Positions 1-64,000 of a DNA stretch of 64,000 nucleotides are shown here, piece after piece. The position numbers were made by a program, and so were the translations under genes. The DNA lies in the NCBI GenBank assembly GCA_003242085.1, contig QBML01000017.1:1-64000 (forward strand), in the 5' to 3' direction. Below the pieces are notes generated by a model, which ran no database searches, was not told where the DNA came from, and saw only the letters and a program-made list of their open reading frames with translations. This DNA comes from Pseudanabaena frigida. Its GTDB lineage: Bacteria; Cyanobacteriota; Cyanobacteriia; Pseudanabaenales; Pseudanabaenaceae. Numbering within the stretch: the first letter of the stretch is position 1; every line of letters starts with the position of its first letter.

Positions 1-33
1 GTTGCTCAATATGCTAATCGCTCTCCCCTCTAG
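1..33 (+). other. possible 3' end of an upstream gene
   Basis: Frame 1 is open from the window edge to a TAG at 31-33 and reads VAQYANRSPL with ordinary codons. Eleven codons are too few to prove coding, so this is only a possible gene tail. The following 254 bases up to the kinase gene hold no ORF or hairpin that I can support. Confidence 0.2.
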
Positions 34-287
34 TTCTTATTTGAATTTACTATATATTAGAAAAAACAGTAGCGACAGCCAAAGCACCTAAAAACATCAT
101 AATCGATCGCCAAAGAGGATAATCATTCACTGGCTTGGCTAGGTTATTATTAACTCATATTACGCAAAAGTTGAGAATTATTCTCTTGGTATGCAATCTG
201 GCTGAAATAATGAGCTAATAAGTAGATTATTAAGCTTATCAAGTAGCAAGATATGAACCAGTAGAGTCAATAAAAGAAGTGCCTGCT

Positions 288-3200
288 ATGACCGATGTTA
301 TTTCTCTAAGCCCAAAAGATTTACACAGAGCTGTATCCCGTAACTTGTTGATGATTGCACCAGATTCTTTCGTAATAGCGGCAGCTACTATGATGAAGGA
401 AACTGACTCTAGTTATGTGCTAGTGGTGGATAGCAAAGAGAATCCAGATAGTATTGGCTTAGGCTTAGTAGGTATTTTAACTGAATGCGATATTGTTCGC
501 ATAGTTTCTCAGGAGCGATCGCTGGATCGTTTGATGGTGCAGTCAGTGATGAGTCATCCTGTCACTACTATTCAAGAATCGGAGCTTACCAATCTCAACT
601 ATGTCTTAAGTCTATTTCAAGAACACCAAATACAACACTTACCTGTATTAGATAGAGAGCTTCTGGTCGGGTTGCTAGTCAAAGATACCTTAACTGAAAT
701 ATTCATGCAGAACTTTCTGCATTTGAAAGTTGAGCCTATAAATTTACCAGATCGTCCTGCGATTGCCACTCGGTCAGATCGAACTGAACCAGTAGAGCCA
801 TATTTTCAAGAGATCCAGCCCCAAGCCCCAAAAGATATTGTCGATATAGAAAATCTGAATGTTGAGTTGAGGCAAACCATAGAGGAATTGAGGATTTCTG
901 GGGAGTCGTTGATGGATGTAAATCTTCAACTGGAAATAGAACAACATAAATACCAAGATTTATTTGACTTTGCTCCCGATGGCTATCTCGTTACTAATCC
1001 TTCAGGCATTATCCTCTCTGCCAATCAAGCAATCATCGATCTATTAGAGCTAAACCTAGATTTTTTAGTGGGTAAGCCCTTAGTAGTCTTTGTCGTCCAA
1101 TCAGACCATGCATTGTTTTACGACCAGATCGATCGACGACTGCTTCCTAACCAAAAACATACTTGGGAACTAAGCTTTAAATCTAGACTGGGAAAACAAT
1201 TTCCCGCGGAAGTTACTGTGGTTTCAATTTGCGATCATTCTAACACTGTCATTGGGTTGCGTTGGCTTATAATAGATATCAGCGATCTCAAAGCTACTGA
1301 AGAAGCCGTGCAGGAAAAAGAGCAGTTTTTACGCAGTATCTATGAGGAAGTAGACCAAGCAATTTTTACTATTGATGTTTTAGAGAATGGAGATTTTCGC
1401 TATGTGGAGTTCAATCCTGCTGCCGAAAGGTTGTCAGGCAAGTCAACGGCAGAGATAAAAGGAAATTCAGCTAATCCAAAGGTGCGGCAAAACTATATTA
1501 ACTGCGTGCAAGCAGGAGTTGCGATTACCTATGAGGAATGTTTGATTTTCCAAGAAACCGAAACTTGGTGGTTGACGACATTAAGCCCGATTCGAGACCT
1601 ATCATCTCGAATTTATCGCATTGTCGGGACTAGCACCAATATTACTGAACGCAAGAAAGCTGAGGAAATGCTAGCGCAGCAAACGAAAGCCCTAGAGCAG
1701 TTAAACCAAGAACTAGAATATCGGGTAGAAGAAAGGACTGCTTCATTTCAAAAAAGCGAAACTCGTTACCGCGCCCTGATGGACAATGCTAGCGATGCAA
1801 TTTTTCTTGCAGATTCGCAAGGAAACCTTGTCGAAGCAAATAAAAAAGCAGAAGAACTTTTAGGCTATAGCCGCGATGAGTTGAATCATCTGCATATGTC
1901 CCAGATACATCCTCCAGCCGCCCTAGCAGTAGCGCGAAACCATTTTCTAAATGTCATCGAGAATAGGTTCAGCCCGAGCATAGAGAGTCTAGTACTACGC
2001 AAAGATGGTAGTCAGGTTCCTGTCGATATTACTGGCAGTAAGATCGATCTAGATGGCGAGCAGATCGCTCAAGGGATTTTTCGGGACATTAGCGATCGCA
2101 AACGTGCTGAATCTGCATTAATCGATAGCCAGAAAAGATATCAGGCTTTGTTCAATCATAAATCTGATGCAGTATTCATTAACAGTTTTACAGAGACTGG
2201 AAGACCGAGTAATTTTATTGAGGTTAACGATACTGCCTGTGAGAGCTTAGGCTATAGTCGTGCTGAACTGCTAATGATGAATCCGAGTGACATTATGCCA
2301 AAGGATTTCTTCTGTAAGAGAGAGACTATCGAAATACTACGTACCCAAAAATATGCTAGAGAAGAAATCTTGCATCAGACCAAAGATGGCAAAATTTTTC
2401 CTGTGGAACTGAGCTTGGTTGAACTTGAAGATTCTGAAGGGAAGCCTTTAGTAATTGCCACTGCGCGTAATATTAGCGATCGCAAACAAGCAGAACTTGC
2501 CTTGGAACAAGAGGCCCTGCGCCGAATTGCAATATTCAATGCCTGCTCGGATGGTATCCACATTATCGATATGGCAGGCAACCTGCTCGAATCAAATGAC
2601 AAATTTGCTCAAATGCTAGGTTACACTCCCAGTGAAGTTGTAAATCTCAATATCGTTGATTGGGATGCACAGTGGAATTCTCAAGAAATACGAGAAGTCC
2701 TCAGTGACAGTTCCTTTAATAATTGCATTTTTGAAACAATCCATCGCTGCAAAGATGGCTCTACCTTTCCTGTTGAGATTTCGCGGCAGCAAATGGAATG
2801 GCAAGGAGAATTTGTCACAGTTAATATTTCGCGAGATCTTAGCGATCGCAAACAAACAGAACTCGAACTGCAAAAAAGTCAGCGCTTTACTCAACAAATT
2901 GCCGATGCATCTCCTAATATTCTCTATCTCTACGACATACAAGAACAACGCAATGTCTATACCAATCGTGAGATCCTCTCAGTTTTAGGTTATTCGCCTG
3001 AAACAATTCAAGCAATGGGCGCAAACTTTGCTATAAACTTGCTGCATCCCGACGATCTGAGTTCAGTTCTCCCTACCTACTATGAAAAAATTAGCGCTGC
3101 TCAGGACGGCGAAGTTGTTGAAACTGAATATCGGATGCGCCATGTTAATGGGGAATGGCGTTGGCTCTATAGTCGAGATTCGGTCTTTAGCCGTGATGCA

Positions 3201-4817
3201 GATGGGAAAGTCAAAAGAACCATTGGCACTGCCCAAGACATTAGCGATCGCAAACGATTAGAGCGCGAACAAAATCGTCTGATTGCTATTTTAGAGGCTT
3301 CGACTGACTATATCAGCATGTCAGATGCCAAAGGTAAGGTCTTTTGGAAAAACTTAGTGCTCAAGAATCTGTTCGGGATCGATTCAAACAAAGATCTGTT
3401 GGAATATCAAATTACCGATTGTCATCCTCAATGGGCATCAGAATTGATATTAAAAAAAGGAATACCTCAGGCGATCGCGACTGGTAGTTGGATCGGTGAA
3501 ACGGCTTTGCTGAATGCCGAAGGACAAGAAATACCCGTTTCCCAACTAATCCTCGCGCACAAATCATCCTCAGGAGAGATAAAATATTTCTCTTTTATTA
3601 TGCGTGATATCCAAGTTCGCAAAGAATACGAACAGAAGCTAGAGAAAACTAATGCGGAACTGCTTCGCGCCACTCGGCTCAAGGATGAATTCTTGGCAAC
3701 CATGAGCCATGAATTGCGTACTCCTCTCAATGCAATCTTAGGTATGAACGAAAGTTTGCAAGAACAAATATTTGGTACGGTGAATGAACGTCAGATCAAA
3801 GCGCTACAGACCATTGAACGCAGCAGCAATCATTTGCTGGAATTAATCAATGACATTCTAGAGCTAGCTAAGATTGAAGCAGGACATATTGATTTGAGTT
3901 ATATCCCAACTTCTATTAACCGTCTTTGCTACTCAAGTTTGGCATTTGTCAAGCAACAAGCAGCCCAAAAACGCATTCAGATTGATGTCCAAATTTCGCC
4001 AAACTTACCAGACATCCCACTGGATGAGCGGCGTATTTGTCAAGTACTGATTAATTTGCTCAGTAATGCCGTGAAATTTACGCCTGAAGGCGGACTGATT
4101 ACTCTAAAAGCCTATAAACATGAAGAAGACGGGCAAATTCCGAATAATATCTCTAGGATTTGTCTTACGGTAACTGATACAGGTATAGGTATTGCCTCTG
4201 AAAATCTTCACAAGCTATTTCACTCCTTTGTCCAGATAGATAGTGCTTTAAATCGTAAATATGCAGGTACGGGTTTGGGATTAGCCCTAGTTAAGCGACT
4301 GGTGGAACTGCATGGTGGTACAGTAAGTGTCACTAGTGAACTTGGTGTAGGGAGTTGTTTTACGATCGCTCTTCCCTATAGCAACTCTGATTTATTTCTA
4401 GTTGCACCAGAAGCCTCAACGGTTCAAAATTCTTCTATAGAAGTATTAGAAACATCACCACTAGTCTTGCTGGTTGAGGATAATGAAGCAAATATAACTA
4501 CTATTTCTAACTATCTAGAAGCTAAGGGCTATCAAATTCTCTCAGCGCAAGATGGTCGAGAAGCAATCGCAATTGCTAAAACTCGCCAACCTGATGTGAT
4601 TTTAATGGATATTCAAATGCCAGTGATGGATGGGCTAGAAGCAATTAAGCAAATTCGGCTCGATCCAAATTTAGTTAATACGCCAATTATTGCACTGACC
4701 GCTCTTGCAATGAAAGACGATCGCGAAAAATGCCTAGAAGCTGGAGCCAATCATTATTTAGCAAAGCCAGTTAAACTAAATCAACTGGTGACTATCATTC
4801 AGAGTCTTTTAGCGTAA
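288..4817 (+). CDS. hybrid sensor histidine kinase with CBS pair, seven PAS domains and receiver
   Basis: A very large (about 1,509 aa) soluble hybrid kinase. In order: a CBS-domain pair (about 10-150), a short coiled coil, about seven PAS/PAC units each ending in a DISDRK-like linker (about 225-1115), a HisKA box MSHELRTPLNAI with the phospho-accepting His near residue 1141, an HATPase_c domain (NLLSNAVKFTPEGG, DTGIGI, GTGLGLALV), and a C-terminal receiver with the acceptor Asp in LMDIQMP near residue 1441. No membrane segment is seen, so it should sense cytoplasmic signals; CBS domains often bind adenine nucleotides. I start it at ATG 288 rather than GTG 279 because AGAAG at 275-279 is well spaced as a ribosome site. 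It lies 13 bases upstream of a second hybrid kinase on the same strand, so the two are probably co-transcribed. The signal and output partner are unknown. Confidence 0.9.
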   Translation: MTDVISLSPKDLHRAVSRNLLMIAPDSFVIAAATMMKETDSSYVLVVDSKENPDSIGLGLVGILTECDIVRIVSQERSLDRLMVQSVMSHPVTTIQESELTNLNYVLSLFQEHQIQHLPVLDRELLVGLLVKDTLTEIFMQNFLHLKVEPINLPDRPAIATRSDRTEPVEPYFQEIQPQAPKDIVDIENLNVELRQTIEELRISGESLMDVNLQLEIEQHKYQDLFDFAPDGYLVTNPSGIILSANQAIIDLLELNLDFLVGKPLVVFVVQSDHALFYDQIDRRLLPNQKHTWELSFKSRLGKQFPAEVTVVSICDHSNTVIGLRWLIIDISDLKATEEAVQEKEQFLRSIYEEVDQAIFTIDVLENGDFRYVEFNPAAERLSGKSTAEIKGNSANPKVRQNYINCVQAGVAITYEECLIFQETETWWLTTLSPIRDLSSRIYRIVGTSTNITERKKAEEMLAQQTKALEQLNQELEYRVEERTASFQKSETRYRALMDNASDAIFLADSQGNLVEANKKAEELLGYSRDELNHLHMSQIHPPAALAVARNHFLNVIENRFSPSIESLVLRKDGSQVPVDITGSKIDLDGEQIAQGIFRDISDRKRAESALIDSQKRYQALFNHKSDAVFINSFTETGRPSNFIEVNDTACESLGYSRAELLMMNPSDIMPKDFFCKRETIEILRTQKYAREEILHQTKDGKIFPVELSLVELEDSEGKPLVIATARNISDRKQAELALEQEALRRIAIFNACSDGIHIIDMAGNLLESNDKFAQMLGYTPSEVVNLNIVDWDAQWNSQEIREVLSDSSFNNCIFETIHRCKDGSTFPVEISRQQMEWQGEFVTVNISRDLSDRKQTELELQKSQRFTQQIADASPNILYLYDIQEQRNVYTNREILSVLGYSPETIQAMGANFAINLLHPDDLSSVLPTYYEKISAAQDGEVVETEYRMRHVNGEWRWLYSRDSVFSRDADGKVKRTIGTAQDISDRKRLEREQNRLIAILEASTDYISMSDAKGKVFWKNLVLKNLFGIDSNKDLLEYQITDCHPQWASELILKKGIPQAIATGSWIGETALLNAEGQEIPVSQLILAHKSSSGEIKYFSFIMRDIQVRKEYEQKLEKTNAELLRATRLKDEFLATMSHELRTPLNAILGMNESLQEQIFGTVNERQIKALQTIERSSNHLLELINDILELAKIEAGHIDLSYIPTSINRLCYSSLAFVKQQAAQKRIQIDVQISPNLPDIPLDERRICQVLINLLSNAVKFTPEGGLITLKAYKHEEDGQIPNNISRICLTVTDTGIGIASENLHKLFHSFVQIDSALNRKYAGTGLGLALVKRLVELHGGTVSVTSELGVGSCFTIALPYSNSDLFLVAPEASTVQNSSIEVLETSPLVLLVEDNEANITTISNYLEAKGYQILSAQDGREAIAIAKTRQPDVILMDIQMPVMDGLEAIKQIRLDPNLVNTPIIALTALAMKDDREKCLEAGANHYLAKPVKLNQLVTIIQSLLA

Positions 4818-4830
4818 GCCTCGATCAAAA

Positions 4831-7800
4831 ATGTTGATAAGCAAGCAGATAGTCTTTGGATATGCGATCGCCCTTGGTATTACTTGCTTGGGGACATCAA
4901 CTGGTTTGGTGGTTGGCAATTACTCTTATCAAGAAGCACTTCAAAGCAACAAAGCGATAGCTCAGGAGCGCAAATTTCTGAATACGCTGCAATTAGATAT
5001 TTTATACAATCGTCCTGCTAAGCAGCTATCACCATATTTATCAGATCCTGAAGGATTTCGTCGTGAGAGTGGCAGATTACTCGATCGAATTCAGAAAATT
5101 TTAACCGCTCTAGAAGCTCATAACTCTCTGGGAGCGCATTTGACCATCGAAGGACTACATCCCTTATTACAAGAGTATGAAGTTGATGTAAGAAAGTTTA
5201 AGCAAACAACTCAAGAACTGATCGATCGGTTAGATGTATTGACGGCATCTCCAAAAACTTTAAAAGAAGCCGAATCGCAATTGATTGAATTGGTCAAGAC
5301 CAAAGACTTTCTTAAATTTATTGACTTTCCCGATCGTTTATCGCCATTTACTGAGCTGGCATTGCAACGTGAGTATGACAGTGAAGTTGCGCTTAACCAA
5401 TCTAGAGTACTTCGAGATCAAATCGTTATTGCTAGTCTAATTTTATCAATAGTAATCGCATCTCTATTTGCAATAAATACTAGCAAAGCGATCGCTCAAG
5501 AACAGACTAATACTAATCAAAAACTACAGGAGCAACTGATCGAGTTCAAGCGATCGGAGGATGCATTACAAAAAAGTGAAGCCCATCAGCGAGCCTTAAT
5601 TAGTGCTATCCCCGATATTATAGCGAGAATTAATCGGGAAGGTATTTACTTAGAATTTGTTGCTAATCCCAACTTTTTTGTTGTGGGTAATATACTTGAG
5701 TTAGTGGGAACCCATATATATGAAAGTCTGCCTCCACCTCTAGCGCAAAGACGCATAGACTGTATAGATCTAGCTCTTCAAACTAGGTCTATGCAGGTTT
5801 ATGAACAGGATCTATCGATTGATGGGAGAACCCAAATTGAAGAGGTGAGAATTGTTCCCTATAACGACGATGAAGTCTTAGCCCTGATACGTGATATTAG
5901 CGATCGCAAGCAAGTAGAGCTAGCACTAGCTGCAAGTGAGGCTCAGAGCCGCGCAGTGCTGTCGGCAATTCCTGATTTGATGTTTCGTATAGGAGCAGAT
6001 GGAATTTATCGGGAGTTTGTCACTCAACCTCGTGATTTTGCTATGTTCTCGCCAGAGATTAGCTTGTCAGGTCAATCAATGGAAAATATTTTACCGATAG
6101 ATGTTGCTCAGCGGCAGTTTCATTATTTACGAAAAGCTATAGAGACCGACGAATTACAAATATACGAGCAAACAGTTCAAGTAGATGGTCGCCTACAAGA
6201 TGAAGAGGTGAGAGTTATTAAGAGTGGAGAAGATGAAGTTCTATTTATGATTCGTGATATTAGCGATCGCAAGCGCGTAGAAGCATCTCTCAAGCAGAGC
6301 GAATTAACCAACCGTGTAATTATTGAAACTATGCCAGATCTGCTAATTCATATGGATCGACATGGGAATTATATTAAGATATCTGGCGGCAATAATGTTC
6401 GGGTTAAAGAATTAAGTGGTACTTCTGATGAAATAGATATCTACAGAGTCTTACCTCGTAATCTTGCAGAAAAACGCCTTTACTATGCCAATCAAGCCAT
6501 TTTAAGTAAGAAATTACAGATTTACGAGCAATTTATCGATGTTGATGGGTATCTCTGTTACGAAGAGGTTCGTGTTGCTCCTCTCAATGACCGAGAAGTT
6601 CTAATTATTATTCGAGATATTACCGATCGCAAAGAGGCAGAAGAGCAACTATATCAGCTCAATCAAGAACTAGAAGCAAAAGTCAAGGAACGCACGGTAG
6701 AGCTGCAAGAACGGGAAATACAACTCCAAAAATTATCGGAACGGCTTGCCCTATCACTTAAGTCTGGGGCGATCGGCACTTGGGAATGGGATATAGGGCA
6801 GAATGCTATCCTGTGGGATGAGCGGATGTACGAACTTTATGGTGTTTCTAAGTCCTCTAATCTTCCTACGGTTACGGAATCTATTCAAATAGTGAGTTAT
6901 GACATTTGGAGCGAGAGTCTACATCCTGACGATCGTATGCCCACTGTAACATTGCTACAGCAAGCCGCCCTAGGACAAGCAGAATACGATACTGAGTTTC
7001 GGGTCGTACATCCTGACGGTAGCATCCATTTCATTAAAGCCTTCGGAATGCTGGTGCGAGATGCTCATGGCAATCCCCAAAGTATAATTGGAGTTAACTT
7101 TGACATTAGCGATCGCAAACGAGCGGAAACACAACTCCAAAAAACTAACGAAGAACTGATTCGTGCTACACGTCTTAAGGATGAATTTCTTGCCAATATG
7201 AGTCATGAACTCCGTACTCCTCTCAATGCTATCTTGGGTATGAATGAGGGATTGAAAGAGCAAGTCTATGGCTCACTTAATGAAAGGCAACTTCAATCCC
7301 TACAAACTGTCGAACGAAGCGGTTTACATCTATTGGAATTAATCAATGATATTCTCGATCTTGCAAAAATTGAATCAGGACAAGTTGAATTAGAATACAC
7401 TCCAGTTTCCGTATTTCATCTCTGCCAATCTAGTTTGGTATTTGTCAGACAACAGGCTCAAAAAAAGCATATACAGATAGAAACAAAATTACCACTGGGA
7501 CTGCCCGATCTCATGGTAGATGAACGACGTATCCGACAAGTACTAATTAATCTGCTGAACAATGCTGTCAAGTTTACTCTGGAAGGTGGGCTAATTAGCT
7601 TGGAAGTTAAACAGGTCTATTCTGATGCTATTAATGATAATTCTCATCCGCACCAATTTCTCCGAATTTCTATAGTTGATACAGGTATTGGTATTTCTTC
7701 GGAGAATGTTAAGAAACTTTTTCAACCCTTCATTCAGGTTGATAGTGCTTTAAATCGTCGTTACGAAGGAACTGGACTGGGGCTTGCTTTGGTAAAACGT

Positions 7801-8379
7801 ATTGTCGAACTACATGGGGGGCAAGTTGGTTTAACTAGCCAGTTAGGAGTTGGGAGTTGTTTCATGATCGATTTACCCTACATTAGTTCTTCTCTCCCAT
7901 CTAAAATAATTGCTGTCGATCGGGTGGCTGCTCCTCTAGTAATTGAAAAACCATCTATATGTAAATCTGGCAATGCTTCTCATCTCATCCTGCTGGTAGA
8001 AGATAACGAAACTAATATTCGGATAGTTTCTGATTACCTGCAATCAGATGGATATAGAATTCTATTAGCAAAGAATGGTCTAGAGGCGATCGCTCTTGCC
8101 AAAACCCATCATCCCGACCTGATTTTAATGGATATTCAAATGCCCATTATGGATGGACTAGAGGCAACTAAGCAAATTCGCCTCGATCCTCAGTTGTTAC
8201 ATACTCCAATTATTGCCTTAACTGCGTTAGTTATGGCTGGAGATCGCGATCGATGTTTAGCTGCAGGAGCTAGTGCATACTTACCTAAACCAGTAAAATT
8301 AAAGGAATTATCCTTAAATATTCAAAAGTTTCTAAATAACAACACTTTGCGCTCAAACCCAAACCCAGAAGAATCTTGA
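4831..8379 (+). CDS. membrane hybrid sensor histidine kinase with four PAS domains and receiver
   Basis: An 1,182-aa hybrid kinase. A membrane segment near residues 5-30 and another near 197-217 bracket an extracytoplasmic helical sensor region. Three PAS units follow that resemble one another closely (each with a YEQ..(I/V)DG....EEVR stretch and a D(I/T)xDRK linker), suggesting internal triplication. Then come a coiled coil, a fourth PAS (about 650-765), HisKA with His 792 in MSHELRTPLNA, HATPase_c, and a receiver with Asp 1101 in LMDIQMP. The kinase and receiver parts are very similar to those of the upstream gene, so the pair probably arose by duplication. The last codons and the stop lie inside a dispersed hairpin repeat (8365-8415), so the extreme C-terminus (after LRSNPNPEES) was probably supplied by repeat insertion. 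Signal unknown. Confidence 0.9.
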   Translation: MLISKQIVFGYAIALGITCLGTSTGLVVGNYSYQEALQSNKAIAQERKFLNTLQLDILYNRPAKQLSPYLSDPEGFRRESGRLLDRIQKILTALEAHNSLGAHLTIEGLHPLLQEYEVDVRKFKQTTQELIDRLDVLTASPKTLKEAESQLIELVKTKDFLKFIDFPDRLSPFTELALQREYDSEVALNQSRVLRDQIVIASLILSIVIASLFAINTSKAIAQEQTNTNQKLQEQLIEFKRSEDALQKSEAHQRALISAIPDIIARINREGIYLEFVANPNFFVVGNILELVGTHIYESLPPPLAQRRIDCIDLALQTRSMQVYEQDLSIDGRTQIEEVRIVPYNDDEVLALIRDISDRKQVELALAASEAQSRAVLSAIPDLMFRIGADGIYREFVTQPRDFAMFSPEISLSGQSMENILPIDVAQRQFHYLRKAIETDELQIYEQTVQVDGRLQDEEVRVIKSGEDEVLFMIRDISDRKRVEASLKQSELTNRVIIETMPDLLIHMDRHGNYIKISGGNNVRVKELSGTSDEIDIYRVLPRNLAEKRLYYANQAILSKKLQIYEQFIDVDGYLCYEEVRVAPLNDREVLIIIRDITDRKEAEEQLYQLNQELEAKVKERTVELQEREIQLQKLSERLALSLKSGAIGTWEWDIGQNAILWDERMYELYGVSKSSNLPTVTESIQIVSYDIWSESLHPDDRMPTVTLLQQAALGQAEYDTEFRVVHPDGSIHFIKAFGMLVRDAHGNPQSIIGVNFDISDRKRAETQLQKTNEELIRATRLKDEFLANMSHELRTPLNAILGMNEGLKEQVYGSLNERQLQSLQTVERSGLHLLELINDILDLAKIESGQVELEYTPVSVFHLCQSSLVFVRQQAQKKHIQIETKLPLGLPDLMVDERRIRQVLINLLNNAVKFTLEGGLISLEVKQVYSDAINDNSHPHQFLRISIVDTGIGISSENVKKLFQPFIQVDSALNRRYEGTGLGLALVKRIVELHGGQVGLTSQLGVGSCFMIDLPYISSSLPSKIIAVDRVAAPLVIEKPSICKSGNASHLILLVEDNETNIRIVSDYLQSDGYRILLAKNGLEAIALAKTHHPDLILMDIQMPIMDGLEATKQIRLDPQLLHTPIIALTALVMAGDRDRCLAAGASAYLPKPVKLKELSLNIQKFLNNNTLRSNPNPEES

Positions 8380-8415
8380 AAGCGTTGCTTTGCAACGCTT
8401 TCAAGATTCTTCTGG
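8346..8415. repeat. class A hairpin repeat, copy 1
   Basis: Flank TTGCGCTCAAACCCAAA followed by a perfect 24-bp stem (8365-8388 with 8392-8415, loop TTT) whose apex is GTTGCTTTGCAAC. The stop codon of the kinase gene (8377-8379) is inside the left arm. It resembles the copies at 21.6, 22.9, 28.1 and 45.9 kb. It may also end transcription, but the run of T expected after a classical terminator stem is missing. The 182 bases from here to the ecfT stop hold nothing else I can identify. Confidence 0.85.
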
Positions 8416-8597
8416 TGATTCTGTAAATTTGACTACAGAGAGCTATTTATCAACACCACGTATGACTCCCATATAACTACGCTCACGCAAACTGGTCTAA
8501 AAGTGGCAATCATTGGTAATTCTCTGATAAGTAGCTCAGCATAATTAAAATTAAAGAGATTTTCAGGTTTTATGTTGAAAAACTTACTAGAGTTTTA

Positions 8598-9446
8598 TTA
8601 GGTATAAATCAGCCATGCAAACTTCCCAATTCCTAAGCCAAAGTACAAGGCGATCGCGATGACAAAAAGTGCAATAGAACTAGTCATTAACAGATAATCT
8701 GCCATTGTTAAAGCCGATTCTTGTAAATAAGTCCGATTAGAACTGCCTGAAAACCCTTTCGCTTGTAAAACCACTTCTATTTTTTGTGATTTGGATAATG
8801 AATTTAAAATCAAAGGCACGGCTACTTTGGCATAAACTCTCGCTCGCTTTATCCATCCCATCTTCTCAAAGTTTAGACCGCGCAACCTCTGAGACTCAAT
8901 AATGGATTGTACTTCTTCTAACAGTAGTGGCACAAATCGCAAAGTTGATGAAAAGATAAACACTACTTTATAGGGGATTTTGGCGCGTACCATGCCCACA
9001 GTCATTTGATTTACGTCAGTGGTAAAAATTGCCAAGGGAATCACTAAAATCATGGTCAAAGTTTTAAACACAATATTCAAGCCATAGAGCGCTCCTTCTA
9101 AGCTCATTTTTGCGCCGCCAATTAACCACCATGTTTGTGGCAAGTTCAATAGATTCGTCAGTTCTGATTTATGCGTAAGTAACTTAATCTGTTCCACATT
9201 AAAAAAGCCCATGCTCAAAATCAGAAAAATATAAAAAGGAATCATCACCTTCAATATGGTTCCTAAATAATTAAGTCTGACTCCAGCTAGAATGCAGGCA
9301 GCAATCACACTAAACATCAATAATCCTCCAGCGATCGGGCTTTCCCATAAAAAGGCAAGGAGCGTAATCGACAGCATCGCCACCAACTTAGACCGAAAAT
9401 CTAATCGAGTGAAAAAAGAGTCATACTTAACTGTTTGGAATTTCAT
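8598..9446 (-). CDS. ecfT: energy-coupling factor transporter membrane protein EcfT (CbiQ family)
   Basis: A 282-aa polytopic membrane protein of the EcfT/CbiQ family, the component that couples ATP hydrolysis to the substrate-binding S subunit in ECF vitamin and metal importers. About five to six hydrophobic segments are visible. The two cytoplasmic coupling motifs are recognisable as ESQRLRG (about 184-190) and LQAKGF (about 228-233), close to the family's A-R-G signature. It is transcribed after the double ATPase gene on the minus strand, separated by 114 bases that contain a small dispersed repeat. No S component lies nearby, so the substrate cannot be assigned; thiamine precursor (YkoC-type) and cobalt (CbiQ) are examples in the family. 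Confidence 0.85.
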   Translation of the reverse strand: MKFQTVKYDSFFTRLDFRSKLVAMLSITLLAFLWESPIAGGLLMFSVIAACILAGVRLNYLGTILKVMIPFYIFLILSMGFFNVEQIKLLTHKSELTNLLNLPQTWWLIGGAKMSLEGALYGLNIVFKTLTMILVIPLAIFTTDVNQMTVGMVRAKIPYKVVFIFSSTLRFVPLLLEEVQSIIESQRLRGLNFEKMGWIKRARVYAKVAVPLILNSLSKSQKIEVVLQAKGFSGSSNRTYLQESALTMADYLLMTSSIALFVIAIALYFGLGIGKFAWLIYT

Positions 9447-9469
9447 AAATAAAGTTTTTGGAATTAAAA

Positions 9470-9544
9470 GTAGGATGGGTTAGCGATAGCGTAACCCATA
9501 ATTTTTGCCAAGCTGATGCGTTACGTTGTACTAACGCATCCTAC
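9470..9544. repeat. small dispersed repeat E, copy 1 (two hairpins)
   Basis: A 75-base unit bounded by GTAGGAT and ATCCTAC. It holds two hairpins: ATGGGTTAGCGATAGCGTAA pairing back on itself (9475-9499), and GATGCGTTA with TAACGCATC (9516-9541). A diverged copy is at 25987-26060. Here it sits between the ECF ATPase and ecfT, inside what should be one transcript. Repeats with this GGATGGGTTAGCG...CTAACGCATCC layout are familiar from other cyanobacteria and bacteria; movement is inferred. Confidence 0.8.
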
Positions 9545-9560
9545 AAATAAGTAAGCCATC

Positions 9561-11297
9561 CTACTTGTCTACATATACAGCGAAACAATTGGCGAATTCT
9601 GTTGGGGTAATTAGAGGATATTCGCGATCGCTAATTTTACTAAGGTTTTGCGATAATACAACTGATTGCGGTGGCGTAAGATAAGTAGACTCTAGTAAAT
9701 CAGTTTGATGGTAAGCTTGGCGCAACGGCGCATCTAGTAAAATTGTCCCTTTACCCATCACAATCGCGCGATCGGCGTAGTCGGGCATCAGATATAAGTG
9801 ATGGGTAATCACAATCACTGTTTTTCCCATTTGATGTAGTTCTCGACTGACTTCTAAAATTGAAGAAGCACCTTGATAGTCTTGACCTGTAGTCGGTTCA
9901 TCAAAAATGATAATGTCAGGATTCATTGCTAATAAAGCTGCAATTACAATCCGTCCGCGTTCTCCCTTCGGTAAAGATAATGGATGCGCGTGGCGGTGTT
10001 CCCATAGTTGCATTGCTCTAAGACTCCGCTCGGTTTCCTGTTTTATCTGATTGGGGGTATAACCAAGGAATGGCAAGGCAAACGCAACTTCTTTTTCAAC
10101 GGAAGTATTAAAGATTTGATTGTCAGGGTTTTGGGCGAGATAACCGATGGATTGGGCAAGATCGCTGACCGATAGCTCTCTAGTGTCGCGATCGCGGACT
10201 AATACTTTGCCTTCCGTTGGTTTCAGCAAATTGAGAAAATGTTTAACTAATGTACTTTTCCCTGCGCCATTTTGTCCGACGATGAGTATATATTCGCCTT
10301 CATAGATATCTAACGATATATTTTTGAGTGCCTCCGTACCGTCATCGTAAGTATGTTTGAGATTCTGAACTGAGAGCACTGGCGACTTACTAAGGTTGCG
10401 ATCGCTTCGGTTGCGCGGCGAGAAATCTGGCGAATCGAGGAGTTGACTTTGCGATCGCAGTGCTTTTAAAGCTGCGATTGATGATTCTAAGGTAACGGGA
10501 ATTTGAGGAATATTAATTCCCTTTTGCTGAATTTGACTAAATGCTTGAGTAACTTCAGGAGGACGTAATTTATTTTGCTGCAATAAATCGACCTGCGCAT
10601 AAATCTCCGCAGGTGTTCCGATGGCGAGCAATTTCCCCTGTGAAAGTAAGGCAATGCGATCGCAAAATTCTGCCATTTCTTCAGCAGCATGGGAAACTAT
10701 GACGATCGCCACACCGAGTTCTTGTTTTAACTCCCGCACCGTAGCAAAAACCTCCAGCGAACCAATCGGATCGAGTTGCGAAGTGGGTTCATCGAGAATT
10801 AGTAAATCGGGTTGTAGTGCTAATGCTGCGGCGATCGCTAATCTTTGCTTTTGACCGCCAGAGAGTTCTTGAGGATTCTTTTTCTCAAATCCTTCGAGAC
10901 GCACTGATTTTAAAACGATGGGAATGCGGCGTAGGATTTCTTCACGGGGTATGCAAAGATTTTCGAGAGCAAAGGCGATCTCATTTTCGACCGATGTTGC
11001 CGTAATTTGCACTTCAGGATCTTCAAAAACAATCCCTACATGACGCGCGAGTTCGTTGACAGGATGGTCGAGACTATCTAAACCTGCGATCGCGATTCTG
11101 CCAAAAAAACGTCCTCCATAAAACTGAGGAACGATACCTGTGAGGGCAAGACATAGCGTCGTTTTACCTGCTCCAGTCGCGCCAATAATGCCTAAAAATT
11201 CTCCTTTGTTAATCGTTAAAGAGATATCCTTTAAAACTGTCTCGGTGGAATTGGGATAGATATAGGAAACTTTGTCTAAGATAGCGATCGCATTCAT
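9561..11297 (-). CDS. ECF transporter double ATPase (fused EcfA domains)
   Basis: A 578-aa protein with two ABC ATPase domains, as in YkoD-type fused ECF energizers. Domain 1 has Walker A GATGAGKTT (residues 39-47), signature LSGGQKQR (about 144), Walker B LLILDEPT and switch His in VIVSHAAEE. Domain 2 has Walker A GQNGAGKST (about 342), Walker B IIIFDEPTTGQD and switch His in VVITHHLYL, but its signature reads LSLPKGERGR instead of LSGGQ. It would power uptake with the EcfT encoded just downstream. The divergent FkbM gene starts 100 bases away, so promoters of both lie in 11298-11397. No riboswitch fold was recognised there. Substrate unknown. Confidence 0.88.
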   Translation of the reverse strand: MNAIAILDKVSYIYPNSTETVLKDISLTINKGEFLGIIGATGAGKTTLCLALTGIVPQFYGGRFFGRIAIAGLDSLDHPVNELARHVGIVFEDPEVQITATSVENEIAFALENLCIPREEILRRIPIVLKSVRLEGFEKKNPQELSGGQKQRLAIAAALALQPDLLILDEPTSQLDPIGSLEVFATVRELKQELGVAIVIVSHAAEEMAEFCDRIALLSQGKLLAIGTPAEIYAQVDLLQQNKLRPPEVTQAFSQIQQKGINIPQIPVTLESSIAALKALRSQSQLLDSPDFSPRNRSDRNLSKSPVLSVQNLKHTYDDGTEALKNISLDIYEGEYILIVGQNGAGKSTLVKHFLNLLKPTEGKVLVRDRDTRELSVSDLAQSIGYLAQNPDNQIFNTSVEKEVAFALPFLGYTPNQIKQETERSLRAMQLWEHRHAHPLSLPKGERGRIVIAALLAMNPDIIIFDEPTTGQDYQGASSILEVSRELHQMGKTVIVITHHLYLMPDYADRAIVMGKGTILLDAPLRQAYHQTDLLESTYLTPPQSVVLSQNLSKISDREYPLITPTEFANCFAVYVDK

Positions 11298-11397
11298 ATC
11301 TACACATGTTTTACTGCTAGCGTTATTATCAACTATCTAACCCGAACTCACGTTACACTCAAAAGCGCTTCATCTGCGCTTGCAAATCTAATTTCCT

Positions 11398-12378
11398 ATG
11401 AATCAAAACTCTCATATCCCCAAACCAGCTAACTTAGCGCAGCCCGATGATTGGCTATACGATCGCTCAGTTTTAGGATGGATACTTAATCCCACTCTTA
11501 GCAAACAGTTACCATTTCTATACCGTATTTTTGGTTTGTACTGCAAGTTATATTTCAATCTCACAGGTAAAAGCTATCTTAAAGGCGGGAGAGGATTATT
11601 TAGATTTCTATCTAATATTTTTTACCGACTTTCGCCTGAACGATATTTAGAAATGAAACTATCTGGATATCACGTGTTTCTCAATCCGACTGATATGCGA
11701 CTCTTTCAAGTGGTAAATGAGCTAGCTAGTAATGATACCGATACGCGAGTTTTATCAAAATTACTTTCTGAAGGCGATACCTTTTTGGATGTTGGTGCAA
11801 ATCATGGTAGTTTTGCGATCGTGGCAAGTAAGATGGTGGGAGCGAATGGGTTTGTGCTTGCGGTTGAGCCTCAGCCCAGACTAGCTAAAGCTTTAGAAAA
11901 ATCTCTAACCGCTAACGCCCTGTGTAAATTCCAAATTCATAATCTTGCAGTTGGCGATGCTGATGGCGAAATAGAACTGATAGTGCCAGTTGGTACATCT
12001 GGCGCGGCGGGGGTGTTCCCAGAACATTCTGCCACTCATCAACACAATACGATTAAAGTTGCGCTTCGTCGCTTTGATGAATTGGTGGATTGGCAAAAGT
12101 TTACTGGAAAAGTACTCCTCAAACTGGATGTGGAAGGTAGCGAATGTGCATTTCTTTCAGGAGCTAGAAAAATGATTACTTCTCTAAAACCAACTCTGAT
12201 CGTTGAAGTTCATCCTACTAGTCTCAAGGCGGCAGGGGCAACGGGAGATAAACTCAAGCAATTGTTACAGGAGCTAGGTTATAAACGCTATGCAGAGATA
12301 GATGATAGCGATCGCTCTTTTCCTCTAGAAGACTTAAATACTAATACCCAAAGAAATGTCGTAATGACAATGGCATAG
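11398..12378 (+). CDS. FkbM-family SAM-dependent methyltransferase
   Basis: A 326-aa protein whose second half matches the FkbM methyltransferase family. The SAM-binding motif LDVGANHGSFA is near residue 128, followed by the acidic loop VLAVEPQPR, and LLKLDVEGSE near 240 is the typical FkbM signature. The first 100 residues are less conserved and include a hydrophobic patch. FkbM proteins usually O-methylate sugars or natural products; the substrate here is unknown and the neighbours (an ECF transporter and ndhD) do not help. The last codon and stop lie inside the two-way hairpin terminator at 12373-12417. Confidence 0.82.
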   Translation: MNQNSHIPKPANLAQPDDWLYDRSVLGWILNPTLSKQLPFLYRIFGLYCKLYFNLTGKSYLKGGRGLFRFLSNIFYRLSPERYLEMKLSGYHVFLNPTDMRLFQVVNELASNDTDTRVLSKLLSEGDTFLDVGANHGSFAIVASKMVGANGFVLAVEPQPRLAKALEKSLTANALCKFQIHNLAVGDADGEIELIVPVGTSGAAGVFPEHSATHQHNTIKVALRRFDELVDWQKFTGKVLLKLDVEGSECAFLSGARKMITSLKPTLIVEVHPTSLKAAGATGDKLKQLLQELGYKRYAEIDDSDRSFPLEDLNTNTQRNVVMTMA

Positions 12379-12417
12379 AAACAAAAAGAGCGCTGAGCGC
12401 TCTTTTTGTTTCTATGC
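12373..12417. terminator. two-way terminator between FkbM gene and ndhD
   Basis: A perfect 22-bp stem with a one-base centre. A-rich sequence on one side and T-rich on the other make it work as a Rho-independent terminator in both directions. It starts within the last codon of the plus-strand gene and lies just beyond the minus-strand ndhD stop. Confidence 0.88.
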
Positions 12418-12431
12418 AGAATTTCTCTAGG

Positions 12432-14042
12432 CTACTCCACAATTCCTAAAAGTGTTTGAGCACTTGTGTGCGGTAGTTGAGGAGCAATAAATCCTGAGGA
12501 GTATAAATGAGGATTAGACTGCGCCACAATACTGAAAGCATTTCGGGCTTGTTCGGTTACTGCCACAGTCTTTGCATCGTATGTCTGAGTCGCTAACTTT
12601 GGATAAAAACCGATCGCCACAATCGGCACGAGTAAGCAAGCGGCAATAAATACTTCGCGAGGTTTAGCATCGCTTACATATTTATCCAAATTTAAAACTG
12701 GATTAGAGTTCCCGTAAAAAACTTGGCGCAAAGTTGAAAGTAAATAGATCGGTGTGAGAATTACACCAACAGCAGCTAAGAAAATCATCACAATCTTAAA
12801 ATTTGAGGCATAGACATCGCTGGTGGTAATGCCGAGGAAAATTTTCAACTCGCTTACAAATCCACTCATGCCTGGTAAAGCCAGGGATGCCATGGCGGCT
12901 GCGGTCATTAGGGCAAAAGCTTTAGGCATGACCTTAGCAAGACCACCCATCTCATCCATCATTAATGTATGGGTGCGATCGTAGGTGACACCTGCAAGAA
13001 AGAACAATGCGGCTGCAATTAATCCGTGAGAAAGCATTTGTAACAATGCGCCACTTACGCCTAAATCATTAAAAGACGCAAGTCCCACTAAGATAAAGCC
13101 CATGTGCGAAATCGAAGAATAGGCTAGACGACGCTTGAGATTTTGTTGTGCGAAGGCTGCCATTGCGCCGTAGACAATGCCTACTACGCCCAACACTGCC
13201 AAGAGTGGCGCAAAGTAGACATGAGCATTAGGCAACATTTCAATATTGAAGCGAATTAATGCATAGCCCCCCATTTTTAACAATACGCCTGCCAATACCA
13301 TCGAAACTGGTGCAGAAGCTTCCCCGTGAGCATCTGGCAACCATGTATGTAAAGGGAAAATCGGTAATTTTACACCAAACGCAATCAAGAAACCTGCATA
13401 GGCGAGCAACTCAAAGGCGATCGGGTATTGCTTCATTGCCAACTCCGACATATTAAAAGTCGTCACATCGCCATAAAAAGCCATAGCCAAACCAGCAATC
13501 AAAATGAAGATCGAACCGATCGCTGTATATAGAATAAATTTTGTTGCTGCGTAAAGACGCTTTGGCCCACCCCAAATCGAAATCAATAGATAAACGGGAA
13601 CTAGTTCTAATTCCCACATAAAGAAAAACAGCAATAAATCTTGAGCAGCAAATACGCCAATCTGAGCGCTATACAGACAGAGCATCAAGAAATAGAAAAG
13701 TCGAGATTTTTGCTTAACATTCCAACTTGCAAAAATTGCCAGAGTTGTAATCAACCCTGTCAATAAAATAAGCGGCATGGATAAACCATCAACCGCTAGT
13801 GAAAAGTTCAAACCAATCTGAGGAATCCATGCATAGCTTTCAGACATCTGAAACGCGGCTTCATGCAGGTTGTATTTGTTCCAGAATGCATAAATCATTA
13901 ATGACAGTTCGATAAATCCTACTGCCATTGAATACGATCGCACATTCTTACCATATTTATCAGGTATGAAAGGAATCGCAAAGGCTGCTACAAGTGGTAA
14001 CAGAAGAATTGTTGTTAGCCAGGGAAATTCTGCGACAGACAT
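12432..14042 (-). CDS. ndhD: NAD(P)H-quinone oxidoreductase subunit 4 (NdhD)
   Basis: A 536-aa, highly hydrophobic antiporter-like subunit of the NDH-1 complex in the thylakoid membrane, which takes electrons from ferredoxin to plastoquinone and pumps protons. About fourteen membrane helices are visible. Hallmarks include [16 protein letters not shown] (with the conserved Glu), [25 protein letters not shown]-like text (here SAPVSMV) and SHMGF. Length is normal. Cyanobacteria have several ndhD paralogues; this looks like the respiratory/cyclic ndhD1-ndhD2 type rather than the CO2-uptake type, but that is a judgement by eye. No other ndh gene is adjacent, as is usual for ndhD copies. Confidence 0.93.
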
Positions 14043-14415
14043 GATGAGGATAAATACTTACTCGCTTTTTTAATTGTATTAACAATTTGTTAACTTGTGT
14101 TAAGCCTTTTGATATAAAAGTTAACAAACCATCAAATTATGCAAATACCTTCAAAGCTATAACCACAGTCATTTTCTGAGGTTTGAGTCAATATTCATCT
14201 ATAAATTGTCATCATACTGATAAATATCATTGCTTTATAGCTATCGTTAACTCAGGTAGGTCAAAAAGCACTACGCATACTTTCTAGTTTGTTAATCGCA
14301 AGTGCGATTGCGAGACAATTTCTATTAAGATCGAAAGTCTACAAGTCATTGGAATGTCATATCTCATGCCAATGCTCTAAATTTTCTAAACACTCTATAC
14401 GTTCTCAAAACACAA
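14043..14415. promoter_or_regulatory. divergent intergenic region with a TTAACAA-type palindrome
   Basis: A 373-base spacer between ndhD (minus) and the aminotransferase gene (plus), so it must hold both promoters. At 14079-14093 is the 15-base palindrome TTAACAATTTGTTAA, 37 bases upstream of the ndhD start; further GTTAA-type half sites occur at about 14097-14101 and 14119-14125. This could be an operator for ndhD. I see no gene or RNA structure in the rest. Confidence 0.4.
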
Positions 14416-15597
14416 ATGAAGACTTGGCTCAAACCCGCTCAACGACTAGGAAAACTCCCCCCATATGTTTTTGCCCGCCTAGATGAGTTGAAGCTACGAG
14501 CAAAAGAGCAAGGTCTAGATTTGATCGATCTAGGAATGGGAAATCCCGATGGACCTACCCCCGAACCAGTGGTCGAAGCGGCGATCGCTGCTTTGCAAAA
14601 TCCCAAAAATCACGGCTATCCACCCTTTGAAGGAACAGCTAGTTTTCGGCGAGCGATTACCGACTGGTACAAACGCCGCTACAACGTGCAACTCGATTCT
14701 GAGGGTGAAGCATTACCCCTAATTGGTTCTAAAGAGGGTTTAGGGCATTTAGCGATCGCCTATATCGACCCTGGCGATCTCGTGCTCGTCCCAAGTCCCG
14801 CCTATCCAGCCCATTTTCGGGGGCCGTTATTAGCAGGTGGGGAAATCTATGAAATGATCCTTCGCCCTGAAAATAACTGGTTGATCGACTTGGCGGCAAT
14901 TCCTGAAGAAGTTGCCCAACGAGCAAAAGTGATGTACTTCAACTATCCTGCTAATCCCACAGGTGCGATCGCCCCCCGAGAATTTTTTGAAGAAGTGGTT
15001 GCTTTTGCTAAAAAGTACGAAATTTTATTAGTCCACGATCTTTGTTATGCCGAACTTGCTTTTGATGGCTATGTACCTACGAGCTTGCTAGAAATTGAAG
15101 GTGGCAAAGATGTGGGTGTAGAATTTCACACTCTCTCGAAAACCTACAATATGGCTGGCTGGCGCGTCGGATTTGTCGTCGGCAATCGTCATGTAATTCA
15201 GGGATTACGCACTCTCAAAACTAACCTCGATTACGGGATCTTTTCGGCAATTCAAGTAGCGGCTGAGACAGCGCTGCAATTACCTGATCGCTACTTACAA
15301 GAGGTGTGCGATCGCTATAGAGAACGTCGTGATTTTATGATCTCGAAACTGGCAGAGCTAGGCTGGGATATTCCCAAAACCTTTGCCACGATGTATCTTT
15401 GGATTCCTGTCCCTGTGGGTATGACCTCGGCAGACTTTGCCCTCAAAGTATTAGAAAGTACGGGAGTAGTTTTTACTCCTGGCAGTGCATTTGGACAGGG
15501 TGGCGAAGGGTATGTCAGAATCAGTTTAATTGCTGATTGCGATCGCCTTGGTGAAGCTCTCAACCGTCTTAAACAAGCTGGGATCCGTTACAAGTAA
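14416..15597 (+). CDS. class I/II PLP-dependent aminotransferase
   Basis: A 393-aa fold-type I aminotransferase, full length. The PLP lysine lies in TLSKTYNMAGWRVG (about residue 243), with the FNYPANPTGA loop (about 175-185) and the C-terminal substrate-carboxylate Arg in GYVRISLI. Cyanobacterial relatives are annotated as aspartate, alanine-type or LL-diaminopimelate aminotransferase-like enzymes; the sequence alone does not decide the substrate, so no symbol is given. The gene begins at ATG 14416 without a strong ribosome site. lgt follows 63 bases downstream on the same strand, so the two may share a transcript. Confidence 0.88.
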   Translation: MKTWLKPAQRLGKLPPYVFARLDELKLRAKEQGLDLIDLGMGNPDGPTPEPVVEAAIAALQNPKNHGYPPFEGTASFRRAITDWYKRRYNVQLDSEGEALPLIGSKEGLGHLAIAYIDPGDLVLVPSPAYPAHFRGPLLAGGEIYEMILRPENNWLIDLAAIPEEVAQRAKVMYFNYPANPTGAIAPREFFEEVVAFAKKYEILLVHDLCYAELAFDGYVPTSLLEIEGGKDVGVEFHTLSKTYNMAGWRVGFVVGNRHVIQGLRTLKTNLDYGIFSAIQVAAETALQLPDRYLQEVCDRYRERRDFMISKLAELGWDIPKTFATMYLWIPVPVGMTSADFALKVLESTGVVFTPGSAFGQGGEGYVRISLIADCDRLGEALNRLKQAGIRYK

Positions 15598-15660
15598 ATT
15601 TAGATAGGAGTTACTTAGCGACTCCCATTTGAACGTTCAAGAAAAAGGAAAAAGGAAAAG

Positions 15661-16512
15661 GTGTTTAACTTGTTGCCTCTCGCTTTTGAATTTACATCCC
15701 CAGGTCCGATCGCTTTTGAGATTGGTCCCCTTTCGATCCGTTGGTATGGATTGCTGATCGCTTCAGCGATTATTTTGGGAACTGTGCTGGCACAGACGCT
15801 GGCGAAAAAACGTAATGTCGATCCAGAACTGGTTGGCGATCTCGCGATTTGGCTTGTAGTTGGCGCGATTCCCTGTGCCCGTTTTTACTATGTTCTATTT
15901 GAGTGGCAGCGCTTTCAAATGCAGCCTTGGTACAAAGTATTAGCTATCTGGGAAGGAGGTATTGCCATTCATGGAGCAATTATTGGTGGGGCAATCGCGG
16001 CAACTATATTTTGTAAGCGCCAACAAATTTCCACATGGTTAATGGCTGATATCATAATGCCTTCGGTAATTTTAGGACAAGCGATCGGACGTTGGGGCAA
16101 TTTCTTTAATTCTGAGGCATTTGGTAGTCCCACTGACTTACCTTGGAAATTGTTTATTCCGATCAATCGTCGCCCACCTGAATTTGTCAATGAGTCTTAC
16201 TTTCATCCCACCTTTTTGTACGAATCACTCTGGAACATTAGCGTATTTGCAATTTTAATATTTGCTTTCTTTCGATTTCCTAAGCTTAGGACTGGCACAA
16301 TTACGATGATCTATGCGATCGCTTATAGTCTTGGTCGGTTTTGGATTGAAGGATTACGTACTGATAGTTTGATGGTGGGGCAACTTCGCACCGCGCAGAT
16401 GATCAGTCTTGCCGCGATTGCCGCTGGACTTTTTGGTTTGATTTGGCTATACGGATTGCGTCGGAGGTTTCCTGACACTGTTTCCAAAGAAATGCCGACC
16501 GAAAATCTATGA
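15661..16512 (+). CDS. lgt: prolipoprotein diacylglyceryl transferase
   Basis: A 283-aa integral membrane enzyme that moves a diacylglyceryl group from phosphatidylglycerol to the lipobox cysteine of prelipoproteins, the first step of bacterial lipoprotein maturation. The start is GTG 15661, preceded by a purine-rich AAAGGAAAAAGGAAAAG tract. The family signature is clear: [10 protein letters not shown] near the start, [12 protein letters not shown] (about 98-109, with the essential His) and [17 protein letters not shown] (about 140-156). About seven membrane segments. The stop overlaps the start of the next gene by four bases (ATGA), so the two are translationally coupled. Confidence 0.95.
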
Positions 16513-17135
16513 GCAAAATGCCACACAAGGATCCCCGTGAAATGGTGGAAACAGCATTTCTGGCAAGTACCACCGCCATGTTGTTCTTAATCAACTATTA
16601 CTTTCCTCTTGGCCCATTACTACGAATGCTGTTTCCATTGCCAACGGCTCTAGCCTATTTACGTTGGAGCGGTCGTGCTTCATGGATGGCAATGGCTGTA
16701 ACTGCATTGCTTTTAGCGATTCTGATGGGACCAACCCGTAGCATTCAGTATATTGTGCCGCATGGGTTAGTAGGAGTAACACTCGGTTATTTGTGGAAGC
16801 GTGATTTCCCTTGGGTTGGTTCGCTTAGCATTGCCACGACGATCGGCTCTTTAGGTACTGCTTTTCAATTTGCATTTTTATCAATTTTATTAGGTGAAAA
16901 TGTTTGGACTTATTCCATTGTCCAGATCACAGGGTTTCTTAACTGGCTGATGCAACTATTCGGGTCACTTGAGCAACCAGACTTTGCAACTATTCAAATC
17001 TTTGCGATCGGTGCTATCGTTTTTAGTAATTTTGCCTATCAATTACTCGTCCATTTAGTGGCTTGGATTGTTCTCGATCGCCTTGGCAATCCGATTCCTA
17101 CACCCCCAAAATGGATAGAATCTTTGTTGGCATAA
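16509..17135 (+). CDS. DUF2232-like integral membrane protein
   Basis: A 208-aa protein with about five to six hydrophobic helices, resembling the DUF2232 (YybS-like) membrane family common in cyanobacteria and Firmicutes. The function is unknown; some relatives are similar to S components of ECF transporters, and [13 protein letters not shown] together with the alternating long helices fits that fold class. It overlaps lgt by four bases and is therefore in the same operon. That it could serve as a substrate-binding partner of the ECF module at 8.6-11.3 kb is speculative. Confidence 0.6.
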
Positions 17136-17351
17136 AACCTATAATTAATGAGATAGTAAGCTATTGCTGCGAATTGTAGATTTTCTACATTCATATCAAA
17201 CTAGCGATAAAACTCTCAATTAAGCTAGCTTTCAGCCTGACATGGATAATCTTAATTAATTGACACAATCTCGAATAAGAAATTATACTCATTATCTAAC
17301 CGCCAGAATGAGTAATATTCTGAAACATTGGCGCAATCCACGCTCGCAACC

Positions 17352-17672
17352 ATGACCAATCCTGCCGAATCAAATCCATCTACATTAACAAACTCATCCA
17401 TTAACCTGTCTGAGCGAGAACTTCAAGTGATTGAATTAGTGGCTGCGGGCTTAACCAATCAAGATATTGCGATCAAACTTGCAATCAGTAAACGCACTGT
17501 AGATAATCACATTAGCAATATTTTAACTAAGACTAAAACTGATAACCGTGTTGCCTTAGTGCGTTGGGCTTTGCAATGGGGGAAGGTATGCATTGACGAA
17601 GTCAATTGCTGCCTAATTGGGACTCAACCAATTAATAATGTTTTAGATACTCAGGAATTAGAAAGTGCTTAA
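17352..17672 (+). CDS. small LuxR-type transcriptional regulator (PedR-like)
   Basis: A stand-alone GerE/LuxR helix-turn-helix protein of about 106 aa from ATG 17352; a TTG 24 bases earlier is less likely. After a short polar N-terminus the HTH runs from LSERELQVIELVAAG through NQDIAIKLAISKRTVDNHIS to the dimer helix. There is no receiver domain. The tail after WALQWGKVC contains CIDEVNCC, close to that of PedR of Synechocystis, a redox-responsive small LuxR regulator of photosynthesis genes that acts through a cysteine. Orthology with PedR is inferred from memory of the family. The following gene overlaps its stop, so they are co-translated. Confidence 0.75.
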   Translation: MTNPAESNPSTLTNSSINLSERELQVIELVAAGLTNQDIAIKLAISKRTVDNHISNILTKTKTDNRVALVRWALQWGKVCIDEVNCCLIGTQPINNVLDTQELESA

Positions 17673-17952
17673 TGGTAATCCGACTGTTAATCGCTGCAAG
17701 ATTGTTTTTAATCCCGATATTGCTTTAGCAATGTATCGGGAATTAGCATCTCATATCGAACAAATTGAGGATGTTACTGCTGAATTGTTTTGGCAAGAAA
17801 CTACAGAATTTAGTTATTTAGGCAGCCAAATTGGTGGGGTATGGCTTGTTTCTCCGCAGACAATTCCCACTCAATCTCAAGTTTTAATAAAAAAAATCTT
17901 AAACCACTACGGAGTTTGGACTGCTGAACCAGATTTAGCTATTAATCCCTAA
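17665..17952 (+). CDS. hypothetical protein coupled to the LuxR-type regulator
   Basis: A 95-aa protein with no family I recognise. It starts at GTG 17665, which overlaps the stop codon of the regulator gene by eight bases, and ends at the base of a strong hairpin. It looks alpha/beta, with FNPDIALAMYRELASHIEQI followed by a WLVSPQ strand, and lacks membrane segments or metal motifs. The tight coupling suggests a role with the regulator, for example as a partner or modulator; this is inference from position only. Confidence 0.65.
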   Translation: MLNGNPTVNRCKIVFNPDIALAMYRELASHIEQIEDVTAELFWQETTEFSYLGSQIGGVWLVSPQTIPTQSQVLIKKILNHYGVWTAEPDLAINP

Positions 17953-18008
17953 AGTCTGAGAAATTAGATAAGTGTGCAAAGTGTACTTATCTAATTTCTC
18001 AGACTTTA
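17950..18008. terminator. hairpin terminator after the LuxR-hypothetical operon
   Basis: A perfect 24-bp stem (17950-17973 with 17985-18008) with an 11-base loop, followed by TTTTTT on the plus strand. It starts exactly at the stop codon TAA of the 95-aa gene. Confidence 0.85.
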
Positions 18009-18023
18009 ATTTTTTCTCAGATT

Positions 18024-18710
18024 ATGAAAAAACGTATTTTTACAGATTTTGATGGTCCAATTATGGATGTATCAGAGCGATATTATCAAGTTTATTTATA
18101 TTGCTTAGAGAAAATTTGGCAGCCTGAACAGTTAATTAAACCCCTGTCAAAATCTGAATTTTGGGAATTAAAGCGATCGCAGGTACCTGAAAAAGAAATT
18201 GCCGTAATTTCTGGCTTTGAAGATGAGCGTCAATCGATTGCATTTGCTCACTTACGTCGGGCAACCGTGCACACAGATCCCTATTTTGAATACGATCGCC
18301 TGATCGAATGTGCAATACCAGCATTAGAAAAAGCTCAACATTCAGGAATCGATCTGGCCGTAATGACCATGCGCCGTCGTCGTGAACTCGAACCTGTACT
18401 TAACAAATACAATCTAAAACGCTTTTTCCCGAGCGATCGCATTTTTTGTCTGGATGATGACTATGTGAAGACTGTCGATACTCAAGACAAGCCTAAATTA
18501 ATGAAACAGGCTCAAGCTACTTTGCCAGAAGTTCAGCAACAATGGATGATCGGCGATACAGAAGCCGATATCATTGCTGCCAAAACTTACAATGTTCCCG
18601 CGATCGCTGTTCTCAGTGGTATTCGCAATCAAACGCAGTTAGAAAAATATAAGCCGACCCAAATTTTCCCTAACTTACTAGTATCGATAGCATCCCTTGT
18701 AGAGGCATAA
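18024..18710 (+). CDS. HAD-superfamily hydrolase (phosphatase-like)
   Basis: A 228-aa HAD hydrolase. Motif I is FTDFDGPI (Asp nucleophile and general acid at about residues 8 and 10), motif II is AVMTMR (Thr, about 118), a lysine follows in TVDTQDKPKLMKQ, and motif IV is MIGDTEADIIAAK (about 175). The helical cap between motifs I and II is typical of the phosphoglycolate-phosphatase-like subgroup. The substrate is not evident. The gene starts 15 bases after the previous terminator and ends just before a two-way terminator shared with nblA. Confidence 0.82.
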   Translation: MKKRIFTDFDGPIMDVSERYYQVYLYCLEKIWQPEQLIKPLSKSEFWELKRSQVPEKEIAVISGFEDERQSIAFAHLRRATVHTDPYFEYDRLIECAIPALEKAQHSGIDLAVMTMRRRRELEPVLNKYNLKRFFPSDRIFCLDDDYVKTVDTQDKPKLMKQAQATLPEVQQQWMIGDTEADIIAAKTYNVPAIAVLSGIRNQTQLEKYKPTQIFPNLLVSIASLVEA

Positions 18711-18717
18711 ATAAGCC

Positions 18718-18764
18718 ATAAATAAAAGAAAAGTCGCGCAATGCGCGACTTTTCTTTTATTTAT
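18718..18764. terminator. two-way terminator between HAD gene and nblA
   Basis: A perfect stem of about 23 bp (AAAAGTCGCGC pairing with GCGCGACTTTT at its core) with one unpaired centre base, and A/T tracts on both sides. It lies between two convergent genes and can stop transcription from either side. Confidence 0.88.
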
Positions 18765-18775
18765 AGGTTTTCAGA

Positions 18776-18949
18776 TTACATTCCCCCTAAAAACTCTTGC
18801 TTAGCAATTTTTACCATGACGGCTTGCTGCCCCAAATAAAGCATGTGTAACTCAGTAAGCAGTTGCTTTGCCGCGTCTAGATCTATATTTTGGATCTGCT
18901 GGCAAAACACCATATGTGTAAACTGCTTCTCGACAGGTAAATCACTCAT
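18776..18949 (-). CDS. nblA: NblA-family phycobilisome degradation adaptor
   Basis: A 57-aa ORF. It begins MSDLPVEKQFTHMVF and continues QQIQNIDLDAAKQLLTELH, which matches the NblA pattern LxxExxF...F..Q.Q.....A...L..L. NblA is a small helical adaptor that ties phycobilisomes to the Clp protease when nitrogen or sulfur runs short. A GAGG ribosome site lies five bases before the ATG. It stands on the same strand and just downstream of apcABC, beyond their terminator, so it has its own promoter in 18950-19190. No clear NtcA box (GTAN8TAC) is seen there. Family membership is by pattern, not by search. Confidence 0.75.
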   Translation of the reverse strand: MSDLPVEKQFTHMVFCQQIQNIDLDAAKQLLTELHMLYLGQQAVMVKIAKQEFLGGM

Positions 18950-19189
18950 AAGTACCTCTTTTACAAATCAAACGCTGACACTAAACAATGACACCAACTA
19001 ACGCATTGAAGTTTCTTGACAGTAGATATTAGTCACCGTGTCAACATAACGTAACAATACTTTAAAGTTCTCTAGATAACTGTATCACGACAAACATTTT
19101 TTCCAGATATACCCAAAGAAATATTTTGCAAAAACTTTAGAAAGATATTTCTTATAATGACCATAAGTAAATATAAATTTATCTTGCAT

Positions 19190-19230
19190 AAAAAAGCAGA
19201 GATGGCACTAAGTGACATCTCTGCTTTTTT
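19190..19230 (-). terminator. terminator of the apcABC operon
   Basis: A stem AAAAAAGCAGAGATG / CATCTCTGCTTTTTT (19190-19204 with 19216-19230), extended by CAC/GTG inside the loop after a mismatch. It lies 52 bases after the apcC stop and ends in a T run on the minus strand. The 240 bases between it and nblA should hold the nblA promoter. Confidence 0.88.
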
Positions 19231-19281
19231 ATTCTCAAAATCTACTAGGCAGATTTTGAATATTTGGGGATAAGAAAAAAA

Positions 19282-19485
19282 CTAAAGCAAGCCAGTATTT
19301 GCGCCTTGCTTGCCTGTAGCTAGTTCAACTTTTATAATCTTGCCACCCATTTTCATAATGCGTTGCTGTTCAGCAAACCAGTTGTCATAGGATACTAATT
19401 TCGTGAAATAAGTATTTTGCAACTCTCGTTGTGTACGAATGCGGGTTTGGCTAGGTACACAAGCAGTGATTTTAAAAGTCCGCAT
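19282..19485 (-). CDS. apcC: phycobilisome core linker LC7.8
   Basis: A 67-aa basic linker that caps the allophycocyanin trimers in the phycobilisome core. The sequence MRTFKITACVPSQTRIRTQR and the later TGKQGANTG tail are diagnostic. Length is standard. An AAGGAG ribosome site is well spaced. It is the third gene of apcA-apcB-apcC, separated from apcB by 174 bases that contain a GC-rich hairpin likely to lower apcC expression relative to apcAB. Confidence 0.96.
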   Translation of the reverse strand: MRTFKITACVPSQTRIRTQRELQNTYFTKLVSYDNWFAEQQRIMKMGGKIIKVELATGKQGANTGLL

Positions 19486-19557
19486 AGCGGCGATCTCCTT
19501 CAGAGCCAGTTATTAAAAATAAATTACAAAGAAAAATCTTAGACTGACATAAGCGTT

Positions 19558-19597
19558 GGCGGCGAGATAGGAGCTTAAGCTACCTACCTCTGCCGCC
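19558..19597 (-). promoter_or_regulatory. apcB-apcC intercistronic hairpin
   Basis: An imperfect hairpin with base GGCGGC/GCCGCC and an AGCTTAAGCT core. No T run follows directly on the minus strand, so partial termination, processing or RNA stabilisation is more likely than full termination. This fits the known excess of apcAB over apcABC mRNA in cyanobacteria. Confidence 0.6.
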
Positions 19598-19659
19598 TTG
19601 TAAATATTAATTAATTAAAGAAATCAATAAATAATTAGCATTTAACGCTATACCAGCAA

Positions 19660-20145
19660 TTAGCTCAAGCCAGAGCTGATGTAGTCAAGGTATACACCCA
19701 ATTCTTTACCAGCTTCAGATCCAACGATGCTAGCAGCAACTTCTTTGATTGCTTGGATAGCTTGGATGGTGGAAACTACAGGTACTCCAAGGGAGTTGTA
19801 GGTTTCTTTCAAGCCATTGAGTACGCGCTCATCAAGAATAGAAGCATCACCAGCAAGCATTGCATAGGTTGCATAGCGCAAGTAGTAGTCGAGGTCGCGA
19901 ATACAAGCTGCATAGCGACGGGTGGTGTACATGTTTCCGCCGGGACGGGTAACATCAGAGTACAACAAGGACTTAGCAACAGCTTCTTTAACGATAGTTG
20001 CAGAATTTGCAGAGATAGCCGCAGATGCACGAACGCGGAGTTCGCCAGTTGCAAAATAGCTCTTTAGCTTTTCTAGAGAAGCGGAATCAAGGTATTTACC
20101 TTGGACATCAGAAGAATTGATGACGGAAGTAATTGCGTCTTGCAT
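19660..20145 (-). CDS. apcB: allophycocyanin beta subunit
   Basis: A 161-aa phycobiliprotein beta subunit of the phycobilisome core. Cys 81 in [14 protein letters not shown] is the phycocyanobilin attachment site, and Asn 71 in PGGNMY is the residue normally N-methylated. Length and ends ([19 protein letters not shown]) are typical. It lies 124 bases downstream of apcA in the same operon. The ribosome site is weak (AAAAGAT). Confidence 0.97.
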
Positions 20146-20269
20146 TTTTGTATATCTTTTAGGTTTGCAATTAGTTTTTTGAATTAGGGATTCAGGATTC
20201 TGAATAGCTTAAATTCTGTTTTTAAAGACAATCGGCTTGAGAACAATCCGATAAAGTTCAGAAATCGCC

Positions 20270-20755
20270 TTACTGCATTGCACCGATGACATAGTCAAAG
20301 TAGTAACCAGCTTCGGCTGCATCTTCACCAGACAACAAGGAAGCGGCTGCGCTCTTCAGACCACGTATACCTTCGGCAACACCAGGAATAGGAGTACCTA
20401 AAGAGTTGTACATTTCCTTAACGCCGACTAGACCGATTTCTTCGATAGGGGTGACATCACCAGAAACAACTCCGTAGGTTACTAAGCGGAGGTAGTAATC
20501 GAGGTCACGCAAGCAAGTTGCTGTCATTTGTTCGCCGTATGCATTTCCACCAGGAGAAACTACATCAGGACGCTTTTGGAAAAGTTGATCGCCAGCTTGT
20601 TTAACGATGCGCTCGCGGGATTCGGTCAAGGTTTGGGCAATGCGAAGACGACGCTCACCAGAGCTTACAAAGCCCTTAATGCGATCTAGTTCACCAGGGC
20701 TGAGGTAACGTGCTTCAGCATCTGCATTCACGATGGACTTCGTGACTACGCTCAT
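20270..20755 (-). CDS. apcA: allophycocyanin alpha subunit
   Basis: A 161-aa core phycobiliprotein (starts [20 protein letters not shown]) with bilin-binding Cys 81 in [11 protein letters not shown]. It forms the alpha-beta heterodimer with ApcB. GGAG about ten bases before the ATG is the ribosome site. The core-membrane linker gene apcE, often directly upstream in other cyanobacteria, is absent here; a TMEM14-like gene lies 252 bases upstream, leaving room for a long apcA leader and strong promoter. Confidence 0.97.
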
Positions 20756-21007
20756 TTAATTTTTTCTCCAATCAAAAATGTGAATAAAAACGATTGATGT
20801 GATGCCGTACCATGCAGAATTCCTTTGCTCTCGCTATGTCTGTAGAGACAGTTACAAAAAACTTAGGGGCGTATCTGACATGGAAGGTTTCTTTGTCAAA
20901 GCAATGATTACCAAAACATTTTGAAGCATTGCGTTGTCTACAAGCTTTTCTTCATCACACTTCTTAACATTTGTTATGGTAACACTAGAGATGAAAAGCA
21001 GGATCAA

Positions 21008-21322
21008 TTAGCTTGAAAGTAAGGCTGTACCAAGAGTTGCAACACCCCCGAGGATCATCAAACCTGCTGGCATAAATTTTTTAGTTTTTATTAAGCGCAC
21101 GATGAAGACGATCACCAATAGAGCCGCGATTGCCATACCAGCGATTTTGCCCCACTCTTGATTTTGGGCTGCGGCGGTTCCTGCTATTAGTAGACCAAGT
21201 CCGCTAATGCTGCCAGAGATGATTGAAGCTTTGCTTTGACTTTTTGCAAATCCGATAATTCCACCAGTGATTGCGACTACTCCATAGACAATCAAGGCAA
21301 GTGTACTTGGGGAAAAATTCAT
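21008..21322 (-). CDS. TMEM14-like small membrane protein
   Basis: A 104-aa protein made of about four glycine- and alanine-rich hydrophobic helices, matching the TMEM14 (UPF0136) family. Plant plastid relatives (FAX proteins) move fatty acids across the envelope, so a lipid-related role is possible; for cyanobacterial members the function is not established. It is on the same strand as apcA but 252 bases away, so probably a separate unit. Confidence 0.75.
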   Translation of the reverse strand: MNFSPSTLALIVYGVVAITGGIIGFAKSQSKASIISGSISGLGLLIAGTAAAQNQEWGKIAGMAIAALLVIVFIVRLIKTKKFMPAGLMILGGVATLGTALLSS

Positions 21323-21429
21323 AGGTGTATTTCTAGTTTTTCAAACTAGGGAAGTAAAAAATATCAAAGTCCATGCTAGCGAACTGTTTTCTGGGCAATT
21401 GCTAGCGTGAAAGTTTGGTTACACAAATT

Positions 21430-21486
21430 TACAATTCAAAACCCAGAACATGGAAGATATGCACCATTCCATGTTCTGGGTTTCAT
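21430..21486. repeat. hairpin repeat with CAAAACCCA end
   Basis: A perfect 17-bp stem (21439-21455 with 21467-21483) whose outer end is AAACCCAG/CTGGGTTT. The motif ATGTTTTGGGTTTTAT and then ATTCTGGGTTGTATGTTCT follow at 21485-21519, looking like extra copies of the right end. Related by its ends to the class B hairpins, but the apex differs. The ORF that crosses this region is not convincing. Confidence 0.65.
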
Positions 21487-21583
21487 GTTTTGGGTTTTAT
21501 ATTCTGGGTTGTATGTTCTAACAAATCTGTTTGAAGCTATAGCTGTTAGAAGCTATACAGCCTATTTAGGTTTTATTTGCTTT

Positions 21584-21660
21584 AAGAAACCCTTTAAAAG
21601 TGTTGCAAAGCAACACTTTTAAAGGGTTTCTTGGGTTTTGAGCAAGCGCAAAGAGCTGTA
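21584..21660. repeat. class A hairpin repeat, copy 2 (inverted)
   Basis: A perfect 23-bp stem (21584-21606 with 21610-21632, loop AAA) with apex GTTGCAAAGCAAC, followed by the inverted flank TTGGGTTTTGAGCAAGCGCA ending AGAGCTGTA. It sits just after the stop of the M23 peptidase gene. With the preceding hairpin it fills most of the 352-base gap. Confidence 0.85.
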
Positions 21661-21674
21661 ACCTAGAGCAAAAA

Positions 21675-22607
21675 TTAGTTAGTCATAATTGACGCGATGC
21701 GGTTTAGGTAAGGTGCGGGATCGAGGGCTACCCAGCCATCACCTGAAGGAACCATGATTTCAAAGTGCAAATGTGGCCCTGTTGAGCGTCCAGTTGAGCC
21801 AACAATGCCAATTTGTTGACCTTGAGCTACACTTTGACCTTGAGAGACGTAAATAGCTTCAAGGTGGGCATAGCGAGTACCAGTGGAGCCGTGATCTATT
21901 TCTACTAGGTTGCCATAGCCATCACCCCAGCCAGCAAAATCAACTCGACCTGCTTTGGCAGCAATTACAGGAGTGCCTAGGGGTGCACCTAGGTCAATGC
22001 CGCTATGAAATGACCAAATTGTGGTGACAGGATTCATTCTCCAGCCATAGTTAGAGGTGACTGGCACAGAGTAAGGCAGTGGATAGCCACCTGTTTGAAA
22101 AATCAAGCTAGGATTTTCTGAGCCTCTGGCGATCGCTGAGTTGAAGGGAAGAGCTTCGGGTTTCCAGATTGCCCCAGGCACAAATACAACTTTTGGGCGA
22201 CGTTGACAACCGTTGCGTTCGAATAAAACATCGGCACGGATATTGTATTTTTTGGCAACGATTGTGTAATTTTCGTCATTTTTAAAACGATAGGTTAACC
22301 CATCAATGGGTGGGATCGATAAAGTTTGTCCAACTTGAACCTCACCGTTGCGAACTTCGGGGTTTAGTCCCATCAAGGTTGCAGTTTTTAGCTGGTATTG
22401 CTTGGCGATCGCTTCAAGGGTTTCTCCCTGTTTGACTTTGTGTTGGAGTAAGTCATCGAGGGTTGGTTTACCACATAATTCTTCTGCCTCTTTGGCGGCA
22501 GATTGCTCAACAGGAGTATTTGGCGTTGTTGAGGTTGCGAGGGCAGGAAAGGTAATTAAATTGGCGATCGCAACTAGTAGAAAAGAGATTTTCCAAGACG
22601 GCTTCAT
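21675..22607 (-). CDS. secreted M23 peptidase with LysM repeats
   Basis: A 310-aa envelope protein. A signal peptide (about 1-25, ending PALATS) is followed by a clear LysM (VKQGETLEAIAKQYQL, about 57-101), a second, weaker LysM-like unit (about 105-150) and a C-terminal lasto-staphylolysin M23 metallopeptidase or NlpD/EnvC-like domain (about 190-305). Zinc ligands are visible in HSGIDLG and HLHFEI. It binds peptidoglycan and either cuts cross-bridges or activates amidases; since the H...D and HxH ligands are present I expect an active enzyme. A 12-bp inverted repeat 84 bases upstream (22691-22719) could be an operator. Confidence 0.88.
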   Translation of the reverse strand: MKPSWKISFLLVAIANLITFPALATSTTPNTPVEQSAAKEAEELCGKPTLDDLLQHKVKQGETLEAIAKQYQLKTATLMGLNPEVRNGEVQVGQTLSIPPIDGLTYRFKNDENYTIVAKKYNIRADVLFERNGCQRRPKVVFVPGAIWKPEALPFNSAIARGSENPSLIFQTGGYPLPYSVPVTSNYGWRMNPVTTIWSFHSGIDLGAPLGTPVIAAKAGRVDFAGWGDGYGNLVEIDHGSTGTRYAHLEAIYVSQGQSVAQGQQIGIVGSTGRSTGPHLHFEIMVPSGDGWVALDPAPYLNRIASIMTN

Positions 22608-22690
22608 GGAGTATTACTTAGACAATGTGTGTGAGGGGATATGTTGAGGGTAGGGATTTGAATTAATGGTTTGACAAAAAAGTAACAGAA

Positions 22691-22719
22691 CATGAAGATT
22701 TATGTAGTAAATCTTCATG
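22691..22719. promoter_or_regulatory. inverted repeat upstream of the M23 gene
   Basis: CATGAAGATTTA (22691-22702) and TAAATCTTCATG (22708-22719) form a perfect 12-bp inverted repeat around TGTAG. It could be an operator or a small hairpin. The rest of 22608-22905 holds no gene I can support. Confidence 0.35.
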
Positions 22720-22905
22720 AAAATAGTGCATTGATATTTTCGCAGCGATCGCTGCTTTATTAACACCACCAATCTGGTGATTTATATCCACTGCCAATAT
22801 CGACAAGATATAAAACAAAAAATGATATGGGTGTAAAGCCTATCCTCCAACCTTAGTTTTTGATGGCTCTAAGGGTCATGCAGCAATTACCGATCAAACG
22901 AACCG

Positions 22906-22986
22906 CAAGAAAAAATATTGAAAGCATTGCTTTGCAACGCCTTCAATATTTTTTCTTGGCTTGGGTTTGAGCGCAAAGCGCTGTAA
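22906..22986. repeat. class A hairpin repeat, copy 3 (inverted)
   Basis: Stem 22906-22958 with a few mismatches and apex ATTGCTTTGCAAC, followed by the inverted flank TTGGGTTTGAGCGCAAAGCG then CTGTA. This is the clearest version of the shared flank. It lies in the spacer upstream of the inositol monophosphatase gene. Confidence 0.85.
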
Positions 22987-23107
22987 GGGTATGAAAATAT
23001 GCGACCTTTACTTGTGAAATCCTCTATGGGAGAAGATAGGTAAGACATCTTCATAGATGTCTTTTGGAAATACATCGCAATCAATCACACAATTAATTTT
23101 CAAAGTC

Positions 23108-23959
23108 ATGACAAATTTGCTAGCTTCTGTTAGTCAAGAGCAACTACAAAACTTCTTAGATATTGCTACTGAAGCTGCTTGCGCGGGTGGTGCAGTACTA
23201 AAATCCTATGCTGGAAATCTCCAAGAAAAGGAGGTTGAAGAAAAGCGTCCAGGAGACCTAGTAACGATTGCAGACAAAGAGTCTGAAGCAATGGTTCTGT
23301 CAATTTTGCAGCGCCACTTTCCCGATCATGGAATTCTAGCCGAAGAATCTGGTGTATTAGGGAATACTGATAGTCGATATTTGTGGGCGATCGATCCTCT
23401 AGATGGGACGACCAATTTTGCTCATCAATATCCATTTTCATCAGTATCGATCGCTTTATTAATTGATGGAATTCCTTCTGTCGGTGCAATTTACGATCCA
23501 TTTCGGGATGAAATATTTCGGGCGGCAACTGGATTAGGCGCAACCCGTAATCGTCGACCCATCAACGTTTCAACTACTACAGAACTCACTCGCAGTTTGC
23601 TAGTAACTGGATTTGCTTACGATCGCACCCGCACTGAAGACAACAACTATGCTGAGTTTTGTCATTTCACTCATCTGACTCAAGGTGTAAGGCGAGGCGG
23701 TTCGGCGGCAATGGATTTGGCTTATGTTGCCTGTGGTCGATTAGATGGCTATTGGGAGCGTGGGTTATCTTTATGGGATTTGGCGGCAGGTGTAGTGATT
23801 GTGAGAGAGGCTGGTGGTATCGTTACAGCCTATGACGGAAGTGAGCATATTCCAAAATCAGGAAGATTACTAGCAACTAATGGTCATTTGCATAAACAGA
23901 TGATCGAGGAGTTAGCGCTGATCAAACCTTTACCATTTAAGTTTCCATTTGGAAGATAA
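23108..23959 (+). CDS. inositol monophosphatase family protein
   Basis: A 283-aa magnesium-dependent phosphatase of the IMPase/SuhB superfamily. Metal-site motifs are EESG (about 78-81), WAIDPLDGTTNFAHQYP (about 93-109) and LWDLAAGVVIVREAGG (about 222-237). I prefer ATG 23108 (MTNLLASVSQ) over the ATG 51 bases upstream, because family members begin near here. Cyanobacterial members act on inositol phosphate or on sugar bisphosphates; the choice cannot be made by reading. It ends 30 bases before a two-way terminator. Confidence 0.9.
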   Translation: MTNLLASVSQEQLQNFLDIATEAACAGGAVLKSYAGNLQEKEVEEKRPGDLVTIADKESEAMVLSILQRHFPDHGILAEESGVLGNTDSRYLWAIDPLDGTTNFAHQYPFSSVSIALLIDGIPSVGAIYDPFRDEIFRAATGLGATRNRRPINVSTTTELTRSLLVTGFAYDRTRTEDNNYAEFCHFTHLTQGVRRGGSAAMDLAYVACGRLDGYWERGLSLWDLAAGVVIVREAGGIVTAYDGSEHIPKSGRLLATNGHLHKQMIEELALIKPLPFKFPFGR

Positions 23960-23989
23960 AAAGGAAGTAATGATTTTAGATTAGGATTA

Positions 23990-24032
23990 CTATTAAAGAA
24001 AGGCGGTGCTTTGCACCGCCTTTCTTTAATAG
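23990..24032. terminator. two-way terminator between convergent genes
   Basis: A perfect 20-bp stem with loop TTT and core GGCGGTGC/GCACCGCC, flanked by A/T tracts. The stop codon of the minus-strand gene (24026-24028) is inside it. Confidence 0.88.
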
Positions 24033-25096
24033 GTTTTAAGTTGCAAGCGTTCCATTAGATAGCAGAGGCAATCTTGGCGAATAATGTCCGTATTAAGCGT
24101 CAACATTGATGGCATGACAGGAACTTTTAATTTGATTTCACCATTTTGGATTTGGAAATAGAGATCGCCTTTTTCTTCACCCTCTTCGCTTAAAGCTGAC
24201 AAATTGGCTTTATCAGTTTTCGCTGTGCCAAAGTTTGCCCCAATCGGTAATTCGCGAAAATTTAAGCAATCCATGCCGTTAGGGAAAGTAATGTCATCAT
24301 CAGGCTCGCCCGTAAAGCTGAAATTAATCTGTTCAGGTACTTTGACGATCGCCACTGTGTGAAACAAATCAATATCGGCGATCAGCGAGTCTGGCAGGTA
24401 ATCAAAACTATCAAGATTGAGGCAAATTTCTATAAAAGCCAAGGCATGGGCTGTGCCATCGGGGACATCGGGCTGTCCGCACTCTACGACAATAGAGGGG
24501 CAGAAATGTCCAAAAGCAAAAGATTGAACGGTTTTGGGACTGGTGTAATAGACAACGGTTTTGCTAAATAATCGGGCAAGTTTCCGAAAATCCTTCTCTA
24601 AATGCGTAATGCAACCATAATGAGGATTCCTACCAGTATTATTGTGGACATCAATACTGGCAAATACCCCACGCGATCGCATTTCCTCTATTACCTGTTG
24701 TGCCATGTGATGTTCTGGCAAGTCTCCTGTTTGCCAAATGCGATTGTAGTCAGGTTGATTGGGTAAATGTCTGAGGCGATATTTTGCTGCTGAAATATTA
24801 CCGATAAATACTGATAAAGATCGCGGTAGCTTTTTATTTTCGTATTTACGCAATAATTCACGGATCGCTAGCCAACTAGTAGTTTCATTGCCATGTAACA
24901 AAACCGAAACAAATAGTGGGGGGTGACGCTCTCCTTCTAGATGAATTAGTGTGGGGCGCTTAAGTAATTGAAAAAGTTGGTTAGATTCGAGATCTAGTAA
25001 ACCTTTTGGAATGCGATCGAAAACATCAAGCATGGCAAAAATCAAAGCAGACAAAAATTTATAGTAACTGCCATAAAGGACATTCGATGTTTTCAC
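24026..25096 (-). CDS. AstE/AspA-like zinc amidohydrolase (M14 family)
   Basis: A protein of up to 356 aa similar to succinylglutamate desuccinylase and aspartoacylase. Zinc ligands and catalytic residues are seen in LLHGNETTSW (His and Glu, about 88-93), DVHNNTGRN (His, about 150) and VECGQPD (Glu, about 203). The first 21 residues may not be translated, since MLDVFDRIPKGLL (start 25033) is a plausible alternative start. The substrate is unknown: these enzymes cleave N-acylated amino acids. The stop codon lies within the terminator shared with the inositol phosphatase gene. Confidence 0.8.
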   Translation of the reverse strand: MKTSNVLYGSYYKFLSALIFAMLDVFDRIPKGLLDLESNQLFQLLKRPTLIHLEGERHPPLFVSVLLHGNETTSWLAIRELLRKYENKKLPRSLSVFIGNISAAKYRLRHLPNQPDYNRIWQTGDLPEHHMAQQVIEEMRSRGVFASIDVHNNTGRNPHYGCITHLEKDFRKLARLFSKTVVYYTSPKTVQSFAFGHFCPSIVVECGQPDVPDGTAHALAFIEICLNLDSFDYLPDSLIADIDLFHTVAIVKVPEQINFSFTGEPDDDITFPNGMDCLNFRELPIGANFGTAKTDKANLSALSEEGEEKGDLYFQIQNGEIKLKVPVMPSMLTLNTDIIRQDCLCYLMERLQLKTY

Positions 25097-25104
25097 TGAG
25101 AATA

Positions 25105-25145
25105 TTTAAAGAAAAAAGGACGCATTGCGTCCTTTTTTCTTTAAA
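25105..25145. terminator. hairpin terminator downstream of psaC
   Basis: A perfect stem (TTTAAAGAAAAAAGGACGC with its complement) around ATT. It is about 100 bases beyond the psaC stop and 9 bases upstream of the amidohydrolase start, so it insulates the two minus-strand genes. Confidence 0.82.
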
Positions 25146-25242
25146 AGCAATTTAGGAGCGCCGTATGGCACTCCTAAATCTAAATGCAGGATAAAAATAA
25201 TTGCACTTAATGAAAAATAAACACAAATCCAACCAACTAAGA

Positions 25243-26255
<1,013 letters not shown>

Positions 26256-26990
26256 ATGACTCTGCAAACAGACATTAATAGCGCCGCCGCAGAACTTAAG
26301 GGAAAAACTCCTCAAGAAGTTCTCACATGGTGTCTCGGTAACTATTCAAAGATCGCGCTCGCTTCTAGTTTTGGCGCAGAAGACGTAGTGCTAATCGATA
26401 TGATGGCAAAAATTCGTTCTGATGCCCATGTCTTCACCCTTGATACGGGTCGTTTAAACGCTGAAACCTATGAAGTAATCGCGAAAGTACAGCAAAAATA
26501 TCCTCAACTTCAATTGCAAATTATGTTTCCACAAGCTGAAGCAGTGGAGCAAATGGTTAGCGAAAAAGGAATTAATCTGTTCTATGACAGTGTCGAAAAT
26601 CGTAAGCAATGTTGTTATATTCGTAAGGTCGAACCGCTTAGTCGAGCTACTAAAGGTCTTGATGCATGGATTACAGGGCTACGTCGCGATCAAACAGCTA
26701 ACCGTTCTACGATGGAAACCGTTGAGCTAGATGGCGATCGCAATATTGCAAAAATCAACCCTTTGATCGATTGGTCAAACGAACAAGTTTGGGAATACAT
26801 TCGCGCGAATGATGTTCCCTACAATGCTCTCCACGACCAAAATTTCCCAAGTATTGGTTGTGCGCCTTGTACTAGAGCGATTCAACCAGGTGAAGATTTG
26901 CGTGCTGGTCGTTGGTGGTGGGAGATGAGTAATCAAGAATGTGGATTGCACGTCACGAGCGATGGTAGATTAGTTCGCGCTAAAGGCTAG
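26256..26990 (+). CDS. cysH: phosphoadenylyl/adenylyl-sulfate reductase
   Basis: A 244-aa reductase of assimilatory sulfate reduction that makes sulfite from activated sulfate. The nucleotide-binding SSFGAED loop (about 38-44), LDTGRL, and the catalytic ECGLH (Cys 229) are present. It also has Cys 119-Cys 120 (RKQCCYIRK) and Cys 202/Cys 205 (GCAPCTR), the four ligands of a [4Fe-4S] cluster. That set is typical of enzymes using adenylyl sulfate (APS), while classical PAPS reductases lack it, so APS may be the real substrate. Single gene with its own terminator. Confidence 0.92.
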   Translation: MTLQTDINSAAAELKGKTPQEVLTWCLGNYSKIALASSFGAEDVVLIDMMAKIRSDAHVFTLDTGRLNAETYEVIAKVQQKYPQLQLQIMFPQAEAVEQMVSEKGINLFYDSVENRKQCCYIRKVEPLSRATKGLDAWITGLRRDQTANRSTMETVELDGDRNIAKINPLIDWSNEQVWEYIRANDVPYNALHDQNFPSIGCAPCTRAIQPGEDLRAGRWWWEMSNQECGLHVTSDGRLVRAKG

Positions 26991-26991
26991 G

Positions 26992-27022
26992 TTATAAAGG
27001 CTCGCTTAGCGAGCCTTTATAA
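26992..27022 (+). terminator. terminator of cysH
   Basis: A perfect 15-bp stem TTATAAAGGCTCGCT/AGCGAGCCTTTATAA around one T, one base after the cysH stop. Confidence 0.82.
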
Positions 27023-27070
27023 TAGAGAGAATGTGCGCAAAAAAAATCTGGAATTATTAAAGTTATCAAT

Positions 27071-27949
27071 ATGGCTATCGGGCTACAGTATCGCAATTGG
27101 TACTTTCAAGGATGGCGAGCGCGTTATGGATTCTGCCAGTCGCGAAGTTCTCATAGTAATAAGCCACCAATTTTATTAATTCATGGATTTGGGGCAGCAA
27201 TTGACCATTGGCGGGGAAATATCCCTGCGTTATCTGAAAACCATGCGGTATATGCGATCGATTTGCTGGGATTCGGAGGTTCGGAAAAGCCACCAACTCG
27301 CTATTCTATCTATTTGTGGGTAGAACAAGTTTTTCAGTTCTGGCGCAAATTTATTGGCGTACCAATGGTAATAATTGGGAACTCTATTGGTTCGCTAGTT
27401 GCCGCGATCGCTGCTAGCCATCACCCCGAAATGGCCTCGGCAGTTGTTACTATCAGCTTGCCCGATATTGATGCTTTTAATGCAATGGTTCCTAAATTGC
27501 TACAACCGCTCGAACGCGCAGTAAAAGCGATTGTATCTGCATTACTAGTTAAACCTCTATTTCATCTAGTTAGACAACCATTTATAATCCGTTTAGTTCT
27601 TAACGGAATTGTCTATTGCGATCGCCGTCGTGTTGATGATGAACTAGTTGAAATTATTGCTAAGCCTGCCCGCGATCGTCAAGCATCTGAGGCCTTTCTT
27701 AGACTAAATCGGAGCCTCAACCAGCCAAATTATTCACCTAGTTTGACGCAAGCTCTTTCGCAATTACAAGTTCCATTATTAATTTTGTGGGGAAGTCGCG
27801 ATCGCCTAATTCCGCCATCTGAGGGAAAACGTTTAGTTCAGTATGCGTCCAATGCAACGTTAATGTACTTGGAAGGAATGGGACATTGCGCTCACGACGA
27901 AAACCCTGAGCGTGTTAACCATGAAATTTTAAATTGGCTTGCCCCATAA
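27071..27949 (+). CDS. alpha/beta-fold hydrolase
   Basis: A 292-aa alpha/beta hydrolase with all catalytic pieces: oxyanion HGFG (about 38-41), nucleophile Ser 105 in GNSIGS, acid Asp in WGSRDRLIP, and His in GMGHCAHDE. The DHWRGNIPAL and FGGSEKP stretches are typical of the cyanobacterial members. The substrate is unknown (esterase, lipase or haloalkane dehalogenase-like). Three hairpin repeats follow the stop. Confidence 0.85.
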   Translation: MAIGLQYRNWYFQGWRARYGFCQSRSSHSNKPPILLIHGFGAAIDHWRGNIPALSENHAVYAIDLLGFGGSEKPPTRYSIYLWVEQVFQFWRKFIGVPMVIIGNSIGSLVAAIAASHHPEMASAVVTISLPDIDAFNAMVPKLLQPLERAVKAIVSALLVKPLFHLVRQPFIIRLVLNGIVYCDRRRVDDELVEIIAKPARDRQASEAFLRLNRSLNQPNYSPSLTQALSQLQVPLLILWGSRDRLIPPSEGKRLVQYASNATLMYLEGMGHCAHDENPERVNHEILNWLAP

Positions 27950-27961
27950 TTTTGTTATAGC

Positions 27962-28055
27962 GGTTTTAATTTTGTCTACGGCAAAATTAAAACCCAAAAG
28001 ACTTGCTGAGATTAATTTTCTGTTTTCAAATGAGTGCATACTCATTTGAAAACAG
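27962..28055. repeat. two adjacent hairpins after the hydrolase gene
   Basis: First hairpin: GGTTTTAATTTTG (27962-27974) pairs with CAAAATTAAAACC (27982-27994). Second: a perfect 16-bp stem at 28020-28035 with 28040-28055 (CTGTTTTCAAATGAGT and its complement). The first probably ends transcription of the hydrolase gene. The AAAACCCAAAAG end of the first resembles the class B repeat ends. Confidence 0.7.
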
Positions 28056-28063
28056 CTATAACT

Positions 28064-28145
28064 ACAGCGCTTTGAGCTCCAGCCAAAACCAAGAAAAATT
28101 TTAAAAGCGTTGCGAAGCAACGCTTTTAAAATTTTTCTTGTGGTT
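28064..28145. repeat. class A hairpin repeat, copy 4
   Basis: Flank ACAGCGCTTTGAGCTCCAGC then AAAACC, followed by a perfect 24-bp stem (28090-28113 with 28117-28140) with apex GTTGCGAAGCAAC. The rest of the spacer to 28405 is AT-rich with no gene; it should contain the promoter of the dioxygenase gene. Confidence 0.85.
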
Positions 28146-28405
28146 TGTTTGATCGGTATTAGCTGTAAATAAACATCGCACAACGTGAAATCTCTATATA
28201 TGCGCGGGAAACTATACTAACAATTATCACAAAATCTAAAAAAAAAGTAAAACAGGCTGACAATTTGACGAATAACATTTAAAATTATGAGCAAATATAT
28301 TTAGCATGATGAATGATGGGAACTTTTTGTTAGTTCAAAAGTCTCTCATAGCGATCTGAGACGTTGCTAGTTAGGACTAAAAAATTGTTTCAGAGGCTTC
28401 TTTAG

Positions 28406-29419
28406 ATGTATCAATTCGTCATATCTCAAGCATTTCAAACCTTTGATAAGCTTTGGCAAAGAGTAGTTAGTGCTCCATCTGATATTGCCCTATTCATCAG
28501 TAATCTTGAGATTATTGAGCAAAAAATTCTCTACCCCCGCTACCAAAAGTTTATTCAAGAGTATCAACCTTTACTTAATAGCCTAAGACCTGAAGAAAAT
28601 AAAATTGTCCAAGAGCTGGAACAGTATGGTGTATCGATCACGAACTTAGAAGAATTAGCAATTCCGCTGAGCGATCGCTTTTTCAGTGCCGCTCAAAAAA
28701 TTTCAGAGGAACTAAAACATAATGCTGAACTTCCCCTCTACAAAGGTAAGCATACGTTAACTGCAAATGCAGAGCAGATTATGCGTTATCCTGAACTGTT
28801 TTTATGGGGTGCAGATGCCAAACTTTTGCGGATCGTTGAGGGCTACCTTAAACTTCCTGCTGGTTACGATGGCTTGTCATATTATTACAGTCCGCCTGAT
28901 TCTTTAGAATCAGGCCCACGCAAATGGCATCGTGACAAAGAAGATTGGCAAATGATCAAAATAGGAGTTTACATCAATGACGTTGATGAAGATGGGGGGC
29001 CTTTTGAATGTGTCACTCCAGCTGCCAATGAAGTATTAGTCAAGTCATTACATTCTGATTATTTACGCAAATATAAAACAGCGTTTCATCAGGAAATTGA
29101 GTCAATGCTGCCAGAACACATGCTTAACAACTGGTACAAAAGCTGTGTTGGGAAAGTAGGCACTGTAATTTTTGTAGATACTGCACGTTATTTCCATCGT
29201 GGTAAGCCACCTACTAAGTTTGGCAGGTCGGCTATCTTTTTTGGCTATTGCAGTCGTCGCCCTAGGCATCCTTTCTTCTGTGGTCGATCGCCGCTCTCTA
29301 AAGCAGAATTGCGTTACATGGCAAGTCTTTTGCCTGAAGATGTGCGCGATTCAGTGACTTGGCGCGATCGATTGCAGGGGTTAAGCAAATGGATTCCCAA
29401 AAATCGTTTAAAAGTCTAA
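28406..29419 (+). CDS. phytanoyl-CoA dioxygenase-like Fe(II)/2-oxoglutarate oxygenase
   Basis: A 337-aa protein. The C-terminal two thirds resemble PhyH-type 2-oxoglutarate oxygenases: WHRDKEDW (the HxD iron ligands, about residue 174), a KIGVYINDVDEDGGPFECV strand, the distal His in YFHRGKPP (about 270) and the 2-oxoglutarate-binding Arg in GRSAIFFGY. The first 110 residues are helical with no recognised domain. Members hydroxylate lipids or secondary metabolites; the substrate here is unknown. No partner genes are adjacent. Its stop lies within a terminator shared with fabH. Confidence 0.75.
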   Translation: MYQFVISQAFQTFDKLWQRVVSAPSDIALFISNLEIIEQKILYPRYQKFIQEYQPLLNSLRPEENKIVQELEQYGVSITNLEELAIPLSDRFFSAAQKISEELKHNAELPLYKGKHTLTANAEQIMRYPELFLWGADAKLLRIVEGYLKLPAGYDGLSYYYSPPDSLESGPRKWHRDKEDWQMIKIGVYINDVDEDGGPFECVTPAANEVLVKSLHSDYLRKYKTAFHQEIESMLPEHMLNNWYKSCVGKVGTVIFVDTARYFHRGKPPTKFGRSAIFFGYCSRRPRHPFFCGRSPLSKAELRYMASLLPEDVRDSVTWRDRLQGLSKWIPKNRLKV

Positions 29420-29458
29420 TAAAAAAGGAAAGTCCGAAGGGCTTTCCTTTTTTATTAG
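29416..29458. terminator. two-way terminator holding both stop codons
   Basis: A 20-bp stem (one G-T pair) around GAA. It includes the TAA of the plus-strand dioxygenase gene (29417-29419) and the stop of the minus-strand fabH (29455-29457). A and T tracts lie on both sides. Confidence 0.88.
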
Positions 29459-30438
29459 CCCCAACGGAAAACAGCCGAACCCCAACTTAAACCTGCACCA
29501 AAGCCTGCGATCGCAATTAAATGATCGGCTTGAATTTTACCTGCTTGTACCCACTCATCAAGGGCGATCGGAATCGAGGCAGCAGAAGTATTACCGTATT
29601 TGCCCATATTGCTAACAGCTTTAGCAGGATCGATACCGAAGCGGTTTACCACTGCGTCAATAATGCGCTGATTGGCTTGATGCATGATCAACCAATCGAG
29701 ATCGTGAACTTCAAGATTTGCCTTGTGTAAGGATTTTTCGATTACTTCGGGTACACGCCGCACCGCAAAACGATAAACTTCTTGACCATTCATCGTAATT
29801 GATTCAAATGTGCTGCGCCCTAGATAATTGATGTTTAGTAAATCATTACCCCTACCATCGCTCCGCATCTCAAAGCCTAATAAATTGTTCTGGGGATGGC
29901 TTGGATTGCTAGCTTGTACGACTAATGCACCTGCGCCATCACCAAACAAAATGCAAGTGCGTCGATCTTGCCAATCTACCCACCGTGAGAGAACGTCTGC
30001 ACCGATAAGTAAGACGTTTTTGTAAGCTCCAGTTTGGATGTATTGTGATGCAGTAACTAGTCCAAATACAAACCCCGAGCAAGCAGCCACCAAATCGAAG
30101 GCTACAGCATGTTCTGCTCCCAAGATCTTCTGAACACGCCCAGCAGTGCCGAACAGATCGTCGGAAGTCGAGGTTGACAAAATAATCAGGTCGATATCTT
30201 GGGGCGCTAGTCCAGCGGCAGCGATCGCCTTTTGTCCTGCCTGAGCAGCAAGATTAGCTACTGAATCGCCTGCTCCATCAGCAATATGTCGCTCTCTGAT
30301 GCCTGTGCGTGAGGCGATCCACTCATCAGTAGTATCAACCATCTGCGCGAGATCGTTGTTGGTAAGTACGCGATCGGGCACGGCTGAGCCGCTTCCAATA
30401 AAACGTACCCCAAAGAGAGAAGATTCAGTATTAATCAT
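29455..30438 (-). CDS. fabH: beta-ketoacyl-ACP synthase III
   Basis: A 327-aa condensing enzyme that starts fatty-acid synthesis by joining acetyl-CoA to malonyl-ACP. The catalytic triad is complete: Cys 120 in VAACSGFVFG, His in IMHQANQRI and Asn in GNTSAASIPIAL. Length and start (MINTESSLFG) are typical. It follows plsX on the same strand, the usual plsX-fabH order of lipid-synthesis operons, although here a hairpin repeat separates them. Confidence 0.95.
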   Translation of the reverse strand: MINTESSLFGVRFIGSGSAVPDRVLTNNDLAQMVDTTDEWIASRTGIRERHIADGAGDSVANLAAQAGQKAIAAAGLAPQDIDLIILSTSTSDDLFGTAGRVQKILGAEHAVAFDLVAACSGFVFGLVTASQYIQTGAYKNVLLIGADVLSRWVDWQDRRTCILFGDGAGALVVQASNPSHPQNNLLGFEMRSDGRGNDLLNINYLGRSTFESITMNGQEVYRFAVRRVPEVIEKSLHKANLEVHDLDWLIMHQANQRIIDAVVNRFGIDPAKAVSNMGKYGNTSAASIPIALDEWVQAGKIQADHLIAIAGFGAGLSWGSAVFRWG

Positions 30439-30477
30439 TGGCTGTATTTGATCTGGATGTCTGGCTAAAGAGTGTTA

Positions 30478-30552
30478 CAGCGCTTAGCGCTGAATTAAAA
30501 CCCAGATAGTAAAAGTATGGCGAAGCTATACCCTTACTATCTGGGTTTTTAA
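30478..30552. repeat. class B hairpin repeat with class A-type flank
   Basis: ACAGCGCTTAGCGCTG (flank, 30476-30491) followed by a stem 30495-30552 whose ends are TTAAAACCCA/TGGGTTTTTAA and whose apex is GGCGAAGCT. It joins the flank typical of class A to the end sequence of class B. It fills the plsX-fabH gap and its right arm includes the plsX stop (30549-30551). Confidence 0.8.
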
Positions 30553-31592
30553 GTTGGTGGATCGTCGGGAGTATCGTCAGCAGGGACGGATACCTTAGGC
30601 TTGATTTGACCGCGAATACGCTCAAGTACTTCGTTGTCAACAGCATCTTTAGCAACACGGATGGCATTGCGGATACTGATCGCGTTAGAGCTGCCGTGAC
30701 TGATTACACAGACTCCAGCAACTCCTAGTAACAAAGCTCCACCATACTCATCAGCATCGATCCGTTCTTTAACTTTCTTGAGATTAGGCTTTAAAATTAG
30801 TGCGCCAAGCTTGCCACGCCAACCTTTGGGCAATTCTTCTTTGAGGATTTGCATTACTACGCTGCCAACACCCTCAGCAAATTTCAGTACAATATTGCCT
30901 GCAAATCCATCGCATACAATTACGTCAAATTGACCTTTGAGGATATCGCGACCTTCTGCATTCCCCGCAAAGATAATCTGAGGATTTTCTTGCAGCGCTT
31001 GGTGCACGCGGATAGCAAGTTCATTCCCTTTGCAAGCTTCTTCACCAATATTGAGTAAACCGACCTTTGGCTCTTGAATGCCGATCGCGTATTTACTATA
31101 GAGCGAGCCCATAATTGCAAACTGCTCTAAAAACTTGGGGCGACAGTCTACGTTCGCGCCGACATCAAGGAGCAACACAGGCTTGTGGGGAACCTGCGTG
31201 GGAAATAATGCACCGATCGCAGGACGATCTACACCTGGTAACCGTCCTAGTCGCAATAATGCCGCCGCCATCGCCGCACCAGAATGTCCTGCGGAAACTA
31301 CCGCGTCTGCCTGCTTGCGCTTGACCAGATTCATGGCAACGGCGATCGAGGAGTTTGGCTTACGTCGTAATCCTTCGAGCGGTTCATCATCCATTTCGAT
31401 AATGCCTTCTGATGGCACGATCTCAAGGCGATCGCTTTCTTGATAGTTATGTTGCTTGAGGTAGTTCGCGAGAATGTCGCGATCGCCAACTAGCGCTATA
31501 TCTACATTTAGTTGAGTCTGAGCTAATATCGCTCCTTCAATCACTTCGCGTGGGGCAAAGTCCCCACCCATCGCATCTACGGCAATTCTCAC
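30549..31592 (-). CDS. plsX: phosphate acyltransferase PlsX
   Basis: A 347-aa acyl-ACP:phosphate acyltransferase that makes acyl phosphate for phosphatidic acid synthesis. Typical stretches are IAVDAMGGDFAPRE at the start, MDDEPLEGLRRKPNSS, VSAGHSGAAMAAALLRLGR, GALFPTQ and VCDGFAGNIVLKFAEG. The end, after RGQIKPKV, is a short acidic tail that runs up to the hairpin repeat. It is upstream of fabH in the same direction. Confidence 0.95.
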   Translation of the reverse strand: MRIAVDAMGGDFAPREVIEGAILAQTQLNVDIALVGDRDILANYLKQHNYQESDRLEIVPSEGIIEMDDEPLEGLRRKPNSSIAVAMNLVKRKQADAVVSAGHSGAAMAAALLRLGRLPGVDRPAIGALFPTQVPHKPVLLLDVGANVDCRPKFLEQFAIMGSLYSKYAIGIQEPKVGLLNIGEEACKGNELAIRVHQALQENPQIIFAGNAEGRDILKGQFDVIVCDGFAGNIVLKFAEGVGSVVMQILKEELPKGWRGKLGALILKPNLKKVKERIDADEYGGALLLGVAGVCVISHGSSNAISIRNAIRVAKDAVDNEVLERIRGQIKPKVSVPADDTPDDPPT

Positions 31593-31800
31593 TATTTGCG
31601 ATCCTGTCTACGTTTTATGACTAAAACTGTAAAGAATTTTATTAAACCTTGCAAAAATTTTAACAGTTCGAGGAACCTCACCCATCAGGAATGCTCAAAA
31701 ATCTTTGAAAGCATTACTTATTCGTACCTACTCGACAAATATTGCTTGCTTTTAATACAGGTAAGCAGCTTAAGCCAGCACCTCTCATTATAAAAATCGG

Positions 31801-31884
31801 TTTTTTGAAAGCCACCCGTAGTCTGGCTTTCAAAAAAACAATTTTGGTGTTTTTAAAGCCGTAGGCTTTAAAAACACCAAAATT
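31801..31884. repeat. two adjacent hairpins downstream of the prohibitin-like gene
   Basis: Hairpin 1: TTTTTTGAAAGCCA (31801-31814) with TGGCTTTCAAAAAA (31824-31837). Hairpin 2: a perfect 21-bp stem at 31840-31860 with 31864-31884, core AAAGCC-GTA-GGCTTT. They lie 29 bases beyond the minus-strand stop at 31913 and can terminate that gene. Upstream CTCTCATTATAAAAATCGG (from 31783) resembles, in reverse, sequence at 43712-43738. The remaining 31593-31780 holds no gene. Confidence 0.72.
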
Positions 31885-31912
31885 AAAGATAGGTTTTGAG
31901 AATATTTTTGAG

Positions 31913-32818
31913 TTATGGCGCAACTGCCTTACTAGCCTCGCGATCGACAGGTAAGATCAATGGCGTACTTTGACTATTGCCCAGAATCACAATCTTAGAA
32001 TTTGGCGATTGTGATAACTTTTCTGTAGCTTCGATCGCGCGTAATTGCAAAACCGCAGGTGTCAGCCCTTCAGCTAAGATCTTTTGAGCATCAGCACTGC
32101 CTTTTGCCTCAATGCGTTTGCGATCGGCTTCCTGTGTCTCTTTTTCAAGCACAAACTTCATTTGCAAATTTTCTTGCTCGGCCTTCAACCTTTGCTGAAT
32201 TGCCGCTTGTAATGTTTCAGGTACTTTCACGTTTCGCAAAAGTGCTTCATCGACAATAAAGCCGAGGGGGGTAAGTTGCGATCGCAATTTTTCGGCAAGT
32301 TTTAAACTAACTTCTTCTCGTTTGGTGGCATACACAGCTTCAGCAGGATATCCAGAAATAATTTCTCGTGAGATCGAGCGAAATCGTGAAACCACAATTT
32401 CTCGTTCTTCAGTGCCGATATTTAGATAAATACTTGCGGCTTTAGCAGGATCGATTCGATATTGAATGCTGACATCAATACCTATTGCCAAGCCTTCTTT
32501 AGATGTAGCTGCAATTTCTTCCTTAATATCGCGCAATCTTGTCGAAAATTGCACCACATCTGCAAATGGGTTAATCGCATGGATGCCTGCGGGTAAAGTG
32601 CGATCGCTAACCTTGCCTTGAAAATCTTCCACCCCAACAGTTCCCGCAGGTATAACGACAATTAGACGAGTAAGGGCATTTACCGTTGTGAGTAAGGCAA
32701 TTAATCCTGCGATCGCTTTGATTACTAGCTGGGCGATGCGGTTATCAACTAATTTGTTACTGCTAAAAAATACAACTATCGAAACAAGTGAAGCAATCGC
32801 AGAAACGATAAACGACAT
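31913..32818 (-). CDS. prohibitin/SPFH-domain membrane protein
   Basis: A 301-aa prohibitin-family protein: one or two N-terminal hydrophobic segments (about 1-55), then a Band 7/SPFH domain (VGVEDFQGKVSDRTLPAGIH to about 215) and a coiled-coil tail rich in Ala, Glu and Lys (AEQENLQMKFVLEKETQEAD). Such proteins assemble into rings on membranes and are linked to FtsH protease control and thylakoid or plasma membrane quality; a direct role is inferred from the family. The gene is alone. Confidence 0.85.
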   Translation of the reverse strand: MSFIVSAIASLVSIVVFFSSNKLVDNRIAQLVIKAIAGLIALLTTVNALTRLIVVIPAGTVGVEDFQGKVSDRTLPAGIHAINPFADVVQFSTRLRDIKEEIAATSKEGLAIGIDVSIQYRIDPAKAASIYLNIGTEEREIVVSRFRSISREIISGYPAEAVYATKREEVSLKLAEKLRSQLTPLGFIVDEALLRNVKVPETLQAAIQQRLKAEQENLQMKFVLEKETQEADRKRIEAKGSADAQKILAEGLTPAVLQLRAIEATEKLSQSPNSKIVILGNSQSTPLILPVDREASKAVAP

Positions 32819-32880
32819 TTATGTTTTACCTAAGACTCTTAAGTAGTTATTAATTTAAGTTATCTTGGTTAAGCTCTGTT

Positions 32881-32916
32881 AAAGACAAGGGGAACGCTTT
32901 AAGAGTGCCTGTCTTT
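32881..32916 (-). terminator. probable terminator of the binding-protein gene
   Basis: AAAGACAAGG and CCTGTCTTT form a stem with a one-base bulge and a 17-base loop, just beyond the minus-strand stop at 32919. Moderate quality. Confidence 0.5.
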
Positions 32917-32918
32917 GA

Positions 32919-34235
32919 TTAACGAAATGGCATCGAGTAGAGTAAACCTCCTTGCTTCCAAGTGCGATTTAAACCACGGGGAATATCTAGGGGTACGAGA
33001 TTTCGGCTATAGATATCGCTATAACTTCCTACTTGCTTGAGGATTTGGGTTGTCCAGTCTGGTGCCAGACCTAGCTCAATTCCCAGTGAATCCGATGTGC
33101 CGAGAAATTTGGATACGTCAGGATTTTTAGTGTCTTTAAAAATCGTGTAGTTTTCCATATTAATCCCCAATTCTTCTGCGTAAAAAGTGGCATAAACTAC
33201 CCAAGTCACTACATCACGCCAACGATCGTCATTACCAACTAGCGCAGGGCTAAGTGGCTCTTTGGATAAGCTAAGATCAAGAATTTTGTGATCGGCAGGA
33301 CGAGGAAGTTTACTTCTCCATGCGGCAAGTTGTGATTTTTCAGAAGAAATTGCCTCGCAATCTCCTTTAGAGTATGTGCTGACGACACTTTCGAGATCGG
33401 GCAAAATTACGGGAAAGATCTCAATATTGGCCTCTTTAAAGGCAGATTCTAGATTAGAAGTATTGATTCCTGTCTCTACACAGATTTTTTTGCCTGTCAG
33501 CTCTTTAAGTGCGATCGCTAACTCTTCACTAGTTTTTGGTGTCTGCCTATCAGATTTACTATCGGATTTGTTAGCTTTGTCAGGCTCAGGGCTGCTAGCG
33601 GAACTTGGAGTTGCTGATGGCGAAGCTGTTGGGCTAGGTGATGCTGTGGTAGTAGGGCTAGGTGAACTGCTCGGTGAAGCTGCTGTTTTTGCCCCACCGA
33701 TGCGTATCATAATTCCTTGTCCATCAAAAAAAGTTGTGGGTGCAAAGGCAATATTCGGGGTGACATCACGGGTTAATGTGCGAGTTGTGTTTCGCATCAA
33801 GATATCGACTTCGCCATTTTGAATTGATGTAAATCGGTCTTTGGCAAGCAATGGCTTAAATTCTACGGCTTTAGCATCGCCTAAAACTGCGGCAGCGATC
33901 GCTCGGCAAAAGTCCACATCTAAGCCGCTCCAATCTCCTTTTTCATCGACATAACTAAATCCCAGCAGTTTTCCGTTTACGCCACAGATGAGCTTCCCAC
34001 GAGATTTTACCCTTTCTAAAATGCCTTCAGGATCTTTAGTTAGCGCTGCGACTGTTGGTTTTGTAGATACGGTTGGAACGGCTGTGGGACTCGATGAAGA
34101 TTTGTCCTGACAACCTGATAGCAGTGCGATCGTCAGACTAGCAAAAAAACACCATTGTCTTAGAGGTATTGTTTTAGAGTTTGTCTTAGAAGTGTTTTTA
34201 GGAATGTTTCGGGAATGCTTAGGCATTAAGCTCAT
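32919..34235 (-). CDS. amino-acid ABC transporter substrate-binding lipoprotein
   Basis: A 438-aa periplasmic binding protein of the general amino-acid type (AapJ/BztA-like). The signal region ends in a lipobox with Cys 42 (LLSGCQ), so it is likely lipid-anchored by Lgt. Family stretches: ILERVKSRGKLICGVNG, GFSYVDEKGDWSGLDVDFCR, NTTRTLTRD and FFDGQGIM. A proline/serine/threonine-rich insert (about 185-225, PSPTTTASPSPTASPS and more) splits the domain before TGKKICVETG, which is unusual. No permease or ATPase gene is adjacent, so it is an orphan or works with a transporter elsewhere. Confidence 0.85.
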   Translation of the reverse strand: MSLMPKHSRNIPKNTSKTNSKTIPLRQWCFFASLTIALLSGCQDKSSSSPTAVPTVSTKPTVAALTKDPEGILERVKSRGKLICGVNGKLLGFSYVDEKGDWSGLDVDFCRAIAAAVLGDAKAVEFKPLLAKDRFTSIQNGEVDILMRNTTRTLTRDVTPNIAFAPTTFFDGQGIMIRIGGAKTAASPSSSPSPTTTASPSPTASPSATPSSASSPEPDKANKSDSKSDRQTPKTSEELAIALKELTGKKICVETGINTSNLESAFKEANIEIFPVILPDLESVVSTYSKGDCEAISSEKSQLAAWRSKLPRPADHKILDLSLSKEPLSPALVGNDDRWRDVVTWVVYATFYAEELGINMENYTIFKDTKNPDVSKFLGTSDSLGIELGLAPDWTTQILKQVGSYSDIYSRNLVPLDIPRGLNRTWKQGGLLYSMPFR

Positions 34236-34389
34236 GGGTTTACTGATTTCTAGCGCGATCGATCTATGTTCTATTTGCAGCTTACCTTGATTAGATTAAA
34301 TTATGTTCGCTGCAATAGGGCAGTAGGTAGAATTAAAAAATTTTCATGTTAGCATTGCAAAAATTACATAATGCTAAAGGTTTAAGCTT

Positions 34390-35901
34390 ATGTCTTGGCG
34401 CTTCTTTGTTCTGGTAGCCTTAGCATTTACGATTTCCCTGGGGAGGGAACCATTATCTAGTTATGCTGAATCCATTGCCCAATCATCAACGCAAATCACA
34501 CCTAGTTTGCGTGTGGATTACTTTAATCGTGCTTTGGCGAAACAGAACAGAGGAGATAATAATGGTGCGATCGCTGACTACAATGAAGCTATTCGACTCA
34601 AGCCTGACTATGTTGATGCCTACCTCAATCGCGGCACTGCAAAGTCTGATTTAGGAGACAAGAAAGGCGCGATCGCCGATTACACCGAAGCTATTCGCCT
34701 TAAACCTGATTATGCTGGAGCTTACTCCAACCGAGGAGTAGCAAAGTCTGATTTAGGAGACAAGAAAGGTGCGATCGCCGATTACAACGAAGCTATCCGT
34801 CTTAAACCTGACTATGTTGACGCATACATCAATCGCGGTAATGCAAAGTCTGATTTAGGAGATAAGAAAGGCGCGATTGCCGACTACACAGAAGCCATCC
34901 GTATCAACCCTAAAGATTATGAAGCTTTCTATGGTCGTGGGGACGTAAAGTTTCATTTAGGTGACAAGAAAGGTGCGATCGTTGACTACACAGAAGCCAT
35001 CCGCATCAAGCCTGATTATGTTGATGCTTACCTTAATCGCGGTAATGCAAAGTTTTATTTGGGAGATAAGAAAGACGCGATCTCCGATTATACAGAAGCT
35101 ATCCGACTAAAACCTGACTATGCTGCTGTCTATTTGAATCGCGGGAATGCGAAGTCTGATTTAGATGATAATAAGGGTGCGATCGCCGACTACACAGAAG
35201 CCATCCGCTTGCAACCTAAAGATTATGAACCCTACTTCAACCGAGGGTTAGCCAAGTCTTATTTAGGAGATAAGAAGGGCGCGATCTCTGACTATGCGGA
35301 AGCTATCAGGCTAAAACCTGACTATGCTGATGCATACAGCAATCGTGGATTAGCAAAGTTTGATTTAAATGATGCAAAAGGGGCAATCACTGATTACAAC
35401 GAAGCCATCCGTATTAATCCAGACTTTGCTGAAGTCTATGCTCGTAGAGGAGCGGCAAAGTCTAATTTAGGAGACAAAAAGGGAGCGATCGCTGACTACA
35501 CAGAAGTTATTCGACTCAATCCTAAAGATGATGATGCTTACTTCAATCGTGGGTTATTAAAGTCTGATTTAGGAGATAAAAAGGGAGCGATCGCCGACTA
35601 TACAGAAGCAATCCGTATCAGTCCTGAGACTGCGTTTAATTATGATTTTCGGGGAGTAGCGAAATATGATTTGGGCGACTATCAAGGTGCAATCGCGGAC
35701 TACAATGAAGCCGTGCGGCTAATGCCTAATGCGGCTGCACCTTATTTACATCGTGGTCTATCAAAGAAAGCTTTAGGAGATCGGCAGGGAGCATTAGCAG
35801 ATTTGCAAAAAGCAGCACAACTATTTCAAAAGCAGGGACAGATAGACAAGTATCAAGCGGTTCTCAAAAGTATTGCTGAAATACAAAAGGCGCTTCAATA
35901 A
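34390..35901 (+). CDS. secreted tetratricopeptide-repeat protein
   Basis: A 503-aa protein: a signal peptide or anchor (about 1-30), then about thirteen consecutive TPR units of 34 residues from residue 38 to near 490. The consensus is AYxNRGxAKSDLGDKKGAIADYTEAIRLKPDY, repeated with few changes, so the DNA is a 102-base tandem repeat and may vary in number. TPR arrays bind other proteins; no catalytic domain is present. The target is unknown. It faces the degenerate ATPase gene tail to tail with only seven bases between. Confidence 0.85.
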   Translation: MSWRFFVLVALAFTISLGREPLSSYAESIAQSSTQITPSLRVDYFNRALAKQNRGDNNGAIADYNEAIRLKPDYVDAYLNRGTAKSDLGDKKGAIADYTEAIRLKPDYAGAYSNRGVAKSDLGDKKGAIADYNEAIRLKPDYVDAYINRGNAKSDLGDKKGAIADYTEAIRINPKDYEAFYGRGDVKFHLGDKKGAIVDYTEAIRIKPDYVDAYLNRGNAKFYLGDKKDAISDYTEAIRLKPDYAAVYLNRGNAKSDLDDNKGAIADYTEAIRLQPKDYEPYFNRGLAKSYLGDKKGAISDYAEAIRLKPDYADAYSNRGLAKFDLNDAKGAITDYNEAIRINPDFAEVYARRGAAKSNLGDKKGAIADYTEVIRLNPKDDDAYFNRGLLKSDLGDKKGAIADYTEAIRISPETAFNYDFRGVAKYDLGDYQGAIADYNEAVRLMPNAAAPYLHRGLSKKALGDRQGALADLQKAAQLFQKQGQIDKYQAVLKSIAEIQKALQ

Positions 35902-35908
35902 ATTACTC

Positions 35909-37915
35909 TTAACTCGTTTTGATTAGCTCTTGCACCCAAAAAACAGCAGTAGCACTGAGAATGGCGATCGCCCATTCACTTCCATTTAGAGGAACAGTTG
36001 CCATAAGATCGCCAAACCAAGGTACTTGTACAAAGATAATTTGAAATACTGCGATAAAGGAAATACCAAGTAGGAGCGGTAAATTACTGAAAACACTTTG
36101 TCTTGCGATCGCGCAGGCATGGAAAATTTGGCTAAAGCCAAGGGTTACAAATGCCATTGCTCTGGCTTGGGAAAACATCGAGGCTTGACCCTGATATTTC
36201 AACCAAAAGACTAGAGAGATAGCAGCGATCGTGGCGGTGACAGCTAGCAAAATACGCAGGTAATTACTAGGTCGCAACATGGTTTGAAAGCGGTGAGCAG
36301 GTTGGGATAGCAGGCTTTCGTGAGTGGGTTCTAGAACTAAGGGAAAGGCAACCACAGGTGTAGCGATCGCACCAATCCAGAGCAATTGGAGCGGCGGCAT
36401 TGAGAAACCTGCGGCGGTATCCATGAGGGTGAGAACCGCTAAGGTAAAGGAGCTTGTCGCAGTTAATAAAGCAATACGTTGCAGTCGATCAAAAATAGCG
36501 CGACCTTCGAGAATAGCGATCGGTATATAATGGAAGTCTTCCTTAGGTAAAATCAGCCCTGAACTATCTTGTAATTCTTTACGACAGCTGCGATCGCAAA
36601 TTCCTACATCCGCAGTTCGTAATAGCGGAATATCTTCAACATCATTGCCAATTATCGCGATCGCATTCATTGACTTGCGCCGATCTCCTTGCCATAGTCG
36701 AATTCGTTCTTGTGGCGCATCAAAATAGCTGTGAGTCTCAATGCCAATCACTTCGCCAAATGACTGAGCATCTGCTTCAGAGGCACGAATCAGAGCTTTC
36801 CATTCAATACCTCCACGACTTAAATTGTCAAAACTTAACACCAAATCTGACTCCACAATTGGCACAATTGTAGTCACTCTAGCCATTGCGTCTAAAACTG
36901 AAGGAAACCTCGCCCATAGTCTTTGTTTGACAAGATCGCGCATTCCAAATAATTGAACCTGCGTAGCAATGCGTAGTAGATTTTGAGGATAAGTACTAAG
37001 CATTAAAGCAGCGGCTGTCATCGCGTTGATAGTAATCCCACGTTGCCACGCAAAACAGATCGCAACAGTAGTTACTAGTATCAAAAGCCCAATCCATACT
37101 TGTCGAAGTTGACGCAATTCTGAATGCATTGCTGAAAATGGCTTCTCTTTAACTAGCGCTGCTTGTTCTTGCGTGGAGCGTCCTGTAGCAATTACGATTC
37201 CCTTAACTGTTCCTGATGAGATTTCCGTCCCTGCAAATATCATATTGCTACATTCGAGCGGGGGCGTTTTTTCTTCCAATGTGAATTCTGCTTGTTTAGG
37301 GCAAATCGCTTCACCGCCCAAATTAGTTTGATTTACGACCAAGTCTTCTGATGTCTCAAGAATCCGTAAATCCACAGTTGGACGATCACCTTCTCTCAAT
37401 ATCAGTACATCACCGATGACCAAGTCCCTTAATGGCAGTTCCATTTCTTCGCGATCTCGAATTACAGTTACAGAATTCGATGGATTGTTTTGACGACGTT
37501 GAGGGCGCTCGCGACTAACTTTTTCTCTAGTTTTAACCGACCATAAAGAGATGCCTATGCCAATTGCTGCATGTAATCCCCCCACAAGGAGCAGCGCCCA
37601 CCCTTCGGCTCCATTCCATTGCAAATAGATTGCCGAACCTAAGAGAATATAAGTCAAAGGATCGACCCAAGGCTTTAACAGGATTTTACTAATTGGGCGC
37701 GATTGCGGGATTTTGTTAACTCCTAAATATCGCAATCTTTGACGCGCATTCACATAGGACAAACCTTCTGTAGAAGACTCCAAAGCCGCTAATGTTTGCT
37801 CTACATCCATGTAGTGCCAAGGTCTTTGGGTGTCCGACAGAAAGTCAAATTTTGTCATAATGCGATCCTTGAGGCTTCTTTCAACATCTAAAGCTTCGAC
37901 TTCTTCCGCTAGCAT
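35909..37915 (-). CDS. degenerate P-type ATPase (predicted inactive)
   Basis: A protein of up to 668 aa (a start at residue 20, MTKFDFLSD, is also possible) with the layout of a P2-type cation ATPase: N-terminal domain (WHYMDVEQTLAAL...GLSYVNARQRL..LGVN), membrane helices, an actuator domain (about 145-255) and a C-terminal membrane domain. The essential motifs are gone. The phosphorylation motif DKTGT, expected near residue 355 after MARVTTI, is replaced by VPIVESDLVLS; TGE reads LGGE (199-202); GDGVNDAP reads GNDVEDIP (423-430); PEGL reads YPQNLL. The nucleotide-binding domain is reduced to a remnant. The frame is long and intact, so it is probably expressed as a non-pumping protein. The next gene on the strand is a membrane coiled-coil protein. 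Confidence 0.8.
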   Translation of the reverse strand: MLAEEVEALDVERSLKDRIMTKFDFLSDTQRPWHYMDVEQTLAALESSTEGLSYVNARQRLRYLGVNKIPQSRPISKILLKPWVDPLTYILLGSAIYLQWNGAEGWALLLVGGLHAAIGIGISLWSVKTREKVSRERPQRRQNNPSNSVTVIRDREEMELPLRDLVIGDVLILREGDRPTVDLRILETSEDLVVNQTNLGGEAICPKQAEFTLEEKTPPLECSNMIFAGTEISSGTVKGIVIATGRSTQEQAALVKEKPFSAMHSELRQLRQVWIGLLILVTTVAICFAWQRGITINAMTAAALMLSTYPQNLLRIATQVQLFGMRDLVKQRLWARFPSVLDAMARVTTIVPIVESDLVLSFDNLSRGGIEWKALIRASEADAQSFGEVIGIETHSYFDAPQERIRLWQGDRRKSMNAIAIIGNDVEDIPLLRTADVGICDRSCRKELQDSSGLILPKEDFHYIPIAILEGRAIFDRLQRIALLTATSSFTLAVLTLMDTAAGFSMPPLQLLWIGAIATPVVAFPLVLEPTHESLLSQPAHRFQTMLRPSNYLRILLAVTATIAAISLVFWLKYQGQASMFSQARAMAFVTLGFSQIFHACAIARQSVFSNLPLLLGISFIAVFQIIFVQVPWFGDLMATVPLNGSEWAIAILSATAVFWVQELIKTS

Positions 37916-37947
37916 AGCTCACTAATTGAAGAAGTCAAAGCCAATCT

Positions 37948-39276
37948 TTATTTTGCTGATTGTAATAACTTCAACTGCTGTTGCACTTGAAGTTTAACTT
38001 CTTGAGCCTTTAAATAGACCGTAGTGCCATTAGAAATTTTCTCTAAATCATTATTGATCGCTATAAAATTAGCGATCGCTTTGTTTTTATTTAAGTCTTT
38101 GCCATCTTTTGGCAAACTTGCCCAGAGAGTCGTAAGTTTTTGATTAGCGAGATCGATCGATTGAACTGCTTCTTGTTCATTCTTGAGACGAACTCGCACT
38201 TCCGAAAGACTTGCTCGATATTCTACTAGACGTCTTTGAGCTTCAGGATAGCTTTGAATATCTTCAGCTGTAATTTTTTCTAGGCGTTGAATAGCTTCTT
38301 GCCACATTGAGGCAATTTCAGTCCAGCGAGCGCTTGTATGCGGAGGATTACGTCCAGTTTCGGCGGCTTTTTTGGCAAATTCTTCGGCTGCACCAAGTAG
38401 TGACCCTACCTTCTCATTGCCGACAGAAAGCCCCGCCATTGCCCTTAAATCTCTAGTAGAAGTACTAATCAACTGTTGCGCCTTCCGCCCAGCCATTGTT
38501 TGCGGTGGAATCTGGTTGAGGCGATCGATTGCTGCTTGCCAGTTTTGGACGGCAGATTTCTTCTCAATCGGCGAAGAATTTTGCTGAAGCTGAGCCTTTG
38601 CCATGATTACCTCTTTTTCAACATCCGTCAGGGCAATCTGAGCATTCTTTTCTTGAAATACCTTTGCTTCTAGCTGTCCAACTTTTACCCGCGCTCCTTG
38701 TAATGCCGCAGGCGAAAATTCCCAACCATATCCCCAATAGCCTCTCGAATAGTCAGCCCAGTCCGCAACATACGAGACAGGAATCGAATCCAAAGCACTT
38801 TTGCCTTCCTTAAGCTTTATCTCGCCACGATCTAAGTCGGCTGGACTGGTTGGGGATTCGATTAACTGACGCGCTTCTTCAACAGTTGCTTGTCCTTGTT
38901 TGAAATTTGCTTCGATCGCCATGTTACTAGGCAGTAGCAAAAGTGGTGCATTCTTGGCGACGGGTTGCCGAATCACAGGATAGGGTAAGTTCAGCACATA
39001 AATAACGCCTACAGGAATCCCCACCAAAACTCCAATCCAGATTAGTCTTCTGCCAAATTTCTGCAAGCCCGAATTTTGAGTAGGAGCAACTTGTGACGAT
39101 CTCGTCAGTTCAGTTTCTAACTCTGTATATCGTTGTATTGCCGAACTCTGGGGGGGGTTAGTCGTTGAAGTTGCTGGCGCTGAGCCTTGGTTTTGAATAG
39201 TTTGCACATCTGGATCGTTTCCCACCCCCTGCTGCGGATTTTTCTTTTTCGCGAACATTGAATTAGTAATGCCCAT
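37948..39276 (-). CDS. unrecognised single-span membrane protein with coiled coils
   Basis: A 442-aa protein with no family I can name. A polar, Gln/Ser/Thr-rich N-terminus (1-75) is followed by one membrane helix (about 78-98, RLIWIGVLVGIPVGVIYVL) and a large helical domain (about 120-440) rich in Gln, Ala and Lys, probably coiled coil or repeat helices. A conserved-looking ADWADYSRGYWGYGWEFSPA stretch (about 178-197) with many aromatic residues interrupts it. It lies 32 bases upstream of the degenerate ATPase on the same strand, so the two are probably co-transcribed and may form a complex. Function unknown. Confidence 0.7.
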   Translation of the reverse strand: MGITNSMFAKKKNPQQGVGNDPDVQTIQNQGSAPATSTTNPPQSSAIQRYTELETELTRSSQVAPTQNSGLQKFGRRLIWIGVLVGIPVGVIYVLNLPYPVIRQPVAKNAPLLLLPSNMAIEANFKQGQATVEEARQLIESPTSPADLDRGEIKLKEGKSALDSIPVSYVADWADYSRGYWGYGWEFSPAALQGARVKVGQLEAKVFQEKNAQIALTDVEKEVIMAKAQLQQNSSPIEKKSAVQNWQAAIDRLNQIPPQTMAGRKAQQLISTSTRDLRAMAGLSVGNEKVGSLLGAAEEFAKKAAETGRNPPHTSARWTEIASMWQEAIQRLEKITAEDIQSYPEAQRRLVEYRASLSEVRVRLKNEQEAVQSIDLANQKLTTLWASLPKDGKDLNKNKAIANFIAINNDLEKISNGTTVYLKAQEVKLQVQQQLKLLQSAK

Positions 39277-39329
39277 GAATAACTCCTAATACAGATGTGA
39301 ATATTATAAACATGAGCTTTAGCATAAAT

Positions 39330-39360
39330 AATAGGGTTAGTGCGTAGCTCTGACCCTATT
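39330..39360 (-). terminator. probable terminator of the DegT-family gene
   Basis: AATAGGGTTAG pairs with CTGACCCTATT (one G-T pair) eight bases beyond the minus-strand stop at 39369, with a short T-rich stretch after it. Confidence 0.5.
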
Positions 39361-39368
39361 TATGTGAA

Positions 39369-40481
39369 TTATGCAAGAATCTTTTGCAAAGTAATAACGA
39401 CTCGATTTTGCTGTTCTTCACTCAATTCAGGAAACATTGGCAACGATAATACGCGATCGCATACATCTTCTGTAACTGGGAAATCACCTTTTTTGTAGCC
39501 TAAATTGGCATAAACTGCCTGTAAATGCAGAGGCAAAGGATAGTAAATCATCGTGATGATATTTTGTTCTCGCAACTGGGCTTGAACATCATTACGTTTG
39601 CCTTCACCAATACAAATCGTGTACTGATTCCAAACGCTGCCAGGACAACGGTGAGGAAAAGCTATGTTAGGAATATTGGCATCCTTAAGAAGACCTGTGT
39701 AGCGATCGCTAATTTCACGACGCTGACTATTCCATTTATCCAGATAAGGTAATTTCACTTGCAGCAAAGCCGCTTGCAACGAATCTAAGCGCGAATTCAT
39801 GCCGATATATTCGTGAAAATAGCGTTTTGGACTACCGTGTTCGCGTAAAACATGCAATTTTTCAGCTATTTCGGCGTTATTGGTAGTCATCATGCCGCCA
39901 TCGCCGCAACCCCCAAGATTTTTAGTGGGATAAAAACTAAAGCATCCTACGTCCCCAATATTGCCTACCTTCTGACCGTTGAAAGTAGCACCTGTTGCCT
40001 GAGCGCAATCTTCGATTACATAAAGATTATATTTTTTGGCGATCGCCATCAGCTTTGCCATATCGACTGAACGACCAAACAAATGCACGGGCATAATCGC
40101 TTTGGTGCGATCGGTGATTAATGCTTCGAGTAAGTCTACATTCATATTGAAGCTATGAGCCTCAATATCGACAAATATTGGTTTTGCCCCCGTCATACTG
40201 ATCGTTTCAGCACTAGCAAAAAATGTGAATGGTGAAGTAATTACTTCATCACCTTCCCCAATATTCAAAGCACGCAAAGCCAAATACAAAGCGTCAGTAC
40301 CTGAATTGCAGGCTACACCATGGGTTGTGCCAATATACTTGGCAAACTCAGACTCGAACTGACTTACAGTTTGTCCGCCAATGTATTGCCCTGATGCAAG
40401 TACTGCTAAAGCAGCCTGATTTAGGCGATCGCCAATTTGTTGATATTGTTGCGATACATCAAAGGGAGGGATTTTATTCAC
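39369..40481 (-). CDS. DegT/DnrJ/EryC1-family sugar aminotransferase
   Basis: A 370-aa PLP enzyme of the nucleotide-sugar aminotransferase family. It carries the PLP lysine in FSFYPTKNLGGCGDGG (about 187), the cofactor-binding NSGTDALYLALRAL loop (about 60-72) and the EDCAQATGA motif (about 157-165). Such enzymes add an amino group to 3-keto or 4-keto dTDP- or UDP-sugars used in surface glycans. Together with the adjacent cupin gene and the glycosyltransferase run at 46-52 kb it suggests glycan synthesis. Exact sugar unknown. Confidence 0.88.
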   Translation of the reverse strand: MNKIPPFDVSQQYQQIGDRLNQAALAVLASGQYIGGQTVSQFESEFAKYIGTTHGVACNSGTDALYLALRALNIGEGDEVITSPFTFFASAETISMTGAKPIFVDIEAHSFNMNVDLLEALITDRTKAIMPVHLFGRSVDMAKLMAIAKKYNLYVIEDCAQATGATFNGQKVGNIGDVGCFSFYPTKNLGGCGDGGMMTTNNAEIAEKLHVLREHGSPKRYFHEYIGMNSRLDSLQAALLQVKLPYLDKWNSQRREISDRYTGLLKDANIPNIAFPHRCPGSVWNQYTICIGEGKRNDVQAQLREQNIITMIYYPLPLHLQAVYANLGYKKGDFPVTEDVCDRVLSLPMFPELSEEQQNRVVITLQKILA

Positions 40482-40534
40482 GTTGAAACGATTCTAGATT
40501 GCCTCAACCATTTTAGACGTTATCATGCAAACCG

Positions 40535-40580
40535 TCACAAGAAGTAAACGCTGCCATTTGGCAGCGTTTACTTCTTGTGA
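40535..40580. repeat. hairpin between cupin and DegT genes
   Basis: A perfect 22-bp stem (40535-40556 with 40559-40580), core AACGCTGCCA/TGGCAGCGTT, loop TT. It may end the cupin transcript or attenuate DegT expression. Confidence 0.75.
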
Positions 40581-40599
40581 AAAACATATTTAGGGATAA

Positions 40600-40656
40600 A
40601 AAGAAACAGATTTTTTGTGGCGCGGCTCTGCCGCGCCACAAAAAATCTGTTTCTTT
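40600..40656. repeat. class B-like long hairpin after the cupin gene
   Basis: A perfect 27-bp stem (40600-40626 with 40630-40656), apex GTGGCGCGGC-TCT-GCCGCGCCAC. The cupin stop codon (40655-40657) overlaps the right arm. It lies 20 bases from the previous hairpin. Confidence 0.82.
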
Positions 40657-41074
40657 ATTTCTTTTCATGACGTGCATAGTCGTCTTGGAAGCGAATAATG
40701 TCATCCTCGCCTAGATACTCTCCATTTTGTACCTCGATTAAGATTAATGGAATTACGCCTGGGTTCTCTAGACGATGAGCAGTGCATTTTGGTACATAGG
40801 TAGACTGATTAGTGCTAATCATGGTTTCTTTGTCTCCACAGGTCACCTTTGCTGTCCCTGAAACCACAATCCAATGTTCACTGCGGTGATGGTGCATTTG
40901 TAAGCTGAGGCGATGACCTGATTTCACTTCAATCCGCTTAATTTTGTAACCGCGTCCTTCTTCAAGAGTGGTGAATGAACCCCAAGGTCTTTCTACAGTA
41001 GGGCCATGCATTGATTCCCCATTTAGACTTGCCATGCTTGCGATCGCCGAAGAAGCTTCTTTTACTGGTGACAT
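40655..41074 (-). CDS. cupin protein like the isomerase domain of ManC
   Basis: A 139-aa single cupin that matches the C-terminal phosphomannose-isomerase type II domain of bifunctional ManC/AlgA enzymes, here free-standing. Metal ligands are in LQMHHHRSEHW (about 73-83), and HRLENPG closes the barrel. It would interconvert mannose-6-phosphate and fructose-6-phosphate, feeding GDP-mannose synthesis; the assignment is by family. It precedes the DegT aminotransferase on the same strand. Confidence 0.82.
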   Translation of the reverse strand: MSPVKEASSAIASMASLNGESMHGPTVERPWGSFTTLEEGRGYKIKRIEVKSGHRLSLQMHHHRSEHWIVVSGTAKVTCGDKETMISTNQSTYVPKCTAHRLENPGVIPLILIEVQNGEYLGEDDIIRFQDDYARHEKK

Positions 41075-41191
41075 AAGTGCAATTTAGAAAGCTGATTGCT
41101 TCTTAGAATAACATCAAGATTAGTAGTCAGATAGCAATTTGTTACCATTTGACTTGAAATTAAGCGGCTACTTAGTATTGCTTTGACTTTG

Positions 41192-41232
41192 ATAAAGTTA
41201 TTTAAGGGGATTTGTACCCTAAATAACTTTAT
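41192..41232 (+). promoter_or_regulatory. hairpin just upstream of the peroxiredoxin gene
   Basis: ATAAAGTTATTTA (41192-41204) pairs with TAAATAACTTTAT (41220-41232), extended by GGG/CCC, and ends 16 bases before the ATG. If it lies in the leader it could control translation; it may instead be a terminator or operator. Confidence 0.5.
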
Positions 41233-41248
41233 TGGTTGGTAAAGAGCT

Positions 41249-41812
41249 ATGGCTGAATTCTTACGAGTAGGCAATCCTGCACCAGATTTTGACGCGGTTG
41301 CAGTAGTCGATCAGGAATTTACAAAAATTAAGCTCTCCAGCTATCAACAAAGTAAATACGTTGTCCTATTTTTTTATCCACTCGACTTTACTTTTGTTTG
41401 TCCTACAGAGGTGATTGCTTTTAGCGATCGCTGTGAAGAGTTTGCCAAGTTAAATACAGAAGTGATCGGTATTTCTGTGGATAGTCAGTATGCTCATCTT
41501 GCTTGGATTCAAACTTCTCTGGCTGATGGTGGGTTAGGTGGCAATATCAAATGTCCACTTGTTTCCGATCTAACTAAAGCGATCGCCACAGCTTTTAATG
41601 TCCTCGATCCAATTGCTGGCGTGGCTTTACGCGGATTATTTATTATTGACAAAGCTGGAATTGTGCAGCACGCAACCATTAATAATCTTGCCTTTGGGCG
41701 CAGCATTGATGAAACTATCCGTACTCTTAAGGCAATTCAACATACTCAAATCCATGAAAATGAAGTTTGTCCCGTTGATTGGCAGCAGGGTATGGCGACA
41801 ATTAAGGTTTAA
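41249..41812 (+). CDS. 2-Cys peroxiredoxin
   Basis: A 187-aa typical 2-Cys peroxiredoxin that reduces hydrogen peroxide and organic peroxides with thioredoxin. The peroxidatic Cys 51 is in DFTFVCPTE and the resolving Cys 174 in NEVCPVDW. The GGLG motif (about 96-99) that marks oxidation-sensitive members is present. AAAGAG serves as ribosome site. A hairpin lies immediately upstream. Stress response to peroxide from photosynthesis is expected. Confidence 0.94.
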
Positions 41813-42140
41813 AAAATTGCTTCAATGACTAACCTATGTCAGTTTCAGAGCATTTTTTAATTGTCTAGGCGCAAACAAAAGCCAGAACTTGTGGCACTTG
41901 CTGCAATCACTTGACATTTTCTAGCTCTATTTTTTAATTATGACCAAATACCTATAGCAGTCCTAAATTATTTGTGAGATTTATGGCTTCGATACTTTGA
42001 AAAGCAAGGAAGCGTTCTTATTGTCTTTTGTAAGGTTTAGTTAACTACGGTACAAAATGAACTAGCTAAATCAGTTAAAGTTGCTTAATCAAAATTTAAA
42101 GTTAGTAGCATCATCCTGATGGGGGAATAAAGTAAAGAAT
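41813..42140. other. 328-base intergenic region with a partial dispersed repeat
   Basis: No gene is seen. At 41954-41982 the sequence TATAGCAGTCCTAAATTATT followed by TGTGAGATT is, in reverse, almost identical to 57288-57313, next to the insertion sequence. It looks like one end of a small mobile repeat (family D). GGGGGAATAAAG at 42121-42132 may be the ribosome site of the next gene. Confidence 0.5.
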
Positions 42141-42758
42141 ATGGCTGAGAAAAAGAAAGCTGTTTTAATGATGCACATCGACCAAGAGCAAGGGCAATTG
42201 TGGCAGACAGCTTTGTCAACTCAGCAATTGGATGTGATTTGGGAAAATACTTTATTTGACTTAGTTCAGTACCTCGATAAATGCGATCGCCAAACGCTAC
42301 CCGATTTGTTACTGATGGATATGGCTCTTAAAAGCCCCAGCTCAGAAACATTACAATCATCATCAGTTTGTCAATGGATAACTAAACAACAAGCTTCGAC
42401 CAAAGTTGTATTGTTTAATCCAAGGCAAGAACGCATCAAAGATATCGAGCATAGCTGGGCATTGAGACGCGGTGCATCTGATGTGTTGCCTCGATTATCG
42501 AGAGAAAATTTAATGGCTGGAGTTGCAAGAATAACCGCCTTAATTGGTTGCTCGTTAATTTCTCAGCCTTTAGAAAAAATAGCTAATAGCTTAGGCGGTA
42601 GTTCGACATCTACACAACTTAAACCTAGAGAATTGGCATCTTCACTAGATGTTGATTCAACAAATGTAAGTACAAAGTCTGAACCCCAAAATAAATCTAA
42701 AGCCGAACAAAAAAATGATAATGCTGTAATGTATCGAGGTGTAAGGATTAGACGCTAG
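42141..42758 (+). CDS. receiver-like protein with YRGVRI tail
   Basis: A 205-aa protein. Residues 5-130 look like a response-regulator receiver: AVLMMHIDQEQ (acidic pocket degenerate), DLLLMDMAL (possible acceptor Asp, about 60), KVVLFN, and ALRRGASDVLPR where a Lys is usual. A low-complexity Ser/Thr/Lys linker (about 150-190) leads to a C-terminal MYRGVRIRR that resembles the short YRGV motif of cyanobacterial DUF4278 proteins. Receiver identity is moderate and phosphorylation may be lost. The lipase-like gene follows 12 bases later, so they are probably co-transcribed. Function unknown. Confidence 0.6.
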   Translation: MAEKKKAVLMMHIDQEQGQLWQTALSTQQLDVIWENTLFDLVQYLDKCDRQTLPDLLLMDMALKSPSSETLQSSSVCQWITKQQASTKVVLFNPRQERIKDIEHSWALRRGASDVLPRLSRENLMAGVARITALIGCSLISQPLEKIANSLGGSSTSTQLKPRELASSLDVDSTNVSTKSEPQNKSKAEQKNDNAVMYRGVRIRR

Positions 42759-42770
42759 TAAATTATAAAA

Positions 42771-43685
42771 ATGTCGAGTAATTCACCGCAGTCAGAATTT
42801 CCCGAATCTCAGGACTTTATATTATTTGCACAGCATGGTTGGGCGGACACCCATCACGATATTGCTCAGCTAGCCCACTCCTTAGTAAAACCAGATGCCA
42901 ATAGACCAATCTACACACCCGATCTTGGCTGGATTGATACTTGGTTAACGATCGCGCTATTAATTGATACGGTCGAAAAAATCGCAGCAGAAGCGATCGC
43001 TTTATACCCTAATTTACCTTTACGCATCATTGGGCATTCGATGGGTGCGTTGATCTGGCTCGAAGTGTTAGATCGACATCGTGAATGGTGGCATAAAATT
43101 CATAGCCTAATTTTAGTTGGCTCGCCTGTGGGTGGTTCGGATTTGGGCAGATTATTCGATCCATTGCGATTGTTTCCTCTGATTGCTCGCGATCTAGGCA
43201 CTAACCGCAGACGTGTTGCTGAAGCGATCGCCTCTCAAGTTCCGACTGCTTCAATTGTGGGGGATATTGGTAATAATACTGATGGTACTGTGCCTGTGAG
43301 CTGCTCGCAATTTACTCATGCCACTTTTGTCCGTTTAGATGGCTTACGCCATGCGACACTCAAGAATCATCCCAGAGTTGCTGAGGCTGTACGTCAATTT
43401 TGGTTAAACCCCACGATCGCATCTATCCAAACTGATACGGCTTCTCTACTAATTGCCAAACTGCGATCGCTAAATCTCACCGATATTAATAATCAAAATT
43501 TTCAATATGCCAAGGTTATCAAAATTTATCCTGACGGGACAAAGCTGTGGATGTGGACAAATCCATTACAGTTAACTCACATATTTGTCAGCCATAGTCA
43601 AGATCGTGGCGATCGCTGTATTTATAGCGCCTATATAGGGCTGCTAGAAAAACATAAATTGACAAGTACTATCGAAAATATATAA
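42771..43685 (+). CDS. alpha/beta-fold lipase-like hydrolase
   Basis: A 304-aa alpha/beta hydrolase. The nucleophile Ser lies in IIGHSMGAL (about 90), the acid Asp in NTDGTVPVS, and the His in LRHATLKNH. QHGWADTH near the start is the oxyanion region. The substrate is unknown; lipases and acyl-esterases share this pattern. The C-terminal 80 residues form an extra domain I do not recognise. It is coupled to the receiver-like gene upstream. Confidence 0.78.
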   Translation: MSSNSPQSEFPESQDFILFAQHGWADTHHDIAQLAHSLVKPDANRPIYTPDLGWIDTWLTIALLIDTVEKIAAEAIALYPNLPLRIIGHSMGALIWLEVLDRHREWWHKIHSLILVGSPVGGSDLGRLFDPLRLFPLIARDLGTNRRRVAEAIASQVPTASIVGDIGNNTDGTVPVSCSQFTHATFVRLDGLRHATLKNHPRVAEAVRQFWLNPTIASIQTDTASLLIAKLRSLNLTDINNQNFQYAKVIKIYPDGTKLWMWTNPLQLTHIFVSHSQDRGDRCIYSAYIGLLEKHKLTSTIENI

Positions 43686-43700
43686 ATTTCTAGCAATTTT

Positions 43701-43734
43701 CATTATAAAAACTGATTTTGTCGGTTTCATAATG
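43701..43734. repeat. short inverted repeat after the lipase-like gene
   Basis: CATTATAAAA...TTTCATAATG with an imperfect centre. Similar in reverse to sequence at about 31783-31803 next to the prohibitin-like gene. It may be a terminator or a repeat end. Confidence 0.45.
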
Positions 43735-43771
43735 AGAGTTGTTGAGAAATTCCTATAGTAATTCGGCAAAT

Positions 43772-43823
43772 CAAAACCCAAATAAATAGAGGCGGCGCGA
43801 AGCGCCGCCTCTATTTATTTTTA
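43772..43823. repeat. class B hairpin repeat
   Basis: Left end AAATCAAAACCCAAA, then a perfect 19-bp stem (43780-43798 with 43802-43820) with apex GGCGGCGC-GAA-GCGCCGCC. The left CCC has no proper partner, so the right end is worn. Confidence 0.85.
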
Positions 43824-43842
43824 GGTCTGGAATGAATTGGAA

Positions 43843-43900
43843 GAGGCTTGGACTTCGCTCAGCCAACATAGACTGTTGGCTGAGCGAAGTCGAAATCCAT
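43843..43900. repeat. dispersed repeat D, copy 1
   Basis: A perfect 18-bp stem GACTTCGCTCAGCCAACA (43851-43868) with its complement (43874-43891), loop TAGAC. A close copy is at 57216-57306. It lies 37 bases beyond the minus-strand SirB1 stop and may end that transcript. Confidence 0.8.
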
Positions 43901-43927
43901 ACTAATTTCACGTATAGTTTAGAAATT

Positions 43928-44764
43928 CTATATACAATGCTTAATTTCTTCAATTAATTGCGTGATGATTCCCCTATCTGTTGCATGGGGAACGCTTTGC
44001 AAATAGTTTTCTAAATCGATTCTTGCTTCAGTGAAGCGATCGAGTTGGTAACAAATTAGTCCCCGATCGCGACATTGGGTTGGAACATCAGGATTGAGCA
44101 TTAGCGATCGCTCGATAGCAGCTAATGCCTTAGATGGTTCGTGGCTGCGTAAATAGATCATTTTTAAGTTATTCAAGAGGCGATCTAAAATACGGCGAAT
44201 ACCTACAGGTTCGAGATATTCTTGCTGAAGTGGGACTTCACGTCCGTAAAGCTGAGCTAATTTGTTCGCGCAATCTTCAGGAAATAAAATTTCCCCTTGA
44301 TTGTAAGGATCGATAAAAATCTCTAGATCGGGATGCTGCGGACGAATAATAAAATGTCCGGGAAAACTAATCCCCTCAATGGGAAACCCAAGGCGATCGC
44401 CAAGCACCATATAAATCAGTGACAGAGTTAGAGGTATTCCTAAACGGCGCTCTAGGACATCAGTGATAAAGCTATTGCGAGGGTCGTAATAATCGAGATC
44501 GTTGCCACAGAAATTTTGTTCGGCAAACAAATATTGATTGATCTCTTGCACGATCTTAAGTGGATAACGAATTTCAGCAATACGCGGTTCTAAATCCCTC
44601 ACCATGCGATCAAAAATATCGCGATAATGTCCGAGATCCATGCGTGGATATTCTTCCCATGCGATCGCCAATGCTCCTTCGACTAAATGCTCAATTGACA
44701 TTTCACGATCGGGCGTATGGGCAATTTGCCAAAACTTTTGCCTCGCTGGGGAAAGACTTAACAC
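43928..44764 (-). CDS. SirB1-like transglutaminase-fold protein with TPR
   Basis: A 278-aa protein of the SirB1 family (transglutaminase-like fold). The conserved YYDPRNSFITDVLERRLGIP stretch (about 93-112) is followed by SLIYMVLGDRLGFPIEGISF and PGHF with the conserved His. The C-terminal third (about 200-270) has two TPR-like repeats (SKALAAIERSLMLNPD, TEARIDLENYLQSVP). The activity of the family is not established. The upstream HTH gene on the same strand is separated by a strong terminator. Confidence 0.82.
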   Translation of the reverse strand: MLSLSPARQKFWQIAHTPDREMSIEHLVEGALAIAWEEYPRMDLGHYRDIFDRMVRDLEPRIAEIRYPLKIVQEINQYLFAEQNFCGNDLDYYDPRNSFITDVLERRLGIPLTLSLIYMVLGDRLGFPIEGISFPGHFIIRPQHPDLEIFIDPYNQGEILFPEDCANKLAQLYGREVPLQQEYLEPVGIRRILDRLLNNLKMIYLRSHEPSKALAAIERSLMLNPDVPTQCRDRGLICYQLDRFTEARIDLENYLQSVPHATDRGIITQLIEEIKHCI

Positions 44765-44820
44765 AATCTTCTCATCTGTATCTTTAAAATTTCATCACAC
44801 TTTAGGCTTCCATCAAACCC

Positions 44821-44884
44821 AACTAATTTTAAAAAATCCTTAGTTTGCAAAGACTTGCAAACTAAGGATTTTTTAAAATTAGTT
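44821..44884 (-). terminator. 30-bp perfect hairpin terminator after the acidic HTH gene
   Basis: 44821-44850 pairs perfectly with 44855-44884, loop AGAC, with TTTT tracts in both directions. It includes the stop of the minus-strand HTH gene (44879-44881) and lies 57 bases upstream of the SirB1 start. One of the longest perfect stems in the window. Confidence 0.88.
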
Positions 44885-45742
44885 CAATGTATATACTTGA
44901 CCGCTAAAAAGGATTCGTGTAATTCCTTTTTGGACGAGTTTAGGACGGGTAATATGAATTAGGTCACTAGGAAACTTGATGACCCGCTGATTGTGATGTG
45001 AAAATCGTCTTGCCACGCGATGATTATCAAAAATAGGAATTGTTTTTGATAATGACTCCTCGGCTGGGATCGCGCCGAGATCTTTAAAATCTTTGAGTGG
45101 TCGCGTGATAATTTCTGCAATTCGATCCACGACAATGTAACAAATCAGCGGCAAATCAGCTTCAGCTAATGGCAATATCTCAAGGCGATCGCCAGCACTA
45201 TGGCTTCCATGCAGATCGGCAAACATCGTCAAACTAGATTCAGCATCTTCTTCAGAAAAGTCTAGATCGTCTTCATCTAAATCGAGATTATCCTCATCGA
45301 CTAGATCGTCTTCAGATTCATCATCCTCTTCTAGCTCTTCATCCTCTAGATCGTCATCTTCAAAGCTATCTGCCCTGTTGAGCTGCGCGTCTAAAGTGTC
45401 ATCCAACTGCTGTTCATCCATTGCGATCGCCGTTTCATCACCTTGGTCAAAACTATTATTACTATTATCGGGATCTAGAGGCAAATCATCTGGGATCAAA
45501 GCAAGCTGATTGACCCAAAAGTTGTTACCCTCGTGACCTGTCCGCGTTCCTCTTTTCCCCTTAGCCTGTTTTTGGCTTACCAATTGTCGATACTCCTCAG
45601 TAGGAATTAATTCTTGTAGCAGTCGTAAAACTGTACTCGTACTAATGCCAAACTGTTTCGCTAACTGAGTTGTCGTGGCATCAGACTCACGATAGAGGCG
45701 AAGTATTTCTTGTTTATCATCAAGCGCAAGTTTAACAGCCAT
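44879..45742 (-). CDS. HTH protein with long acidic segment
   Basis: A 287-aa protein. Residues 1-50 form a helix-turn-helix like those of transposases and sigma-like regulators (KQEILRLYRESDATTTQLAK then GISTSTVLRLL). A basic patch KQAKGKRGTRTG follows. Residues about 105-170 are almost all Asp, Glu, Leu and Ser. The C-terminal 115 residues (LEILPLAEADLPLICYIVVD onward) form a separate domain, probably beta-rich, not recognised. It looks like a host regulator rather than a transposase, because no DDE motif is present. Neighbours do not suggest a target. Confidence 0.65.
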   Translation of the reverse strand: MAVKLALDDKQEILRLYRESDATTTQLAKQFGISTSTVLRLLQELIPTEEYRQLVSQKQAKGKRGTRTGHEGNNFWVNQLALIPDDLPLDPDNSNNSFDQGDETAIAMDEQQLDDTLDAQLNRADSFEDDDLEDEELEEDDESEDDLVDEDNLDLDEDDLDFSEEDAESSLTMFADLHGSHSAGDRLEILPLAEADLPLICYIVVDRIAEIITRPLKDFKDLGAIPAEESLSKTIPIFDNHRVARRFSHHNQRVIKFPSDLIHITRPKLVQKGITRILFSGQVYTLN

Positions 45743-46049
45743 TGATTTGGGAGACCCAGAAATCGCATCTACGAACCAGTCACTATCTTAACGCTTGAGC
45801 GTATAGGTTAGAGTTTTAATCGGAAACAATTTATTATGCTTGAATGTTAATTTTTGGTCGGGATGGGTGGCATCAAGTATCTAAGCGATCGCCTAGATGT
45901 TACAGATTGCTTAAACTTCATGTAGTGCGGGAAATTTTTTAAAAGTCTTGCTTTGTAACACTTTTAAAAAATTTCTTGGGTTTTAAGTGTATGGCGGTTA
46001 TGACAAGCAAGGGGCTAAAGTCTCTTGTTCAACAAACTATAAAAAATTA
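45743..46049. other. 307-base region before the glycan cluster
   Basis: Divergent spacer between the HTH gene and the first glycosyltransferase gene; it must hold both promoters. Class A repeat copy 5 lies at 45931-45990. Otherwise no gene. Confidence 0.5.
45931..45990. repeat. class A hairpin repeat, copy 5 (inverted, worn)
   Basis: GAAATTTTTTAAAAGT (45931-45946) pairs with ACTTTTAAAAAATTTC (45960-45975); the apex CTTGCTTTGTAAC is imperfect. The end TTGGGTTTTAAG follows. It lies just upstream of the glycan cluster. Confidence 0.72.
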
Positions 46050-47264
46050 ATGATAAAAACAGTAGTACTTGTCGATCCTCGCTGGCAAGGACATCATCTA
46101 ACTTATATCAACCTATTCACACAAATTTTATTGCAGCAAAACTATCAAGTAGTTATTTTATGTCCCAAGCCTGATGAGGTGTATCAACTAATTCAGAAAG
46201 CTTTACCCGATAAAGTTTCTCAACTCAAAGTCGATCTGCTCAAAGAGGCAAAAATACCACCTCTAAAAATTGTAGGTATGGGAGCACTTTATCCCACATT
46301 ATCTCGATGGTATTTAACGGCGATCGCGATCGACAAGGTAAAGAAAAAATTCGACTTATGCCCCGATCTCATCTTCTTTAGTTGGTTAGATGGATACTTA
46401 TATCTGGGGAACTCGGCTTGGCTCTGCCTACTAATTTATAAATTAGTAGATCTATTTTTTGCATATCAATGGGTTGGGTTACTTTTTCATGTGCGTTCCG
46501 AAACCAATCATTTAAACAGTTCTTCCAATCAATCCGATCCATACAAAATACTGAGATCGCCAAAATGTCAGGCGATCGCAATTCTTGATGAACTAAGCAC
46601 TGACAGGATCGAAAAACTAGGTAAAAAAGTCGTCATATTTCCTGATATAGCCGATGATGCTCCTGCTGATTCAACCTATAGTGTTGTGCAAAAAATTAGA
46701 GAAAAAGCAAATGGGAGGCAAGTGATTGGATTGCTAGGTTATCTGGAAAAGCGCAAAGGAGTAATTTCTTTAATTGAAATTGCCAAACAATCTACTCAAA
46801 AACCTTGGTTTTTTCTATTTGCTGGAGTTCTATCAAAAAATACATTTTCATTAACTGAATCTGAAACGATCATTAAGTTTGCTGAATCTAATCCATCGAA
46901 CTGCTTTTTTTGGTTTGAAAGAATACCTCAAGAGTCACAATTTAATGCTCTAGTTAAGAAATGTGATGTGTTATATGCAGTGTATGAAAAATTTTCTAGC
47001 AGTAGTAATATTTTAACTAAAGCTGCTTTATTCGAGAAACTTGTATTAGTATCATCGGGTTATTGTATGGAAAGTAGAATTAAGGAGTTTAATTTAGGTA
47101 TGAGTGTAGATGAAGATGATTTAACTAACCAAATTAATGCTTTAGAGATACTCTTAGACAAAGAAGAATTTTACCAAAAAATAGGAGAACCTAAATTTAA
47201 AGAATACAGAGAACTACATTCAATTAATAGACTAAATAAAGTTTTCGCTAATATTTTAAAATAA
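46050..47264 (+). CDS. glycosyltransferase-like protein (GT-B fold)
   Basis: A 404-aa protein from ATG 46050 (MIKTVVLVDPRWQGHHLTY); the open frame extends 21 codons further upstream through repeat DNA, which I exclude. The GT-B fold is suggested by the N-terminal GHHLTY loop and the C-terminal VIGLLGYLEKRKGV, WFFLFAGVL and AALFEKLVLVSSG stretches, although the usual EPFG/E-x7-E motif is weak (VYEKFSSSSNILTKAALFEK). The sugar is unknown. First gene of a six-gene glycan cluster; spacing to the next gene is 17 bases. Confidence 0.7.
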   Translation: MIKTVVLVDPRWQGHHLTYINLFTQILLQQNYQVVILCPKPDEVYQLIQKALPDKVSQLKVDLLKEAKIPPLKIVGMGALYPTLSRWYLTAIAIDKVKKKFDLCPDLIFFSWLDGYLYLGNSAWLCLLIYKLVDLFFAYQWVGLLFHVRSETNHLNSSSNQSDPYKILRSPKCQAIAILDELSTDRIEKLGKKVVIFPDIADDAPADSTYSVVQKIREKANGRQVIGLLGYLEKRKGVISLIEIAKQSTQKPWFFLFAGVLSKNTFSLTESETIIKFAESNPSNCFFWFERIPQESQFNALVKKCDVLYAVYEKFSSSSNILTKAALFEKLVLVSSGYCMESRIKEFNLGMSVDEDDLTNQINALEILLDKEEFYQKIGEPKFKEYRELHSINRLNKVFANILK

Positions 47265-47281
47265 TTTTCTTTGAAATAACT

Positions 47282-47965
47282 ATGAATCCTAAATTCGATC
47301 CTTTCTCGATCTTAAGCCAATATCCTCGAAGACATCCTATTAGGCTAGCTTTTTTATTGCAGCTTAAAATCATTGAATATATATCTAGAATAAATTTTGA
47401 TAAATACGCACTACCTCAAAAGACTATTCCTAATCTTTTATCTATTCCCGATGCTGACTATCTTAGTACGGCAGTTACGCCAATACAAATGCAATATTTA
47501 CTAACGGGTTTAGAAATTACTGAAAATCTAGAAGGTAGCGTTGTCGTTGAAATTGGTTGCTATCGTGGTGCAACGACACAAGTAATTGCGAAACATACAA
47601 ATCGTAAAGTAATTGCGATCGATCCTTATATTGGCTACGGTGGTGGAAAAGAAGATTTTCAAGAGTTTCGTGAAAAGACAAAAATGCAGTCAAATATTAT
47701 TCATAAACCTTGCTCTTCGGGAGAAGCCGCAAAAAATTGGGAATATGAAAATGTAAGTTTTATATTTATTGATGCAGTGCACGATTATTTAAATACATCC
47801 TTTGATATTCAAACTTGGTTGCCTAAACTGATGCATGGAGGAATTTTAGCTTTACATGATACCGATCAGTTGTGTTTTGCAGGTACGAGAAAAGCTGTAT
47901 TTGAGCTTAAAAATCAGCTAAGTCTTTTTGCGCATATTGATAACTTAGTGCTATTTAAGAAGTAG
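47282..47965 (+). CDS. class I SAM-dependent methyltransferase
   Basis: A 227-aa methyltransferase of the type found in glycan clusters. The SAM motif VVEIGCYRGATTQVI (about 82-96) is followed by VIAIDPYIGYGG, VSFIFIDAVHDY (about 158-169) and GGILALHDTD. It resembles Methyltransf_24. It probably methylates a sugar in the product of the cluster. Co-directional with both neighbours at 17 and 22 bases. Confidence 0.8.
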   Translation: MNPKFDPFSILSQYPRRHPIRLAFLLQLKIIEYISRINFDKYALPQKTIPNLLSIPDADYLSTAVTPIQMQYLLTGLEITENLEGSVVVEIGCYRGATTQVIAKHTNRKVIAIDPYIGYGGGKEDFQEFREKTKMQSNIIHKPCSSGEAAKNWEYENVSFIFIDAVHDYLNTSFDIQTWLPKLMHGGILALHDTDQLCFAGTRKAVFELKNQLSLFAHIDNLVLFKK

Positions 47966-47987
47966 ATACCTATAAAGATATTGATTT

Positions 47988-48923
47988 ATGGATAGCCAAA
48001 ATAAACTTGCAAGTATTTTAATTAATAACTATAACTATGCTCAGTTCGTGGGACAAGCTATTGAGAGCGCTTTAAATCAAACCTATAAGAATATTGAAGT
48101 TATTGTTGTTGATGATGGTTCCACAGATAACTCTAGATCGGTAATTGAGAGCTTTGGCGATCGCATTAAAGCTATATATAAAGAAAATGCTGGACAAGCA
48201 TCAGCTTTTAATGCAGGATTTGCAGCTAACCAAGGTGAATTTATCTTTATTTTAGATGCTGATGATTTATTTCTTTCCCATAAAGTCGAAAAAATCATTC
48301 AAGAATTTCAAGACAATCCTAAAGCTAACTGGCTATTTCATGAATTAAGTTACATCGATCGATTAGGAGATAGCATTAATATAAATAAAGACTCTGCTGT
48401 GCTCAATTTTGAATTAATCGATCTACAGGAAACACTTAGAAAAGGTAAGAAATTTAATTACTCTATTCCTTGTGGGCTATGCTTTAGAAGAAGTTTGTTA
48501 AATCAAATTTTACCAATGCCTCAGGCAAGTAATATAGTTCTCAGCGATAATTATCTTAAGTTTGCTTCATTAGCTTTATCTGCGGGAATTCTCTGGAATG
48601 AGCATTTGGCATTTCAGAGAATTCATCAATCAAATCATTTTACTTTTCGTGATGACGTTCAAGTCAAAGCATCGGAGATTGGATTGATGACGGGATATTA
48701 CCTAAGAGAGCAGTTTCCTGCGATCGCTTTATTTGCGGATAAGGTATTCGCTAAGGGGCTAGGTGAATTAATCGCAGAACTTGGCTGGAAACAAGCTTTT
48801 AAAATCCCTGAAGCTTCTCAATACTTCAAAAACTTTTGGTCTATCCAAGATCGTCTAAAATATTTTCCTCGGATTGGATTTCATTGTTTGCGGACTCAAC
48901 TAGCAAAACATAAAAGAAAATAG
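47988..48923 (+). CDS. glycosyltransferase family 2
   Basis: A 311-aa GT-A fold glycosyltransferase. The nucleotide-binding start SILINNYNYAQFVGQAIESA, VIVVDDGSTDNS (about 39-50), NAGQASAFNAGF and the metal-binding LDADD (about 89-93) are all present. It adds a sugar from a nucleotide donor; acceptor unknown. Inside the cluster, 22 and 13 bases from its neighbours. Confidence 0.9.
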   Translation: MDSQNKLASILINNYNYAQFVGQAIESALNQTYKNIEVIVVDDGSTDNSRSVIESFGDRIKAIYKENAGQASAFNAGFAANQGEFIFILDADDLFLSHKVEKIIQEFQDNPKANWLFHELSYIDRLGDSININKDSAVLNFELIDLQETLRKGKKFNYSIPCGLCFRRSLLNQILPMPQASNIVLSDNYLKFASLALSAGILWNEHLAFQRIHQSNHFTFRDDVQVKASEIGLMTGYYLREQFPAIALFADKVFAKGLGELIAELGWKQAFKIPEASQYFKNFWSIQDRLKYFPRIGFHCLRTQLAKHKRK

Positions 48924-48936
48924 ATGGTGATTTAAA

Positions 48937-50097
48937 ATGAGTCAGAATGTTCTGATTTATCGTGATTTGTTACTTCCATATTCTGAGACTTTTATCCCAT
49001 CACAGGTTGCGGCACTTTCAAGATATACAGGATTTTATGCGGGAACCCTCAAAAGTACAGAAGTAAATAGATTAATTCCTCAAGATAAGGAAATTAACTT
49101 AGTCGATCTCCATAATTCTGCAACTTTAAACCGACTATTATTCAAGGTATTTGGCTATCTTGATGCTAACTGGCTAAAAGTGATCGCCCAACAGCAACCA
49201 TCTCTCATTCATGCTCATTTTGGCCCTGATGGTTTGTGGAGTCTCCCAATTTCTAGGCATTTAAATATTCCACTAATAGTTACTTTTCATGGATATGATG
49301 CAATTTTGACGGAGCAAAGTTTGAATTTGCCTAGCTTGTCTTTTAGGCTTTATTTAAAACGTCGTCAGCAACTTTTGAGTGAAGCTAGTTCGTGCATTGC
49401 TGTCTCTCAATTTATACGTGAAAATCTAATTAAAATCGGATGTCCTAGTAATAAAATTATCGTTCATTATATTGGCATAGATACAAATAAGTTTTATCCA
49501 GAATTCACTGTGTTACGACAACCTATAGTGCTTTTTGTCGCTCGATTAGTTGAATTTAAAGGATGTGAATATTTGATTAGAGCTATGCAGATTGTTCAAG
49601 CAATTATGCCTGATGCCGAACTAGTAGTTATTGGAGATGGTCATTTAAGAAATAGTCTCGAGCTACAGGCTCAGCAAAGTTTAAAAAAATATCGTTTTTT
49701 AGGTGTACATCCTCCAGAAGTTGTCAGAGATTGGATGCGGCGATCGCAAGTATTTTGTGTTCCTAGTATTACTGAACCCTCTGGACTTACTGAAGCTTTT
49801 GGTATGGTATTTGCAGAAGCGCAAGCGATGGGATTACCAGTAGTTAGTTTTAAAACAGGTGGAATTCCTGAAGTAGTTGCCCATGAAGAGACAGGATTGC
49901 TGGCAAAGGAGGGTAATGTAGAAGAATTGTCAGCATATATTATCAAAATATTAGAAGATTCCCTAATATGGAGACGCTTTAGTGAAAATGGTATTTCTAG
50001 AGTAAATAGTCTATTTAATTTGTATAAACAAACTCGTCAACTAGAAAATATTTATGATGATGTATTGGCTGAATTCTCTGCAAAGCATCATATCTGA
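48937..50097 (+). CDS. glycosyltransferase family 4
   Basis: A 386-aa retaining GT-B enzyme. SETFIPSQV near the start and ARLVEFKGCEYLIRAM in the donor half lead to the diagnostic SGLTEAFGMVFAEAQAMGLP (E-x7-E, about 282-301) and GGIPEVV. Four bases separate its stop from the next start, so translation is probably coupled. Confidence 0.92.
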   Translation: MSQNVLIYRDLLLPYSETFIPSQVAALSRYTGFYAGTLKSTEVNRLIPQDKEINLVDLHNSATLNRLLFKVFGYLDANWLKVIAQQQPSLIHAHFGPDGLWSLPISRHLNIPLIVTFHGYDAILTEQSLNLPSLSFRLYLKRRQQLLSEASSCIAVSQFIRENLIKIGCPSNKIIVHYIGIDTNKFYPEFTVLRQPIVLFVARLVEFKGCEYLIRAMQIVQAIMPDAELVVIGDGHLRNSLELQAQQSLKKYRFLGVHPPEVVRDWMRRSQVFCVPSITEPSGLTEAFGMVFAEAQAMGLPVVSFKTGGIPEVVAHEETGLLAKEGNVEELSAYIIKILEDSLIWRRFSENGISRVNSLFNLYKQTRQLENIYDDVLAEFSAKHHI

Positions 50098-50100
50098 GCA

Positions 50101-50973
50101 ATGGAGAACTTAAATTATATGCAATCAGAAACTTGCCCTATCTGTAAAAGTCTTCACTTTCAGATTCGATATAATCTGGATAAAGGACAACTTTCAACCT
50201 GTCAAAAATGTAAAACTGTACTTTTTTTCCCAAGACCAACACTAGAAGAGTTAGCAGAATATTATAGACAGCCAATTTATCGTAGTGCCTATACAAGTAG
50301 TGTAATGGCTGAGCAAGAGTTCTCAAAGGCAAGATATTCTCAACTATGTGATGTTCTTAAAAAGTATGTCCCTTCTATTTTAAGTAAATCTGATAAAAGT
50401 TTATTAGATATTGGTTGTGGTAATGGAGATTTGATTAAGGTAGCAGCTAAGAAGGGATGGAAATCTTTTGGGACAGAGCTATATGATGAGAACTCAATAG
50501 GAAATTCTCAAAATAGAGATAACTCAGATATAAAGATTTATACAGGCGAACTTTTATCGTTAAATCTGCCAGCAAACTCGTTTGACTTGATTACGATCTA
50601 TCATGTAATCGAGCATTTAATATCGCCTATAGAAACACTATCAGAAATTTATCGTTTGCTAAAGCCTTCTGGTGTTGCTTTAATTGAAACTCCAAATATA
50701 GGTGGGATAGGCTCGATCGTAAAAGGGAAACAATGGTCACATATTATTCCTCCAGAGCATATTACTTACTTCAACCCTTCCGCCCTTAGATTTGCTGTTT
50801 TAAAGGCACAATTTCCAAAAACTGAAGTATTTACAATATCTCCTCAAGTTATTGATAGTGCCTCTAATTTAGTTGAGCCTTTTCAATCAATCCTCAAGGG
50901 AATATATGCGATCGCACCAAGGTTTAACTTAGGAGCTACGTTACAAGCCTTAGCCTTTAAGAGTTCATCATGA
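50101..50973 (+). CDS. SAM-dependent methyltransferase with N-terminal zinc ribbon
   Basis: A 290-aa protein. A four-cysteine zinc ribbon (CPIC...CQKC, about 12-41) is followed by a class I methyltransferase domain with LLDIGCGNGDLI (about 101-112), YHVIEHLISP and ALIETPN. This layout is shared with C-methyltransferases acting on keto-deoxy sugars and with many unassigned glycan genes. It overlaps the next gene by four bases (ATGA). Confidence 0.85.
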   Translation: MENLNYMQSETCPICKSLHFQIRYNLDKGQLSTCQKCKTVLFFPRPTLEELAEYYRQPIYRSAYTSSVMAEQEFSKARYSQLCDVLKKYVPSILSKSDKSLLDIGCGNGDLIKVAAKKGWKSFGTELYDENSIGNSQNRDNSDIKIYTGELLSLNLPANSFDLITIYHVIEHLISPIETLSEIYRLLKPSGVALIETPNIGGIGSIVKGKQWSHIIPPEHITYFNPSALRFAVLKAQFPKTEVFTISPQVIDSASNLVEPFQSILKGIYAIAPRFNLGATLQALAFKSSS

Positions 50974-52145
50974 AAATTGGAATTAATAGTTTATTTCTTA
51001 AACCGAGCCAAGTTGGGGGTGCGGAATTTGTATTAAAAGGCTTATTAGTAGGCTTAGCACTAAATAAAGATATAGATTTATATATCTTTATTAGCGATAA
51101 GCTTATAAGTTGGTTAAATGAATTAATTGCGTCACTAAATCTAAACTTAGCTGATAGATTAAACATTATTCCTATTGCAATAATCGGTAACCGCTTTGTT
51201 AGCGAAGCTTTTCAATTGCCGATTATCATAAATCGATATCAGCTTGATGGTTTGATTAATACTAATTACTTCACTCCTTGGCGATCGCTGCTTAAATCTC
51301 CATGTGCAACAATTATTTACGATCTTAATTATTTGCACTTCCCCGATCTGTTTTCTTGGTATAAGAAATTGTGGTTGCGATTGGCTCATCAGATGACATT
51401 GGCTAATGCAGATATAACTGTAACGATTTCTGAATTTGTTAAACAAGATATTCAAAAAAGATATAAATCCAATCAGTTACCTGTAGTAATTTACACTCCA
51501 ATTTTGTGGAGTAGATTAGATATCTTGAACTTTGGCGAATGGAGTAGTGAGTTTTCTAAAATAGATATATCAATAAGCGATCGACCATTTATTCTTTCTG
51601 TCGCTAATCACTATCAACATAAAAATCTTTCTACTTTAGTTAAAGCATTTCATAAACTACCTAGTAGTTTAAATGAAGTAAAACTAGTTTTAGTCGGACA
51701 ATTGCCTAATTCTCTTGTGGGGATGCGTCGCGATCGCTGTGATGATATTCCACAATTAGTGAGGGATTTAGGATTAGAAAATCGAGTTTATGTGACAGGC
51801 TATATTAGCGATCGCGAGTTGGCTTGGTATTATCATCATGCGGCTTTATTCGCTTTCCCATCGGTATTTGAAGGTTTTGGGATGCCCCCTGTAGAAGCTT
51901 TAGGGATGGGTTTGCCAGTTTTGACGACAAAATGCACGGCAATCCCAGAAGTAACGATGAATTTGGCTGAATATGTTGAAAATCCTCTGGATGTGGACGA
52001 GTGGTGCGATCGCCTCACAACGATGCTTAGCGATCGCGATAAGTATTTACCAACTCAAGCTGAAGTTCAACAAATTAGACAAACTTACGAACCTGTTGCG
52101 ATCGCCAAAAAATATATAGAAGTATTCCGCAATATCAAAAATTAA
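50970..52145 (+). CDS. glycosyltransferase family 4
   Basis: A 391-aa GT4 enzyme, last of the cluster. GGAEFVLKGL near the start, HYQHKNLSTLVKAFHKL in the donor half, and the E-x7-E motif PSVFEGFGMPPVEALGMGLP (about 293-312) are clear. WbaZ/mannosyltransferase-type enzymes share this pattern. Overlaps the zinc-ribbon methyltransferase gene. Confidence 0.92.
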   Translation: MKIGINSLFLKPSQVGGAEFVLKGLLVGLALNKDIDLYIFISDKLISWLNELIASLNLNLADRLNIIPIAIIGNRFVSEAFQLPIIINRYQLDGLINTNYFTPWRSLLKSPCATIIYDLNYLHFPDLFSWYKKLWLRLAHQMTLANADITVTISEFVKQDIQKRYKSNQLPVVIYTPILWSRLDILNFGEWSSEFSKIDISISDRPFILSVANHYQHKNLSTLVKAFHKLPSSLNEVKLVLVGQLPNSLVGMRRDRCDDIPQLVRDLGLENRVYVTGYISDRELAWYYHHAALFAFPSVFEGFGMPPVEALGMGLPVLTTKCTAIPEVTMNLAEYVENPLDVDEWCDRLTTMLSDRDKYLPTQAEVQQIRQTYEPVAIAKKYIEVFRNIKN

Positions 52146-52169
52146 GAAGATCGAGATAGATGTGTATTT

Positions 52170-52291
52170 CTATTCATAAGAGATACCAAGCGATCGCATT
52201 TTTTCTTGTAACTCCTTTAGCCTAGTCTCAGCTTGTTCTGCAAAGAAATGGCTCGCTTCCCTTTTAGGGGTGTGCAATTTAATAAGGAACT
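52170..52291 (-). pseudogene. 3' remnant of a truncated gene, possibly Uma2-type
   Basis: On the minus strand an open frame runs from the edge of a hairpin repeat to TAG at 52170-52172. It reads, in part, REASHFFAEQAETRLKELQE and ends KMRSLGISYE. The coiled, charged tail ending in LGI resembles the tail of the Uma2-family protein at 58.3-59.2 kb (LAERLRALGIDPD). An in-frame stop lies in the hairpin at 52281-52341, so the gene looks cut off there. Family assignment is tentative. Confidence 0.4.
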
Positions 52292-52341
52292 AATTTTTGA
52301 TGGCGCAGCGTCGCCACGCCATCAAAAATTGGTTCCTTATT
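52281..52341. repeat. class B-like long hairpin
   Basis: AATAAGGAAC then ATTTTTGATGGCG pair with their complements across 52281-52341 (one G-T pair), apex GCAGCGTCGCCAC. The stem is about 25 bp. It lies 15 bases beyond the stop of the CobT-like gene and can terminate it, and it appears to interrupt an older reading frame. Confidence 0.82.
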
Positions 52342-52355
52342 TTACGGCGAAGCCC

Positions 52356-53423
52356 TTACTTATTGAGATACTGCGCTTCGATCGCACTCAACAATTTCTC
52401 CTGAGTCCAATTTTGATATAAGTGTGCGGCGATCGCTGCACCACCCGCACCAACACCTTCTTTGACAAAACCTTGTTCGTAAGCTTGCAATTGTGGAAAC
52501 TTAGACTTGGCAAAACTTAGCTGTGTGGCAAGTAATGGCACATCGCGCACGGCCAAAGCTAAATCGACAGTATTACTTGTGGGATCTTCCGCAACCCATC
52601 GAGTTGTGCCAACGGCGATCGCGTCAGGATTCCATGTGAGATTTTTGTATATGGCGATCGCTCTGGCTAAAGCATATACCGCTAGCATCTGCGTTCCCCC
52701 TGCTAGTAATACGCCACTATGACGACTAGCCGCGATCGCCATTCCCGCTACTGCGATTTGCATCGGATCGCCCACTGCTGCCACAATTTCAAAGGGTGTC
52801 GCTTGTCGATCTAGGTTCTGTAATCCTGTCTGTACGATTTCCCATTTTTGAGCATGGTTACAGGTGGAATGCGAGCTATTCACCTTATCTTTAGCATCGA
52901 TTCCTAACGCTGTGAGAACGGCTAAAGCTGTGGTCGTGCCGCCGACAACACATTCACTGAGGATTACATAGGCTCCTGCTTGCGCTAGTTTCTCACCCCA
53001 TACTAAGCCCTGTACGAATAGTTGCAATACTGTTTCAATCGGTAAAGCCTTGCCTGTACTCAAGCATTTTGCGGGCTTTCCGCCAAGATTAAGCGCTTCC
53101 ACTGTTGGCGCGATCGCTAAGCCAGCATCAAAAATAAAAAGTGGTAATTCTTGCTCTGCCACGACTGCACGAGAAATTAATACAGGCGATGCACCAGCGA
53201 CTAGGGGTGGCAATGGAAAGTTTGGATTTGTACCTGTTGCCAGAAATTCGGCATCAGCGATCGCTGTATATTTGCGATCTTCAGGAGTTGCCCCTGCTGC
53301 GGAAATATTGGGAATTAATCCTGTTTCTGTAAACCCCAACACACAAGCAAATACTGCGCGTTTTCCACGATAGGTTTTGAGCCAAGCTTTGGCTTTTTTG
53401 CGTTGTGTGTAGGTTTTGATCAT
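52356..53423 (-). CDS. CobT-like nicotinate-nucleotide phosphoribosyltransferase family protein
   Basis: A 355-aa protein of the UPF0284/TIGR00303 family, related to CobT (nicotinate-nucleotide:dimethylbenzimidazole phosphoribosyltransferase). Visible hallmarks are GLIPNISAAGATPEDRKYTA, AYVILSECVVGGTTTALAVL and GDPMQIAVAGMA. A role in lower-ligand activation of cobamides is inferred; cyanobacteria mostly make pseudocobalamin, and the substrate may be adenine or unknown. Gene stands alone on the strand with DUF2256 35 bases upstream. Confidence 0.85.
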   Translation of the reverse strand: MIKTYTQRKKAKAWLKTYRGKRAVFACVLGFTETGLIPNISAAGATPEDRKYTAIADAEFLATGTNPNFPLPPLVAGASPVLISRAVVAEQELPLFIFDAGLAIAPTVEALNLGGKPAKCLSTGKALPIETVLQLFVQGLVWGEKLAQAGAYVILSECVVGGTTTALAVLTALGIDAKDKVNSSHSTCNHAQKWEIVQTGLQNLDRQATPFEIVAAVGDPMQIAVAGMAIAASRHSGVLLAGGTQMLAVYALARAIAIYKNLTWNPDAIAVGTTRWVAEDPTSNTVDLALAVRDVPLLATQLSFAKSKFPQLQAYEQGFVKEGVGAGGAAIAAHLYQNWTQEKLLSAIEAQYLNK

Positions 53424-53458
53424 TAGTCTTTTATAGCAAAAGGTTTGCTTAGTAAACC

Positions 53459-53608
53459 TTAACTATTACTTTTTTGTTGACGACAGCGATCGCTACAATA
53501 TTTCACTTCATCCCAGCACCTTTCCCATTTTTTGCGCCATGAGAAAGGCTTACCGCACACTACACAGTCTTTGCTGGGTAAAAAAGATTTATTACCTTTG
53601 TGAGCCAT
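53459..53608 (-). CDS. DUF2256 small zinc-ribbon protein
   Basis: A 49-aa ORF beginning [20 protein letters not shown] and continuing [20 protein letters not shown], ending with CR and a polar tail. This is the DUF2256 signature, with CxxC and CxxxC zinc-ligand pairs. Function unknown; in other bacteria it is often near DNA-photolyase genes, not seen here. It probably shares a transcript with the CobT-like gene downstream. Confidence 0.82.
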
Positions 53609-53695
53609 ATTTAAAAAATTTCATAAATGTGTCATGGCATCAACTTTTCTCAACCAACGAGGAAATCTCTATACTATAGCAATGAAATAAATAAC

Positions 53696-53769
53696 TAGGA
53701 CAAATCAAAACCCAAAATACAAGTGGCGACGCAAAGCGCCGCCACTTGTATTTTGGGTTTTATGTCCTA
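53696..53769. repeat. class B hairpin repeat with paired outer ends
   Basis: TAGGACAAATCAAAACCCAA... and ...TTGGGTTTTATGTCCTA pair along the full length, with apex GGCGACGC-AAA-GCGCCGCC (one mismatch). The outer GGACA/TGTCC match defines the element's ends. Confidence 0.88.
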
Positions 53770-53869
53770 AGCAACCCTTTCATTTCTATAGAAAATATTC
53801 TGTCAGTTGTGGATAGCCAGCAATAATAGCGATCGCTAAATCCAGCATAACTCCAGCCAAACACCGCGA

Positions 53870-54433
53870 ATGACTAACTTAAATCGAGATGAATTGACTG
53901 GACTAAAAAATCGAAAACTCTTACAAAATTGCTTTGATGAATACACTGGAGATAGCTCGCACTTTGGATTAATCTTAATTGATGTGGATGGGTTGATCTA
54001 TTTCAACGATTACTATGGTCATGCTGAAGGTGATGAGAAGCTAAAACAAATTGCTGAGTTAATCTGTCAAAATGTGCCAAGTAGCGTTGATGTTTTTCGA
54101 TCTGGGGGAGATGAATTTGCGATTCTTCTTAACAATTTGAACATGGCAGAAGTTATCTCATTAGCAATGCAAATTTGTAAAACTGTTAATCAGAATTTTG
54201 CTCATATGCCACCATTACGAAGATTCTATTGGATGCGCGATCGCAGTTGTTTAGAGGTTCATTATCCATTAACAGTATCTTGTGGGGTTGCTTTTTATCC
54301 AGAAGATGGCATCAATTATAAAGATTTGAATAAAGCTGTAGATGAAGCATTATTCAGAGCAGGAAAAACCTTGTTTGGGGGTGTTGTAGGTTTAGCAAGG
54401 AATGGCTATGAATATTGTTCTTTACCTTTTTAG
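53870..54433 (+). CDS. stand-alone GGDEF diguanylate cyclase
   Basis: A 187-aa GGDEF domain without a sensor domain. DELTGLKNR at the start, LIDVDGLIYFNDYYGHAEGD (about 37-56) and the intact active-site SGGDEF (79-83) predict synthesis of cyclic di-GMP. The RxxD inhibitory site is absent from the usual position. An insertion (about 112-135, PPLRRFYWMRDR) is unusual. It is bracketed by two class B hairpins. Confidence 0.85.
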   Translation: MTNLNRDELTGLKNRKLLQNCFDEYTGDSSHFGLILIDVDGLIYFNDYYGHAEGDEKLKQIAELICQNVPSSVDVFRSGGDEFAILLNNLNMAEVISLAMQICKTVNQNFAHMPPLRRFYWMRDRSCLEVHYPLTVSCGVAFYPEDGINYKDLNKAVDEALFRAGKTLFGGVVGLARNGYEYCSLPF

Positions 54434-54534
54434 CTTTTATATCTTCAGGGGCACAACCATAGACTCATCAATTGTTCTGTTGTCAGAGTAAAAAGCTCTT
54501 AAAGTGATCAACCTATAACAATAAAAATTAGCTT

Positions 54535-54606
54535 AGAACATAAAACCCAAACAAGTAGAGGCGGCGCGAAGCGCCGCCTCTACTTGTTTGGGTTTTGATT
54601 TATCCT
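54535..54606. repeat. class B hairpin repeat (26-bp perfect stem)
   Basis: AAAACCCAAACAAGTAGAGG continuing to GCGGCGC (54542-54567), loop GAA, and the exact complement (54571-54596). The outer TAGAACA and TTTATCCTA are partly paired. Compared with 53696-53769 the middle of the arm is changed on both sides. Confidence 0.9.
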
Positions 54607-54639
54607 AGCTCCCTCTTTCATTGCTATAGGTTGAGATTG

Positions 54640-54861
54640 TTAAGAATTTTGACTTTGGATTAGAGTGACTTTCTGTTCGGCTTTTTCCAGATATTCACGG
54701 CAATATTGCGATCGCTTCATTCCTTCTTCATAGAGAGCCAACATTTCATCTAAGGCGGCTTCGCCATCATCGAGAATTTCGACGATTTCTTCTAAACGCT
54801 GTAATTGTTCTTCAAAGGATAAATCTTGTAGATTCTTATGGATATTATTCAGGTCGGTCAT
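54640..54861 (-). CDS. xseB: exodeoxyribonuclease VII small subunit
   Basis: A 73-aa helical small subunit of exonuclease VII, which with XseA degrades single-stranded DNA. LSFEEQLQRLEEIVEILDDG and ALYEEGMKRSQYCREYLEKA are diagnostic. Its start overlaps the end of xseA by 17 bases, so they are coupled. Confidence 0.94.
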   Translation of the reverse strand: MTDLNNIHKNLQDLSFEEQLQRLEEIVEILDDGEAALDEMLALYEEGMKRSQYCREYLEKAEQKVTLIQSQNS

Positions 54862-56047
54862 GTACTTTCTCGATTTTGACTTGGGCTATTTCCGATCGCC
54901 GCACGATTTCCACTTTATCAAATGTCGTGAGTGACTCATTGTTACTGAGAAAGCGATCGTCTACTTGCAGCAATGCAAAGCCGCGCTGTAATGGTGAGAG
55001 TGGATGGAGCGATCGCAAATGGGCTGTGATACTTTCGAGTTTGCTAGAGGATTGACGCAGATGGCGAATTAAGGACTTTTGCATATCTCGTTCGGCTTCG
55101 TCTAACTGTTGAGCGCGATCGTGGAGGCGATCGCTAAAATTTTCGAAAGCATAGCTATTAGAGAGATTCGTAAGCCGTTGCTGATAATTTTGCATCTCTA
55201 GTTGGACATTGCGGGTGAGGCGACTTTCCCAAAAAGTAATCTGTTGCCATAGTGTATCGCGATCGCATTGTGATACTAGCTCTGCTGCTGCTGTGGGGGT
55301 CGCGGCGCGTAAATCAGCCACAAAATCAGCGATCGTAAAATCTGTTTCATGTCCTACCGCCGAAATAATCGGAATGCGCGAGTGATAAATTGCGTCTGCT
55401 ACTGGCAAGGTATTAAACGCCCACAGATCCTCAATCGAGCCACCGCCTCGCCCGACAATCAACACATCGGCATCAGTGTTTTGCAAAACCACGATCGCCT
55501 TAGCAATCTCTTCGGGAGCCGCATCTCCTTGTACTGTGGCAGGACATAGATAAATCTGACAATGGGGCGATCGCCGATTGAGCGTACTGAGAATATCTTG
55601 AATTACGGCTCCTGTTGGTGAAGTCACTACCCCAATTTTCAGGGGTAAGGCAGGAATATCGCGCTTTCGCTCTGGATCGAAATATCCCCGTTCGGCGAGT
55701 TCTTCCTTGAGAGCAGCAAAGGCTAAATATAAATCGCCCTGTCCTGCGGCAGTCATGCGATCGCAGTCAATCTGATATTTACCTCTTGTGGCGTAGACCG
55801 TCAGCCGACCTTGCACGACGACTTGCATTCCACTTTTAGGGCGAAATGACAAAGTGCGGCTTGCCCACATAACACAGTCAATCTGTGCGGATTCATCCTT
55901 GAGGGTAAAATAGCGATGCCCAGATGCTGCGGTCGTAAATCCTGAGATTTCGCCCGTCACGCGCACAATGCCGATTTCTTCGCGCAACAAAAGCGTAATC
56001 GCTTGCGTCAAGCTAGCTACAGACATCGCATCTTTAGAACTGTTCAT
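54845..56047 (-). CDS. xseA: exodeoxyribonuclease VII large subunit
   Basis: A 400-aa catalytic subunit: an N-terminal OB fold (VTGEISGFTTAASGHRYFTL, about 24-43) and the nuclease core with GVVTSPTGAVIQDI (about 137-150), VGRGGGSIEDLWAFN (about 198-212) and AVGHETDFTIADFVADLRAA, then a coiled-coil region. Length is slightly short but within the family range. Together with xseB it takes part in DNA repair and recombination. Confidence 0.95.
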   Translation of the reverse strand: MNSSKDAMSVASLTQAITLLLREEIGIVRVTGEISGFTTAASGHRYFTLKDESAQIDCVMWASRTLSFRPKSGMQVVVQGRLTVYATRGKYQIDCDRMTAAGQGDLYLAFAALKEELAERGYFDPERKRDIPALPLKIGVVTSPTGAVIQDILSTLNRRSPHCQIYLCPATVQGDAAPEEIAKAIVVLQNTDADVLIVGRGGGSIEDLWAFNTLPVADAIYHSRIPIISAVGHETDFTIADFVADLRAATPTAAAELVSQCDRDTLWQQITFWESRLTRNVQLEMQNYQQRLTNLSNSYAFENFSDRLHDRAQQLDEAERDMQKSLIRHLRQSSSKLESITAHLRSLHPLSPLQRGFALLQVDDRFLSNNESLTTFDKVEIVRRSEIAQVKIEKVHDRPE

Positions 56048-56079
56048 AAAACCTACTGCTCATGTGGCGATCGCCGAAT

Positions 56080-56502
56080 ATGCAAACTTTGTTCAACTCG
56101 CTGAAATATTCTATGCTGCTGCTTGCTATCTTGCCAGCCACATTCTTGCCAGCCGCCGTCCAAGCTCAAGTACCCGATAGCAAAGGTAATTACTACAGAA
56201 ATGATGCTTCAGTTTTAGCTCCTAGTCGGTTTAATAAGCTTGTTCCTGGCTTTTTGTGGCGAGTTATGGTTGATGAACTAAATTGCCGTCAAGATGCAAG
56301 TTTAGATAGCCCGATAAATCGTACGTATCAGGTAGGCGATCTATTAGAAGTGGAAGTTTATCGCGGCGGATCTGATGAAGTTTATGTGAATCCTGTCGAT
56401 CGCAATGGTAGACCTTGGATGCCAGTTCGTGGTGCAAATACAGAAGAAAAGTGCTATGTACGGGCAAATAGTCGGTTTATTCAGCCTGTCACTGCTAAGT
56501 AA
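56080..56502 (+). CDS. secreted SH3-like hypothetical protein
   Basis: A 140-aa protein from ATG 56080 (an in-frame ATG 18 bases upstream is possible). A signal peptide (MQTLFNSLKYSMLLLAILPA, cleaved near VQAQ) is followed by a compact domain of about 110 residues with Cys near both ends (DELNCRQDAS, EEKCYVRANS) that resembles a bacterial SH3 fold: VGDLLEVEVYRGG, VNPVDRNGRPWMPVR. Function unknown. Divergent from xseA. Confidence 0.7.
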   Translation: MQTLFNSLKYSMLLLAILPATFLPAAVQAQVPDSKGNYYRNDASVLAPSRFNKLVPGFLWRVMVDELNCRQDASLDSPINRTYQVGDLLEVEVYRGGSDEVYVNPVDRNGRPWMPVRGANTEEKCYVRANSRFIQPVTAK

Positions 56503-56506
56503 TTTT

Positions 56507-56553
56507 TCAAGCCCAAGAAAGATGGAACAAAGTACCATCTTTCTTGGGCTTGA
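56507..56553 (+). terminator. terminator after the SH3-like gene
   Basis: TCAAGCCCAAGAAAGATGG (56507-56525) pairs perfectly with 56535-56553; loop of nine bases. It is four bases after the stop. TTTT follows after a gap. Confidence 0.82.
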
Positions 56554-56589
56554 GGATTTTGATATAGTCAAAGCCATTTTAGTTAACGA

Positions 56590-56636
56590 ATAAAACCCAA
56601 CAGGAAGTTGCAGCGCGAAGCGCTGCAACTTCCTGT
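56590..56636. repeat. class B hairpin repeat
   Basis: Left end AATAAAACCCAA, then a perfect 16-bp stem CAGGAAGTTGCAGCGC (56601-56616), loop GAA, and its complement (56620-56635). The right AAAACCC partner is lost. Confidence 0.85.
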
Positions 56637-56767
56637 GAGGGATCTAATTAAATCCATAATTTACAGTGTTATACCGTAGTATCATAGGATTCATTAGGTT
56701 ATGGTAAGCAACGCATCGCGTTACTTATCACAACTGTCTAACCTTTAAATAAGAATTACGGTCAGTT

Positions 56768-57211
56768 GTGGAACTTTCTTTAAAGAGTGAATATGCAATC
56801 TTGGCGATGCTTGAGCTAGCCAGTAACTTTGCGATCGATCAGCCTCTCCAAATTCGTCAAATTGCCCATCAACAAAATATCCCCGATCGCTATTTAGAGC
56901 AGTTACTAGCGACTCTAAAGCGTCAAGGCTTGGTCAAGAGTCAGCGCGGCTCTAAGGGAGGATATATTCTTGCCCGTGAGCCCAGACAAATTAGCTTACT
57001 GGAGATCATTCGCGGCATCGAAGGTTACGATCCGATTTCGGAACAGAAGAACAGCAAAGTCAGCAATGAAAGTGCTTCTGTTTCAGTGATTAGAGAAGCA
57101 TGGGAAGCAGCGCAAAAGGCAGCTTCTAATGTTTTAGATGGATGTACGCTGAAGGATTTATGCGATCGCCAACGCCAACGCCAAATCGCCACAACGATGT
57201 ATTACATCTAG
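56768..57211 (+). CDS. Rrf2-family transcriptional regulator
   Basis: A 147-aa Rrf2 regulator starting at GTG 56768 (MELSLKSEYAILAMLELASN). The winged HTH (IRQIAHQQNIPDRYLEQLLA, about 28-47) and KSQRGSKGGYILAR wing are clear. The three-cysteine cluster of IscR is missing (only Cys in DLCDRQ and DGCTLK remain), so it is not IscR itself; CymR- or NsrR-like alternatives are possible. An imperfect hairpin AAGCAACGC/GCGTTACTT at about 56706-56726 lies in its upstream region. Confidence 0.85.
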   Translation: MELSLKSEYAILAMLELASNFAIDQPLQIRQIAHQQNIPDRYLEQLLATLKRQGLVKSQRGSKGGYILAREPRQISLLEIIRGIEGYDPISEQKNSKVSNESASVSVIREAWEAAQKAASNVLDGCTLKDLCDRQRQRQIATTMYYI

Positions 57212-57215
57212 TCAT

Positions 57216-57306
57216 CCTAAATGATATGAGAGGCTTCGACTTCGCTCAGCCAGCGTAGACTGTTGGCTGAGCGAAGTCGAAGCCCTGAATCTCACAAATG
57301 ATTTAG
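57216..57306. repeat. dispersed repeat D, copy 2
   Basis: A 21-bp perfect stem GGCTTCGACTTCGCTCAGCC... (57232-57252 with 57264-57284). Outside it CCTAAATGATATGAG (57216-57230) and CTCACAAATGATTTAGG (57290-57306) are imperfect terminal inverted repeats. The 41.95 kb fragment matches the right end of this copy, so the element is mobile or was. The insertion sequence lies six bases away. Confidence 0.82.
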
Positions 57307-57377
57307 GACTGCTAGGGCGTGTCATCAATTAGGTAAACTAGAGGAAGGAAAAAGTAACAAACAGAAAGCAAAACGAG

Positions 57378-57755
57378 ATGACAGTCCGCCGATATGCCCT
57401 GAGAGATGAGCAGTGGGAAAGGATCAAAAACTTATTGCCAGGCAGAGAAGGAACCGTCGGAGTCACGGCAAAAGACAACCGATTGTTTGTTGAGGCAGTG
57501 TTATATCGCTACCGAGCAGGAATACCTTGGCGAGATTTGCCAGAGAGATTTGGGGATTATCGAGTAGTACATACAAGGTTTAGCCGATGGTCAAAAACAG
57601 GTGTATGGAAAAGAGTATTCCAAGATTTAGCCAATGAAGCAGACAATGAATACGCGATGATTGATTCAACAATAGTCCGCGCCCATCAGCACAGTGCTGG
57701 TGCAAAAGGGGGGATGCAAAAAGCGAAGCAATTGGTCGCAGCAAAGGAGGTTTAA
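57378..57755 (+). CDS. IS5-type transposase, first frame (OrfA)
   Basis: A 125-aa first frame with the HTH part (RYALRDEQWERIKNLLPGRE) and the first catalytic Asp in YAMIDSTIV (about 95). Past CAAAAAG at 57717-57723 the reading frame moves back by one base to make the full 254-aa transposase with OrfB; if no shift occurs, translation ends at 57755. The -1 shift is inferred from the A run and the continuation of homology. Confidence 0.88.
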   Translation: MTVRRYALRDEQWERIKNLLPGREGTVGVTAKDNRLFVEAVLYRYRAGIPWRDLPERFGDYRVVHTRFSRWSKTGVWKRVFQDLANEADNEYAMIDSTIVRAHQHSAGAKGGMQKAKQLVAAKEV

Positions 57756-58141
57756 GCACCAAGATTCACACCCTAGTTGATGCCTTAGGAAATCCAATAG
57801 ACTTTCACTTAAGTCAGGGTCAAGCTTGTGACTTGGATGGGTCTGATGTGCTCATTGATAACTTGGTTGCTGATACTCTGCTTGCCGACAAGGGCTATGA
57901 TGCTGATGAACGGGTAATTGAGAGACTAGAGAAACAGGGTAAAACGCCTGTGATTCCGCCCAAGCGTAATCGTACAACTCAACGGGAATATGACAAGCAT
58001 CTGTACAAAGCTCGACATTTGATTGAAAACTTTTTCGCTAAAATTAAGCAGTTTCGAGCAATTGCTACCCGTTACGATAAACGTGCAACGAATTTTCTCG
58101 GTGCTATTTATCTCACTGCTTCCGTTATCTGGCTTAATTGA
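57722..58141 (+). CDS. IS5-type transposase, second frame (OrfB)
   Basis: The second frame continues with SEAIGRSKGGLSTKIH and carries the second Asp in LLADKGYDAD and the catalytic Glu in HLIENFFAKIKQFR. These 139 residues complete the DDE transposase. It should be made only by frameshifting from OrfA. The stop is ten bases from the element's right end. Confidence 0.88.
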   Translation, partial: SEAIGRSKGGLSTKIHTLVDALGNPIDFHLSQGQACDLDGSDVLIDNLVADTLLADKGYDADERVIERLEKQGKTPVIPPKRNRTTQREYDKHLYKARHLIENFFAKIKQFRAIATRYDKRATNFLGAIYLTASVIWLN

Positions 58142-58172
58142 TGACACGCCCTAGCGATCGCTATAGAAGTTA

Positions 58173-58232
58173 AGACATAAAAGCCCAAAGAGAGTTGTGG
58201 CGCAGAGCGCCACAACTCTCTTTGGCTTTTTA
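58173..58232. repeat. class B hairpin repeat
   Basis: AGACATAAAAGCCCAAAGAG..., a stem of 18 bp plus outer pairs with one bulged base, apex GTGGCGC-AGA-GCGCCAC. GACATAAAA matches the end of the copies at 53.7 and 54.5 kb. Confidence 0.85.
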
Positions 58233-58286
58233 GAAAGAGGTTGTAGAATGTACTAACCAAGTACAGGTTTCTGTGAGGACAAATCT

Positions 58287-59180
58287 ATGACTCCACAGCC
58301 TTTAATCTCTCAATCTTTAACCCCTGAAGCGATTCCCAGTGGGATGCATAACGCTACTCCTGACATCCCCGAAATTGATTATCCTGACAGCGATGGTAAT
58401 CCTATGTCTGACAATACCGAGCAATATCGCTGGATCGTAATCATCAAAGAAAATCTAGAGATTATGTATGCTGATGACCCAAATGTATTTGTGGCAGGGG
58501 ATCTGGCTTGGTATCCTGTGCGCTATACCCAAAAGCGGGCTGCGCCTGATGTGATGGTTATATTTGGTAGACCCAAGGGTAGACGTGGTTCTTATAAGCA
58601 ATGGTTAGAGGAAAATATTGCACCACAGGTGGCTTTTGAGATTTTGTCTCCCAGCAATAAAGACCGCCGAGGGATTGATTCTTTAGAAGAGAAGTTTGAG
58701 TTTTATCAAGAACATGGTATTAAGGAGTACTACACCTACGATCCTGATGATTTTGTTTTAGAGGGTTGGCAACGATATGGCGATCGCCTAGTAAAAATCC
58801 CTTCCATGATGGATTGGGTCAGTCCGCTTTTAGGCATCAGATTTGATTGGGCGATCGGACAGGAACTAGTCTTATCGCGTCCCGATGGACAGAGATTTCT
58901 ATCTTCAGTGGAGTTAGACCATCGCTTTCAGCAATCGAAGCTTCAGGTTTGGCAAGAACAACAACGTGCCGAACAAGAACGTAAACGCGCCGAATTTCAG
59001 CGTCAACGTGCCGAGCAGGAAAATTTGCGTGCCGAACAAGAAAGTCAACGTGCTGAGCAGGAAAAACTGCGTGCCGAGCAGGAAAGTCAACGTGCCGAGC
59101 AAGAAAAGCTGCGTGCCGATCGCCTTGCCGAACGTTTACGTGCTTTAGGTATCGATCCAGATAGTGCTGAGAACCTATAA
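58287..59180 (+). CDS. Uma2-family (DUF820) nuclease-like protein with heptad tail
   Basis: A 297-aa protein. The Uma2 domain (about 20-200) belongs to the PD-(D/E)XK superfamily; likely catalytic residues are Asp in APDVMVIF (about 94) and Glu in VAFEILSPSN (about 118). The C-terminal 85 residues are an extended coiled coil made of near-identical heptads (RAEQEKL, RAEQESQ), a 21-base DNA repeat at about 58980-59118. Uma2 proteins are very numerous in cyanobacteria and their function is unclear. It follows the insertion sequence and a class B hairpin. Confidence 0.82.
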   Translation: MTPQPLISQSLTPEAIPSGMHNATPDIPEIDYPDSDGNPMSDNTEQYRWIVIIKENLEIMYADDPNVFVAGDLAWYPVRYTQKRAAPDVMVIFGRPKGRRGSYKQWLEENIAPQVAFEILSPSNKDRRGIDSLEEKFEFYQEHGIKEYYTYDPDDFVLEGWQRYGDRLVKIPSMMDWVSPLLGIRFDWAIGQELVLSRPDGQRFLSSVELDHRFQQSKLQVWQEQQRAEQERKRAEFQRQRAEQENLRAEQESQRAEQEKLRAEQESQRAEQEKLRADRLAERLRALGIDPDSAENL

Positions 59181-59288
59181 GGGTTCAGCATTTACGCTGC
59201 GATCGCTAAACGGCTCTCACAAAAAACTTTCCGCAAATGCAAATATCTTCTTCGTTCCTTGACAATAAATTAATCGTGACCTAAACCT

Positions 59289-59915
59289 ATGCCAACAGTT
59301 CTATCAATCACCGAAGCCAATCTATCCATCAGCGATGTAGAAGCTCAGTTTGGACTGGTTCATACTAGCGATTCCCAGTTTTTTATAGAATGGTTCACCG
59401 ATCTGCCTGTACTTACTCAAGAGGAAATAGCCGATTGCGATCGCATCAAAAGAAGTTACTTATACAATCGCTCTGAAGATATTAAAGAAAATGGAATCAA
59501 CCTTTTAGTTGTATCACCGTTGCTTTATCTAGCAGGTTTTTTTGAGCCACCATACAAAGTTCGTGCAGAAGAAGCGATCGAGATTGCTGTGGAAGATGAA
59601 GGGATTGTCTATAGAGGTCGAATTGATGCCTTGGTTGTGCAAAAACATCTTTGGATTGTCTTGATAGATTCAAAGCGGCCTAAATTTAATTTCTTTGAAG
59701 CTGTTCCCCAAGCTTTAGCCTATATGATGGCAAGTCCAAATGGCGATCGCCCTTCCTATGCTTTGGCAACAAATGGCGATGGTTTTATATTTATCAAGCG
59801 CCAAGGACAACAGTACAGTTTTTCTAGTGACTTTTCGATGTTTTCCCAGCCTCAAAATCATTTATACCAAGTTCTACAAATCCTCAAGCAGCTTGGTAAT
59901 ATCGCTTCTAGTTGA
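59289..59915 (+). CDS. restriction endonuclease-like protein (HsdR_N-type)
   Basis: A 208-aa protein resembling the N-terminal nuclease domain of type I restriction R subunits. A PD-(D/E)XK core is suggested by YRGRIDALVVQ (Asp, about 119) and LIDSKRPKF (Asp-Ser-Lys in place of Glu-x-Lys, about 132). ALAYMMASPN and ALATNGDGFIFIKR are typical. No helicase, methylase or specificity gene is nearby, so it is not a full restriction system. Start ATG 59289. Confidence 0.68.
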   Translation: MPTVLSITEANLSISDVEAQFGLVHTSDSQFFIEWFTDLPVLTQEEIADCDRIKRSYLYNRSEDIKENGINLLVVSPLLYLAGFFEPPYKVRAEEAIEIAVEDEGIVYRGRIDALVVQKHLWIVLIDSKRPKFNFFEAVPQALAYMMASPNGDRPSYALATNGDGFIFIKRQGQQYSFSSDFSMFSQPQNHLYQVLQILKQLGNIASS

Positions 59916-60064
59916 ATAATGTTAAACAGATAAGAAAATGATTTTTGGTATTTTTACGATCGCCAACAACATTCGGTAATGCTTCATCCCTACGATTTTT
60001 TATGTTTTCTTCTTTTTTAAGAATAAAAAATATACAATTGTGATGCAGTCTTGGTGGTGGTGTG

Positions 60065-63000
60065 ATGGCTTCACGATTCTATGCGCTGACTTGTGTTTTG
60101 GTATCTGGACTTTTGGGCATGGTGTGGCAACCAGAGCTAACTTTTGTGGCTGCCCAAACTATTAAGGCCCAATCTACTGCGGCTATTAGTCTGGATAAGT
60201 TAGTTGGAGAATATGAAGTCATCATAAGTCCTCAAGCTTTGGCTGAAGCTGCAAAAGATGAGGGAGTGCGATCGGTTACGGGTAGATGGATAATTAAAGC
60301 TAATGGTACTTTTGAAGTTCTGCTGAAAGTAATTTCGACAAAAAATGAAGTTCAAGAAATTAGGACTTCTGGCAAGATTACGATTGAGAATGGCAAGGTA
60401 GCTTCTCAAGTCGAAATAGTTAATGGCGAAAAGCCAGAGCAAACTCCTCCTAAACAGTTTTATACTCTCTCATCTGATGGGAATGAGTTACAGGCTGATG
60501 GTCAACCTGTAAAGCTAGTCAGATATTTATCGAAGAGTTCACCTCTTCGCTCATCACAATCAACGACAAATGAGTCCAAGTTTTCTCAAACGCTTAGCCT
60601 CGACAAAATAGCTGGAGAATATGAGGTTGTCTTAAGCCCTCAAGTTCTGGCTGATGCTGTAAAGGATGGAGTGCGATCGGTTACAGGTAAATGGATAATT
60701 AAAGCTAATGGTACTTTTGAAGCTTTGCTCAAAGCAGTTTCCACAAAGAATGAAGTTCAAGAAATTAGGACTACTGGTAAGGTTACTATTGAAAATGGCA
60801 AAGTAGCTGCTCAAGTCGAAACAGTTAAGGGTGAAAAGCCAGACAAAACTCCTCCTAAACAGTTTTATACTCTCTCATCTGATGGGAATGAATTACAGGC
60901 TGATGGTCAACCTGTAAAGCTAGTCAGATATTTATCGAATAGTTCACCTCTATCGAAATCAACGACAAAAGATCGTAAAGCTGAGGTAGATCGACTAATC
61001 CAGTTAGGAAATCAGCAATATAGCAAGAGTCAATATCGCGAGGCTTTTCAAGCATGGGAGCAAGCCTTACAAATTTATCGAGAAATTAAAGATCGCAAAG
61101 GTGAAGCATTATCAATCAATAATTTGGGTGCGGCATACAACAGTCTCGGACAGTACCAGAAATCAATTAATTTCTATCAGCAAGCTTTAGCCATCTTCAA
61201 GCAAGTCGGCGATCGCAAAGGTGAAGCATTGTCAATCAATAATTTGGGTGCGGCATACAACAGTCTCGGACAGTACCAGAAAGCAATTGATTCCTATCAG
61301 CAAGCTTTAGCCATCTTCAAGCAAGTCGGCGATCGCAATAGTGAAGCAAGGTCGCTCAATAATTTGGGGCTTACATACAACTATCTCGGACAGTATCAGA
61401 AAGCAATTGATTTATATCAGCAATCCTTAGCGATCCAAAAGCAAATTGGAGATCGCAACGGTGAAGCATTATCAATCAATAATTTGGGACTTGCATACAA
61501 CAATCTCGGAGAGTACGAGAAAGCGATTGATTTATATCAGCAATCCTTAGCGATCAGAAAAGAGATCGGCGATCGCAATGGTGAAGCAAGGTCGCTCAAT
61601 AATTTGGGTGCGGCATACAACAATCTTGGAGAGTACGAGAAAGCGATTGATCTATATCAGCAAGCTTTAGCCATCTTCAAGCAAGTCGGCGATCGCAATG
61701 GTGAAGCAAGGTCGCTCAATAATTTGGGTGCGGCATACAACAATCTTGGAGAGTACGAGAAAGCGATTGATCTATATCAGCAAGCTTTAGCCATCTTCAA
61801 GCAAGTCGGCGATCGCAATGGTGAAGCAAGGTCGCTCAATAATTTGGGTGCGGCATACAACTATCTCGGACAGTACCAGAAAGCAATTGATTTCTATCAG
61901 CAATCCTTAGTGATCCAAAAGCAAATTGGAGATCGCAATGGTGAAGCAACGTCACTCAATAATTTGGGACTTGCATACAACTATCTCGGACAGTATCAGA
62001 AAGCAATTGATTTCTATCAGCAATCCTTAGTAATCCAAAAGCAAATCGGTGATCGCAATGGTGAAGCAACGTCACTCAATAATTTGGGTGCGGCATACAA
62101 CTATCTCGGACAGTATCAGAAAACGATTGATTTCTATCAGCAATCCTTAGCGATTACAAAGCAAATCGGTGATCGCAATGGTGAGGCAAGGTCACTCAAT
62201 AATTTGGGATTTGCTTTTAATAAACTTAGTCAACCTGAAATCTCGATTCTCTTTTATAAACAAGCTGTCAATAGATACGAAACTATTCGCAAAGACATCA
62301 AAAAACTTGGTAAAGAAGAACAGCAGTCCTACACCAACACCATCGCCAGTGGCTATCGCGCTCTTGCAGATCTTCTGATTAAGCAAGATAGAGTAATGGA
62401 AGCATTGCAAATCCTTGACCTGCTCAAAGTCCAAGAACTTGAAGACTATCTTAAAAATATAAAAGGGAACGATCGCACATCTCAAGGTATAAGACTTTTA
62501 GAACCTGAAAAGGCTATTAGCTCGCAGCTTTTAAATTTTAGCCTTGAGCAAACTCCTGAACTTAACCGCAAGTTAGCTAGCCAAATTCAGCAAATACCAA
62601 AATCGGAAATTAACAAAGTTCCTGAATACCTGCAAAAAATCCCACAAGGAAGCGTGCTTATTTATCCATTAATCCTTAGCGACAGACTAGAAATCATTCT
62701 CTTTGCCCCTAATACCCTACCGATTCATCGCACCGTTCCTATCAAAAAAGAGGATTTAGAGGAACTAGCTCTGGTCATGCGTGTTTATCTGAGAGACCCC
62801 AAAAACTCAAACATCAAAGACTATAGCAAGCAACTTTACGATGTTTTAATCAAGCCTATCGAAGATGACTTCAAACAGACGAAAGCGACAACTATCCTCT
62901 ACGCTCCAGATGGACAACTTCGCTATATCCCTCTTGCCGCACTCTACGATGGCAAACAATGGCTAGTTGAGAAATATCAAATTAGCAACCTCATTGCTTA

Positions 63001-63640
63001 TAGCCTCAGTGACTTTAGTCCTAAGCCCAAAACTGCACCCAACATTCTCGCAGGTGCTTTTGGCGGCAAGAAAGGGGAAATTAAATTTGGACAAAATGGA
63101 TTACCCGCTACGATTACCGAAGTTCGAGAGATCGCCAAATCATTACCCAACTCCACCACCCTCGAAGAAAATGCCTTTAGTCGTCAAGCTACAGAGACGC
63201 AGTTAAAACAACACAATATTCTCCATCTCGCCACCCATGCCGAATTTAACTCAGGTAGCCCCGATAACTCACGGATTTTCTTTGGTAACGGCGATATTCT
63301 CAAGTTGAATGAAATCACCGACCTGTCCCTGCAAAATATCGACCTGATTGTATTGAGTGCCTGTCAGACAGGTGTTGGCAAACTTGGTGATGGGGTAGAG
63401 ATTTTAGGCTTTGGCTATCAAGTCCAAAAAGCAGGAGCAAAAACCGCGATCGCCTCACTTTGGAAAGTCGATGATGCTGGCACGCAAGCTCTCATGGATG
63501 CTTTTTATCAAACATTGCCACAAGGTAATCTGACTATTGCTGAGGCTTTACAACAATCTCAGGTCAAGATGATTCGCTCATCTCAATACAATCATCCTGC
63601 GTTCTGGTCAGCCTTTTTTATCATTGGCAATGGCTTGTAG
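60065..63640 (+). CDS. secreted TPR-CHAT caspase-like protease
   Basis: A 1,191-aa protein from ATG 60065. A signal peptide (about 1-32) leads to two near-identical copies of an unknown domain of about 115 residues (about 43-155 and 175-290; GEYEVI.SPQ, SVTGRWIIKANGTFE, FYTLSSDGNELQADGQPVKL). Then come eleven TPR units of 40 residues (about 305-745), a helical linker, and a CHAT protease domain (about 850-1190). The catalytic His (near 1058) is in HLATHAEF and the Cys (near 1100) in LSACQTG, so it should be active. CHAT proteases cut proteins in regulated cell death or defence, but the partner here is not known. Confidence 0.85.
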   Translation: MASRFYALTCVLVSGLLGMVWQPELTFVAAQTIKAQSTAAISLDKLVGEYEVIISPQALAEAAKDEGVRSVTGRWIIKANGTFEVLLKVISTKNEVQEIRTSGKITIENGKVASQVEIVNGEKPEQTPPKQFYTLSSDGNELQADGQPVKLVRYLSKSSPLRSSQSTTNESKFSQTLSLDKIAGEYEVVLSPQVLADAVKDGVRSVTGKWIIKANGTFEALLKAVSTKNEVQEIRTTGKVTIENGKVAAQVETVKGEKPDKTPPKQFYTLSSDGNELQADGQPVKLVRYLSNSSPLSKSTTKDRKAEVDRLIQLGNQQYSKSQYREAFQAWEQALQIYREIKDRKGEALSINNLGAAYNSLGQYQKSINFYQQALAIFKQVGDRKGEALSINNLGAAYNSLGQYQKAIDSYQQALAIFKQVGDRNSEARSLNNLGLTYNYLGQYQKAIDLYQQSLAIQKQIGDRNGEALSINNLGLAYNNLGEYEKAIDLYQQSLAIRKEIGDRNGEARSLNNLGAAYNNLGEYEKAIDLYQQALAIFKQVGDRNGEARSLNNLGAAYNNLGEYEKAIDLYQQALAIFKQVGDRNGEARSLNNLGAAYNYLGQYQKAIDFYQQSLVIQKQIGDRNGEATSLNNLGLAYNYLGQYQKAIDFYQQSLVIQKQIGDRNGEATSLNNLGAAYNYLGQYQKTIDFYQQSLAITKQIGDRNGEARSLNNLGFAFNKLSQPEISILFYKQAVNRYETIRKDIKKLGKEEQQSYTNTIASGYRALADLLIKQDRVMEALQILDLLKVQELEDYLKNIKGNDRTSQGIRLLEPEKAISSQLLNFSLEQTPELNRKLASQIQQIPKSEINKVPEYLQKIPQGSVLIYPLILSDRLEIILFAPNTLPIHRTVPIKKEDLEELALVMRVYLRDPKNSNIKDYSKQLYDVLIKPIEDDFKQTKATTILYAPDGQLRYIPLAALYDGKQWLVEKYQISNLIAYSLSDFSPKPKTAPNILAGAFGGKKGEIKFGQNGLPATITEVREIAKSLPNSTTLEENAFSRQATETQLKQHNILHLATHAEFNSGSPDNSRIFFGNGDILKLNEITDLSLQNIDLIVLSACQTGVGKLGDGVEILGFGYQVQKAGAKTAIASLWKVDDAGTQALMDAFYQTLPQGNLTIAEALQQSQVKMIRSSQYNHPAFWSAFFIIGNGL
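61101..62220 (+). repeat. 120-base tandem repeats encoding TPR units
   Basis: Ten successive 120-base units, nine well conserved. Each begins GGTGAAGCA (or close) and most end in GGCGATCGCAA, a HIP1 site. Two neighbouring units (about 61581-61700 and 61701-61820) are almost letter-for-letter identical, which points to recent copying or contraction and expansion. Confidence 0.88.
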
Positions 63641-63668
63641 CATCGTGTAGCGATCGCGACTTTCCACA

Positions 63669-63702
63669 AAAAAGCACCGCAACCAGTCTGGTTATGGTGC
63701 TT
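63669..63702 (-). terminator. terminator of the Rieske gene
   Basis: AAAGCACC and GGTGCTTT with inner AACCAG/CTGGTT form a hairpin; on the minus strand it is followed by TTTTTT. It lies 34 bases after the stop at 63736. Confidence 0.78.
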
Positions 63703-63735
63703 TAGGATTGGTTATTATTTATCGCCACAGAGATA

Positions 63736-64000
63736 TTAGGCATCAATAAACAAATCGCTGCCTTCTTGGGTGACAGTGAAACTTGCTACATCGGTGGGAG
63801 CTTTGCCCATAGCCATTATTTTCTTGGCAACACCAGGCAAGGGAATACCAACAAAGGAATCTACCCATTCCACGTTTTTGCCAGTACAGATTTCAAACTT
63901 AGAACCATGAAAGGGGCAAGTAATGACACCATTTTCAAACTTACCTTTTGCCAAGGGGAGTCCGAGGTGAGGACATTTATTGGCGATCGCACAATGCTTG
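63736..64000 (-). CDS. Rieske [2Fe-2S] ferredoxin (5' end outside window)
   Basis: The open frame continues to the window edge beyond the TTG at 63954, so at least 87 residues are visible and the start is outside. Both halves of the Rieske motif are present: NKCPHLGLPL (the upstream CxH) and TCPFHGSKFEICTG (CxxH), so a [2Fe-2S] cluster is expected. This is the small soluble ferredoxin type that passes electrons to oxygenases. Partner enzyme not in the window. Confidence 0.88.
   Translation of the reverse strand, partial: KHCAIANKCPHLGLPLAKGKFENGVITCPFHGSKFEICTGKNVEWVDSFVGIPLPGVAKKIMAMGKAPTDVASFTVTQEGSDLFIDA

Follow-up and report, generated by a model that had tools for sequence, protein, structure and literature searches.

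A P2-type ATPase homolog that has lost its catalytic and cation-site residues is conserved in a cyanobacterial order

The window analyzed here, a stretch of 64,000 nucleotides from Pseudanabaena frigida, contains on its minus strand an ORF of 668 codons (35909-37915) that encodes a homolog of P2-type ATPases, here called the pseudo-pump. As the original prediction had stated, the frame is open throughout, with neither frameshift nor stop, but its first 19 codons (37858-37915) are absent from orthologs and probably do not belong to the gene. Because the orthologs of the genus begin at the Met of codon 20 (MTKFDFLSD...), the start is most likely at 37858, and the probable coding sequence spans 35909..37858 (649 amino acids plus stop). 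Pfam models matched the N-terminal region (Cation_ATPase_N, 47.7 bits), the A domain (E1-E2_ATPase, 79.1 bits) and the C-terminal helices (Cation_ATPase_C, 92.7 bits), each above its cut-off, which bears out the predicted retention of the N-terminal, actuator and membrane domains. No hydrolase or nucleotide-binding-domain Pfam model was matched at E-values up to 1. Eight further P-type ATPases above the Pfam cut-off were found in the same assembly (longest ORFs 728-978 amino acids), and its four P2/P3-type pumps carry both DKTGT and GDGxND.

Upstream of the pseudo-pump and in the same direction lies a gene for a 442-amino acid protein (37948..39276, minus strand), which had no Pfam match above the cut-off and no NCBIfam match at all; by eye, it has one likely membrane segment. 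A long TPR-repeat gene (34390-35901) converges on the pseudo-pump; in genome G031 (L057) a TPR gene also adjoins it, and in G013 (L050) one stands near it. The PAPS reductase gene cysH is found on the plus strand at 26256..26990, 9 kb from the pseudo-pump. Further away, two ORFs of 161 amino acids (19660-20755) resemble allophycocyanin subunits by eye.

We aligned 30 full-length orthologs and compared them with the genome's own active pumps; reference positions are named by SERCA numbering, and motifs by their general meaning in P-type pumps. Catalytic and cation-site residues were replaced in all 30 sequences, with single exceptions at some positions. The motifs quoted in the original prediction (VPIVESDLVLS, LGGE and GNDVEDIP) are all present in the window protein. 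The phosphorylation motif DKTGT reads IVESD (residues 334-338, 36845..36859, minus strand, as are all motifs given here), and the position of the phosphorylated Asp is occupied by Ile (27 sequences), Val (2) or Leu (1), never by Asp. This loss is common to 30/30 orthologs, and a sequencing error was rejected as its cause. The TGE loop of the A domain is replaced by GGE (residues 181-183, 37310..37318): the Thr position is Gly in 29 sequences, Ser in one and Thr in none, the Glu position is Glu in 23 and Asp in 5, and TGES reads GG[ED] in 28/30. In the P domain, TGD has become IRA (residues 357-359, 36782..36790), or [IL]R[AT] across the orthologs with Arg358 invariant (30/30), and the hinge GDGVNDAP reads GNDVEDIP (residues 404-411, 36626..36649), with no Asp in any of the 30 at the Asp703 position, the first Asp of GDG. 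Two features bear on a residual enzymatic function: the Asp707 position is nearly invariant (29 sequences), and the Lys684 position is basic in 26/30. Between the phosphorylation motif and the TGD equivalent the N domain is missing, and approximately 10 residues join the two halves of the P core. Thus, the predicted loss of the nucleotide domain was correct, but it had been described as partial: the N domain is wholly gone, and the structural model described below retains the strands of the P core.

The losses extend to the cation site in M4-M6, an addition to the catalytic losses noted originally. In M4, V-P-E-G-L-P-A of the active pumps corresponds to Y-P-Q-N-L-L-R (residues 290-296, 36971..36991), and the orthologs have P[QK][NQ] followed by two hydrophobic residues and R. 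The Glu309 position (residue 292) is Gln in 29/30 and Lys in 1/30, never Glu, and the next position is never Gly. Beside this old site, Arg296 (the Ala313 position) is present in 30/30, such that an acidic ligand was lost and an Arg gained. In M5, Ser, Ala or Leu occupies the Asn768 position, and Leu the Glu771 position (29/30, with a gap in the remaining sequence). In M6, NLVTDG of the genome's pumps is replaced by GAIATP (residues 496-501, 36356..36373) with loss of the Asn and Asp ligands, Asn796 being Gly496 in 30/30 and Asp800 being Thr500 in 29/30 and Met in 1/30. No ATP use is expected because the N domain and the nucleophile are missing, and Ca2+ binding like that of its relatives is not expected because the acidic residues of M4-M6 are missing. 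We infer that the protein can neither hydrolyze ATP nor pump.

The original prediction had proposed that orthologs with the same lost motifs would indicate a new family, and such orthologs proved widespread. The pseudo-pump was identified in 34/38 genomes of the order (as sampled, the same 38 genomes as the family) and in 7/8 genera, Pseudanabaena and its relatives. At E≤1e-60, one match per genome was found in 31/38, that of G430 being truncated where its contig ends; when the remaining seven genomes and G430 were searched less strictly, the three genomes of genus g2 yielded a divergent form. No pseudo-pump was found in G006 (82% complete), G030 (77%) and the two g3 genomes, G027 (99%) and G034 (85%). 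A partial match in G030 was rejected because it appears to be an ordinary pump truncated by the end of its contig. Within the genus, 24 of the 25 genomes other than that of the window carry the pseudo-pump, G006 being the exception. All 29 aligned orthologs (29/29) are full-length, intact ORFs; outside this set, the frame appears split in the draft genomes G429 and G430.

Beyond the order, we searched 386 genomes of the phylum (E≤1e-40, three candidates scored per genome) and found full-length matches in only four, all of this genus; four other matches, which look like ordinary pumps, cover the front half of frames of 914-970 amino acids. A contig scan with two peptide patterns yielded 24 distinct loci, 20 of which belong to the pseudo-pump family (47-92% identity), the named relatives being Pseudanabaena species and cyanobacterial MAGs. 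The other four were weaker matches (24-28% identity), and the three that were checked (L087, L089 and L090) carry DKTGT. Neither the 386 genomes nor the contig scan gave a clear pseudo-pump outside the order, although a form as divergent as that of g2 would escape both.

The g2 proteins are shortened and fast-evolving (loci L197 1991-3751, L198 2213-3949 and L199 1880-3633): they comprise 579 amino acids in G033 and 587 in G026, and in G429 the frame appears split, perhaps through a draft error or the onset of decay. Both intact g2 proteins carry Asp where the phosphorylated residue would be, with nothing else of DKTGT left; M4 reads WHWW or WHWQ in them, and one of them retains Arg296. In a phylogenetic tree of 52 sequences (FastTree), all pseudo-pumps, including those of g2, group together in a single clade (support 1.0), which emerges among P2/P3-type pumps on a long stem; g2 branches first, and the root on this stem is weak. 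The simplest account is that catalysis was lost once, ahead of the radiation of most of the order. Given the Asp of the g2 sequences, the nucleophile may have gone later than the N domain.

Selection was estimated with a pairwise maximum likelihood codon model for the 60 genome pairs most similar in their P2A pump, of which 59 remained after a near-identical pair was dropped. The median dN/dS of the pseudo-pump was 0.085 (range 0.058-0.135), compared with 0.063 (0.039-0.147) for the P2A pump in the same pairs. Single pairs from g7 (dN/dS 0.091, 2dlnL 400) and g2 (0.178, 2dlnL 215) likewise indicated purifying selection. When seven segments were analyzed using 12 chosen pooled pairs, with bootstrap ranges over sites, all were far below 1 (2dlnL 137 to 744, values inflated since the pooled pairs share genomes). 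A slowly decaying pseudogene would agree with the shorter, more divergent g2 forms and their higher dN/dS (one pair), and with the split frames apparent in drafts G429 and G430, but the ORFs intact in all aligned orthologs, the retention across 7/8 genera and dN/dS far below 1 in every segment and in the single g2 and g7 pairs make it extremely improbable. As a general account, a lone or decaying pseudogene is refuted by the orthologs and dN/dS together: purifying selection is strong, relaxed selection is excluded, and the gene is kept, as had been predicted.

The segments were not constrained alike. In the phosphorylation segment, dN/dS over matching residues was 0.006 [0.000-0.025] in the pump versus 0.074 [0.033-0.126] in the pseudo-pump, and in the remaining P core 0.052 [0.028-0.071] versus 0.076 [0.054-0.104]. 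For the A domain, the ranges were apart (0.085 [0.056-0.115] in the pseudo-pump, 0.039 [0.024-0.050] in the pump). M3-M4 (0.058 [0.033-0.092] versus 0.046 in the pump) and M5-M6 (0.074 [0.046-0.127] versus 0.045) were near the pump values, with overlapping ranges, and M7-M10 was also similar (0.136 versus 0.117). M3-M4 had the lowest point estimate within the pseudo-pump, its range overlapping those of other segments. Thus, constraint was lifted most at the former site of chemistry and partly in the A domain, which had served that chemistry, and was retained in the membrane core; since the A domain is looser than that of the pump, the coupling unit is not wholly held at pump level.

Homology to Ca2+ pumps spans both halves of the protein (SPCA1 at 4.7e-44). 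An AlphaFold2 prediction from orthologs alone was poor (pLDDT 51.2), and one from 19 orthologs and 30 other pumps reached pLDDT 86.3 and pTM 0.81; this model is a consistency result, because the input pumps pull the prediction toward their own fold. It consists of an A domain, a P core of six strands and ten long membrane helices, of which M4 is broken around residues 290-293. Compared with SPCA1 in the E1 state, it gave Z 37.1 and rmsd 7.9 over 619 aligned residues, and the best Foldseek E-value was 2.3e-30. The comparison with Ca2+-ATPases that had been proposed ended in a predicted SPCA1/SERCA-like fold minus the N domain. With the P2A Ca2+-ATPases (SPCA1/PMR1, SERCA and bacterial LMCA1), the pseudo-pump shares descent and fold, including the N-terminal region, A domain, ten helices and P core; unlike them, it is without N domain, phosphorylation Asp and TGES, and its cation ligands are replaced.

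The nearest described case is TMEM94/ERMA of the human endoplasmic reticulum, whose pump activity is disputed. Its architecture is likewise P-type, its motifs are degenerate and TGES is missing, and no ATPase activity was detected in one study (PMC12134183). Another group, in the available part of its report, describes Mg2+ transport or uptake dependent on an Asp (PMC13322241). According to these sources, the latter again in its available part, TMEM94 keeps an N-like domain and the Asp of DKQGI, whereas the bacterial pseudo-pump has neither (PMC12134183, PMC13322241). An enzyme with a diverged mechanism, as claimed for ERMA/TMEM94, might nevertheless be considered here, given the P-core strands kept in the model, the Asp707 and Lys684 positions described above, the Asp of the g2 forms and the report, in the part available, that the DKQGI Asp of ERMA is essential without TGES (PMC13322241). 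However, with Ile, Val or Leu at the nucleophile position in 30/30, no N domain, and neither TGD nor the first Asp of GDG left, such an enzyme appears very improbable. Apicomplexan guanylate cyclases are described as placing a P-type ATPase fold beside a signaling function, similar to the use proposed here, but theirs is a fused eukaryotic P4-ATPase domain. P6 ATPases such as CtpE are described, in the part of a 2023 P-type ATPase review available to us, as lacking the Asp in TM6, like the pseudo-pump, and as pumps keeping PEGL in TM4, whereas the pseudo-pump has YPQNLLR in M4 and has lost catalysis (PMC10654040). The same part of that review contained no bacterial pseudo-pump (PMC10654040). 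Open-licence PMC literature gave no bacterial pseudo-P-type ATPase among the matches listed, in which the disputed TMEM94 appeared.

The only pointer to a pathway, absent from the original prediction, came from the neighborhood of cysH. This gene is directly upstream of the pseudo-pump and on the same strand in g2 (three genomes), g5 (one) and g6 (one), the two being separated by -13 to 23 bases as judged from the match limits; before cysH, g2 and g5 have a pentapeptide-repeat gene. The two genes are 8-12 kb apart in the window genome, three other Pseudanabaena and the g4 genome, and 82 kb to 2.6 Mb apart in six more Pseudanabaena with both on one contig; in the remaining 18 pseudo-pump genomes they are on separate contigs. 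In G027, the g3 genome mentioned above, genes other than the pseudo-pump follow the pentapeptide-cysH pair. The adjacency of cysH and pseudo-pump was probably ancestral and later broken up in Pseudanabaena, which suggests a link to sulfate assimilation. Cotranscription with cysH is not required, because neighbors changed repeatedly in Pseudanabaena and cysH lies at least 82 kb away in 6/10 genomes of the genus with both genes on one contig. A fixed operon with the gene for the 442-amino acid protein was rejected, as the two are adjacent in 10/16 loci of the genus and 0/4 outside it. We also rejected a general cyanobacterial operon of cysH and a transporter: in 21 loci outside the order and G027, read by eye (close relatives share neighbors), no gene within 1.5 kb downstream of cysH was common among families. 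Two genes, read by eye as ArsR-like and as encoding a putative SulP permease of 569 amino acids, follow the pseudo-pump on the same strand in G002 and G021. Separately, in both g7 genomes (L234 4951-8201, L235 3036-6358) cysH and a P2A pump gene are arranged tail to tail, so that cysH adjoins a P2-family gene in a fourth genus too.

These observations bear on the main alternative to a regulator or scaffold, a passive permease, channel or lipid/anion handler on the pump fold, in which the Arg site in M4-M6 would take an anion (e.g., a sulfur oxyanion) or a lipid. SulP proteins carry bicarbonate too, and the SulP identity of the 569-amino acid protein is itself a by-eye reading; the Arg might be a mere built-in counter-charge filling the old site, and it is kept in only one of the two intact g2 forms, whose M4 has diverged. 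Consistent with an anion or lipid are the invariant Arg296, Gln292 in 29/30, the change of the M5 Glu to Leu, the absence of any acid at the M4 and M6 ligand positions, the lowest dN/dS estimate in M3-M4, and cysH as a neighbor together with the ArsR-like and putative SulP genes of two genomes. A further parallel is TMEM94, for which a pump fold without detected ATPase activity was argued to favor anion entry and a lipid-shaped density was described (PMC12134183). On balance, we give this alternative only a modest chance.

The pseudo-pump could also form a hetero-oligomer with an active P2 pump of its own cell, as a dominant-negative or stabilizing partner. Pseudoenzymes often regulate active paralogs, and a close relative of the genome's P2A pump was found in 38/38 genomes of the order; but this co-occurrence is uninformative because the P2A pump is also present where the pseudo-pump is absent. 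Another P2-type pump tested was present in only 18/38, and among the genes identified in 20 neighborhoods no pump gene stood beside the pseudo-pump. A partner of this kind appears unlikely.

With moderate confidence, we favor a role in the membrane as a non-catalytic regulator or scaffold, built on the pump fold without an ATP site, perhaps in sulfate assimilation; the sensor, scaffold or regulatory-subunit role proposed originally is of this kind. On this view, a P2-type ATPase lost the domain that binds ATP, the cation ligands and the chemistry of phosphorylation, and its product persisted as a folded membrane protein of ten helices that retains the A domain and the core of the P domain. The way constraint is distributed points to a functional membrane core that is coupled to folded cytosolic domains, and therefore to a likely ligand- or partner-binding regulator or scaffold, in which the retained A/P/M4-M6 coupling unit would bind the ligand or partner. 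Its ancestral place behind cysH would make sulfate assimilation a possible setting. Points against this regulator or scaffold are the absence of the pseudo-pump from both g3 genomes, the looser A domain, the repeated changes of neighbors in Pseudanabaena, and the Asp707 and Lys684 positions, which bear on a residual enzymatic function. A bolder proposal, to which we assign a small chance, is that this order-specific, N-domain-less pump-fold family is a sulfur-linked receptor or anion handler, its M4-M6 site rebuilt on the Arg and the near-invariant Gln, and that its ancestral cotranscription with PAPS reductase served to link the reduction of sulfate with a signal or flux at the membrane.

Although pseudoenzymes are common in the kinases, non-catalytic P-type ATPases seem to have hardly been described. 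Retention throughout an order without N domain and nucleotide site would imply that the A/P/M4-M6 unit is useful beyond ATP-driven transport, and the pseudo-pump offers a small bacterial system in which such use could be tested. Automatic naming can mislead here: the window protein passes the general P-type ATPase model of NCBI (TIGR01494, 65.3 bits with a cut-off of 62.3), whereas the g8 ortholog L034 (37.5 bits) falls below the same cut-off.
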